IMG/VR virus record: IMGVR_UViG_3300036785_000326
Location: 1-38,486 of that record
Source: a virus
DNA length: 38,486 nucleotides
Reading direction: 5' to 3' (one strand)
Part shown: positions 1 to 38,486 of the stretch, one piece after another
Layout: every line of letters begins with the position of its first letter
Numbering within the stretch: the stretch's first letter is position 1
Translations under genes and position numbers: made by a program
The notes under the pieces: generated by a model
Seen by the model: the letters and a program-made list of their open reading frames with translations, nothing else
What the model was told of the DNA's origin: nothing
Database searches by the model: none

Positions 1-276
1 TTTCGAGTCCACCTAGGGTTGTCAATGACTTAGCTCCGCGCCTCTGGCGCGAGTGTAAAGATTTCCGACACCGCACATGCGAAATGGGGCGGGTGGTCGT
101 AACGCGTGGTAAGCAACTTGATGGCTGGGGCGTCATAGACAAATCGGCCAGTCATTGCGTCCTATAATGTCCGTTTGCGGACGGAGAACGAATGTTCGGT
201 CACCACCACCACCACACGCCAGCCCCGATCAGGCCCCACAGCATGAGGCCGCCCACCACGCCCAGCAACACGCCAC
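1..276. repeat. Terminal direct repeat, left copy
   Basis: Bases 1-276 match 38211-38486 with three differences (positions 128, 129 and 150 here). The window begins and ends exactly with the repeat, as expected for a circular or circularly permuted genome assembled with overlapping ends. A true terminal redundancy is the alternative. The repeat contains no complete recognisable gene. It holds a promoter-like TTGACA on the minus strand (25 to 20), a GC hairpin (37-51) and a TATAAT box (163-168). Confidence 0.95.
163..182 (+). promoter_or_regulatory. Minus-10-like box followed by short hairpin
   Basis: A perfect TATAAT occurs at 163-168 and is repeated at 38373-38378. No good -35 is seen at 16-18 bases upstream; TAGACA (136-141) lies 21 bases away. 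Directly after it, GTCCG-TTTG-CGGAC (169-182) forms a 5-bp stem. A GGAG and ATG at 192 follow, opening a 36-codon His-rich frame to 302 that runs antisense to the end of the leftward operon. This could be a promoter for a short transcript or antisense RNA. It is a weak call. Confidence 0.3.
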
Positions 277-296
277 GGGCCGTGCTCAGGAGGTCG

Positions 297-521
297 TCAT
301 AACCACTCCTCCGCCGGATAGTTCTCGCTCAGACATGGCGCGCAAATCATCGTGCCCTCTGGCCACCGCGGTCTCGGTGCCAATGGCGATGAGGCGTCTC
401 CGCAGAAGCTGCACCACTGCCCCGATCGCGAGCGGATAAGCTCGGGGCCACACTTACTGGACGATCGGTGTTCGCGCCGGTGTGCCGTGGCGTTACTGGC
501 CTCTCTTCCGCTGCTTCTCAT
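297..521 (-). CDS. Small zinc-ribbon protein, last gene of leftward operon
   Basis: 74 residues. The C-terminal half carries CSFC (about residues 37-40) and CAPC (about 61-64), a CxxC-x20-CxxC arrangement typical of a small zinc ribbon. The N-terminal third is Arg/Ser-rich and may be disordered. The ATG overlaps the TGA of the upstream RecT-like gene as ATGA, indicating translational coupling. Its own TGA overlaps another ATG at 300, whose frame closes after four codons. Function is unknown. DNA or RNA binding, or a protein-protein role, is possible for such ribbons. Confidence 0.7.
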   Translation of the reverse strand: MRSSGREASNATAHRREHRSSSKCGPELIRSRSGQWCSFCGDASSPLAPRPRWPEGTMICAPCLSENYPAEEWL

Positions 522-1549
522 CCTGCGGCCACCTTCTCCGGCTCAGCCGGCCAGTCCTCGCCCTCGTCGTCCGGCTCCGGCGGGTCGGCTAGGTAGCGCT
601 CCTCGATGGTGCGGTGTGCGGCGATAATGCGCGCCTTGGCCGGTGACGGCTGGCCCATGCCGGCGAGCCTGACGATCTCCACCACCTCGGCCTTCGCGAG
701 CAGGATGCCCAGCTCCGTGTTGTTGGCGTCGCGGGCGACGATCTCCATGCTCTCGGCCCACTGCGCCCAGGTCTTTTTTTCCGGCTCGGGCTGTAGGGGC
801 ACTGCGGCATTGAGGCGGTCACGCTCGGACGGCTGAGCAGCCACAGGCTCCTGCGCCGGCACGGCTGGCTTCAGTCCCGTCGCCTCGAACGGAATGTCCT
901 GTGCCTCCTCGGCGCTCATCAGCCCCTTCAGCACATCGGGGAACGCGTCGCGCAGACAAAAGCCGCGGGCGCGCATCTGCAGCATGCGCTCGGGATAGCT
1001 GTACCAAGGGCCGGCATCGACCTCATATGGGCCGTCACGCCCCTGCTTTTTCCGCTTCGGCTCATCCGACCAAAGTTTGGCGCGCTTCGCGTCCGCGACG
1101 CTGAACTTGCCGCGCACCGGCTGCGGGTCGTCCGCCCGGATTGCCTCGCAGTAGTACGTCAGAGCGTCCCCTTCGCCTTCGTGCCATTCCCGAATACTGC
1201 GGCACTTGCCGGAGGCACGGCACAGGCCGGGGATCGCATCGCCCCAGATCGCCGGACGGCCGTTGACGACCGCGATGTTCTGGATCGCCTGCATCGGCGG
1301 CAACCCGAGTTCGCTGCCCATCTGCACCGCGATGCAGATCGCGTCCGGCTTGCCGATGTAGTCCTTCGGCACCATGCCGGAGCGCGCTGCTTTTTCGGCA
1401 AAGCGCTCGATTTCCTCCCAGCTTTTCAGGCGCACCGGCGCGGGGCGCTGCTGCACTGCCTCCATGCGGTGGATGATGTCGTCCAGCACCGACCGGACTT
1501 CGGCCTCTGGCACGAGGCGCGGTGCCTCCGCTGTTGCGGTCTGGCTCAT
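518..1549 (-). CDS. recT: RecT-family single-strand annealing recombinase
   Basis: 343 residues. The conserved block lies at about residues 40-225: a helical segment, then a region with ICIAVQMGSELGL and GRPAIWGDAIPGL, then YSYPERMLQMRARGF, the last typical of RecT/Bet-like annealing proteins. The family binds single-stranded DNA and anneals complementary strands during phage recombination. The C-terminal third (about 225-343) is variable and acidic, as in many RecT proteins. The gene starts in an ATGA overlap with the Gp157-like gene upstream. No RecE-type exonuclease is adjacent; the VRR-NUC nuclease at 5174 is the only other visible nuclease candidate. The family call is by pattern recognition, not a search. 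Confidence 0.8.
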   Translation of the reverse strand: MSQTATAEAPRLVPEAEVRSVLDDIIHRMEAVQQRPAPVRLKSWEEIERFAEKAARSGMVPKDYIGKPDAICIAVQMGSELGLPPMQAIQNIAVVNGRPAIWGDAIPGLCRASGKCRSIREWHEGEGDALTYYCEAIRADDPQPVRGKFSVADAKRAKLWSDEPKRKKQGRDGPYEVDAGPWYSYPERMLQMRARGFCLRDAFPDVLKGLMSAEEAQDIPFEATGLKPAVPAQEPVAAQPSERDRLNAAVPLQPEPEKKTWAQWAESMEIVARDANNTELGILLAKAEVVEIVRLAGMGQPSPAKARIIAAHRTIEERYLADPPEPDDEGEDWPAEPEKVAAG

Positions 1550-2031
1550 GTGGTCTCCTTCCTGGCCCTGATGACCAGGCTCATTGCGTTCGGCACGGCG
1601 AGCGAGACGCCGGGGATTTCCTGGCCATCGGTCAGCGCGGATTTCAGCGCCCGCTTATCCAGCTGTGGCGGCGGCTGCGTGTAGAAGTCGCGTGGGATCA
1701 CGCTCTCGTCGGCGATATTCAAAAATGCCGGCTTGCGTGACAGTCCAGCGGCGTGATGCTCAGCCGTGATGGTGGTGCAGCCGCTCGCTTCCATCGCTTC
1801 GGCCAAGGCATCTCGGGCTTCTCTCACCGCCATATCGGCGGCGGCATGCAGGCCGTCCGCGGCGATGACCGCCTCTACCGCAGCGCGCATCACATCGACC
1901 ACGTCAGCGGCCTTGGAAACGGCCTGGGTGGCGTATGTAAAGGCGCGGCCCGCAACGCCCACTGACTGTGCGGCGGCCGCCACGCGGCCTTTGAGGGCTA
2001 TGGCGAGGCTGTCGGCGAATGTCGTGCTCAT
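1546..2031 (-). CDS. Gp157-like phage protein
   Basis: 161 residues, started at the ATG at 2031, which overlaps the TGA of the preceding gene; a longer upstream frame merely shadows the neighbours. The N-terminal two thirds is Ala-rich and helical, probably coiled coil. The C-terminal part has the pattern known from siphovirus Gp157-type proteins: an I-x-D-E-x-x-IP segment, then LDKRALKSAL, then a G-x-x-IPG-x-x-L block ending in LVIR. Such proteins sit beside RecT/SSB genes in many phages, and their biochemical role is poorly defined. The position directly upstream of the RecT-like gene fits a recombination module. Confidence 0.65.
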   Translation of the reverse strand: MSTTFADSLAIALKGRVAAAAQSVGVAGRAFTYATQAVSKAADVVDVMRAAVEAVIAADGLHAAADMAVREARDALAEAMEASGCTTITAEHHAAGLSRKPAFLNIADESVIPRDFYTQPPPQLDKRALKSALTDGQEIPGVSLAVPNAMSLVIRARKETT

Positions 2032-2237
2032 GCCGCCTCCTCTGGCGTCACCAGGCGCGGCTTGCGCCGATGCTGGCGCTTGCGCGGCTCCATCAACTCG
2101 ATGGACTCGCTCACCAACTCGTTGACGATGCGCTCTAAGTGCTGCACTTCGCTGGCGACGAATTGCAGTTTGATCGCCTCGGCCGGGTGGGATGCTTCGA
2201 GCCGCCCGGCAATGCGCAGCAGGATCTCGTGGGTCAC
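2028..2237 (-). CDS. Small coiled-coil hypothetical protein
   Basis: 69 residues from a GTG at 2237 that overlaps the upstream stop as GTGA. The ORF can be extended to 2360 but the extension is only a shadow of the neighbour. The first 50 residues are predicted by eye to be amphipathic helix rich in Leu, Ile and Glu. The tail is strongly basic (PRKRQHRRKPR), so nucleic-acid contact is possible. Family not recognised. It is part of the unbroken leftward chain of overlapping genes. Confidence 0.6.
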   Translation of the reverse strand: MTHEILLRIAGRLEASHPAEAIKLQFVASEVQHLERIVNELVSESIELMEPRKRQHRRKPRLVTPEEAA

Positions 2238-2440
2238 GGCCACACTTCCGGAATGTGATACGGCGCCGGCTCGGGCAACTCGCCGGCGTCGACCTTGCGC
2301 AGCAGCGCCTGTGCCTCGGAGCGCCAGTGCGGCAGTCCAGCAACGGCGGATTTCAGACACTCCAGCAATTCCCAGGCGTGCATCTCGGCCGAGACCTCCT
2401 GCCGTTTCTCAATGCTGATGGCGTCCAGTGCGTCGGTCAT
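2234..2440 (-). CDS. Small hypothetical protein
   Basis: 68 residues beginning MTDALDAISIEKRQEVSAEM. The start at 2440 overlaps the upstream TGA as ATGA, and the end overlaps the next GTG. Largely helical with a Pro-rich tail (ELPEPAPYHIPEVWP). No known motif or cysteine cluster, and not recognised. The only evidence that it is real is the tight coupling at both ends and absence of a better frame. Confidence 0.6.
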   Translation of the reverse strand: MTDALDAISIEKRQEVSAEMHAWELLECLKSAVAGLPHWRSEAQALLRKVDAGELPEPAPYHIPEVWP

Positions 2441-2664
2441 GGATCGTCCCTCCCGTGTGGTTCGCAAAATCTGACGGAGTCTTGCAGCCACTGGGCCGCA
2501 TGCAGCCGACAGCAGAAGCCGGCACCTTCGCGCTGGCCTTTGCCACCAGTTCCCCATGATATTGTCACGCGCACACGCTCCGGCGCTTCGGATAAATCCT
2601 TGGGGCAATCGGCATATTGGCAAATGTCGGCGCGAGCGATGAGCCTGCCCATGCTGTCGGTCAT
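2437..2664 (-). CDS. Small Cys/His protein, possible zinc binder
   Basis: 75 residues. Five cysteines are arranged as C..C (about 15 and 20), CC plus a nearby His (about 51-55) and a late C-x-x-H, with a WLQ helix between. This resembles a small treble-clef or ribbon-type metal site but is not an assignable family. ATGA overlaps at both ends (2664 and 2437). It belongs with the other Cys-rich small proteins of this operon. Confidence 0.6.
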   Translation of the reverse strand: MTDSMGRLIARADICQYADCPKDLSEAPERVRVTISWGTGGKGQREGAGFCCRLHAAQWLQDSVRFCEPHGRDDP

Positions 2665-2876
2665 GGCGTGTCCCTAGGGTGTGGTTCGCGCATCTCGTAT
2701 TCGAGCTCGCGCGGGTCGATCTGCTCGTCCAGATAGCGGCCCATGGGTTCGTCGTAGGCGGCCGCATCGTAATTGCAGCAGGCATCGCAGGCGGCGTATT
2801 CGCAGCCATACATCTCGCCGTGGTGCAGGCGGTCGGTGAAGCGACTGCAACAGTCGCAGGCCATCCAGTTGGTCAA
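2661..2876 (-). CDS. Cys-rich small acidic protein
   Basis: 71 residues if started at the TTG at 2876, which overlaps the upstream TGA as TTGA; an ATG at 2864 gives 67 residues (MACDCCSRF...). Seven cysteines are packed into the N-terminal half (CDCC, GCEYAACDACC), followed by an acidic Tyr/Glu-rich C-terminal half. The pairs suggest one or two bound zinc ions. Not recognised. The TTG start is preferred because every neighbour uses the same 4-base overlap. Confidence 0.55.
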   Translation of the reverse strand: MTNWMACDCCSRFTDRLHHGEMYGCEYAACDACCNYDAAAYDEPMGRYLDEQIDPRELEYEMREPHPRDTP

Positions 2877-3145
2877 GTTACGTACTCCGCGTCCTCGAGC
2901 CATTCGGCGTGGTGTGCGGTGCAGACGAAGTGCGCGCCGACGCGGGAGCGCCAGATGTGCGTGGCGGGGGAGCCGTTGCCGCACTCCTCGCATTCCGCAT
3001 CGCCGCTGCCGTGGCAGGCGTCGCACGCACCGCCATCACGCACATCTGGGTCATTGCCGCCGTAGCGGGACAGGTAGATGCGGCCCGAGCCGCCGCACTC
3101 GGGGCAGGGCAGGGGCGTGTTCAGGCGGGGCTGGAAGCGGCTCAC
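2873..3145 (-). CDS. DnaJ-type zinc-finger small protein
   Basis: 90 residues from the GTG at 3145, whose GTGA overlaps the upstream stop; a GTG two codons earlier is also possible. It contains CPECGGSG, CDACHGSG and CEECGNG, i.e. CxxCxGxG-like repeats as in the DnaJ cysteine-rich domain, without a J domain. C-terminal CTAHHAEWLED adds another Cys/His pair and ends in a helix. Standalone repeats of this kind are frequent in phage early regions. A chaperone, ribosomal or replication contact is possible but not shown. Confidence 0.65.
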   Translation of the reverse strand: MSRFQPRLNTPLPCPECGGSGRIYLSRYGGNDPDVRDGGACDACHGSGDAECEECGNGSPATHIWRSRVGAHFVCTAHHAEWLEDAEYVT

Positions 3146-3408
3146 AGCCACCCCCTCCCGGCGCAGATGGAGCAGACGCCGCCGCGGAACCCGTGCGCGT
3201 GACGCCCGCTGCCGTTGCAGGCGTCGCAGAGCGTGGACGCGTCCAGATTGTTGCTGGAGTCCACAGAATTAGCGACGCGTGTAGTAGTTGGGTTGTGGCG
3301 CAATTTGCTGATTGCCAGACCGTCATCGGCGCGTAAGCTACCTGCAACACCAGGGAGGCCGATGTGACCCGTGCCGTTCTCTCTGCAATCGGTAACCATG
3401 AAAACCAT
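3142..3408 (-). CDS. Small CxxCxGxG protein, first gene of leftward operon
   Basis: 88 residues if started at the ATG at 3408; 3399 and a GTG at 3264 are alternatives. The C-terminal 30 residues hold CDACNGSG and CSICAGRG, two DnaJ-like zinc knuckles. The N-terminal part is unremarkable and may be partly untranslated. The start at 3408 lies about 16 bases after the predicted leftward transcription start, which favours it. It is the first gene behind the operator at 3431-3449. Confidence 0.55.
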   Translation of the reverse strand: MVFMVTDCRENGTGHIGLPGVAGSLRADDGLAISKLRHNPTTTRVANSVDSSNNLDASTLCDACNGSGRHAHGFRGGVCSICAGRGWL

Positions 3409-3430
3409 CCGTCTCGTGATGACGGAGGTA

Positions 3431-3460
3431 TGCTTAGCAGCAGTAAGCAGAGAACGCAAG
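3431..3460 (-). promoter_or_regulatory. Leftward early promoter with operator (PL/OL-like)
   Basis: A 19-bp palindrome TGCTTA-N7-TAAGCA occupies 3431-3449. On the minus strand, TTGCGT (3459-3454), a 17-base spacer and TAAGCA (3436-3431) form a promoter whose -10 is one operator arm. The same geometry and nearly the same arms occur at the rightward promoter (3938-3966). Repressor binding here would block -10 access. Sequence evidence is good; the functional assignment follows the lambda-type model. Confidence 0.65.
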
Positions 3461-3475
3461 CGGAAATATTAGCTG

Positions 3476-3490
3476 AGGTAAGTTACCTGC
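3476..3490. promoter_or_regulatory. Second palindromic motif near repressor 3' end
   Basis: AGGTAA-G-TTACCT (3476-3488) is a perfect 13-base palindrome. The related sequence GTAAGYTACCTGC occurs at 3333-3345 and 3478-3490, and CTTACCTGC appears on the minus strand at 3900-3892, immediately before the repressor ATG. These could be sites for a second regulator such as the Cro-like protein. Binding specificity cannot be read from sequence. Confidence 0.35.
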
Positions 3491-3501
3491 TTAGCGGGCC
3501 A

Positions 3502-3891
3502 TCAGGCGGAGAGGCTGCGACGATTAGCCGGGTGGCGGATACGCTCTGGGCTCTTGCTTTCGGTGACCCTCATTGCGAGGGCGGCCGCGGTTTCGAGGAT
3601 GTTGCTCTGGAGTTTGGTGGGGAGGCGCCGAAAGAACGCGACGAGCCTGATCTCCTCTGGATCATCAAGCAGTAGCTGGTCTTCCGCCGCTAGCCCGCTC
3701 AGCAATTCTGATGGCCTGATCCCGAGAACTCGCGCCAATTCAACCAAATTGCTGGTCTTGATGCCCTTGCCGCCGCCGCCGCCTTCCCACTGAGCCACAG
3801 CGCTTTTGTCGACGCCCAGGCGGTCCGCCAGGACACGCTGGGTGATGCCGGCGCGCAGGCGCGCTGCACGAATCCGATCCCCGATATTCAT
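3502..3891 (-). CDS. XRE-family repressor (CI-like)
   Basis: 129 residues from the ATG at 3891; the much longer upstream frame overlaps the divergent regulator and is discarded. Residues 4-62 form a helix-turn-helix of the XRE/Cro-CI type (RLRAGITQRVLADRLGVDKS, AVAQWE). A five-glycine run (about 37-41) encoded by a GCC/GCG repeat follows, then a hydrophobic helical tail suited to dimerisation. There is no S24 autopeptidase domain, so classic RecA-stimulated self-cleavage is not expected. No clear Shine-Dalgarno precedes the ATG. Divergent from the Cro-like gene and flanked by matching operators, which supports a lysogeny repressor. Confidence 0.8.
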   Translation of the reverse strand: MNIGDRIRAARLRAGITQRVLADRLGVDKSAVAQWEGGGGGKGIKTSNLVELARVLGIRPSELLSGLAAEDQLLLDDPEEIRLVAFFRRLPTKLQSNILETAAALAMRVTESKSPERIRHPANRRSLSA

Positions 3892-3937
3892 GCAGGTAAG
3901 GTGGACTGTCGGGATTTCCGTCGCAGTAAGCAAAGGC

Positions 3938-3966
3938 TTGCCGTCTCCGCTTAGTCCTGGTAAGCG
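3938..3966 (+). promoter_or_regulatory. Rightward early promoter with operator (PR/OR-like)
   Basis: A 19-bp palindrome CGCTTA-N7-TAAGCG spans 3948-3966. TTGCCG (3938-3943), 17 bases, then TAAGCG (3961-3966) form the promoter, with the -10 being the right operator arm, exactly as at 3431-3460 on the other strand. An additional half-site-like GTAAGC lies near 3926-3931. The expected transcription start falls at about 3973, the A of the Cro-like ATG. Confidence 0.65.
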
Positions 3967-3972
3967 TAGGCC

Positions 3973-4179
3973 ATGCGCGATCAATGCCTTGACCGTCTGA
4001 TGCAGATCCGCGGCGCCACGAAGCGTCTGGCCGATGGCCTTGGCATCTCTACGGCCGCCGTGTCGCAGTGGGAGCGGGTGCCTCGCGACCGTGTGGTGCA
4101 GGCCGCCCGCATTCTCGGCGTGTCGCCCGAAGATCTGAGGCCCGACCTCTACACATCCGAACCAGCCGAGGCGGCGTAG
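3973..4179 (+). CDS. Cro/YdaS-like transcriptional regulator
   Basis: 68 residues. Residues 10-58 make a YdaS/Cro-type helix-turn-helix: RGATKRLADGLGISTAAVSQW followed by a second helical pair ending in the GVSPEDLRP turn. YdaS-like proteins typically occupy the Cro position opposite a CI-like repressor. The ATG lies only six bases after the predicted -10 and has no Shine-Dalgarno, so the message is probably leaderless. It is the first gene of the rightward operon and is expected to antagonise the repressor at the shared operators. Confidence 0.75.
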   Translation: MRDQCLDRLMQIRGATKRLADGLGISTAAVSQWERVPRDRVVQAARILGVSPEDLRPDLYTSEPAEAA

Positions 4180-4296
4180 CGATGCCGCGTCCGCACCACC
4201 ACGCCCGAGCCACGCATCCGCACATGACAAGCCTGTTGCGCTGACACGACAGAAGCGTGTCGCGGGGGCGGCGCGCAGGATTTCCGGGGAAACGTC

Positions 4297-4704
4297 ATGC
4301 CGCCGAATTATCCACAACGGGCCGGCCCTGTCTCGGAAACGCTCTCCGACGAGGAGGCGCGCGCCATCCTGCGGCTCGCGGCCGAGCCCTACGGCCCCCA
4401 GGACAACAAGAAGTCGCTCATCGCCAAGGCAGCCAAGGCGCTCTCCCTGACCTACAGCCGCGCCAAACGGCTCTGGTACGCCGAGGATGACAGCCCGCTG
4501 CGTGCCGAGGAGGCCGCCCGATTGCGGGCCGAGAAAGAGCGGCTTTACCGGCTTCGCCTGGCGCGATTGCGCGCCGAGATCGATGAGACCGAACGCCTGA
4601 TTAACGAGGCGAGGTGGCGCCATGAAGCCGGTATGGCTGCGGATCGCCGCAGCGCTGAACAGGCTGGCCAAATGGTTCTCCCGCTGGGCAGGCGCACGGC
4701 ATGA
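4297..4704 (+). CDS. Helical early protein, possible DNA-binding
   Basis: 135 residues; the start is preceded by GGGGAAA. The first 60 residues (LSDEEARAILRLAAEPYG..., then SYSRAKRLWYAED-like) resemble a small helical DNA-binding domain. Residues 65-105 are a highly charged Arg/Glu/Leu helix, probably coiled coil. The family is not recognised with certainty. The end overlaps the GcrA-like start as ATGA. The 117 bases before it contain no evident gene. Confidence 0.6.
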   Translation: MPPNYPQRAGPVSETLSDEEARAILRLAAEPYGPQDNKKSLIAKAAKALSLTYSRAKRLWYAEDDSPLRAEEAARLRAEKERLYRLRLARLRAEIDETERLINEARWRHEAGMAADRRSAEQAGQMVLPLGRRTA

Positions 4705-5177
4705 CGAGCCCGGCGGCGGCCTGGATGACCGCTGACGCCATCATCACGGCGCGCGAGTTGTGGGACGCGGGTCTGTCCTGCTCCGAGATCGCGCGGCGGG
4801 TCGGCACCACGAAGCACAGCATCATCGGCCTGGCGCACCGCCGGGCGTGGCCGCCGCGGCCGTCGCCGATCGGGCGCACCAAGGACGAGGTGCGGGAGGC
4901 AGCGACCGAGCGGAAGCCGGAGAAGCCGCACCGGAAGGCGGGCGCGCCCCTGCCAAAGCCCAAGGCATCGCCCAAGCCGAAGCCCGCGCCTGTCGTCCTG
5001 CGGGTGGCGTGCAAGCCGGAGCGGCTGGCGGTGCCCACGGCTAGCTTCAGTGGCTGCCAATGGATCACCGGGCGGAAGCCCTGGAGGTTCTGCGATGCCC
5101 CGGCCGAGCGTGGCGCTTGGTGCGCTAAGCATCATCGCATCGTCTACCAGCACCGCAGCGCGCTGGTGGCGGCATGA
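4701..5177 (+). CDS. GcrA-like cell-cycle regulator homologue
   Basis: 158 residues with the GcrA layout. An N-terminal helix-turn-helix (about 13-50) reads ARELWDAGLSCSEIARRVG then SIIGLAHRRAW. A long Lys/Pro-rich linker (about 55-100) follows. The C-terminal module (about 118-150) has C-x-W-I-T-G, RFCDAP and WCAKHHRIVY, matching the GcrA Cys-rich end. In alphaproteobacteria GcrA binds the sigma70 holoenzyme and activates promoters bearing CcrM-methylated GANTC sites. A phage copy could redirect host polymerase or link phage expression to host cell-cycle state. Overlaps both neighbours by 4 bases. Confidence 0.8.
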   Translation: MTSPAAAWMTADAIITARELWDAGLSCSEIARRVGTTKHSIIGLAHRRAWPPRPSPIGRTKDEVREAATERKPEKPHRKAGAPLPKPKASPKPKPAPVVLRVACKPERLAVPTASFSGCQWITGRKPWRFCDAPAERGAWCAKHHRIVYQHRSALVAA

Positions 5178-5593
5178 GCGCGCGGCGCAAGCAGTTCGTG
5201 ATGACCATGCCGGTGGTGCCGGAGCACAGCATTCAGCGCACCGTCGTCGGCGTGCTGCGGATGGAAATCGGCCCCGAGGCCAAGATCAGCGAGCACGGCG
5301 TGACGTGGTTCTCGATCGACCACGCCAACAACCATGGCGAGGTGCCGGGCATTCGCGTGGGCCGCGGCATTCCGCCGGGCATCTTCGACATGGTGGTGCT
5401 GTATCAGGGTCGCGCGTTCTGGATCGAGCTCAAGAGCCGTGACGGCATCGTGTCGGACCCGCAGCGCAGCATGGCGGCGACGCTGCTGCTGTCGGGCTGC
5501 CGCATCGGCGTCGCGCGCGATGTCGACGAGGTGCTGCGCCTGCTCACGGAATGGCAGATCCCGCGCAAGCACATCGTCCGGGTGGCGGCATGA
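5174..5593 (+). CDS. VRR-NUC domain nuclease
   Basis: 139 residues. The motif GIPPGIFDMVVL (D72) followed by AFWIELKS (E85, K87) and DPQRSM (Q97) is the PD-(D/E)xK core of the VRR-NUC superfamily, which includes Holliday-junction-type and structure-specific nucleases in phages. An N-terminal extension of about 55 residues precedes the core. It may process recombination or replication intermediates together with the RecT-like protein. ATGA overlaps on both sides show translational coupling. Confidence 0.8.
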   Translation: MSARRKQFVMTMPVVPEHSIQRTVVGVLRMEIGPEAKISEHGVTWFSIDHANNHGEVPGIRVGRGIPPGIFDMVVLYQGRAFWIELKSRDGIVSDPQRSMAATLLLSGCRIGVARDVDEVLRLLTEWQIPRKHIVRVAA

Positions 5594-6108
5594 GCGAGAG
5601 ATCCAAGCACTGGCCGTGGTGGACGCCGGCAGGATGGGAACATGATCCGGCACCAGATGAGTTTCTGCCGACGCTCGCTGCCGACGATATTGCACCAGCC
5701 TTGGAGGGTGCCGGCTACATCGAAATTGCGCGCATTGGCAATGCCGGGGACTTTGAAACGAGTTATGAAGTCTCGGTGTATTTCAATCGTCACGACAAGC
5801 ATCTTTACGTCGATGTCAGTGGCGACTTGGCAATGTGGTGTGAGTTCTTTGTGCAAGATCTGCATCGGGCAGCTTTCTTCGTGGACAAGCTGCCGGCCCT
5901 CATCGGCACGATCGGCAATCTGGAATCGTCGCGCGAATTGCGTCTCATTCGGCGCGCGTTGATCAGTTTCATCCGTCACGGAGAAGGCGAGTCCACGATC
6001 GACGCGGATGGCTTATGGACGTTTGATGAACAACGAGAGCAACGCGCCAACCTTCGGCGGCGGCGTGAGGCGGAAGCGGCAAAGGCGGCGAAGGATACGG
6101 CCGCATGA
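5590..6108 (+). CDS. Hypothetical early protein
   Basis: 172 residues from the ATG at 5590, inside the TGA of the nuclease gene; the longer upstream frame is a shadow. Begins MSERSKHWPWWTPAGWEHDP and continues as mixed alpha/beta with several aromatic and acidic stretches. The C-terminal 35 residues are a charged Arg/Glu/Ala helix. No family recognised. Base composition is slightly less GC-rich than its neighbours, suggesting more recent acquisition. Confidence 0.65.
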   Translation: MSERSKHWPWWTPAGWEHDPAPDEFLPTLAADDIAPALEGAGYIEIARIGNAGDFETSYEVSVYFNRHDKHLYVDVSGDLAMWCEFFVQDLHRAAFFVDKLPALIGTIGNLESSRELRLIRRALISFIRHGEGESTIDADGLWTFDEQREQRANLRRRREAEAAKAAKDTAA

Positions 6109-6299
6109 CCGAGCACGCCTACACCGGCAAGCTCTACCGCGGCACCGAGCCCGACACGGTGCGCGGTTGGATCGTCGATGCGCTCGGAGCCCGCATCGAG
6201 CTGTCGGGCGTGCGCGATCCGCGCGGCGGCGGGTATCTGCTGGTGGGGCGCGTGGTGCTGCCGGCGCACCTCGAGGTCGAGGGGATGGACACGCCATGA
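6105..6299 (+). CDS. Small hypothetical protein
   Basis: 64 residues, apparently a compact beta-rich domain: YTGKLYRG, RGWIVDALGARIELSGV, GYLLVGRVVLPAHLEVE. No cysteines, membrane segment or known motif. The start sits in an ATGA overlap with the gene before and its stop overlaps the next ATG. Not recognised. Confidence 0.6.
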   Translation: MTEHAYTGKLYRGTEPDTVRGWIVDALGARIELSGVRDPRGGGYLLVGRVVLPAHLEVEGMDTP

Positions 6300-6409
6300 A
6301 CACCCGCCTCCGTTCATTGCGGCGCTGGCTGCCGCAGGACGTGATCGACTGGATACTGATCGCCATTGCGCTGCTGTCGCTCAACCAACTGCTGAGCCTG
6401 CTGCCATGA
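6296..6409 (+). CDS. Single-span small membrane protein
   Basis: 37 residues: a basic N-terminus (MNTRLRSLRRWLP) followed by one hydrophobic segment (about 17-36, DWILIAIALLSLNQLLSLLP). Short for routine gene callers, but ATGA overlaps at both ends (6296 and 6406) argue that it is translated. Positive-inside rule predicts N-in. Role unknown. Confidence 0.55.
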   Translation: MNTRLRSLRRWLPQDVIDWILIAIALLSLNQLLSLLP

Positions 6410-6681
6410 CCCCGCACTACCGCCCGGAGCGTGACGTGGTGCTGTGCGCTGGGTCTCGGCAGCCGCGCGACCGCTGCACCCAAGACGGCGCGCAGGCGCT
6501 GGCGTGGCAGTTGGACGCGTGGTGGCACGATCGCGGCTACCTCACCGTCAGGCACTGGGTCGAGCGGGTGCGGCTGCCGAAGGTGTCGCGGGTGACCGAC
6601 AGCGAGGACGGCGTGGCCGGGCTGTGGGTGGTGCGGTCCAACCTGGTGGCCGGCATGCCGCCACAGAAGGGGGCGCTATGA
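6406..6681 (+). CDS. Hypothetical early protein
   Basis: 91 residues from the ATG at 6406 that overlaps the preceding stop. Contains RDRCTQDGAQALAWQLDAWW and HWVERVRLPKVSRVTDSEDG, giving a mixed helix/strand domain rich in Trp and Arg. Not recognised. It ends QKGAL, and the separate downstream gene at 6840-7250 also ends GGAL followed by the same GCGCTATGA junction. Confidence 0.6.
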   Translation: MTPHYRPERDVVLCAGSRQPRDRCTQDGAQALAWQLDAWWHDRGYLTVRHWVERVRLPKVSRVTDSEDGVAGLWVVRSNLVAGMPPQKGAL

Positions 6682-6715
6682 CCTTCCATTCGATGCGAAT
6701 CAGGAGCACAAACGA

Positions 6716-6741
6716 AATGCCGCCCCGGCAAGGGCGGCATT
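6716..6741. terminator. Strong hairpin, terminator-like
   Basis: AATGCCGCCC (6716-6725), a 6-base loop CGGCAA and GGGCGGCATT (6732-6741) form a perfect 10-bp stem. The downstream tract (GTAACCGTTTC) is only weakly T-rich, so it may be a partial or bidirectional terminator. It separates the overlapping early genes that end at 6681 from the gene starting at 6840. Confidence 0.55.
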
Positions 6742-6839
6742 GTAACCGTTTCAACCGGCTGCTCGAGGCAGCGCGAGATAGGGCGACTTCCATCCCCTGT
6801 TTTGCACACCTCGAGCGCCGAAGCAAGAGAGGTGTGTCT

Positions 6840-7250
6840 ATGACCAAAGACGTATACGACCCGAATCCGAAGCGGAAACCCATCAACCGGCTGACTGCCA
6901 TTGTGGTCAGCAGGGGCGAGAGATGGAAGCCACGCAAGCAGTTGTACCAGTCGTGGTTTGCGTGGCGGGACGTTCCTATTCCGGTCCTCCCGTATCCTGT
7001 TGGTTCGGCTGGCGGCCAAGGAATGGAAATCGGTTTCCGGGCTGGTCGGCTTGTCGTCGTAGGTTATGGCGGCAGTAGCAGCGATGGCGCGAAGTGGGTA
7101 GTTCGCTGTGACTGTGGGGCGTATGGCCACCAAAAGGCTCGATGGTTGCGTTCAGAAGCGGCGAAAGAGCGGGCGGCCTGCCCGGCCTGCGATCACCTAA
7201 TCGAGTTGAAGTCGGGGCGTTACTTCTCCAGCGATGGTGGCGCGCTATGA
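6840..7250 (+). CDS. Zinc-ribbon protein of homing-associated type
   Basis: 136 residues from the ATG at 6840, which has a good AGAGAGG ribosome site. An ATG at 6678 would add 54 residues, but that extension is Arg-rich, spans the hairpin at 6716-6741 and looks non-coding. The C-terminal half has FRAGRLVVVGYGG, KWVVRCDCGAYG and ACPACD, the pattern of small beta/zinc-ribbon phage proteins that often accompany HNH or AP2 domains. No nuclease residues are evident. The end overlaps the replication gene as ATGA. Function unknown. Confidence 0.6.
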   Translation: MTKDVYDPNPKRKPINRLTAIVVSRGERWKPRKQLYQSWFAWRDVPIPVLPYPVGSAGGQGMEIGFRAGRLVVVGYGGSSSDGAKWVVRCDCGAYGHQKARWLRSEAAKERAACPACDHLIELKSGRYFSSDGGAL

Positions 7251-8320
7251 GCCACGCGAACGGTTATCGCTGGTCTAAATTCTGGTGGCAGGACTGGTCG
7301 AGCGACGCGGCGCTTCGGGCGTGCAGCCTGGCCGCGCAGGGCCTGTGGATGCGGCTGCTGTGCATCATGCACGAGGCGACGCCACGGGGTTACCTACTGC
7401 TGGACGGCGAGCCGCCGACCGCCAAACAGCTGGCCGCGATCACCGGGGCGACGCTCAAGGAACTTGCCACATTGCTCGCTGAACTGCGGGCGGCCCGCGT
7501 CTACAGCATCGACGGCGGCGGTTGGATTTATAGCCGCCGGATGGTCAAGGACACCCAGGCTTCGGAGAAGGGGCGCGAGACCGGGAGACTCGGTGGGAAC
7601 CCAAACCTCATCAATGGGGAGATAGCCAAGGAGGATAGGAAGCCCCGTTTCCGAAGGGTCGACCACCCTCGCCGGGTGGAACGGGTGTTTGAGAAGAGCG
7701 ACGGCAGGTGCCATTGGTGCAACGCACCATTGGCCTGGGACGAGTTCCACGTCGACCATGTGATTGCAATCAGAGATGGTGGAGGCAACGACGAGTCGAA
7801 CCTTGTCGCGGCCTGTCCACCCTGTAACGGAAAGCGTGCTGTGGGGTTAACCACTACCGCAACCCCACCCACAACCGAACCGTTAACCCCGTCCGCAACG
7901 GTAGAGTTAACCCCGTCCCACAACCCAGAATCAGACTCAGAGGTACAGTCAGAGCCAGATAAGGAAGAAAGAAAGGTACTTAAATTACCTACTTTAGAGA
8001 AGAAACTCGCGCGAGCGCGCACGGAAAACCCGTCGCCCGACAGCCTCTCGGAGCTCATGGCCGAGGCAAAAATCCCGCAGCCGGAGGGCAAGCTCGACCC
8101 CAACGCCATCACCGCAGCGCACGTCCGCCGGGTCACCAAAGCATGCACCATGAGCATCCCATACGGTGAGGTGCGTTCGGTGGAGGCCCAGATCGATGCT
8201 ATGCGAGACGCACAACCGGCGGCTGTAGGCGCTGAGGTCACCATGGGCCTCAAGTGGAGGCCGGTGGAGCCGGTCCGCTCCGTCGCTGAGCAGCTGGCGT
8301 GGCTGGCGGCCAACCCATGA
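7247..8320 (+). CDS. Replication initiator-like protein with embedded HNH domain
   Basis: 357 residues, started at the ATGA overlap (7247). Residues 8-105 (WSKFWWQDWSSDAALRACS..., then TAKQLAAITGATLKELATLL and YSRRMVKD) are the winged-helix domain of phage replisome-organiser proteins. Residues about 136-198 are a complete HNH nuclease: CHWC (155, 158), HVDH (168-171), N185, CPPCN (190-194). The linker 200-245 is Thr/Pro/Glu-rich and is encoded by 24-bp repeats, probably iterons. The C-terminal region (about 250-357) is helical and may recruit host helicase or loader. HNH within this family's linker is unusual. The role in initiation is inferred from family and the origin-like DNA. Confidence 0.7.
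   Translation: MSHANGYRWSKFWWQDWSSDAALRACSLAAQGLWMRLLCIMHEATPRGYLLLDGEPPTAKQLAAITGATLKELATLLAELRAARVYSIDGGGWIYSRRMVKDTQASEKGRETGRLGGNPNLINGEIAKEDRKPRFRRVDHPRRVERVFEKSDGRCHWCNAPLAWDEFHVDHVIAIRDGGGNDESNLVAACPPCNGKRAVGLTTTATPPTTEPLTPSATVELTPSHNPESDSEVQSEPDKEERKVLKLPTLEKKLARARTENPSPDSLSELMAEAKIPQPEGKLDPNAITAAHVRRVTKACTMSIPYGEVRSVEAQIDAMRDAQPAAVGAEVTMGLKWRPVEPVRSVAEQLAWLAANP
7846..8005. promoter_or_regulatory. Putative replication origin: iterons plus AT-rich tract
   Basis: Three tandem 24-bp units occupy 7858-7881, 7882-7905 and 7906-7929. The last two share GTTAACCCCGTCC exactly, and a half unit GTTAACC sits at 7846-7852. They are followed by an AT- and purine-rich segment (about 7950-8005: aaggaagaaagaaagg, ttaaattacct) that stands out in a GC-rich genome. 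Iterons plus an AT-rich unwinding region inside the initiator gene is the lambdoid O/ori arrangement. The call is by pattern, with no experimental evidence. Confidence 0.6.
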
Positions 8321-8550
8321 CCACCCTCGCCGATGCCGTCCACGACATGGACGCACACGCCCACGCCGTGCTCGCCACACTGCCGGATCAGATCGAGCAG
8401 GCGCTCGCCGTCATGGGCTACGCCATGTCCCTGCTCATGCACGGCATCGAACCCGAGCACCGCCTCGAGGCCGCACGCAACTGGGTGCTGGTGCTCCTCA
8501 ACACCGTCCACCGCGGCATCGAGGACCAACTCGATGCGACCAAGCACTGA
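8317..8550 (+). CDS. Small helical hypothetical protein
   Basis: 77 residues from the ATG at 8317, overlapping the stop of the replication gene. Nearly all helix: MTTLADAVHDMDAHAHAVLA, then QIEQALAVMGYAMSLLMHGI and NWVLVLLNTVHRGIEDQL. Amphipathic rather than clearly membrane-spanning. No known family. The stop shares a base with the next ATG (TGATG). Confidence 0.6.
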   Translation: MTTLADAVHDMDAHAHAVLATLPDQIEQALAVMGYAMSLLMHGIEPEHRLEAARNWVLVLLNTVHRGIEDQLDATKH

Positions 8551-8741
8551 TGCGCATTCTCCGCATGCCCGTCCGCTGCCTGAGCTGCGGCCACACCTGG
8601 AACGCCGAAACCGTGACCGACGCCCACTTCCGCATCGTCATCGCCTCCTGGAAGGCGCTGCACTGCCCGAACCCCGCATGCCGCGCCGACTGGCGCAGGC
8701 TGGCGTTCGTGACCACACCCCCGGATGATCCCGGTGCTTGA
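8550..8741 (+). CDS. Small zinc-ribbon protein
   Basis: 63 residues with CLSCGHTWNAE (about 10-20) and CPNPACRADW (about 39-48), two Cys pairs spaced like a rubredoxin-type or translation-factor zinc ribbon. Starts in a TGATG junction and overlaps the NusG-like gene by 17 bases. Small ribbons upstream of transcription regulators are common in phages. A role in transcription is possible but not shown. Confidence 0.6.
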   Translation: MRILRMPVRCLSCGHTWNAETVTDAHFRIVIASWKALHCPNPACRADWRRLAFVTTPPDDPGA

Positions 8742-9333
8742 CGGCGGCCACAACCAGGATTTACCTGCCCGCCACGAGCTACGCGGCCAGCCTCGATCGG
8801 CCGCCACGCCGTGCGGGACGCATCCAGACGGGCGAGACTGGAGCGTCGTCCACACCAACCCAAATGCCGAAACGTGGGCAGCCGCCAACCTCCAGCGGCG
8901 CGGCTTTGTGACGTTCCTTCCCGAAACAACCGTCCGACGCCGCGACCGCGCCTCTCACCGCCGCTTCCTCACTGCCTGCGTCCCGCTGTTCCCGCGTTAC
9001 TGCTTCGTCATGCTCGCGCCAGACTGGCCAGCCATCGCCCGAACCGCAGGCGTTCACGCCCTGCTCATGACCGACGGCAAGCCAAGCATCGTCGCTGAGG
9101 CCGATTTCCGGGCCGTACAGGCCGCCGTGGCTTCGGCCGCTACCCAACCACCGGAAACCGCGTTCTGGCCGCCTGGCACCCCTTGCAGCCTCGCCGTCGG
9201 GCCATTCCAGGGCATGGACGCCGTCGTGCTCTCGGTTCACCGCAACATCGCCAGCGTGGGCATCATGTGCATGGGCGCACTGCGCTCCGTCTCGGTCGAT
9301 GTCGCGTGCTTGATGGAGCGCAGCCTGCCGTGA
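8725..9333 (+). CDS. NusG/RfaH-like transcription antiterminator
   Basis: 202 residues. Residues 39-135 match the NGN domain: WSVVHTNPNAETWAAANLQRRG, a variable basic stretch, then VPLFPRYCFVML, the hallmark core of NusG/RfaH. Residues about 150-195 resemble a KOW domain (PGTPCSLAVGPFQGMDAVVLSV). A 38-residue N-terminal extension is unassigned. NusG paralogues bind RNA polymerase and suppress pausing or termination. Located at the end of the early genes and directly before packaging genes, it could serve the role of lambda Q. The 3' end has been altered: a 24-bp segment of the gene (9285-9308) is repeated at 9455-9478. Confidence 0.75.
   Translation: MIPVLDGGHNQDLPARHELRGQPRSAATPCGTHPDGRDWSVVHTNPNAETWAAANLQRRGFVTFLPETTVRRRDRASHRRFLTACVPLFPRYCFVMLAPDWPAIARTAGVHALLMTDGKPSIVAEADFRAVQAAVASAATQPPETAFWPPGTPCSLAVGPFQGMDAVVLSVHRNIASVGIMCMGALRSVSVDVACLMERSLP
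9285..9308 (+). repeat. 24-bp direct repeat, copy 1 (3' end of NusG-like gene)
   Basis: Identical to 9455-9478. In this copy it encodes SVSVDVAC of the NusG-like protein. The distance between copies is 170 bases. The pair brackets a 146-base spacer, suggesting an insertion or tandem duplication at the end of the gene. Confidence 0.9.
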
Positions 9334-9454
9334 TAAGCTACCCACGCATACGCTCCCCAGGTTCGGTAGAGTTGGGAGCCCAGGCCCGCTGTTGCATAGG
9401 CCCTCTCAGGGCGGGTTGGTTAGAGGGGCAGGCCGAACCGTCGTTGCTCCAGCA
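9309..9454. other. 146-bp inserted spacer, structured
   Basis: No convincing coding frame beyond the last eight NusG-like codons. It holds potential helices: GCCCT-CTC-AGGGC, CCCTCT with AGAGGG, and CCCGC with GCGGG around 9390-9430. A stretch resembling a tRNA D-arm (GGTTGGTTAGAGG) is present, but acceptor and T-arms do not form. It could be a small RNA, an antitermination recognition site or a decayed insertion. Confidence 0.4.
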
Positions 9455-9478
9455 CTCCGTCTCGGTCGATGTCGCGTG
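9455..9478 (+). repeat. 24-bp direct repeat, copy 2
   Basis: Second copy. Read in its own frame, it continues SVSVDVACLTTRGD and stops at 9498-9500, in a TGATG junction with the next gene. This looks like the ancestral 3' end of the NusG-like gene, now detached by the intervening DNA. Confidence 0.9.
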
Positions 9479-9499
9479 TCTCACCACACGAGGTGATTG

Positions 9500-9691
9500 A
9501 TGCCCAAAATCCTCGATGAAACCGTAAGGCGCCTCGCCGCTCGCGGCCTCCCAAAAGCATCACAATGGCCCATCGCTGTTGCAGCGCAGCAACGCGCAGG
9601 AAACATTAAGAAAGGCTCGCTAAAGCCTACAAAACAAGGCGTCTCACGCGGCCAAATGTCTCGCGCACAGAGACAAAAGAGCCCGCCGTGA
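9500..9691 (+). CDS. Small basic hypothetical protein
   Basis: 63 residues, started at the ATG at 9500 in a TGATG junction, with AGGTG as ribosome site. Begins with a short helix (MPKILDETVRRLAARGL) and continues as a strongly basic Lys/Arg/Gln/Ser-rich chain, probably disordered and nucleic-acid binding. Resembles small proteins found before terminase genes. Not assigned. Confidence 0.55.
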   Translation: MPKILDETVRRLAARGLPKASQWPIAVAAQQRAGNIKKGSLKPTKQGVSRGQMSRAQRQKSPP

Positions 9692-9713
9692 TGAAACCAC
9701 AGAGTGTCGTTCT

Positions 9714-10073
9714 GTGTCGTCGTCGTCTCAACTCGCCGGGTTAAACCGCGCCGGCCGCCGTGCGGGCGTGCCTAATCGCTTCACAGGCTCGATCAAGGAG
9801 ATGGTCGAGAAAGCGCTGCATAAGGCCGGGGGTGTCAACTACCTCGCACGGCAGGCCGAGAAAAACCCCGCGGCGTTCATGGGCCTCGTTGGCAAGATCC
9901 TGCCATTGCAACTCGCCGCCGGCGATGGATCGTCACCAGTGCAACTACATCTGCTCGCCGCCATCGCCATCAGCGCCGAACTCGCACAGTGCCAGGCTGA
10001 GCCGCAAACCATCGACGCCGAACAGCAGCCATTGCCCGCCAACTTGCTCGATGCGCCAACGCCCACGGAATGA
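9714..10073 (+). CDS. Terminase-associated protein, small-terminase candidate
   Basis: 119 residues from a GTG at 9714. The conserved block GRRAGVPNRFTGSIKEMVEKAL, then GGVNYLARQAEKNPAAFMGL and VGKILPLQL, is widespread in phages immediately upstream of large terminase genes. The C-terminal 45 residues are Gln/Ala-rich. An ATG at 9691 forms the usual overlap with the previous stop but runs out of frame after 17 codons, so start placement is uncertain. A small-terminase role is inferred from position and this recurrent family. Confidence 0.6.
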   Translation: MSSSSQLAGLNRAGRRAGVPNRFTGSIKEMVEKALHKAGGVNYLARQAEKNPAAFMGLVGKILPLQLAAGDGSSPVQLHLLAAIAISAELAQCQAEPQTIDAEQQPLPANLLDAPTPTE

Positions 10074-10076
10074 CCG

Positions 10077-10526
10077 TTGACCTACAAATATATATACAAC
10101 CCCGAACTTGCGAACTTCATCAATGGCCCATACGAAGATGAGAAAGCGAAGTTTGAGCGCGCACTGGCAATGACGGCCGAGCAGCGCAAGCAATGGCGCA
10201 AACAATGGCGGGACGTCGTGCGGTTGCGCAAAACCCACACGCAGAAGGCTACGGCCGCAGCGCTCGGCGTATCCATTGCACGATTGCTTACCATCATGTC
10301 GTATCCTGCTATTAGCGAAACCAAGCTGCGTGCCTATGCACGCGAGGAAAGGCGGCGCAACAAAGACTTCGCGGCCCAGCGCGCAGAGCTAGATGCAAAA
10401 CGCCGCGAGATGGATGCAGAGAGCGCGCACGAGATTGCCGCCAACGCGATGGTGTGCCTCATTGATGCGTTGGAGGAGATGCGGCCATACACTGACATCG
10501 GCCCGCAGCCAACGCCAGTGGAATGA
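10077..10526 (+). CDS. Hypothetical DNA-binding protein upstream of large terminase
   Basis: 149 residues from a TTG at 10077. An ATG at 10070 overlaps the previous stop but closes after 23 codons. The middle contains THTQKATAAALGVSIARLL, a likely helix-turn-helix, followed by a long Arg/Glu/Ala coiled coil (about 85-125). HTH plus oligomerising helices is the architecture of small terminase subunits, so this is the second candidate for that role. An AT-rich tract (10081-10098) lies within its 5' end. The family is not recognised directly. Confidence 0.55.
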   Translation: MTYKYIYNPELANFINGPYEDEKAKFERALAMTAEQRKQWRKQWRDVVRLRKTHTQKATAAALGVSIARLLTIMSYPAISETKLRAYAREERRRNKDFAAQRAELDAKRREMDAESAHEIAANAMVCLIDALEEMRPYTDIGPQPTPVE

Positions 10527-12019
10527 CCCTCACACTCAACCACGCCGCCGAGCCGGCCAAGTCGCGCGCCCCGATCGACACCGAGACTGCGCCGCTCGGT
10601 TGGGCCGAAGCGATCGCCAACTCGCCCAATCCGTTCCACGTCGCTATCGGCCGCTATGCCCGCGCACCCATCGCGTTCGTGCGCGAAGTGCTGCAGGCAG
10701 AACCGGACCCGTGGCAACTCGAAGCATTACGCGCACTGGCCAGAGGTCACACCAGACTCGCCATCCGCAGCGGCCACGGTGTCGGCAAGAGTTGCTTGGC
10801 CGCGTGGGTTATCTGCTGGTTCGCCAACACGCACGCACCGTTCAAATGCGCCATCACCGCGCCAAGTGCCCCCCAGCTGTTCGATGTGCTCGTGCCGGAG
10901 ACGCACAAATGGTTCAACCAACTCCCCGAGAGTTGGCGCACGCTCTGGGATATCACCGCCGATCACATCAAACTCAAGGGCAACAACGAGTGCTTCATAA
11001 CCGCGCGCACCAGCAGAGCAGACCAGCCCGAGGCCATGGCCGGTCTGCACTCCAGCAATATCCTGCTGGTGGCCGACGAGGCGTCCGGCATCGACGAAGC
11101 GGTGTATGAGGCGGCGTCAGGCTCCATGAGCAGCGCCGGCGCCATCACGCTGCTGATCGGCAACCCGACGCGCAATACCGGGTTCTTCTGGCGGGTCCAT
11201 ACGCTGGAGCGCGACCGCTGGCACTGCATGACCGTCTCCAGCGCCGCGTCAAAGCGGGTCACCCCAGACTACATCGACGAAATGGCGCGCCGCTACGGCG
11301 AGAACAGCAACGCCTATCGCGTGCGTGTGCTCGGCCAGTTCCCGAGTGCAGACGATGACAGCTTCATTGCTGCCGAACTGGTGGATACCGCGATGGGTCG
11401 CGACGTGCCGCTCGATGCAACCGCGCCCGAGCTCTGGGGACTGGACTGCGCGCGCTTCGGCAACGACGCCTCGTGCCTCGTCAAGCGCAAGGGCTACGTG
11501 GTCACCGAGATGCCGCGGCGCTGGCGTGGCTTCGACACCATGGCGGTCGCCGGTGCGGTCAAGGCCGAATACGATCTGGCAGGCAGCAAGCCGAAGCTGA
11601 TCGTGATCGACAGCATCGGCGTCGGTGCCGGTGTGGTCGACCGGCTGCATGAGCAGGGCCTGCCCATCCTTGGCATCAACGTCGGTGAGCAGTCATCCAC
11701 CAAAGAACGGTTCATGCGGCTGCGCGACGAGTTGTGGCACCGGGTCCGCGAGTGGCTGCAGAGCCGCCGCGTCCGGCTGCCACGCGACGAGCAACTGCGC
11801 GATGACCTGGTGGCGCCGAAGTATGTGTTTACCTCCGACGGCAAGCTGAAGATCGAGGACAAGCAGAGCATGCGGATGCGCGGCCTGCCGAGCCCGGACG
11901 CGGCCGATGCGCTGATGCTGACGCTGGCAGAGCACGGGATGATGGTGGCGAGCGAGCAGAACAGCGGCCTGTTCGATCCGAACCCAGTCATGCCACCCAT
12001 GGTGGAGATGGAGATTTGA
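10523..12019 (+). CDS. terL: Terminase large subunit
   Basis: 498 residues, about the usual size. ATPase domain: Walker A SGHGVGKS (83-90), Walker B ILLVADEA (180-187), followed by the coupling segment LLIGNPTRNTG (about 210-220). RNase H-like nuclease: D308 in LWGLDCARFG, D363 in IVIDSIG and D459/D462 near SPDAADALM. It translocates DNA into the prohead and cuts the concatemer. The ATG overlaps the upstream TGA. The following TTG overlaps its own TGA. Phylogenetic placement would indicate cos or headful packaging; I cannot tell from sequence alone. Confidence 0.95.
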   Translation: MTLTLNHAAEPAKSRAPIDTETAPLGWAEAIANSPNPFHVAIGRYARAPIAFVREVLQAEPDPWQLEALRALARGHTRLAIRSGHGVGKSCLAAWVICWFANTHAPFKCAITAPSAPQLFDVLVPETHKWFNQLPESWRTLWDITADHIKLKGNNECFITARTSRADQPEAMAGLHSSNILLVADEASGIDEAVYEAASGSMSSAGAITLLIGNPTRNTGFFWRVHTLERDRWHCMTVSSAASKRVTPDYIDEMARRYGENSNAYRVRVLGQFPSADDDSFIAAELVDTAMGRDVPLDATAPELWGLDCARFGNDASCLVKRKGYVVTEMPRRWRGFDTMAVAGAVKAEYDLAGSKPKLIVIDSIGVGAGVVDRLHEQGLPILGINVGEQSSTKERFMRLRDELWHRVREWLQSRRVRLPRDEQLRDDLVAPKYVFTSDGKLKIEDKQSMRMRGLPSPDAADALMLTLAEHGMMVASEQNSGLFDPNPVMPPMVEMEI

Positions 12020-12192
12020 GCCCGCTCGGCCTGATTCTGATCGTGCTGTTGATCCTGCTGCTATTCGGCGGCGGCTGGGGTTGGCGCGGCGGCTATTACG
12101 GCACCTATCCGTATTACGGCTATGGCATCGGCGGCCTGGGCATCGTCGTGCTCGTGCTGCTGATCCTGCTGCTGTTCGGGTGGTGGCGATGA
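12016..12192 (+). CDS. DUF3309-like small membrane protein
   Basis: 58 residues from a TTG overlapping the terminase stop (TTGA). Two near-identical hydrophobic segments, LGLILIVLLILLLFGG and LGIVVLVLLILLLFG, flank a Gly/Tyr/Trp loop. This is the pattern of DUF3309 proteins common in alphaproteobacteria. The portal ATG overlaps its TGA. Too short for many gene callers. A membrane role between terminase and portal is puzzling; it could be an early lysis or membrane-remodelling factor, or a host gene pickup. Confidence 0.65.
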   Translation: MSPLGLILIVLLILLLFGGGWGWRGGYYGTYPYYGYGIGGLGIVVLVLLILLLFGWWR

Positions 12193-14996
12193 GCGGCATG
12201 CTGCCACCACAGATGCGGCCACCGATGCCGCCGCCCGGCGTCCAGATGCCCCAAGGGCCTCCAATGGGTCAGCAGGGCATGGTCCCAGGGCCGCCGCCAA
12301 TGGGCCAGCAAGGCATGGTGCCGCCCGGCAGAGACCCATCGACGCCGCCGCCGCTGCCGCCATTGCCCACGCTGCTGCAGCCCACCGGCTCGCCGATCGG
12401 CCAGGAACACGTCCTGATGCAGTTGATCGCGCCGAAGCGCGACGACATCCCGCCCGACGACAACAGCGACATACCGGCAGCCATCCGGCCATACGCCAAA
12501 GGGCTCGTGCCTGCTTCCAAACCCGACGAGGTGCCGTGGCAGCAGGAAATCATCTACGAACGCCTGGGCAAGACCGACACCGAAATCCAGGGCATCGTGC
12601 AGTTCTATTTCAAGAACGCGCAGACCTACGACAACTACCTGCATAATGAGCGCATCAGTGCTAACCGCTACTATCGCGGCGAGGGCTTTGGCGACGAAAC
12701 CGAACTCAAGGGCCGCAGCCATCTGGTGCTCACCGTCGTCCGTGACACCATCCGCAGCACGCTGCCCTCCCTGTTGCGCGTGTTCACCGGCGTGGAAGAC
12801 CCGGTGTCGTTCGAGCCGATCAGCTACGAAATTACCGGCAACGACCAGCAGGCCGCATTGCTCGCCCGCCAGGCCACCGACTATGCGCGCTGGGCGCTGT
12901 TCACCGCAAACCCAGGCTGGCAGATCCTCCATGATGCCTTGCTCGATGCGCTGACCAGGAAAGCCGGCTGGGTGCGCTGGCACTGGGGCAAACTGCAGGA
13001 GTCGCGCGTCGAGGTGTGCAACAACCTGCTGCTGCCACAACTGCAACTGCAGCTGTCCGAGCCAGGGATCGAAACCCAACGCATCGTGCGGCGGCCGATG
13101 ACGCGGGACGAACTGCAGGCGGTGCAGCGCACGCCGGACGGGATGATGTATCTGCAGCAGGGTGGCCCGCCGGAATATTGGTCGGCAACCATCCACCGCA
13201 CCGCGCAACAGGCGTGGCCGGTGGTCGAGAATGTGCCGTCGGATTGCGTCTGGATCGTGCCGGACGCCAACACCGTGCAGTCCGCGCGCGCGGTGTTTCA
13301 CGTCCGCGACGTGCCGGCCACCGAGTTGATCGAGGCCGGGTTGCCCGAGTACGACGTGCTGACCAACACGGTCGGTGACATGTCGATCTGGCGCCGCACC
13401 GAGGCGGTGTCTCGCGATCCGCTGTCGGGCTACAACATGCGCGGCGGCCCGCCCAACGACAAATCCATGGCGATGTGCCGTTACATCGAGGGCTGGATCC
13501 GCTGCGACGCCGACAACGACCACCGCGCGGAACTGCTGCATGTCCATTGCCTTGGCGACATGGTGCGGTTGATCCGCTGGGAACGCTGCGACGAAATCCC
13601 GCTGGCGTGCTTTACCCCGTATCGCGAGCCCGGCCGCGTCATCGGCATGTCTCAGGCCGACATGGTGATGGACCTGCAGCGGCTGCAGAGCCGGGTGATG
13701 CGCGCGACCCTCGATAGCCTGGGCCAGTCGATGTATCCGCGCACCGTGATGACGCTGGGCCAGGTCAATCAGGCGGACATCCGCCAGACCGCGATCGGCT
13801 CGATCATCCGCGTGGCGCAACAGGGTGCCGTCACCGAGTTGGTCAAGCCGTTCCAGGGCAAGGAGGCGCTGCCGATCCTCGAGGTGCTCGAGGCGGTCAG
13901 GGAGAGCAGGACCGGGATCACGCGGGCGTCGCAGGGACTGACGGTCGACGAGTTGCAGAGCACCGCGCCGATTGCGATCAGCCAGCAGACCAGCGCTGCG
14001 CAGGACAGATTGGACATGATGGCGCGCACCTTGGCCGAGACCGGCCTGGCGCCGCTCTACCACGGCCTGCTCAAGATGCTGGCGCGGCAACAGGACCGCC
14101 CGAACACCATCCGCATCCGCGGCGAGTTCGTGCAGATCGACCCTCGCGCGCTGGCCACCCAGTGGCAGGCATCGGTGAACGTCGGCGGCAAAGGCATGCC
14201 GATGGAGCGGCTGGCGATGCTCAGCCAGATCGCCGGCAAGCAGGAGATGATCATTACCCAGACCGGTATGGACAATCCTTTGGTCGGGATACCGGAATAT
14301 CGGAATACGCTGGCGCGTATGCTGGAGACGGCCAACATCGCCGACGTGTCCAGCTACTTCAAGGCGTTGCCGCCGGGCTGGCAGCCGCCGCCGCCCAACA
14401 ACCAGCCGAGCGACAGCCAGCTGCTGGCGATGGCCCAGCAGCAGAAGAACGCGGCAGACTTGGAGACCGACCGCGGCAAGGCGCAGACGGAGCGGGCCAA
14501 GGCGCTGCAGGACGATGACCTGCAACGCGACAAGGCGGCGTTGGACGCATGGACCAAAACCTGGGTGGCGGCAGCCCAGTTCGGCACGCCGGTGCCGAGC
14601 CTGACCGAGTTCCAGCAGGCCATGCAGAGCAACGCGCCGCGCATCGGGCTGTTGCAGGACGTGCCGCCGCCGACCTCGCCGATGCAGCCGGCAACCGGCG
14701 TGCAGTCGCTGCAACAGCCGCAGCCGGGAGGTCCGCAGCAGCCGCGGCCACAGGGGCCGCCGATGCAGGGCCGGCCGATGATGCCGAACCCGAACCAGCC
14801 GACCCAGATGCCGCGGCCCGCGCAGCCGGATCCGGCAACCGCGATGGGCGTGCGGCAGGCATTGCAGAGCGGGCAGTTGCCGACCGCGTATGGACAAATT
14901 GCGAATCGGGCCATCGCCGGTCTGGTTGCCGGTCCGGGCGGCCCGTCGCTGCCTCGTCCGCCTAGCCCCGGCGGTCCAGCGCCGACAGGGCCATGA
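12189..14996 (+). CDS. Portal (head-tail connector) protein
   Basis: 935 residues from the ATG at 12189; an upstream in-frame extension only shadows the previous gene. The first 90 residues are Pro/Met/Gln-rich and probably disordered. Residues about 110-700 form the portal core (YFKNAQTYDNYLHNERI, DTIRSTLPSLLRVFTG, then ADMVMDLQRLQSRVMRATLD and QAIGSIIRVA-type segments), as in podovirus portals next to terminases. From about 730 on it is Gln/Pro-rich with a charged helix, possibly a barrel or internal extension. Twelve copies would form the DNA gateway. Confidence 0.85.
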   Translation: MSGMLPPQMRPPMPPPGVQMPQGPPMGQQGMVPGPPPMGQQGMVPPGRDPSTPPPLPPLPTLLQPTGSPIGQEHVLMQLIAPKRDDIPPDDNSDIPAAIRPYAKGLVPASKPDEVPWQQEIIYERLGKTDTEIQGIVQFYFKNAQTYDNYLHNERISANRYYRGEGFGDETELKGRSHLVLTVVRDTIRSTLPSLLRVFTGVEDPVSFEPISYEITGNDQQAALLARQATDYARWALFTANPGWQILHDALLDALTRKAGWVRWHWGKLQESRVEVCNNLLLPQLQLQLSEPGIETQRIVRRPMTRDELQAVQRTPDGMMYLQQGGPPEYWSATIHRTAQQAWPVVENVPSDCVWIVPDANTVQSARAVFHVRDVPATELIEAGLPEYDVLTNTVGDMSIWRRTEAVSRDPLSGYNMRGGPPNDKSMAMCRYIEGWIRCDADNDHRAELLHVHCLGDMVRLIRWERCDEIPLACFTPYREPGRVIGMSQADMVMDLQRLQSRVMRATLDSLGQSMYPRTVMTLGQVNQADIRQTAIGSIIRVAQQGAVTELVKPFQGKEALPILEVLEAVRESRTGITRASQGLTVDELQSTAPIAISQQTSAAQDRLDMMARTLAETGLAPLYHGLLKMLARQQDRPNTIRIRGEFVQIDPRALATQWQASVNVGGKGMPMERLAMLSQIAGKQEMIITQTGMDNPLVGIPEYRNTLARMLETANIADVSSYFKALPPGWQPPPPNNQPSDSQLLAMAQQQKNAADLETDRGKAQTERAKALQDDDLQRDKAALDAWTKTWVAAAQFGTPVPSLTEFQQAMQSNAPRIGLLQDVPPPTSPMQPATGVQSLQQPQPGGPQQPRPQGPPMQGRPMMPNPNQPTQMPRPAQPDPATAMGVRQALQSGQLPTAYGQIANRAIAGLVAGPGGPSLPRPPSPGGPAPTGP

Positions 14997-15283
14997 TGTC
15001 TGACGACATCGGGCTCGATGAAGCCGAACAGGATGAGCGTGAGCTGCAGATTGCGGTGTCCGGCGCGCAACGGCTGCTGCACGACGAGATCCTGCAGCAG
15101 TTCCTGTCCGAAATGCGCAAGGTCGGCGAGCAGTACGCTGTGTACGGAACTACGCCGGAGGCACGCGAACTCAACCGCGTCAAGGTGATGGCGATCGACG
15201 AGTTGCGCGGTCACCTCCAAGCCATGGCCAAGGTGAACCAGGACCGCATGGACGACGACGAACGCGCCAAGGCGCTGGAATAA
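14993..15283 (+). CDS. Small head-region protein
   Basis: 96 residues (95 if started at 14996), overlapping the portal stop as ATGA. Acidic, almost entirely helical: DEAEQDERELQIAVSGAQRL, ILQQFLSEMRKVGEQYAVYG and a C-terminal DDDERAKALE. Helical proteins of this size between portal and scaffold genes are common in podophages. No defined function is assigned. Confidence 0.65.
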   Translation: MMSDDIGLDEAEQDERELQIAVSGAQRLLHDEILQQFLSEMRKVGEQYAVYGTTPEARELNRVKVMAIDELRGHLQAMAKVNQDRMDDDERAKALE

Positions 15284-15287
15284 CCCC

Positions 15288-15467
15288 ATGCTCAAACTCG
15301 TACGCCGCGAGCCGATGCGCGACGACGCAACACTAGAGGTCTGGCGAGACGGCGAAGAGGTTGTTTACCGCCTGGTCGTTCCTCCCGACGAGCACCTACG
15401 CCACCGGACGGCGAGCGATGTTCTGAAGGAGTGGGAAGAGTTGCAAAGGACTAATCCCGATGTCTGA
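15288..15467 (+). CDS. Small hypothetical protein before scaffold
   Basis: 59 residues: MLKLVRREPMRDDATLEVWR, then a short beta hairpin (GEEVVYRLVVPPDE) and a helix (ASDVLKEWEELQR). The stop lies eight bases inside the scaffold gene. No longer frame competes, and the spacing from the previous stop is only four bases. Not recognised. Confidence 0.6.
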   Translation: MLKLVRREPMRDDATLEVWRDGEEVVYRLVVPPDEHLRHRTASDVLKEWEELQRTNPDV

Positions 15468-16554
15468 GAGCATAAGCACGCCCGCCGCCGATGCGTCAGC
15501 CGACACGCCTGCATCGGTTTCGCCGGCACCGAACACCCAGGCGGCCATCTCCATCTCCGACGCCGCCAGGATGCTGCGCAGCGCCCGCCCGGCACCCCAA
15601 TCGCTCCAAAGGGACGCCGATGCGGCCCCGACGACCCCTGTCGCGGCCCAGGAACCCCCTGCGGCGCCCGCAGAAGCCCAGCCAAGGCGCGCCAGCGGCG
15701 TCGATGCCATGGAGCGTGCCCTGGGGCTCAAGCCCCCACCGGGAAGCGACGCGGCAGCGTCTGAGGGCGCGCCAGAGGGTGATGCGGCAGCGCCGGCAGC
15801 ACAGGGCTTCGAGTTCGATGGCCGCCGGCTCTCCGAGGCCGAGTTGCGCCGCGAACTCAATCTCGCGAAGGACTACACATTCAAGACCCAGCAACTGGCG
15901 CAGCAGCAGCGCGAGCTGCAGGATGCCCACGCCCTGCTGGCGCAGTTCCTGCCGACCATCCAGCCGGAAATCCAGCGGATGCAGCAGCAGTTCCAGCAGA
16001 CCCAGCCACCCGACCCGATGCTGAAGCAGACCAATCCCCAAGCCTACGCCGAACAGATGAACGCCTTCTACGAGTCTTGGGCGCACAATCAGCGCTACGC
16101 GCAGATGCAGCAGATGCAGAACCAGGCACGCGACGCCGCTATCGCCAAAGCGGTCGAGGACGGCAACCGATACCTGGGCGAGAAGTACGCCTTCTGGTCC
16201 GACCCGCAGCAGCGCGGCGAAGTGCAGCAGCACATCCGTCGCTGGGCCACCCAGGAGGCGGGATACAGCGACGCCGAACTGGATGGGCTGACCAATCCGA
16301 AGTATCTCGAGACGCTGATGAAGGCGATGGCGTACGACCGGCAGATGAGCTCCATGCCGCGCACCGCCGCGCCCTCGCCGGTGGTTCGGGCAGCGCCGCC
16401 GCGCGGTTCGGCCCCGCCGCCGCGTCCGGTCGAACAGGTCGCCGCCGCCGCCGAAGCCTTCGCCGCCAAGCCAAGTTGGCAGAACGGCGCCGCGCTGCTG
16501 ACCGCGCAGCAGGGCGCCGCGCGCCGCAGCGGCAATGGACACACCAACTGGTGA
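15460..16554 (+). CDS. Scaffolding protein
   Basis: 364 residues. The N-terminal 110 are low-complexity Ala/Pro/Ser. Residues about 120-240 form long Gln/Met/Ala-rich helices likely to be coiled coil (LAQQQRELQDAHALLAQFLP, QRMQQQFQQTQ). A short folded block with ATQEAGYSDAELDGLTNPKY follows. The C-terminus is Pro/Ala-rich and basic. Position directly upstream of the capsid gene and composition are those of a scaffold, which shapes the prohead and leaves before maturation. Confidence 0.75.
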   Translation: MSESISTPAADASADTPASVSPAPNTQAAISISDAARMLRSARPAPQSLQRDADAAPTTPVAAQEPPAAPAEAQPRRASGVDAMERALGLKPPPGSDAAASEGAPEGDAAAPAAQGFEFDGRRLSEAELRRELNLAKDYTFKTQQLAQQQRELQDAHALLAQFLPTIQPEIQRMQQQFQQTQPPDPMLKQTNPQAYAEQMNAFYESWAHNQRYAQMQQMQNQARDAAIAKAVEDGNRYLGEKYAFWSDPQQRGEVQQHIRRWATQEAGYSDAELDGLTNPKYLETLMKAMAYDRQMSSMPRTAAPSPVVRAAPPRGSAPPPRPVEQVAAAAEAFAAKPSWQNGAALLTAQQGAARRSGNGHTNW

Positions 16555-16692
16555 TATGTTACTGATAGTGCGTTCCGCGGGGGCAGTCGCTGACCAAGCA
16601 ACGCGGGGGCCGTGACGGCATCAATGCGATGACACCGGGCTGCGCACCGACTGGGAGTCACTGACCAACCCAGCACGGCCGCACCGCCGATA
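16555..16692 (+). other. Intergenic leader, repeat-containing
   Basis: Non-coding gap between scaffold and capsid genes. CGCGGGGGC occurs at 16576-16584 and 16602-16610. AGTCRCTGACCAA occurs at 16585-16597 and 16656-16668, the second inside a hairpin CTGGG/CCCAG (16651-16673). I see no clear sigma70 promoter. The unit may carry a late internal promoter of another type or RNA structure connected to the element that follows. Confidence 0.45.
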
Positions 16693-16760
16693 GTCGCTCC
16701 GGATGCAAACCGTTGTCCGAGACAGATGGTCTCGGGCCTAACCGTTTGCCCAGGAGCGAC
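16693..16760 (+). promoter_or_regulatory. Nested three-helix 5' leader covering the capsid ribosome site
   Basis: Three concentric perfect stems: GTCGCTCC (16693-16700) with GGAGCGAC (16753-16760), GCAAAC (16705-16710) with GTTTGC (16744-16749), and CCGAGAC (16717-16723) with GTCTCGG (16729-16735) closed by AGATG. The right arm of the outer stem contains the Shine-Dalgarno GGAG (16753-16756), six bases from the capsid ATG, so folding would occlude it. Could set capsid translation level, respond to a ligand or protein, or be a processed 5' end. Confidence 0.65.
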
Positions 16761-16762
16761 AC

Positions 16763-17749
16763 ATGGCATCCCCGCCCACGATGGGCGCCGCGCCCTCCAA
16801 CACCTACACCCAGCCCGGCGCCGCAGGTACTGTTCGTGAGGATCTAGCAAACATAATTTGGCGTATAGACCCCGAGGAGACACCGTTCGTCTCCTCTCTC
16901 CAGCGGGTCGGCGCCAAGCAGATCCTCACCGAATGGCTGCTCCAGCAGCTCAACACGGCCCAGGACGTGCCGCAGCCAGAAGGCTTTACCGCCGTCATCA
17001 GCCCGGCAGTGAAACCGGCCAGATTGTCGAATGTCTGCCAGATATTTGCCAGGACCGTGGCCGTGTCGGGCACGCTGCGCAATGTCGACATCCCAGGCGG
17101 CGAGGATGAGTTCAACCGCCAACTCGTGCTGCGCGGCCTGGAACTCAAGCGCGACCTCGAGCTGGTCGCCACCGGCAACGTCATCAAGACCACCACCGAC
17201 CCGCGCCACATGGCGGGCATGGTGACCTGGTGCAACAACTGCGCCATCGGCGCTGGTGGCACGGTGCCGGTCGGCGATGGCTCCACGGCCGCCGTGCCCG
17301 GCACCGCCTACGATCTCGACCTCGCCCACGTAAACACCGTGGTGCAGCAGATCTGGACCGCCGGCGGCAAGCCCACGCTCGCCGTCATGTCGGGCAACGT
17401 CAAGAACTACTTCAGCACCCTGTCGCAGGGCGGCACAGCGAACCCGATCGTGGCGCAGAATATCGTCCAAGCATCACCCGAAGGACAGATGACCATCCAG
17501 GGCGCGGTCGATGTCTACCGGACCAACTTCGGCACCTTGCAACTGGCGCCGGACCGGTTCTGCCCAGCACACCAGATGCTGATTATTACTCCTGAGTACG
17601 TCGAGCTGGCACCGTTGCCCAATCGCGACATGATTCAGCAAAATTTGGCAGTGACCGGGGACAACACGCAGGGGATGTGTATCTTTGAAGGAACTCTACG
17701 TGTGATGGCGCCGCTCGCTCATGGGGCCGTGGTTGGTCTGAATCAATGA
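16763..17749 (+). CDS. Major capsid protein, SU10/DUF5309-like
   Basis: 328 residues. The N-terminus reads [20 protein letters not shown], then [16 protein letters not shown] and a [12 protein letters not shown]-like strand, the signature of SU10-type (DUF5309) capsid proteins with HK97 fold. Continues with [20 protein letters not shown] and C-terminal strands such as [20 protein letters not shown]. Forms the icosahedral shell. Preceded by the nested hairpin leader; followed by an HNH gene with only ten bases between. Confidence 0.85.
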
Positions 17750-17759
17750 CGCAACGATA

Positions 17760-18251
17760 ATGTATACTGTAATTGGCTCTGGTCTTGATTATACCATAGA
17801 AATGGCGAGAGCAATTCCATGGCAGCATCGAGTAATTCCAGAGCCTAATTCGGGCTGTTGGCTATGGGATGGGGCAATTAACGGTCAAGGCTATGGCGAG
17901 GTCAGGCGGGGCGCCAGCACCTATAGGGTGCATCGCTTGGCCTGGGAGCAGGCTAATGGCCCGATCCCAAAAGGCTTGATTGTCTGTCATAAGTGCGACG
18001 TCAGGGCTTGCTGCAACCCGGATCATCTATTCCTTGGCACGGACAAGGACAACACACGCGACGCAATGGCCAAGGGACGCTTCAAGGGCGGTTCGTTCTT
18101 GAACGCACTCAAGACGCACTGTCCGCAAGGCCACGAATACACACCCGACAACACATTTACCTATCGCGGAATGCGGACCTGCCGACAGTGCAATAGGGAG
18201 CGATCCTTGGCGCGCTACTATGCCGTTAAGGGACGAGCAATAGATGCCTGA
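17760..18251 (+). CDS. HNH endonuclease (HNH_3-like), free-standing
   Basis: 163 residues (an ATG at 17802 is an alternative start). [18 protein letters not shown] (31-48) and [16 protein letters not shown], then [19 protein letters not shown] (76-94) contain the HNH core (H77, N86, H89) and treble-clef cysteines. A second zinc element, [13 protein letters not shown] with CRQCNRER (120-147), is typical of homing HNH proteins. Its first 80 bases are more AT-rich than the neighbours. Placed right after the capsid gene and overlapping the next ORF by eight bases. Likely a homing endonuclease acting on related phages lacking it. Confidence 0.85.
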
Positions 18252-18564
18252 CCGCACCGTCTTTGAGTCGTACAATCCGGTCACCCGTCGGTCAACTGAG
18301 TTGGTGATCGACGGGGAGACCGGGCTTCCGCTGATCGTGCATGTGCAGGACACGAAGCCGATCATCGAGCACTGCAAGCGGCTCGCGGCCAACTTCCAAG
18401 GCACGAACCGCCAGGACATCACCCAGGTTGCATCCATTCCGCTGGTCATCTGGCGCCAGCTGCAGATGCTCGGCATCACCCGCGATGAGGCTGCACTGAA
18501 CAAATGGCTGGACGAGCGTGACAACCGCGTTTTCCGCACCGATGACGCAAGGAGATTGAGCTGA
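18244..18564 (+). CDS. Hypothetical head protein
   Basis: 106 residues. [20 protein letters not shown] and [20 protein letters not shown] lead into a helix-rich half ending [20 protein letters not shown]. Proteins like this recur just downstream of SU10-like capsid genes in phages, so a head completion or decoration role is possible, but no family function is known to me. Confidence 0.6.
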
Positions 18565-18923
18565 TGGCACTCGGAACCGCCCCACACCAGGACAACCCGC
18601 AGATGCCCGCACCTGGCACGCCTGGTGCCACCCCGCATTCCACCGACCCGCGCGATCCATCCCAGCCGTGGCTCGATCCGGACGACGACAAGGTTGATTG
18701 GGTCATGCTCATGCGCTGCTACCCGCACGCCAAGAGCAAGGAGGATCTGCGGGCTGCCGCGATGAAGGCTGGGCAGGAGGTCATGGAGGCAGCCGAGGCC
18801 GCCAGGGCAAGCAAGGACGTGCCGGCGGCCGAGCAGGCATCGCGCGAGGGCATGCCACCCCCCGCACCGCCCGCAAGGGAAACCTCCCGCACATCGCACG
18901 GTTCTGCATCACGCGAGGCGTAG
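18564..18923 (+). CDS. Hypothetical, disordered with short helical core
   Basis: 119 residues. Pro/Thr-rich N-terminus, a short ordered segment (DDKVDWVMLMRCYPHAKSKE) with an Ala/Glu helix, then a Pro/Ser/Arg tail. The start forms a TGATG junction with the preceding stop, and the next gene's TTG follows directly after its TAG. Not recognised; part of the head-completion cluster by position. Confidence 0.55.
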   Translation: MALGTAPHQDNPQMPAPGTPGATPHSTDPRDPSQPWLDPDDDKVDWVMLMRCYPHAKSKEDLRAAAMKAGQEVMEAAEAARASKDVPAAEQASREGMPPPAPPARETSRTSHGSASREA

Positions 18924-19592
18924 TTGGCCAGCCTGCAGCAACTGCAGGACGATGTGTTGAGTTATCTCAACCGTCGTGACTGCATCTCGCTGATCCCCGG
19001 CTGGATCATCTCAACCGAGACCGAGATCGCCCAGACGGTGCGGGCGCGCTGCATGGTCACGTCCGCGGTGCAGAACATCGACGCGCCCTACATCGCGCTG
19101 CCGGATAACTTCGGCACCATGGAAAGCATCCGCGACAACACCACCGGCGTCATCCTGGACCTCAAAGACAGCTGGTCAGGCAACTGGACCGATCCCCAGC
19201 AGGATGACCGCAACATCAGTTCCTGGTACAATCCAACGCCGCCGGCCTGCAGTGCCTATCGCCTGGTGGCGAACTGCATCGAGTTCCTGCCGCACCCGGC
19301 GATCCCCGATCCGCCAGACCCGTCCTGGGTGCCGCAGCAGGTGTTGATGGCCTGGTATGCCAAGCCGAGGCCGCTGGTGCTGCCCTCCGACACCAATCCG
19401 GTGCTGGAGACGTTCTACCAGATCTACCTGTATGGCGTGGTCAAGCGCGGCGCGATCTGGGCGCTCGACAACGACCGTGCCGCCCAGATGGATGCCGAGT
19501 TCAGCCAGGCGGTGACCCGGGCAGATTTGTGGAAACAACAGTCAGATTACTCTGGCGCGCCACTCGTTGAGGAGCTCGCTTGCCAGTTCTGA
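18924..19592 (+). CDS. Head-tail adaptor protein (gp4/SU10-adaptor type)
   Basis: 222 residues from a TTG directly after the previous stop; no nearer ATG fits. The N-terminus (LQQLQDDVLSYLNRRDCIS, PGWIISTETEIAQTVRARCM) is the helical pattern of podovirus adaptor proteins that dock under the portal. Later segments (PDNFGTMESIRDN, YRLVANCIEFLPHP, ETFYQIYLYGVVKRGAIWAL) fit the rest of that family. Joins portal to the tail hub. Confidence 0.7.
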   Translation: MASLQQLQDDVLSYLNRRDCISLIPGWIISTETEIAQTVRARCMVTSAVQNIDAPYIALPDNFGTMESIRDNTTGVILDLKDSWSGNWTDPQQDDRNISSWYNPTPPACSAYRLVANCIEFLPHPAIPDPPDPSWVPQQVLMAWYAKPRPLVLPSDTNPVLETFYQIYLYGVVKRGAIWALDNDRAAQMDAEFSQAVTRADLWKQQSDYSGAPLVEELACQF

Positions 19593-20068
19593 CGCCACCT
19601 TTCGAGTCGTGGATTGGCCTGGTGGACAGCGCCACCGGCGTGGAGGTCACCGTTGCCGGCTACGCCCGTGTGCCGGTGACTTTCGATCGCTGCGTCGATG
19701 GCGTCACCATGGCCAACGCCACCACCATCCAGTGGCCGCTGGCCACCGCCGACTGGGGCACCGTCGCCGAGATCCAGCTGTGGAACACGCCGACCGGCGG
19801 CGACCTGCTGAGCAATGTGCCGACCGTCGAGCCGGTGAACGTGGTGATGTATTCCCGCCCGCGCATTCAGGCTGCCGGACTCGCGGTGCGCAATCAGGTC
19901 GGGTCGCGGCCCTATGGCACTGATGGCTACGGCACCGCCGGTTACGGCGCGACCGGCGGCCTCGATGCGTTCCAGCCAGCGGTGCTGGATCTGACGTTTG
20001 GGCAGCCTTCGCATAGCTGCGAGACCAATGCTTGGACCACCCCCGGACCCTTTGCATTGGCGGCATGA
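19580..20068 (+). CDS. Hypothetical virion protein
   Basis: 162 residues from a TTG at 19580 with a GAGGAG ribosome site eight bases upstream and a 13-base overlap with the adaptor gene. Beta-rich: WIGLVDSATGVEVTVAGYAR, TIQWPLATADWGTVAEIQLW. Ends in a Gly/Tyr/Thr loop and a short acidic tail. Resembles small beta-structured head-tail or decoration proteins. Not recognised with confidence. Confidence 0.6.
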   Translation: MPVLTPPFESWIGLVDSATGVEVTVAGYARVPVTFDRCVDGVTMANATTIQWPLATADWGTVAEIQLWNTPTGGDLLSNVPTVEPVNVVMYSRPRIQAAGLAVRNQVGSRPYGTDGYGTAGYGATGGLDAFQPAVLDLTFGQPSHSCETNAWTTPGPFALAA

Positions 20069-21024
20069 CCATGTCAGGCACCGACTACACCCAAACGCCT
20101 AACCATGCTTTGTTCAAGCCGATCTACGACCAGGACGTAGACGCCTGGGGCGGCCACCTAAACGAGAACGCAGACACGCTCGATACGCTGCTTGCGGTCT
20201 CCGGCACGCTGACCTTTGTGCCGGTCGCCGGCGGCGCCATGCAGGGCGCGCTCACGCTCTACACCAGCACGCCGTCCGCCGCCCTGGAGGCCGCCTCCAA
20301 GGGCTACGTGGACGCCAACACGCTGCCGCTGGCACCGCAGGACGCCAACACCTACGGCCGCCACATGGGCGCCTGGAGCCCGGTGGTGCCGATCGCCGGC
20401 GGGTCCATGACCGGGCCACTGGTGCTGTCGGGTGACCCCACAGCGGCGCAGCAGGCGGCGACCAAGAACTACGTCGATGGCAAGACTGTCGCGCCGATCG
20501 TCAGCGACACCGCGCCGCCCACCCCGGTCCCCGGCCAATTGTGGTGGGACAGCGTGCATGGCGAGTTGTGTCTCTGGTTTGTCGATCCCAACTCGTCACA
20601 GTGGGTGGTCACCAGCCCGCATGCTGCGGGACCGGCAGGCGTGCCCGGGGCGGCCGGGGCACAGGGTCCGCAGGGACCGTCCGGCCCGCAGATCATTCCC
20701 GCCGCATGGCTCGCGGGTTCGACGCCGAACGGCATCACCCTGTTCATCGCCAGCCGTGCGCTCACCATCACGGCGCTGGTCGGCGTGGCCGAGGTGCTGA
20801 ACGGCGCGGCGGCGACCGTTTCCGTGGTCAAGGCAACCAACGGCCAGGCACTGAGTGCCGGCGCCGCGATCCACAGCGGCTCGTTCAACGCCAACGCAAC
20901 GGCGGGAACCAACCAGACCCTGACCCTGACGACGACGACGATGAACGCAGGCGATCGCCTGGGCCTGGTCTCGACCGGCACGTTCACCGCCTCGGTCGGC
21001 TCGCTCAGCGTGACGGTGCAGTGA
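20065..21024 (+). CDS. Tail fibre protein with repeat modules
   Basis: 319 residues from the ATGA overlap at 20065. Begins with a virion-attachment-like region (TPNHALFKPIYDQDVDAWGG). Two copies of an AGGxMxGxLxL...AAxKxYVD module follow (about 55-90 and 112-148), as found in many fibre shafts. Then a GQLWWDS...LWFVD...SQWV segment, a short collagen-like stretch (GPAGVPGAAGAQGPQGPSGP) and a beta-rich C-terminal head. The same modules occur in the collagen-like protein at 26257-27126. Confidence 0.7.
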   Translation: MTMSGTDYTQTPNHALFKPIYDQDVDAWGGHLNENADTLDTLLAVSGTLTFVPVAGGAMQGALTLYTSTPSAALEAASKGYVDANTLPLAPQDANTYGRHMGAWSPVVPIAGGSMTGPLVLSGDPTAAQQAATKNYVDGKTVAPIVSDTAPPTPVPGQLWWDSVHGELCLWFVDPNSSQWVVTSPHAAGPAGVPGAAGAQGPQGPSGPQIIPAAWLAGSTPNGITLFIASRALTITALVGVAEVLNGAAATVSVVKATNGQALSAGAAIHSGSFNANATAGTNQTLTLTTTTMNAGDRLGLVSTGTFTASVGSLSVTVQ

Positions 21025-21704
21025 TGCTGATCCTGTCAAAGCCGGTTGTCGCCTGGACCCTTCTGGCAGCGAGCGGCTTGGGCAGTGTGGCCGGAGCTAC
21101 GGTGGTCGCCACTGTCAATACGACTGGGGCTGATCTCATCGTGGTTTCTGGTAGTGGGCACACGGCGTTCCCTACCGGCGTGCTTTCCGACAGTCATGGC
21201 AACACATGGACGACCATTGGCGGCGGACCATCGCTCGGCAGTGCGTGGATGTATTACTATATGTTTTACTGCCACAAGCCGACAGTCGGTCCAGGCCACA
21301 CTTTCACTTGGCAATCCCCAGGAAGCACTGTCTATGGCGCGCTGTCGATCCTCGCTTTCTCCGGCTCCAATGCAAGCGACCCGGTGCTGGATCAGCACAC
21401 TTTCGCCGCCGCAGGTGTCGGCACGTCGTTTCAATCTGGAGCGATTACACCAACGCAAGGCAATGAACTAATTGTGGCAGCGTGTGGGCAGACTTGTAAT
21501 GTTGATCAAACGCTTACCACGTGGGCTGTCAGTGCTCCCTTCGTGCTACGCACGAACTTGCCAAATACTTCTGGACAGTATCTAGGCGGCGCTACCGCAT
21601 CGTTGATCCAGGTTAGCGCCGCGTCGGTCAATCCGACATGGAGTTGGACGCCGGCGGCGGACAGCCAGGCCGTCGCGATTATCGCGTCGTTTAAGGGGAG
21701 CTGA
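21024..21704 (+). CDS. Tail-associated beta-rich protein
   Basis: 226 residues, started at the TGATG junction. The N-terminus LSKPVVAWTLLAASGLGSVA is hydrophobic but lies in a structural gene, so it need not be a signal peptide. The body is rich in Ser/Gly/Thr and beta strands (FTWQSPGSTVYGALSILAFS, DSQAVAIIASFKG), like carbohydrate-binding or Ig-like tail domains. A receptor-binding accessory is plausible. No specific family assigned. Locally less GC-rich than flanking genes. Confidence 0.55.
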   Translation: MLILSKPVVAWTLLAASGLGSVAGATVVATVNTTGADLIVVSGSGHTAFPTGVLSDSHGNTWTTIGGGPSLGSAWMYYYMFYCHKPTVGPGHTFTWQSPGSTVYGALSILAFSGSNASDPVLDQHTFAAAGVGTSFQSGAITPTQGNELIVAACGQTCNVDQTLTTWAVSAPFVLRTNLPNTSGQYLGGATASLIQVSAASVNPTWSWTPAADSQAVAIIASFKGS

Positions 21705-21707
21705 CCT

Positions 21708-22730
21708 GTGCTAGACTTTCCCAACTCCCCCACCACCGGGCAGATCTTCAACAATGTGTGGGTCTGGGACGGCGTCAAGTGGGCCGCGATGCCGCCGCCG
21801 TTCAACGATGTGGGCCGCAACCTGCTGCACAATCCGTTGTTCAACATCGCGCAGCGCGGGGCGGGGCCGTGGACGGCCAACTTCGCCTATACCCTGGATC
21901 GTTGGATACTGCTCCTAAACACCGATGCAGCGAGCATTAATGAGCCAACGCTGACTGACGCTGACCGGACGCAGATTGGCGACGAGGCAGCGCTCCGCTC
22001 GCTGCGGAACATCTTTACCGGAAACGCGGCGGCAGCGGCCTACAATCGTGTCACGCAGCCGATCGAGGGAGTGCGGCGGTTAAGTGGGAAGACGGTAACC
22101 GTTTCCTTTTGGGCTAGTTCCACAACCACGCTGAAACTCGGCATTTCGCTGGACCAGCTTTTCGGCACAGGCGGTTCGCCATCGGCCGCTGTGAATGGCA
22201 ACGGGCAGGCAGTGACATTAAGCACGACGTGGACACGGTATTCATTAACGTTTGCGCTGCCAAGTGTCGCCAGTATGACCTTGGGAACCAATGGCGATGA
22301 TAGTACCAACCTGAGCTTCTGGTATTCGTCCGGTGCAACGAACGCTGCTCGTTCAGGCAGCATCGGTGTGCAGGCTGGCACTGTCGGCATCTGGGGCGTC
22401 CAGCTCGAAGTCGGCAGCGTCGCGACGCCGCTGGAGAAGCTGGACCCGCAGCAGGACTTGGCGAAGTGCCAGCGGTTTTACGCCATCGGGTCCATTGCCT
22501 GGGTTAGCGGTAGTGTAGCGGCCGGCACTGCTATCGGCGCGCCGTTCTCGTTGCCGGTGTCGATGCGGGTTACTCCGACGCTGACGTATGCCGACACTGG
22601 CTCTAATAACATCACCTCACCCGGCGTGCAGATGCCTGGCGTGCGGGAAGGGCGCACCAACGGCACCGTCAACTCGACGGGGTCGGCGTGTGTATTCTCC
22701 GGCAACTACACCGCATCGGCGGACCTCTGA
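21708..22730 (+). CDS. Tail fibre/receptor-binding-like protein
   Basis: 340 residues from a GTG. The first 25 residues (DFPNSPTTGQIFNNVWVWDG) are a short attachment motif common in phage tail proteins. NLLHNPLFNIAQRG and YTLDRWIL introduce a carbohydrate-binding-module-like jelly roll (about 35-245) seen in many fibre proteins. The C-terminal 90 residues (QDLAKCQRFYAIGSIAW...) are a variable tip. Codon use is more AT-tolerant than in neighbours, consistent with exchange of host-range modules. Confidence 0.65.
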   Translation: MLDFPNSPTTGQIFNNVWVWDGVKWAAMPPPFNDVGRNLLHNPLFNIAQRGAGPWTANFAYTLDRWILLLNTDAASINEPTLTDADRTQIGDEAALRSLRNIFTGNAAAAAYNRVTQPIEGVRRLSGKTVTVSFWASSTTTLKLGISLDQLFGTGGSPSAAVNGNGQAVTLSTTWTRYSLTFALPSVASMTLGTNGDDSTNLSFWYSSGATNAARSGSIGVQAGTVGIWGVQLEVGSVATPLEKLDPQQDLAKCQRFYAIGSIAWVSGSVAAGTAIGAPFSLPVSMRVTPTLTYADTGSNNITSPGVQMPGVREGRTNGTVNSTGSACVFSGNYTASADL

Positions 22731-22737
22731 GGATCAC

Positions 22738-23019
22738 ATGGCAAGCGAATACCAACTGATCGCCAACTACGACGGCGTGCTGCGGTATGCCGATGGCGCC
22801 ACGATCCCGCCCGATGGCGGCAACCGCGATTGGCAGACCTACACCGAATGGTTAGCGGAAGGGAACGAACCAGACCCCGCGCCGCCGCCCTCCCGCCAGG
22901 GCGTCATCATGCAGAGCGCCCAGGCACTCAGCTTCTCGCAGGCCAAGAGCCTCAACACCCAGGGCCGCACGCAGGAAGCGGTGGCCGCCATCCTCGACAT
23001 GCTGGAGCCCAAGACATGA
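22738..23019 (+). CDS. Small tail protein
   Basis: 93 residues. The N-terminal half (YQLIANYDGVLRYADGATIP, NRDWQTYTEWLAEGNEPDPA) resembles the short domain found at tail-fibre-associated proteins, where it lies beside fibre genes. The C-terminal half is helical (SFSQAKSLNTQGRTQEAVAA). Possibly a fibre assembly or accessory protein. ATGA junction with the next gene. Confidence 0.55.
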   Translation: MASEYQLIANYDGVLRYADGATIPPDGGNRDWQTYTEWLAEGNEPDPAPPPSRQGVIMQSAQALSFSQAKSLNTQGRTQEAVAAILDMLEPKT

Positions 23020-23336
23020 CCGCAACCGTCATCTCCAACACCGCGCCGTTCGGTGCCATGACCAACGACACGGTGGCCGACCTCTACACCGTCGCCTCGG
23101 CGCTGGTCCGGCTCAATGATGCCGTCGCCACTGCGGCTTCCGGTTACGAGGGCACGCCAGGCACCGAATACGAGGACGGCACCAACTTCGGCGTCGCCGC
23201 CGATCCGGCTTCAGCGGGCACCAAGGGCAGTGACTATGCCTATGCAATCGGCCAGCTGTACGGCTCGTGGTCCACCTTCTGGACCGCCGCCAAGCCCTAT
23301 GTGGACCAACTCGACAACGGTGTGAGGAACCCCTGA
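23016..23336 (+). CDS. Small structural hypothetical protein
   Basis: 106 residues started in the ATGA overlap at 23016. Helical N-terminus (DTVADLYTVASALVRLNDAV), a Gly/Thr/Tyr-rich middle and a second helix (AYAIGQLYGSWSTFWTAAKP). No recognisable domain. The stop joins the next start as TGATG. By position a tail component. Confidence 0.5.
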   Translation: MTATVISNTAPFGAMTNDTVADLYTVASALVRLNDAVATAASGYEGTPGTEYEDGTNFGVAADPASAGTKGSDYAYAIGQLYGSWSTFWTAAKPYVDQLDNGVRNP

Positions 23337-23665
23337 TGACCACATTCGCCGGCACGATGTACTCCGGTGTCCAAGCCAATCCGCAGTGGGTGCCGGCCAA
23401 CCGGGGAGTTTATTATGTCCTGGACCCCAAGCAATCGCAGCGACCGCTCGTTGCAGGCACCCCGACTAAAGGCAACCGACAGGACTACTGGCGTCGCACC
23501 GGGTGCTGGGGACGCCGCCGTGGGCTCGGGCCACTAGGGTGGATTTTCCATGTTCCGTTCGATCCGGCCGCGACCTGGGTGGTGAGCACCGCCGATGACG
23601 GCGTGGAGGGCACTATCGCCAGCCCGCCTACGGTGATCAAGCCGCCGGCCGGCATTACCGCTTAA
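23336..23665 (+). CDS. Small basic tail-region protein
   Basis: 109 residues. Starts MTTFAGTMYSGVQANPQWVP, with a central basic run (WRRTGCWGRRRGLGPLGW) and a beta-rich end (HVPFDPAATWVVSTADDG). Unrecognised. The TGATG start couples it to the previous gene, and it is followed by a clear AGGAG site for the collar-domain fibre. Confidence 0.5.
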   Translation: MTTFAGTMYSGVQANPQWVPANRGVYYVLDPKQSQRPLVAGTPTKGNRQDYWRRTGCWGRRRGLGPLGWIFHVPFDPAATWVVSTADDGVEGTIASPPTVIKPPAGITA

Positions 23666-23679
23666 GCCAGGAGCGCACG

Positions 23680-24678
23680 ATGCCCGATGTCACGTCGCCC
23701 AATTTCGGCTTCGTCGAGCCCGAGGTGGGCGCCAGTCGTGACACCTGGGGCACCAAGGTCAACCAGAACTTCGCCCTGCTCGACAACCTGCTGTTCTACG
23801 CCATGCCGATAGGTGCGATCCTCGACTTCGCCGGCCCGAACCCGCCGCCCGGCTGGCTGTTCGCGGATGGCAGACTTATCAGCCGAGTGACCTATGCCGC
23901 CCTCTTTGCCGTCATAGGCACTTACTGGGGCAGCGGCGACGGCTCCACCACGTTCGGTCTTCCGGCCACTCCCGGCCGTGCGCTGGTGTGCGCCGGCACC
24001 ACCATCGACCAGGACGGCACCACGCTGTCGTTCTCGTTCACCCAGTCGATCGGCCACGGCAACGCCGCTATCGCTCAGACCAACCTGCCTGCCATCACCC
24101 TCACCTCGGACACCTTCGCCGCGCACAGCCACAGCGGCGCGACCGCGCCCGGCGCCAACCACACCCACGACATGGATGTCCAAGGCAGCCACAGCCACAG
24201 CACCGACGTGCAAGGCAGCCACACGCATAATGCCTGGACTAGCGGCTCCGACGGCACGCACTACCACGGTATCCTGGCGCACGGCTCAGGCGGTGGTAGC
24301 TCGCTCGCCGACATGGTGGGCAGCAGCCCGACCAATCAGTACTACACCGCGAGTGACGGCGGTCATGGGCACGCTATCGGCGTCGACACCCAGGGCGCAC
24401 ACAGCCACAACATCAGCGTCAATGGCGCGCACCAGCACAACAACGCCTATTCCGGCAACCTGCAGCTCGGTATCTACGCCGACGGCGCGCACAGCCACCA
24501 GGTCACCCTGGGCGGTGGCAACACGCCGCTGTCGCTGCTGAACCCGCTGCTGGTGTGCAACAAGATCATCTACGCCGGACAGCAGGCCGCCTCGCTCTCG
24601 GTGCCTGCCTCGCCTGCCCCGACCCGGCTGCGGCTCAGTTCACCGCAGCGCGGCGGGCAGCGGCTGATTGCCGCCTGA
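23680..24678 (+). CDS. Tail fibre with collar domain and HxH ladder
   Basis: 332 residues behind an AGGAG site. The N-terminus FGFVEPEVGASRDTWGTKVN is a phage attachment motif. Residues 42-95 are a tail-collar domain (PPGWLFADGRLISRVTYAAL, FGLP). Residues 149-273 contain nine HxH motifs at about 149, 161, 171, 181, 194, 229, 241, 251 and 271, as in the metal-binding needle of T4-like long tail fibres. The C-terminus (SLLNPLLVCNKIIYAG) is the usual terminus of collar fibres, followed by a short basic tail. A receptor-binding needle that coordinates iron or another metal is the natural reading. Confidence 0.8.
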   Translation: MPDVTSPNFGFVEPEVGASRDTWGTKVNQNFALLDNLLFYAMPIGAILDFAGPNPPPGWLFADGRLISRVTYAALFAVIGTYWGSGDGSTTFGLPATPGRALVCAGTTIDQDGTTLSFSFTQSIGHGNAAIAQTNLPAITLTSDTFAAHSHSGATAPGANHTHDMDVQGSHSHSTDVQGSHTHNAWTSGSDGTHYHGILAHGSGGGSSLADMVGSSPTNQYYTASDGGHGHAIGVDTQGAHSHNISVNGAHQHNNAYSGNLQLGIYADGAHSHQVTLGGGNTPLSLLNPLLVCNKIIYAGQQAASLSVPASPAPTRLRLSSPQRGGQRLIAA

Positions 24679-24679
24679 T

Positions 24680-26257
24680 ATGCCGCGCCAGGCCCAGGCG
24701 CCGCCGCCGGGGATCGTCCGCCAGGCCACGGCGGAAGCCACGCCTGGAATGTGGTTCGATTGCAATAACGTAAGGTTCAGGAACGGCCTGCTGCAGCCCA
24801 CCGGCGGCAATGTCGCGGTGCCCAACGCCGTCACCCCCGACATCCCACGCGACATCCTGACCTGGCACGACAATGCCCATGTCCGCTGGGCGGCGATCGG
24901 CACCGATACCAAGCTGTTCGCCTTCCGCTTCGACACCCAGGTGCTGACCGACATCACCCCGGCCGGTGTCGGCGCGCTCGACCCGCCTGGGCCGCCGGTC
25001 GGCTTCGGGCTGGCCAATTACGGCGAGAGTACCTATGGCACTGCGCGCGATCCGGCCGATATCGGGCCGCAGGACATCGCCGCCAATCAGGGCGACCGCT
25101 GGAGCCTCGACACGTTCGGCCAGGATCTGCTGTTCGTGCCGACCCAGGACGGGCATCTGTATCACTGGTCGCCGACCACCCCGACCACGCCGCCCGATCT
25201 GATCTCCGCTGCACCGACGATGAACCGCGGCGTCATCGTCACCGACCAACGCCAGGTGGTGCTGCTCGCCGCCGGTGGCGATCCGCGCAACATCGCTTGG
25301 TCCGATCAGGAGAGTTACACGGTCTGGGCGCCTGACGTGACCAACTTGGCCGGCAGCAAGTTCCTGCAGACCCAGTCGTACGCGATGACCGCGATCAAGA
25401 CCTCGGCCGGGGTGCTGATCTTTACCGGCAACGATCTGCACCTGATGACCTATGTCGGGCCACCCTATGCTTATGGCGTCACCCAGATCGCCACCGGCTG
25501 TGGTCCGGCCTCGCTGCGTGCGCCGGTCGGCATCGGCAGCACCGTCATCTGGCCAGGCCTGCAGACCTTCTGGTCCTGGGCTGGCAGCGTCACGCCGATC
25601 CCGTGCGCGGTCGGCGATTGGTTCTATTCCCTGGTCAACCGGCCCTATATCGGCCGGCTGTTCGGCAGTCCTAACCCGACCTTTTCCGAAATGTGGTGGG
25701 ACTGGCCGGACGAGGGCAGCCAGGAATGCAACCGCTATCTCGCGGTGAACTTCGCCGGCATGAGTGTCAACCAGCTCGGTGCCGCGGTGCCAAACCGCAC
25801 CTGGACGATCGGCCAGCGGACGCGCTCGGCGGCCGACCCGGTGGGCACTATGGATTACCCGGTGCTGGCCGGCCCGCTCGGCAGCGGCGGGGCACTCTTT
25901 TTGCAGGAATACGGCTGGTTGGATAATGGCGTGTCGCGTGCGGCTGCCGGCGCGATCTACGCGCAGTCGGGAGCGATCACCGCCGGCGAGGGCGATCAGC
26001 GGTTCAATGTCACCCAGGTCATCCCCGATTACAGCGGCACCGTCGCCGACATGCTGGGCTTTTCGTTCGACGTGTCCGAGGAACCGATGGACACCGCCAA
26101 CGGCTACAACACCGGACTCTACAGCGTCACCCACAACGGCCTGATGGACGTGCGGTTCTCCGGCCGTTCGGTGGCCATGCGGATCGAGGCGCTGGCTGAC
26201 GGCGACTGGGCTCTTGGTCGGCCGAGGCTGCTGATGGGCAGGGCGGGAATGCGCTGA
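24680..26257 (+). CDS. Tail hub/nozzle (stabilisation) protein, beta-propeller-like
   Basis: 525 residues from the ATG at 24680 (a TTG at 24668 is possible). [20 protein letters not shown] and [20 protein letters not shown] then KLFAFRFD are typical of P22 gp10-like podovirus tail stabilisation or nozzle proteins. Repeated [18 protein letters not shown] and [15 protein letters not shown] blades suggest a beta-propeller. It would close the tail channel below the adaptor. The next gene starts within its stop (TGATGG). Confidence 0.7.
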
Positions 26258-27126
26258 TGGCCTACTATCCGCCCGCGCCCTACATCGCGCCGTTTCAGGG
26301 TGACATCGACCAGAAGCTGTCGATCATCACCGCCTGGATCTCGCAGCATCGGGTGGACATCTCGTCGCTGCAGCAGGGCACCGGCAGCGGTGGCTCGGGC
26401 GCCGATCTGCCGCTCGCTGGCGGCACCATGACCGGGCCGCTGATCCTGGCGCGCGATCCGGTCGGCGTGCTGGAGGCGGCGACCAAGGAATACGTCGATG
26501 GCCACGCCGGGCCTGCCGGGCCGCAGGGACCGGCCGGGCCAACCGGACCCGCAGGACCGACCGGAGCCACTGGCACTGCCGGCACACCGGGCGCCACTGG
26601 CCCTACAGGGCCGCAGGGACCGATCGGGCTGACCGGCGCCACCGGTGCTACTGGCGCCGCCAGCACCGTCCCAGGGCCGCCTGGCGCCACTGGTGCGACT
26701 GGTCCGGCCGGTGCCGACAGCACGGTGCCAGGACCGACCGGTCCGCAAGGTCCGCAAGGCGTTCCCGGCACGACTGGCGCAACGGGCGCTACTGGGCCGG
26801 CGGGACCGACCGGCGCTACCGGGGCTGCCAGCACGGTCCCAGGCCCACAAGGCCCGCAGGGCATCCAGGGCGCTACCGGCACGACAGGCGCTACCGGTCC
26901 GCAAGGGCCGATCGGCAATACCGGCGCGCAGGGTCCACAGGGCATTCAGGGTGCAACCGGCCCGCAAGGCCCCGTCGGGCCGGCGATGATGGCCGCCGTC
27001 TCCGACACCGCGCCGGCCTCTCCCGCGCAGGGTCAGCTGTGGTGGGACAGCGCCAAAGGCTTCCTCTACATCTGGTTCAATGACGGAACGTCCGCACAGT
27101 GGGTGCGGGCGTCGGCACCGGCATGA
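26257..27126 (+). CDS. Collagen-like tail fibre
   Basis: 289 residues. The N-terminus is a short trimerisation-like helix region, followed by [18 protein letters not shown] and AATKEYVDG. About 50 Gly-X-Y triplets then run from roughly residue 85 to 240, interrupted three times by an STVPGP insert. The C-terminus [20 protein letters not shown] copies a segment of the fibre at 20065-21024. Trimeric collagen-like shafts are common in phage fibres. The DNA is highly repetitive, so copy number may vary between isolates. Confidence 0.8.
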
Positions 27127-27575
27127 GCGGCACGCTGCCCGAACCGCCACGGGACGCGAAGGCGCAGGTCGCCGCAGTGGCCGATCCGCGCAACCCGAAA
27201 CACACGGCATTCCTGGCCGCCGGCACCAGGCTGCCGAATATTCCTCCCAATGTGCGGGCAGTACATCGGCCCGAGGGCACGCTGGTGACCACAGTGCCGG
27301 CCCACGCCCACGCCTTCGCCACCGCGCCGCGCGTCCATGATGGGTTGATGCAGCAGTTGCTAGGTTATCCGGAGCACAAGGCCGCGGCGGTGCGCTCGGG
27401 CGCTCCGCAGGTGGTGCAGGGCGTCAACAAACGCGGCGCCGTGGTCCACGAGATGCTGGCCTCGCCGCAGGGCGTTGCCGCGGCCGCACGGCAGGCGAAG
27501 GACATCGCTGGCTCGGCACGGGTGACCTCGATAGGCAAAGCGCTACAGCGGCGGGTGAAGGGGCTGCTGGGATGA
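27123..27575 (+). CDS. Hypothetical structural protein
   Basis: 150 residues, ATGA start at 27123. N-terminal Pro/Lys-rich arm, a middle resembling [18 protein letters not shown], and an Ala/Arg helical C-terminus ([20 protein letters not shown]). Positioned between fibre and ejection genes, so probably a virion or assembly protein. Similar small proteins occur in related podophages. No function known. Confidence 0.55.
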
Positions 27576-27934
27576 TCGGCGATGATGAAAAGCGCGCCCG
27601 CTTCGAGGCGTCACTGCAATATGGAGGCAACACGCATAGCATCGACGATGTGGTGCAGTTGGTCCGCGCCGGCCGGGCGCAATACTGGGCGAATGGCGAC
27701 GGCACGATCATCACCGAACTGAACGCCTTCCCCAACCTCAAGACCTGCCACTACTGGATCATCACCGGCGTGCTGCGGGACTGCCTGGCGCTCGATGCCG
27801 ACATCAGTGAATGGGCGCGCGGCGAGGGCTGTGCGCTTGCCACCGCATCCGGACGCAAGGGCTGGGGCCGCGTCGCCGCGCCCTATGGTTGGAGACCGCA
27901 CATGCAAACCTTCATCAAGGACTTGCGGACATGA
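27572..27934 (+). CDS. GNAT-fold-like phage protein
   Basis: 120 residues. SIDDVVQLVRAGRAQYWANG, IITELNAFPNLKTCHYWIIT, SEWARGEGCALATASGRKGW and ending in APYGWRPHMQTFIKDL reproduce the small acetyltransferase-fold proteins that precede ejection genes in many podophages (T7 gp13 neighbourhood). Key acetyl-CoA loop residues are weak, so enzymatic activity is doubtful. Probably an assembly factor. ATGA overlaps at both ends. Confidence 0.6.
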   Translation: MIGDDEKRARFEASLQYGGNTHSIDDVVQLVRAGRAQYWANGDGTIITELNAFPNLKTCHYWIITGVLRDCLALDADISEWARGEGCALATASGRKGWGRVAAPYGWRPHMQTFIKDLRT

Positions 27935-29112
27935 TGTGGTCTGAAGGCGGCCAGCCGGCCCTGCTGACGTTCGCCGGCCTGCGCGGCGGTTCGAAGGGCG
28001 GCAGCGCCAATACGACCTCCAGCAGCAACACCAGCCAGAGCGGCAGCGTGCAGCTGCCGGATTGGCTGAACAGCGCCTCGCAGCAGGCGGTCTCCGCGGC
28101 CTCGCAACTGCAGTCGGAGAACTACTCGCCGCAATACACCGGCGAAATGGTGGCCGGGCCATCGTCGGACACCAGTCAGTATTACCAGGCCGTGCAGAAC
28201 CTGCAGGGCCAGGGGATGGATGCCTACAATGCGACGAGCAATGCATACCAGGGCATGCTCGGACAACTCGCGCCGCAGACCGCGGGTGGCATCAACCAGC
28301 TGAGCAACCAACTCTACGGCAACTATCTCGGCGGCGTGGTCAACCCGAGCGCGGGGCTGTTGGGCCAGTACATGGGCGGCACAGCCGGCGCCAACCAGAT
28401 CGGCGCCAACCAGATGGCGCTGATGAGCCCCTATCTCGGCGCGGTGGTGAACCCCACGCTGGAGTTGGGCAAGCAGAGCCTGGCGCAGAACCTGCAGACG
28501 GTCGGCGCCAATGCCAATCAGGCCGGGGCGTTCGGCGGCTCGCGGCAGGGCGTCATGGAGGGCGTGGCGCAGTCGCAGGCGGCGCTGTCGGGGGCGCAAT
28601 ACATCGGCAACCTGCTGAGCCAGGGCTACAACGCGGCGATGCCGGTCAGCCAGGGGCTCGAGGCGCAGGGCTATGGCGCAGCCAACACGCTCGCCGGGCA
28701 ACTGCAGCAGGGTTACGGCTCGGCGCAGGGGGCGGGACAGGGCATCGCCAACCAGAACCTGGCCGCCGGGTTGACCTCGGCCCAGCAGTTGCCCGGGTTG
28801 CTGACCGCGCAGCAGAACGCGTCGATGCAGCAGGCCGGGCTGTTGCAGAGTGCCGGGCAGCAGCAGGAAGCGTATCAGCAGGCGCTGGACAATGCGGCGT
28901 ATGGCAACTGGTATGAGGCGGCCAACGCGCCCTATCAGAACCTGCAGACGCTGCTCAGTGCCGTCTCCGGCGTGCCCTATGGATACAACTACAGCAGCAG
29001 CGGCACCAGTACCGGCACATCGAGCACCACGAATACGCCGTCGCTGGCGAACGAGATCGGCCAGGGCGTCGGCACGGTGGCGTCAATCGCGGGCTTGGCG
29101 GCAATGGTGTGA
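27931..29112 (+). CDS. Ejection/internal virion protein 1
   Basis: 393 residues from the ATG at 27931 in an ATGATG junction. A Ser/Thr/Asn-rich start, then LPDWLNSASQQAVSAASQLQ and long Gln/Ala/Gly helices through to the end, with a hydrophobic C-terminus (GVGTVASIAGLAAMV). The DWL... block followed by Ala/Gln-rich helices is typical of podovirus DNA-ejection proteins that leave the capsid with the genome. Confidence 0.7.
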   Translation: MMWSEGGQPALLTFAGLRGGSKGGSANTTSSSNTSQSGSVQLPDWLNSASQQAVSAASQLQSENYSPQYTGEMVAGPSSDTSQYYQAVQNLQGQGMDAYNATSNAYQGMLGQLAPQTAGGINQLSNQLYGNYLGGVVNPSAGLLGQYMGGTAGANQIGANQMALMSPYLGAVVNPTLELGKQSLAQNLQTVGANANQAGAFGGSRQGVMEGVAQSQAALSGAQYIGNLLSQGYNAAMPVSQGLEAQGYGAANTLAGQLQQGYGSAQGAGQGIANQNLAAGLTSAQQLPGLLTAQQNASMQQAGLLQSAGQQQEAYQQALDNAAYGNWYEAANAPYQNLQTLLSAVSGVPYGYNYSSSGTSTGTSSTTNTPSLANEIGQGVGTVASIAGLAAMV

Positions 29113-29133
29113 TGGCATCCTGGAGCCATGTAG

Positions 29134-29601
29134 ATGTTTGAATCAGCTGGCGGCGATTTCGGGCAGTGGCTGAGCAACCTGTTCAGCGGTGCCGGTAGCA
29201 GCAACGTGGTGCAAGGCGCGGCCTCGACGGGCGATACTCCTTCGATGGCGGGCGCCGACTTCAGCTCCATGGCCAGCGGCGGCTACGGGGTGCCCTCTGC
29301 GCAGTCCACCACCTCGCCGAGCGACAGTTCCGGCGGCATGAACTGGGCTGGGCTGTCGAAGGGGTTGGACGATCTCAGCAAAAAGTTGGGCGGCCAGAGC
29401 AGCGGCAGCAACACGCTGCAGGATTCTAAATCCGTCAGCAGCACGGTTTCCGGCGGTGTGCTACAGCCTCAAGGTGCCGGTGGCGGTGCTTCGGCACTGG
29501 CCAGCGCGGACGCGGCCCGCCAGCAACTCGGCCAGTACCTGATACTGGCGGCGATGCAGGGCAAAGGGCGGGGCAAAAGCGGCCAAGGGCTCTTGGGGTA
29601 G
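29134..29601 (+). CDS. Ejection-associated small protein
   Basis: 155 residues, Ser/Gly-rich and low complexity apart from a short N-terminal helix (GGDFGQWLSNLFSG) and a C-terminal helix (SADAARQQLGQYLILAAMQG). It lies between ejection protein 1 and the transglycosylase protein with small gaps. Composition suggests a flexible internal virion component. No domain recognised. Confidence 0.55.
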   Translation: MFESAGGDFGQWLSNLFSGAGSSNVVQGAASTGDTPSMAGADFSSMASGGYGVPSAQSTTSPSDSSGGMNWAGLSKGLDDLSKKLGGQSSGSNTLQDSKSVSSTVSGGVLQPQGAGGGASALASADAARQQLGQYLILAAMQGKGRGKSGQGLLG

Positions 29602-29604
29602 ATC

Positions 29605-32376
29605 ATGGCAGACGACACCCAGCAACAGCAGCCGCAGGCACCGCCCGACCTCAACGCGGCAATCCAGGCGCTGATCCAGCAGCAGATCGCGGCGGCGTCG
29701 GGGCAGGGCAATCAGGTGCAGTTGCCGTCGACGCAACCGCCGCCGTCGCAATACAGCAACGACCCATCGAAAGGTCCTGGCCTGCTGGCGCGCATCGGCT
29801 TAGCGCTTGGTGGCGGCTCGCTGCCTGGGGCGCCGGCGGAACTGCGAGCGCAGATGGGCGCCCAGGCGCTGATGAATTTCGGCACCGGGCTAATGAGCGC
29901 CGGCCGGTTTTCGACCCCCGGAGAGGTGCTGGCGGGCGGCTTCCGCGGGGCGCAGTCGGGGCTGCTGGGCAGTGAGGCGGCGCAGGCCGGGCAGCAGGAA
30001 TACGCGCTGAACGCGCAGACCAAGCTGGCCGAGCTCGGGATGGAGCAGCAGAAGAACCGCACCGCGGCGCTAACCGCGCTGGTGCCGCTGCTGCAGATGC
30101 AGGGGCGGCTCGGGCTGCCGCCGTTGTTCGGTCCCGGCTCTGCGGCAGGTGGTGGCGGCGGTGGCGGTGGCGGTGGCTACACTGGCGACACCTACGAAGG
30201 CGCGATCGGCAGCCACGAGGGCACCGGACAGAACCCGAACAGCAGCGCATTCGGCCCCGGCCAGTTCCTCGCCGGCACCTGGAACCAGTTTGCCGCCGCC
30301 AATCCTGATCTGTTCAAGGGCATGTCGCCCGATCAGATCCTGGCGGCGCGCGCCAATCCACAGTTGGCTAATCAGGCGATCACCTGGCTGGCGCAGAAGA
30401 ACGCGCAGACGTTGCAAGCCCAGGGCGTCAGGCCCACCGGCCAGTCGCTCGGGATCGCGCACTATCTTGGAGCCGGCGGCGCCGCAGCGGTGATTGGTGC
30501 GCCAGACTCGGACCCCGTCAGCAAATACGTGTCCGACGCCGCGGTGAAAGCGAACCCCGAGCTCGCGACGATGACGGTCGGGCAGATGAAGGCCCGCTAC
30601 GCCAACACGCCGAACCCCGGGTTTCTGACCGCTGCAGGGGGTGGTCCGCCCGCCAGCGGGCCACGGAGCGCGGTGGGGCCGTACAAGCCGCCAGGAGCCG
30701 CCACAGCGCCGGAGACGCCTCCAGGGGTGCAGATGGGAGGCCCGCCGCCAGCGCCGCCTGGCGCGGCCCCAGGAGCGCCGGAAGCGGGTGGCGGCATCGG
30801 CCTGGCGCTGAACCCGCCGACCGGACGCGATGCGGCGACTGTTGCCCCGCCGCCGGTGGTTCACCAGGCGCCAATCCCCGGCAAGCCCGGCGGCGACGCG
30901 GCATCGCGCCGCAGCGCTGCTGCCGACGCCATCGTTCAAGGCATGCAGACCGCGCAAGCCGAGCCGGCGCCTCCCGGCACGGCGCTCGCGGCCGGTCCAG
31001 CGGCGGGCACGCCACCCGCTGCCCAGGCTGCTCCGGTGCCAGAACCTGGATGGGGCGCCCAGGTGGGCAGTTACGACACGGGCGCCCCTGTTGGTCCGGT
31101 CAGGCCGCCCGCTGCCGCCACGGCTCAACCGCCAGCCACGCAGCCACCGTCGTCGGTGGCACAGCCACCACCGGCACAACCGCCAGCGCCTGTGCCTGCG
31201 CCGGCCTCACGGGCGCACGACTACAGCGTGGCGGACACCGAGCTGAACCCCGAGGAATATCAGGACCGGCATTTCGTGCCGCTGACCGCCGACCAAGTGA
31301 AGACCTACGCGCCAGGACCGGCCGGAGACTTAGCGGCCTCCGCAGCCGACCAAGTGCAGCGTGAGCGCGACAATCTCCGTGTCCAGCAGACACAGCTTGA
31401 GCGGATGAACCGCGGCGCCATCCCCGCAGACGCGGCGGCCGTGGCCCGTCAGGACGGCCAGGTGACGGATGCGCAGAAGGCGCTGGACGCGGCCGAGAAT
31501 AGCTACAACGACCAGGTGCAGAAGCTGGCCCAATCGGGTGCCAGCAACCTGCTCAACCGGGATAACGCAGAGCGAGCACGTGTGTCGGCCGACTACAAAG
31601 CGTCGGTCGTCGATCCGCGCAACGCGGCAGCACTGGCGACGCAGCAAGGGAAACAGGCCATTCAGCTGGAGCAGGCCAAAGGCCAGACTGCGTCCGAGCA
31701 GAAGGTGCTGGATACCCTGAACGAAACCCAGACGGCAGCGCAACAAGCTATCGACCAGACCAACCTGGCGCGGTCTTTGTCACGGGCGTCCGGCGATCCA
31801 GGCTTCTGGCAAATGATGCAGTCGTCACATCCCGAGACGATCAAGTGGCTGGCTAATGCCGGCCAATTGCCGCAGGAAGTGGTGCAGCAACTCGGCACCG
31901 CCAACGCCGCTGATGCGGCATTCAACAAGCTCATTACCATGGCTCGGTTCGGCACCGGCTTCTCTCGCCCGACCAATCTGGATGTCCAGATCCTGACATC
32001 CCAGGCACCGCAGGGCACCGACCCGCAGGCGTGGCGAGAGGCCAAGCTCGCATACATGCAGACCTTCATGGAGCGGGAGAACAATTACGTAAACAAGGTT
32101 TACTCCTACCACTCGCAGCCCGGCGTTTCGTTGCATCAGGCTCAAGTGAGCGCGCGCAACGACATGCAGGACATCGTGCCGCAGATGGACGCCAAGACGG
32201 CGGCCGATCCGGCGGCGCGCACGCAGTGGGCGGCCACCTATGTGCCCGCGAATACGTTCTTCCGGGCGCCTGACGGCAGGCTGCTGATCTATCCCGGCGC
32301 GGGAGCCGCTCAGCAGCAACAGCCGCAACAGCCGCGCCAACCGCCAGGACCGACTGTTGGCTATGGGAACCAGTGA
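29605..32376 (+). CDS. Ejection protein with lytic transglycosylase domain
   Basis: 923 residues. N-terminal Gln/Ala region and GLLARIGLALGGGSLPG, then a Gly-rich linker (about 180-190). Residues about 196-330 are an SLT/lysozyme-like domain: YEGAIGSHEGTGQNP with catalytic Glu at 205, SSAFGPGQFLAGTWNQFAA and SLGIAHYLGAGGAAAV. A Pro/Ala-rich stretch (about 345-545) follows, then a long charged coiled coil (about 560-720) and a C-terminal folded part. It would locally cut peptidoglycan during genome entry. Confidence 0.75.
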   Translation: MADDTQQQQPQAPPDLNAAIQALIQQQIAAASGQGNQVQLPSTQPPPSQYSNDPSKGPGLLARIGLALGGGSLPGAPAELRAQMGAQALMNFGTGLMSAGRFSTPGEVLAGGFRGAQSGLLGSEAAQAGQQEYALNAQTKLAELGMEQQKNRTAALTALVPLLQMQGRLGLPPLFGPGSAAGGGGGGGGGGYTGDTYEGAIGSHEGTGQNPNSSAFGPGQFLAGTWNQFAAANPDLFKGMSPDQILAARANPQLANQAITWLAQKNAQTLQAQGVRPTGQSLGIAHYLGAGGAAAVIGAPDSDPVSKYVSDAAVKANPELATMTVGQMKARYANTPNPGFLTAAGGGPPASGPRSAVGPYKPPGAATAPETPPGVQMGGPPPAPPGAAPGAPEAGGGIGLALNPPTGRDAATVAPPPVVHQAPIPGKPGGDAASRRSAAADAIVQGMQTAQAEPAPPGTALAAGPAAGTPPAAQAAPVPEPGWGAQVGSYDTGAPVGPVRPPAAATAQPPATQPPSSVAQPPPAQPPAPVPAPASRAHDYSVADTELNPEEYQDRHFVPLTADQVKTYAPGPAGDLAASAADQVQRERDNLRVQQTQLERMNRGAIPADAAAVARQDGQVTDAQKALDAAENSYNDQVQKLAQSGASNLLNRDNAERARVSADYKASVVDPRNAAALATQQGKQAIQLEQAKGQTASEQKVLDTLNETQTAAQQAIDQTNLARSLSRASGDPGFWQMMQSSHPETIKWLANAGQLPQEVVQQLGTANAADAAFNKLITMARFGTGFSRPTNLDVQILTSQAPQGTDPQAWREAKLAYMQTFMERENNYVNKVYSYHSQPGVSLHQAQVSARNDMQDIVPQMDAKTAADPAARTQWAATYVPANTFFRAPDGRLLIYPGAGAAQQQQPQQPRQPPGPTVGYGNQ

Positions 32377-34052
32377 TGGCAGACGGCGTCCTTCCTGACC
32401 CGCTCGCTGGCTGGACGCCATCTCCCGTCGCCGCGCAGCCGACCCTCCCCGATCCCCTGGCGCCGCCGCCAGCGAAGGGTATCCTGGACACCAGTTATAA
32501 ACAGGTGCCGAGTACGGCGAACTCCGGCGGTGGCATCGAATGGGCGCCCGAGGTGCAGCGCATCATCGCCGCGGGGCGTGAGGCGTACGAAAATTCCCCG
32601 CCAGTACTGACCTATGACGCGAGAGAGGCCCTCAAGGGGCCGGGGCGTCCGGCTGATGCGGTGGGACCGTTCATCGCCGATCTGCTCAGCACCGGCCGCG
32701 CCGATCTGTCGGCGCTTGGCGCCGGGGCGTGGCAGGCCGCCCATGAGTTGATGGAGGGAACACACGTACCCGCCAACCTGCAGCGCGATCTTCCATTTCT
32801 GGCTGCTGCTACTGCAGCCGCACCGGTCACGACAGGCGGGATAATGCCAGAGGCGCCGGTGGGGCCGATCGCGGCGCTCGATTCCAGTCGCTACACCCCG
32901 CCACTCGAGCCTGCGGGTCCGCTCTCGCCGCAGATGACGCCGTCGCCATCGTTGACCAAGGTTTATCTTGACGAGCAGGCCCAGCGACGCGCCACGGCGC
33001 CGTATGATCCAGTTAGCCAGGCAACGATTGATTTCTTGCAGAAGCAAAAGGGCATCCAGCCCATCGACATCCCATCCCCGCCGTCGCCGTCCGCCCTGAC
33101 GCCTGGGCCGACGCCGGCGCCCCCACCACCCGGCGGCTTGCTCAATGTATCGGTGCGACCGCAACAGCCGGTCGGCGGAGGTGGGCTGCTTGGGCAGCCA
33201 ATGTCGGCCGATGAGATGCTGGCACAGTCGCAAGCCCATTTCGCGCCCGTTGACGCGCAGATCAGGCAGGGCGCCACGATCCCCGCAGATGCGGCCGACG
33301 CCGTGCGCCAGCCGCTGATAGATCAGATCCCAACAGACCCGCAAAAGGGGGTCGCGGTTGGCGACACCCCACTGACGAAACTCGGCACTGATTATCAGGG
33401 ATACCAAGGTCAGCCGATGAGTTATGACGCTGCGGTGGCGCTGGATAGGCGGTTGACCTCAGAGAAGCAGGCTGCGGCAGCACAGAAAGGCGGCGCCGAC
33501 CTCGCGCGCCAGATTGGCAATGTGCAGGACAGTGTTCGCGATGCGATGGACAACATTCCCGATCCAGACGATGGGGATGCTTCGGCGCTGGCGCAGGCCA
33601 AGCTGGGCCGGCAGTCTTATCTGCAATATCGCAAGCAGAGCCAGTTAGAAGATATCGACTACAACGCCAGCCTGTTGCCGGAAGACAAGCAGGACGCCTC
33701 CCGGCGCGGCCAGATTACCTCGATGCTGAGAAACGACAACAAGATGCGCGGCTGGTTCCCCGACGAGACGGCCGCGCTGGAGAATCAGTTGAAGGCTGGC
33801 AATATCGGCCCGCTGAAGAGTTGGGGCTTGTCTACGATCAAGCCGGTTTCGCAGGCGCTCGGCGGCACCATTGGGGGAAGTGTTGGTGGCCCGGTTGGGG
33901 CAATCATCGGCGGAAATGTCGGCGGGGAACTTGGTGCCGGGTGGTCATCCAGCCTGAGACGCCGCATGAGCGGCCTTGACCTCGGTCCAGTGTCGCAGCA
34001 GTTGAGCGCCAACATGCCGCCGCCGCCTGCGGGTTGGCAACCGTCGCCTTAG
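32376..34052 (+). CDS. Large virion/ejection protein, unknown domain
   Basis: 558 residues, started at the TGATGG junction (32376). Begins with Pro/Asp-rich repeats (VLPDPLAGWTPSP, TLPDPLAPPP). A helical middle contains DLLSTGRADLSALGAGAWQA, then a Pro-rich linker, a charged helical block (RLTSEKQAAAAQKGGADLAR) and a Gly-rich membrane-like segment (GGTIGGSVGGPVGAIIGGNV) near the C-terminus. The Gly-zipper-like end could insert into membranes during ejection. No known family. Its stop overlaps the convergent minus-strand gene at 34049. Confidence 0.6.
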   Translation: MADGVLPDPLAGWTPSPVAAQPTLPDPLAPPPAKGILDTSYKQVPSTANSGGGIEWAPEVQRIIAAGREAYENSPPVLTYDAREALKGPGRPADAVGPFIADLLSTGRADLSALGAGAWQAAHELMEGTHVPANLQRDLPFLAAATAAAPVTTGGIMPEAPVGPIAALDSSRYTPPLEPAGPLSPQMTPSPSLTKVYLDEQAQRRATAPYDPVSQATIDFLQKQKGIQPIDIPSPPSPSALTPGPTPAPPPPGGLLNVSVRPQQPVGGGGLLGQPMSADEMLAQSQAHFAPVDAQIRQGATIPADAADAVRQPLIDQIPTDPQKGVAVGDTPLTKLGTDYQGYQGQPMSYDAAVALDRRLTSEKQAAAAQKGGADLARQIGNVQDSVRDAMDNIPDPDDGDASALAQAKLGRQSYLQYRKQSQLEDIDYNASLLPEDKQDASRRGQITSMLRNDNKMRGWFPDETAALENQLKAGNIGPLKSWGLSTIKPVSQALGGTIGGSVGGPVGAIIGGNVGGELGAGWSSSLRRRMSGLDLGPVSQQLSANMPPPPAGWQPSP

Positions 34053-34378
34053 CGGACCAGGTAGCCGGCCCCGAATAGGACGCAAAAGGCCAGCAGCACG
34101 TATCCATAGACGGCTATTGTGCTGCCTATTCCACGCCAGTCGGTCGCGCTGACCGGAGGGACAGCCCACGGCTCGGGCGGCGGCGGCGGCCCGGACGGCG
34201 GCGGATCTGGTAGCGGCGGCTCTGGCTGGATTGCCAGCAGTTCAGTCCATGTCAGCCGGTGTCTGCGCCTGAACGCCTCGGCCTGCAGCGCAGCGGCAGC
34301 GCGCTCGCCGGCGTGGTCGGAGCCGAGCATGCCAAGGATCGCCGCCAGGCGCTTTCGCTCGGTCGCGCTTAGGGTCAC
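34049..34378 (-). CDS. Tail-anchored membrane protein
   Basis: 109 residues from a GTG at 34378 in a GTGA overlap. Residues 1-50 (LSATERKRLAAILGMLGSDH, RRRHRLTWTELLAI) are a helical domain seen in alphaproteobacterial and phage proteins. A Pro-rich linker and one C-terminal transmembrane helix (about 85-107) follow. Opposite strand to the surrounding late genes, so expressed separately. It might act in lysis, membrane protection or exclusion. Confidence 0.65.
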   Translation of the reverse strand: MTLSATERKRLAAILGMLGSDHAGERAAAALQAEAFRRRHRLTWTELLAIQPEPPLPDPPPSGPPPPPEPWAVPPVSATDWRGIGSTIAVYGYVLLAFCVLFGAGYLVR

Positions 34379-34419
34379 AGCAGCGCCACGCCAGCAGCGA
34401 GGCCGATCAGAATGTGCAT
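34375..34419 (-). CDS. 14-residue hydrophobic peptide
   Basis: A frame of 14 codons, MHILIGLAAGVALL, whose TGA overlaps the next GTG as GTGA, with AAGGA upstream. It is extremely short and may be only a coupling leader for the downstream gene, but the spacing is the same as for all other genes of this strand. Low certainty that a stable product exists. Confidence 0.3.
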   Translation of the reverse strand: MHILIGLAAGVALL

Positions 34420-34429
34420 CGGGGTGTCC

Positions 34430-34642
34430 TTACCGGAACGCCTGGATGAGCTCAGGCAGTCGGGCCACGATCACCGCGAATGCAGCGATCAACGCGGCCA
34501 GAATTAGCAGCCAGCCTTCTCTGCCGAACTTGCCGGTTTCGGCCCGCAGCTTGTGGATGTCCGCCAGGTCGCGGTCGATGCGGGCGATCTGCTCACGGAT
34601 GTTTAGCCGGTCGCGGTAATCGTCGGGGATGCCGCCGCTCAT
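34430..34642 (-). CDS. Coiled-coil membrane protein, XhlA-like
   Basis: 70 residues from the ATG at 34642 (the longer frame is a shadow). Residues 8-36 (YRDRLNIREQIARIDRDLAD) form a charged helix with heptad spacing, then a single transmembrane helix (about 42-63) and a short tail. This matches XhlA-type haemolysin/holin accessory proteins, which act with a holin to permeabilise the membrane. The ATGA overlap with the upstream regulator implies co-expression. Alternatively an exclusion protein. Confidence 0.6.
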   Translation of the reverse strand: MSGGIPDDYRDRLNIREQIARIDRDLADIHKLRAETGKFGREGWLLILAALIAAFAVIVARLPELIQAFR

Positions 34643-34815
34643 GCTTGCTTCCCCTTCGGCTCGCGGCGCTTCAGCCAGTCGGTGATGATCTTGCGGGCCA
34701 GATTGGCCGTCGATCTGCCGTCTGCCTTGGCGGCGCGTTCCAGCGCTTCTCTGACCTCTGTCTCCAGCCGGAGACTGTAGACCTGCATGTCCGACGCTGC
34801 GTCTGTGTTGCTCAT
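34639..34815 (-). CDS. Ribbon-helix-helix regulator
   Basis: 58 residues from the ATG at 34815. Residues 10-52 show the Arc/MetJ-type pattern: strand MQVYSLRLETE, helix VREALERAAKADG, helix STANLARKIITDWL. It heads the three- to four-gene minus operon and faces a short divergent region carrying two copies of CAGTATGCAC (34859-34868 and 34881-34890), a likely operator. Probably controls its own operon and possibly the divergent gene. Confidence 0.7.
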   Translation of the reverse strand: MSNTDAASDMQVYSLRLETEVREALERAAKADGRSTANLARKIITDWLKRREPKGKQA

Positions 34816-34908
34816 GCCTGCAAACGTAATACGACGCACGACCGGAGTAAACCGCAATCAGTATGCACCCGCTGCGGTCGCAGTATGCACAACGTGCAGG
34901 AGGCTCCA
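34816..34908. promoter_or_regulatory. Divergent control region with direct repeats
   Basis: Contains CAGTATGCAC at 34859-34868 and 34881-34890, 22 bases apart (two helical turns), suited to an RHH regulator. On the minus strand, TTGCGG followed by a TATTAC box about 20 bases later is a weak promoter candidate for the regulator operon. On the plus strand, AGGAGG (34898-34903) five bases before TTG at 34909 is the ribosome site of the next gene. Confidence 0.5.
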
Positions 34909-36636
34909 TTGCCGACATCCGTACCCACGAGCCGCGAGTTCCTGGCGCTGGAGCGGCGCGTCGCCGCACTGGAGGCTGGACCGCCAGGCACGCCCGAGCA
35001 TCCCATCGTCATCCCGCCATGGGAGCCACCAGACATCGACCCGCCAGACCCACCAGCCGCCGGGCAACTGCGCGCCACGGTGCTGCTGGAGGGCCAGTCG
35101 TTCGAGTTCAACGAGGCCGCCGCCTCCACCATCGGCGACTACCACGACCCGGCCGGGCGCTTCACCATGACGTGCCACCGGCTGATGCTGGACGGCTGCG
35201 ACATCCGGGTGGACTTCCGCCGCATCGAGGGCTGGTCCTGCATCGTGTTCGAGCGCTCGGACGGCCTCATTGCCACGGCGCCGGTCAACCTGCCGGCCCA
35301 TGTCGTGGTGATCGTCGATGACGCCGGCGGCAGCCACAGCATCGAACTGCCGGCGCACTACTGGGCGGCGCGCTGGCGCTGGCAGTCAGGGCCGTGGCCG
35401 ATCCCGCTCGCCAGCGTCGATGACCTGGAGGAAGCCAACCTGCTGCCGCGCCTCGACCCCGCGGTGAACCGGGGCACTGCCCGGCCGCTGGGCGTCCCCA
35501 GCTACACCCCGATGAGCACCGCCGGGCTCACCGGCGAGATGCCGGCAACGGGCGGGCGCGCCGATATCGGCATCGTCACCGACTGGCAGGGCGAATATCT
35601 CTGCACCCGCTCGGCCGAAATGCTGGCCGGCATCATCGCCCAGGGCGAAGGCGGCGCGACCTTTCCGTGGTTCTTCCACGATCCGGCGAAGGGTCGGCAG
35701 ATGGACCTGATGAACGACTGGAAATACAAGACCTGCTACTGGAACAATCAGCCGGACAATTACATCAATCGCGCCGCCGTGCCCGGTATCACCATCGACG
35801 TGTCGCACATGCCGGCCTGCGCCTACCTCCCGTTCGTGCTGACCGGCGACCCCTACTTCCTGGAGACCCAGCAGGCGATGGCGAATTACGCCTTCCTCGA
35901 CACGCCGCGCAGCTGGGAGTGGGTCTACCAGATGCCTGGCACCGGGCAGACCAGGGCGATGGCGTGGGACCTGCGCACCATCATGCAGGCCGCCGCGGTG
36001 ACGCCCGACGAAGTTCCCAGCTGGCTGCTGGGGAAGTCGGTGATGCGCCAGATGCTGGCGCAGTGCGTCAAGGGCCTCGACGCCATCATGCACGACGGCA
36101 ACGCCCATCGCGCCGGGCTGCACAGCATCGACTGGGGGCTACCGTCCGACCCGGATCCGCCGGGCTGCTGGTCACGCCCCTGGCAAACGTCGTTCTTCGC
36201 CCAGGCTGCCGGGTGGGGCGCCATGCTGCACCCCGAGCTGCGCGCGGTCGCTGGCTACATCGCCCACAACATGATTGCACGGGCCGATGGCAAGGACTGG
36301 GATGCGTCGTTCCCGGCGCCTTATTCGCTGATGCTGCGCTCGTCGCAGGCGGATGGCGCCTGGTATGGCGACTGGGATGAGTGCTGGGCCGCCACCGCGC
36401 CGTCGCTGGGCGTGTCGCCAACTGCGCCATTCACAAACCAGATGACGACCTTCCCCGATTACCACGGCGGCTTCTACGCCGGGCTGTGCGCGCTGGCACA
36501 CGCCAGGGCGGCCGGGGTGGAGGAAATCCCCGGCGAGGTGTTCGCCGTGTTGGAGCGCTATGCCGGGCAGATGACGGCGCTGCTGGATCAGGGCGGCGAC
36601 AAGTTCCTGACTTGGAACAACAGCTATTCCCGATGA
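34909..36636 (+). CDS. Putative tailspike or glycan-active virion protein
   Basis: 575 residues from a TTG with a perfect AGGAGG five bases upstream; an in-frame ATG at 34885 is the alternative. Residues 8-24 are a short coiled coil (SREFLALERRVAALEAG), then a Pro-rich arm and a beta domain (about 55-150). Residues about 200-575 consist of helical hairpins with aromatic clusters (MPACAYLPFVLTGDPYFLET, WEWVYQMPGTGQTRAMAWDL, FPDYHGGFYAGLCALAHARA), recalling alpha/alpha-toroid lyases or epimerases. It could depolymerise host exopolysaccharide. Fold guess only. Lies just ahead of the lysis genes. Confidence 0.5.
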   Translation: MPTSVPTSREFLALERRVAALEAGPPGTPEHPIVIPPWEPPDIDPPDPPAAGQLRATVLLEGQSFEFNEAAASTIGDYHDPAGRFTMTCHRLMLDGCDIRVDFRRIEGWSCIVFERSDGLIATAPVNLPAHVVVIVDDAGGSHSIELPAHYWAARWRWQSGPWPIPLASVDDLEEANLLPRLDPAVNRGTARPLGVPSYTPMSTAGLTGEMPATGGRADIGIVTDWQGEYLCTRSAEMLAGIIAQGEGGATFPWFFHDPAKGRQMDLMNDWKYKTCYWNNQPDNYINRAAVPGITIDVSHMPACAYLPFVLTGDPYFLETQQAMANYAFLDTPRSWEWVYQMPGTGQTRAMAWDLRTIMQAAAVTPDEVPSWLLGKSVMRQMLAQCVKGLDAIMHDGNAHRAGLHSIDWGLPSDPDPPGCWSRPWQTSFFAQAAGWGAMLHPELRAVAGYIAHNMIARADGKDWDASFPAPYSLMLRSSQADGAWYGDWDECWAATAPSLGVSPTAPFTNQMTTFPDYHGGFYAGLCALAHARAAGVEEIPGEVFAVLERYAGQMTALLDQGGDKFLTWNNSYSR

Positions 36637-37001
36637 GCCACATCGCGGAGCGCCATGAGCACCATCTCGGCAAGGTGGTCGGCAACGGTCACTGCGTAGC
36701 CTTTGTGCGGGAAGTGACTGGCCTGCCGCAGACCAGTGAGTGGCGGCGCGGGGAACGGGTGCGTGGATCTGCCGCCGCGCGAGGCACCGCCATCGCGACG
36801 TTCGATCCCGATGGCCGCTATGGCAACCACATGGACGGGCGAAGCCATGCCGCCATCCTGCTCGCGGTGAACGAGGATGGCCTGCTGGTGGTCGACCAGT
36901 GGGTCGGCCGCACGGTGCGTGACCGCGTGCTGCCGTTCCGCGGCGGTCGGGGTGATGCGGCGAACGACGGCGACGCCTTCAGTGTCGTTGAAACCGCGTG
37001 A
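36633..37001 (+). CDS. BPSL0067-family protein, endolysin candidate
   Basis: 122 residues from the ATGA overlap at 36633. VVGNGHCVAFVREVTGLPQT (C21), TSEWRRGERVRG, RGTAIATFDPDGRYGNHMDG, RSHAAILL (H72) and LLVVDQWVG (D88) match BPSL0067-type proteins, which have a Cys-His arrangement like NlpC/P60 or CHAP amidases. It is followed directly by a holin-like gene, so it is the best endolysin candidate in the genome. There is no export signal, consistent with holin dependence. Confidence 0.7.
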   Translation: MSHIAERHEHHLGKVVGNGHCVAFVREVTGLPQTSEWRRGERVRGSAAARGTAIATFDPDGRYGNHMDGRSHAAILLAVNEDGLLVVDQWVGRTVRDRVLPFRGGRGDAANDGDAFSVVETA

Positions 37002-37249
37002 GACTGCCGCGCGATGTGGACATTCGCAGCCTCGCGGCGATCCTGTTCGCCTTTGTCGTCATCATGGTGTTCGGCGGTATTGCCGTAGTTGGCGTCGTGT
37101 GCCGGATCGGCGGGGATGCCACGCTCTGTCTCGGCAACAACCCGGAGGTGCTGAGTACCTTCAAGAGCCTGATTGAGAACATCGTGGCGATCCTGCTGGC
37201 GCTGATGGCCGGCACCGCCGGGCGGTCGCCACCGCCGCCGCCTGGCTGA
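36998..37249 (+). CDS. Holin-like two-span membrane protein
   Basis: 83 residues from a GTG in a GTGA overlap. Two hydrophobic segments (about 10-35, SLAAILFAFVVIMVFGGIAV, and 57-73) separated by a polar loop with two cysteines (residues 35 and 44). Short Pro-rich tail. Size, topology and coupling to the endolysin candidate suggest a class II holin. Confidence 0.65.
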   Translation: MRLPRDVDIRSLAAILFAFVVIMVFGGIAVVGVVCRIGGDATLCLGNNPEVLSTFKSLIENIVAILLALMAGTAGRSPPPPPG

Positions 37250-37266
37250 CAGCACCTCGGGCTGCA

Positions 37267-37398
37267 TCAGCGCTCGCACACGGCGCGCCAGTCGTTCTGG
37301 CAGTCGCCATAGACCGGCGCCGCTATCGTGTTGACCACGAGCACCAACAGGATCGCCAGCAGGGTGATTGCCCAAACCATCAGTTCGCTGCTTTTCAT
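37267..37398 (-). CDS. Small membrane or secreted peptide
   Basis: 43 residues. MKSSELMVWAITLLAILLVL is an N-terminal hydrophobic helix or signal anchor, then a short exported tail with two cysteines (APVYGDCQNDWRAVCER). No strong ribosome site. Located between the holin-like gene (convergent) and the hairpin at 37438-37475, downstream of the PEP-CTERM gene on the same strand. Could be an Rz1/spanin-like or exclusion peptide. Function unknown. Confidence 0.45.
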   Translation of the reverse strand: MKSSELMVWAITLLAILLVLVVNTIAAPVYGDCQNDWRAVCER

Positions 37399-37437
37399 CA
37401 GATATCGATCCAGGGCAAACAGACGGCGATATAGAGT

Positions 37438-37475
37438 GACGCCACGGGGGCGGCAATCGGAATCCCCGTGGCGTC
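37438..37475. terminator. Strong inverted repeat, probable terminator
   Basis: GACGCCACGGGG (37438-37449) and CCCCGTGGCGTC (37464-37475) form a perfect 12-bp stem with a 14-base loop. No long T-run follows on either strand, so termination may be partial or need another factor. It lies just beyond the PEP-CTERM stop and beyond the late genes, isolating the two convergent units. Confidence 0.6.
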
Positions 37476-37496
37476 CTGACCGCAGGCGGTGGTGCG

Positions 37497-38171
37497 CTAC
37501 CGCCGGCGGCGCAGTTGGGTGAAGCCGAGTCCGATCAGGCCCAGCCCGAGAATGCCGAGCGAGGCCGGCTCGGGCACGGTGGTCTGCGAGAACGTGTCGG
37601 TGACCAGGCTGATCGCCGCGGACCCGCCGTTGGCATTGACGGCGATATCCTTGAGCACGTTCACCGAGCCGGTGTTGGAGAACGTCACGGCGTCGCTGAG
37701 CGTCACCTGTCCGGCGCGGTCGACCGTCAGCAGGTTGCTGTTGTTGCTCAGGTTCTCGGAGACCGAGCCGATACCGCCGCCCGAGAACGACGAGCCAGCC
37801 TGTACCAGCGCGGCGTCATGGATAAACACGCCGCCCGTGGGTGGCGTGACCGCGACCGTGAAGCCGATGGCGCTGTCGAGGCTCTGCAGACCGCCGACAT
37901 TCCATGGCGCATTGAACTGGAAGCCGATGGCCGACGCACCCTGGTTGATCGTCGTGATGACGACCTCAGAGGCGGCGATCGGCGTTGCTCCACCACCGCC
38001 GGTGTCGGTGTAAGTGAAGTTGCTGAAGGTCTTGTCGCCGACGGTGCAGGTGAAGCCGGCCCCGAGCCATTGCCCGAGATTGGCGCCCGACAGGCAGGCG
38101 GCGGCGTTGGCGTTTACCGAAAGACCACCAGCACCCGCGAAGGCGATGGTGGCGAGCAGGATGCGTTTCAT
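37497..38171 (-). CDS. PEP-CTERM sorting-domain exported protein
   Basis: 224 residues from the ATG at 38171, with AAGGA five to six bases upstream; an upstream in-frame ATG at 38222 lacks a ribosome site. Residues 1-23 are a signal peptide (MKRILLATIAFAGAGG..., cleavage after ANA). The mature part is beta-rich, Gly/Ser/Asn-rich with two cysteines (26, 42). The C-terminus is a complete PEP-CTERM tripartite signal: VPEPASL (199-205), hydrophobic helix (about 204-219) and RRRR (221-224). In bacteria exosortase (EpsH) recognises this signal and the protein goes to the cell surface or exopolysaccharide matrix. No exosortase is encoded here, so the host must supply it. Own promoter-like TTGACA and a downstream hairpin mark it as a cargo gene. 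Confidence 0.85.
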   Translation of the reverse strand: MKRILLATIAFAGAGGLSVNANAAACLSGANLGQWLGAGFTCTVGDKTFSNFTYTDTGGGGATPIAASEVVITTINQGASAIGFQFNAPWNVGGLQSLDSAIGFTVAVTPPTGGVFIHDAALVQAGSSFSGGGIGSVSENLSNNSNLLTVDRAGQVTLSDAVTFSNTGSVNVLKDIAVNANGGSAAISLVTDTFSQTTVPEPASLGILGLGLIGLGFTQLRRRR

Positions 38172-38206
38172 GGGAGTTCCTTGCACAAGGTGCGGGGCTA
38201 GCAAAT

Positions 38207-38261
38207 GCAATTTCGAGTCCACCTAGGGTTGTCAATGACTTAGCTCCGCGCCTCTGGCGCG
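38207..38261 (-). promoter_or_regulatory. Promoter region of the PEP-CTERM gene
   Basis: On the minus strand a perfect TTGACA (38235-38230) is followed by 17 bases and AATTGC (38212-38207), a poor -10, about 35 bases before the ATG. Just upstream, CGCGCC-TCT-GGCGCG (38247-38261) is a 6-bp-stem hairpin that may be a factor site. The segment is within the terminal repeat and so occurs also at 1-51. The CCTTG/CAAGG arms (38179-38190) overlap the ribosome site. Confidence 0.45.
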
Positions 38262-38486
38262 AGTGTAAAGATTTCCGACACCGCACATGCGAAATGGGGC
38301 GGGTGGTCGTAACGCGTGGTAAGCAACTTGATGGCTGATGCGTCATAGACAAATCGGCCGGTCATTGCGTCCTATAATGTCCGTTTGCGGACGGAGAACG
38401 AATGTTCGGTCACCACCACCACCACACGCCAGCCCCGATCAGGCCCCACAGCATGAGGCCGCCCACCACGCCCAGCAACACGCCAC
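38211..38486. repeat. Terminal direct repeat, right copy
   Basis: Second copy of the 276-base terminal sequence. It differs from the left copy at 38338, 38339 and 38360. Imperfect identity suggests strain variation or read errors at the assembly ends rather than a trivially trimmed overlap. If the two copies are collapsed, the genome is 38,210 bases and the PEP-CTERM gene lies upstream-to-downstream next to the end of the leftward early operon. Confidence 0.95.

Follow-up and report, generated by a model that had tools for sequence, protein, structure and literature searches.

A phage-borne PEP-CTERM protein gene with a predicted promoter of the bacterial exosortase-substrate regulon

Introduction

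The viral record IMGVR_UViG_3300036785_000326 (38,486 nt, analyzed over its whole length and called the window here) carries, close to its end, a gene whose product resembles a bacterial exosortase substrate. The locus raises the questions of whether the gene belongs to the phage, how it is switched on, and what a phage could gain from it. The initial annotation knew of no established description of such proteins as phage cargo, and a full-text search of the non-subscription literature likewise returned no study of phage-encoded PEP-CTERM proteins. That statement needs one amendment: proteins with the TIGR03118 exosortase-interaction domain were tallied among horizontally acquired genes in virus contigs from Yellowstone hot springs (PMC11003980). 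These belong to another family, and the tally is a single sentence without promoter, sorting, or functional analysis; beyond this passing mention, phage use of the exosortase pathway was not found described.

Features of the predicted protein

37497..38171, minus strand: PEP-CTERM protein gene (224 amino acids, ATG at 38171)

The translated protein comprises a predicted signal peptide (residues ~1 to 23), an ectodomain with a GDKTFSNF motif, a VPEP motif, a hydrophobic helix (residues ~202 to 220), and an RRRR tail. The C terminus, TTVPEPASLGILGLGLIGLGFTQLRRRR, scores 24 to 29 bits against TIGR02595 (NCBIfam; cut-off, 16) and 28.1 against PF07589 (Pfam; cut-off, 20.7), so that the sorting tail, VPEPASLGILGLGLIGLGFTQLRRRR, lies above both curated cut-offs. 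The N terminus, MKRILLATIAFAGAGGLSVNANA, is like a Sec signal peptide by inspection and by its resemblance to those of 13 homologues. The exosortase-substrate tail read from the gene initially is borne out, and the product is predicted to be a PEP-CTERM protein. No PHROG family matched it.

The GDK.F pattern is invariant across 14 homologues. An AlphaFold2 model (pLDDT, 78) consists of a beta-sandwich and a C-terminal helix, and the top Foldseek matches in the PDB are carbohydrate-binding modules (CBM61, a hyaluronan-binding module, and CBM32; E values of 5e-5 to 3e-4) with TM-scores of 0.25 to 0.48. Because these scores are below 0.5, the ectodomain is read no further than as a beta-sandwich, perhaps glycan binding. 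A sequence search of the PDB with the protein gave no match. Membership in the PepA flocculation family of Zoogloea and Aquincola (NF033554) was rejected: the C-terminal half and tail align (residues 125 to 222) at 33.8 bits, against an equivalog cut-off of 80.

Genomic context

38211..38486: terminal repeat, 99% identical to positions 1..276 (3 mismatches)
518..1549, minus strand: RecT-type annealing protein (phrog_561, E = 1.5e-43; PF03837), whose gene directly precedes that of the PEP-CTERM protein on the circle
3502..3891, minus strand: CI-like helix-turn-helix repressor (HTH_3, 44.7 bits; a longer ORF corresponds to phrog_4, transcriptional repressor)
4000..4179, plus strand: Cro-like repressor (P22_Cro, 34.9 bits; cut-off, 30.2), divergent from the CI-like gene
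36633..37001, plus strand: lysis-cassette gene for a lysin-like protein (122 amino acids), convergent with the PEP-CTERM gene
36998..37249, plus strand: holin-like small membrane protein (weak match to the PHROG 9752 holin, E = 0.0056)
37437..37477, minus strand: hairpin with a 12-bp core stem, between the PEP-CTERM gene and the convergent lysis cassette

The terminal repeat closes the record into a circle of ~38,210 bp. Its phage genes include those for TerL, an SU10-type portal, a scaffold, major head proteins, tail fibers, RecT, and a Gp157-like protein. On the circle, the RecT gene is followed after 0.6 kb by the PEP-CTERM gene, which faces the holin-like and lysin-like genes. The PEP-CTERM gene shares the strand of the RecT and Gp157 genes, following their 3' end, and is opposite to the late genes, as first reported. 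The lysin-like protein has homologues in 10 phage contigs, and homologues are encoded beside PEP-CTERM genes in L079, L085, and L100. Pfam gave no domain in it or in its homologues at L079 18158..18523 and L100 3041..3406, so that the label "lysin" is an inferred one.

The position of the gene near the contig end, shared by its homologue in another contig (L002), would suit an artifact in which a segment of host DNA was fused to a phage contig. The terminal repeat, however, closes the circle beyond the gene, and a relative with 77% identity in RecT (L079, G026:C1:722-20721) has the equal gene order on one piece of DNA:

L079 15711..16739: RecT
L079 17057..17599: PEP-CTERM protein, followed by convergent small membrane and lysin-like genes

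Several other contigs also carry phage genes on both sides of a PEP-CTERM gene. A chimeric end is rejected on the closing repeat and the order in L079, and the probability left to an artifact is negligible.

The PEP-CTERM protein in the matching slot of L079 has an ectodomain that is not homologous to that of the window. A further relative (G010; 93% identity in the major capsid protein) has the lysis cassette and no PEP-CTERM gene in its 20 kb. Because the gene has its own candidate promoter element (see below), is convergent with the lysis genes, differs in ectodomain in L079, and is missing from the G010 fragment, it is accessory phage cargo, an autonomous unit between modules in a moron-type layout. 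The earlier proposal of phage-encoded cargo forming an independent unit is upheld to this extent. The strong downstream hairpin, also noted previously, is real (RNA fold of -30.8 kcal/mol; z = -2.8); it has no T-tract and is not called as a terminator.

The CI/Cro-like pair notwithstanding, stable lysogeny is uncertain, since an integrase domain (PF00589) could be detected neither in the window genome nor in 26 of 28 records.

Other features of the window are collagen-like GxY repeats (26500..26666) in a tail-region protein (26257..27126), a stretch of 114 nt (26389..26502) repeated with 73% identity at 20368..20481, and a single ORF (7142..8320) that joins a replisome-organizer-like N-terminal part to an HNH endonuclease domain (residues ~181 to 231).

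Promoter architecture

38206..38221, minus strand: sigma-54-type -24/-12 element, TGGACTCGAAATTGCA (GG-N10-GC spacing), ending 34 nt before the ATG
38264..38280, minus strand: predicted PrsR-type site, a 17-nt enhancer-like box, TGTCGGAAATCTTTACA, ending in TTTACA and separated by 42 nt from the downstream -24 element

Both elements were found by comparing the regions upstream of the PEP-CTERM genes of the window and L079. The -24 half in the window (TGGACT) is imperfect; at the equivalent place, L079 has a perfect sigma-54 element, TGGCACAAAATTTGCA. The box of the window matches the phage consensus at 16 of 17 positions, its counterpart in L079 is AGTCGGCAAACTTTACA, and the distance from box to sigma-54 element is 41 to 42 nt in the two phages. 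The box is the sole such site in the circular genome (chance, 0.05), a second match at 54..69 being the terminal repeat. The TTGACA hexamer noted initially is present; it has no -10 partner or sigma-70-type promoter, reads TTGATT in L079, and is not conserved, and the sigma-54 element with its enhancer box replaces it as the candidate promoter.

Among 23 phage PEP-CTERM genes, 10 have the pair of box and sigma-54 element in front of them, including those of L094, L095, and L101; among 266 other phage genes, none does (mean in shuffled sequences, 0.035; Fisher P = 1.2e-12, an optimistic value because the box consensus was derived from these very sequences). The remaining 13 genes have no detectable pair, so the wiring is not universal. 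When the viral collection was scanned with the regulatory pattern alone, 5 of the 12 matches lay directly before PEP-CTERM ORFs, 3 of them absent from the census of sorting signals described below. In randomly drawn Pseudomonadota genomes, the pair was found, at a slightly looser threshold, before 17 of 34 PEP-CTERM ORFs. The exact pattern gave one match in 399 Pseudomonadota genomes, and no PEP-CTERM gene followed it; boxes in bacteria vary more than this pattern allows, and the looser threshold accommodates them.

According to Haft 2006, proteobacterial PEP-CTERM genes are preceded by a 17-nt motif ending in TTTACA (motif 1), a spacer of 32 to 92 nt, and a sigma-54 motif (motif 2) located 23 to 221 nt from the ATG, and PrsR is the predicted activator (PMC1569441). 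The window gene has the layout of the PrsK-PrsR regulon as worded there, with box, spacer of 42 nt, -24/-12 element, and 34 nt to the ATG. For a PEP-CTERM gene of Aquincola, dependence on sigma-54 (RpoN) has been demonstrated (PMC9850573). The motifs of Haft 2006, the pattern-only viral scan, and the bacterial PEP-CTERM ORFs are three independent lines of support for the association. The promoter appears to be a cis-element of the bacterial PEP-CTERM regulon, by which the gene would be slaved to host signaling.

At two further viral sites (L115 4833..4927 and L112 2499..2593, both on the minus strand), the pair stands before ORFs that do not encode PEP-CTERM proteins and may be other regulon members or chance matches. 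Positions 1..127 of L114, which include a box and sigma-54 site, match a Pseudomonadota chromosome without a difference (G445:C4, near 488,000), after which similarity ends, possibly marking an integration end and a link to a host.

Distribution and diversification in phages

The unrelated phage L002 encodes a homologue of the window ectodomain (GDKTFSNF family) at 65 to 68% identity, and bacterial genomes of several phyla contain homologues at 27 to 37%. A census based on the sorting signal added 24 viral contigs, all above the cut-off; with the window, L002, L079, and 3 contigs from the promoter scan, about 30 viral records carry such genes. This total includes probable near-duplicates (L091/L092, L100/L102, and G070/G071), and two contigs (L084 and L090) are doubtful, having no clear phage gene within the stretch examined. 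TerL was recognized by one PHROG in 11 of 27 contigs, and in most contigs examined the PEP-CTERM genes have phage genes nearby, among them those for other terminases, tail sheath proteins, endolysins, and structural proteins. The tail scores and these homologues in other phages are what searches with PEP-CTERM models and viral databases, proposed at the outset, have yielded, and neither the tail nor the contig end speaks against phage-borne cargo. A search of 50,697 GenBank phages, in which the low-complexity filter may hide tails, gave no match to any of six queries, five of them phage PEP-CTERM proteins and the sixth a sorting tail.

Adjacent pairs of PEP-CTERM genes occur in 11 of the 24 census contigs and also in G017; in many of the census pairs, the stop of one gene overlaps the start of the next by a few bases. 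Pairs were seen at L080, L083, L085, L094 to L096, L098, L100 to L102, L104, and L105; the first member mostly belongs to an LQI(S/A)ADxxGxxF family and the second to a GRTGIN family or to one with a replaced ectodomain. Several pairs overlap by 4 bases, which suggests coupled translation. Between the second-gene proteins of L095 and L101, the signal peptide is 94% and the tail 92% identical, with 24% identity in the ectodomain, a case of ectodomain exchange between constant targeting parts. For the second-gene family, the structure model was of insufficient quality to interpret (pLDDT, 52).

Near phage PEP-CTERM genes in at least 7 contigs, a proline-rich family with repeated PxHPI motifs was also observed (L080 12094..12690, L093 2146..2718, L106 3408..4025, and L079 19110..19742, minus strand; L085 3064..3660, L089 6224..6811, and L097 3755..4366), L079 and L097 being grouped by eye. 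A window ORF (34885..36636) has a PEHPIVIPP stretch too.

All 12 pairs of phage copies tested gave dN/dS values of 0.10 to 0.55 (0.33 for the window versus L002), which indicates purifying selection on these as phage genes. They bear on whether the gene is a passenger, captured recently by chance from a host together with its promoter and kept without selection. The bacterial type of both promoter and protein, and the G010 fragment with a lysis cassette and no such gene, would fit a passenger. It is disfavored, and quite improbable, in view of the dN/dS values, the recurrence in about 30 records, the tandem pairs, the ectodomain replacement within a single slot, and a composition (GC and GC3, the latter 0.86) equal to that of the phage genes.

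A product of the lysis or late program is another candidate, which might coat debris or cell surfaces against the loss of progeny by readsorption, or loosen the matrix. PEP-CTERM genes adjoin lysis genes in the window, L079, L002, L088, and L094/L095/L101, and in the last three they share the late strand with a GH25 endolysin gene, which they immediately follow. Yet the genes of the window, L079, and G017 are oriented against the late genes, others adjoin terminase or other modules instead, and the 10 genes with their own sigma-54 and box element include those of L094, L095, and L101. A late function is considered unlikely on balance. In L094, L095, and L101, late read-through could be an additional route of expression, and because of such late-strand, endolysin-adjacent genes in other phages, expression restricted to lysogens should not be assumed.

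Host dependence and proposed role

Searches of 28 phage records for exosortase (PF09721) and of 25 for PrsR (TIGR02915) found neither; many records are fragments, so that both absences are firm only for the window. Supply of both by the host is the simplest reading: activator and sorting machinery are presumably taken from an exosortase-bearing proteobacterium. The best GenBank phage relative of RecT, at 56% identity, is from a Komagataeibacter phage, a hint to the host.

The reading considered moderately probable is that of an accessory, moron-type cargo gene that plugs into two host systems, expression and display, and alters the cell surface. A host PrsR-type enhancer-binding protein would bind the TGTCGG...TTTACA box and activate the sigma-54 RNA polymerase of the host, positioned at the -24/-12 element, and the phage copy would be switched on along with the host's own PEP-CTERM and exopolysaccharide genes. 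The product would be exported by Sec, its tail cut by the host exosortase, and its ectodomain displayed at the cell surface or embedded in exopolysaccharide matrix. The altered surface of the infected or lysogenic cell would most plausibly block adsorption of other phages or change aggregation and attachment. We infer the use of host PrsR, sigma-54, and exosortase, the display, and the benefit; for the role, surface alteration or superinfection exclusion is likeliest, judged from layout and ectodomain turnover.

Alternatively, the matrix protein of a prophage might strengthen the flocs or biofilm of a lysogen (lysogenic conversion), with no antiphage role. Bacteria need PEP-CTERM proteins, which tether exopolysaccharide to the cell, to form flocs (PMC9850573 and PMC9012009); the phage promoter imitates the regulon of this floc and matrix program; and the window has a CI/Cro-like switch. 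The integrase search described above, the lack of a PepA-level match, and the rapid replacement of ectodomains, more in keeping with an arms race over an interaction than with a structural role that is conserved, all argue against such a benefit to the host, to which a small likelihood is assigned. Because the ectodomains change and the targeting parts do not, superinfection exclusion is slightly favored over it.

More generally, and more tentatively than the proposal for the single gene, phages of exopolysaccharide-forming proteobacteria might carry a modular surface-display cassette with a constant signal peptide, exosortase tail, and sigma-54/PrsR promoter and with exchangeable, often paired ectodomains. 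If so, this would be the first phage system to exploit the exosortase pathway, and superinfection immunity or surface change would be tied to the host's own matrix program. Exosortase systems are widespread in environmental bacteria and poorly understood, and a phage gene wired to the matrix regulon would link infection to floc and biofilm state. As natural minimal exosortase substrates with swappable ectodomains, the phage genes would allow a direct test of how PEP-CTERM surface proteins function. The cis-element and tail together make it simple to search metagenomes for further genes of this kind, and they also indicate proteobacterial hosts that carry PrsR.

Comparison with known systems

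With bacterial exosortase substrates under PrsK-PrsR/sigma-54 promoters, as described in Haft 2006, the window gene shares the predicted signal peptide, PEP-CTERM tail, and single-gene layout (PMC1569441; TIGR02595), as well as the TTTACA-ending 17-nt box and sigma-54 element, at a spacing of 42 nt here and 32 to 92 nt there. Aquincola pepA has the same promoter type, and the window protein scores far under the PepA cut-off. The window gene differs from bacterial substrate genes in being phage encoded, in having no exosortase or PrsR of its own, and in an ectodomain 27 to 37% identical to bacterial homologues.

Among phage genes, the lambda morons bor and lom are comparable. They encode a lipoprotein and an outer-membrane protein, respectively, and bor is situated immediately past the lysis genes in reverse orientation. 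Like the window gene, bor and lom are accessory envelope-protein genes at a module boundary; unlike it, neither has exosortase sorting or a sigma-54 host-regulon promoter. Llp of T5 and Cor are phage-made envelope proteins that mediate superinfection exclusion, are thought to alter receptor access, and use lipoprotein targeting. Targeting and promoters differ from those of the window gene, and homology is not expected; what Llp and Cor would have in common with it is a surface protein made by the phage, as proposed here.
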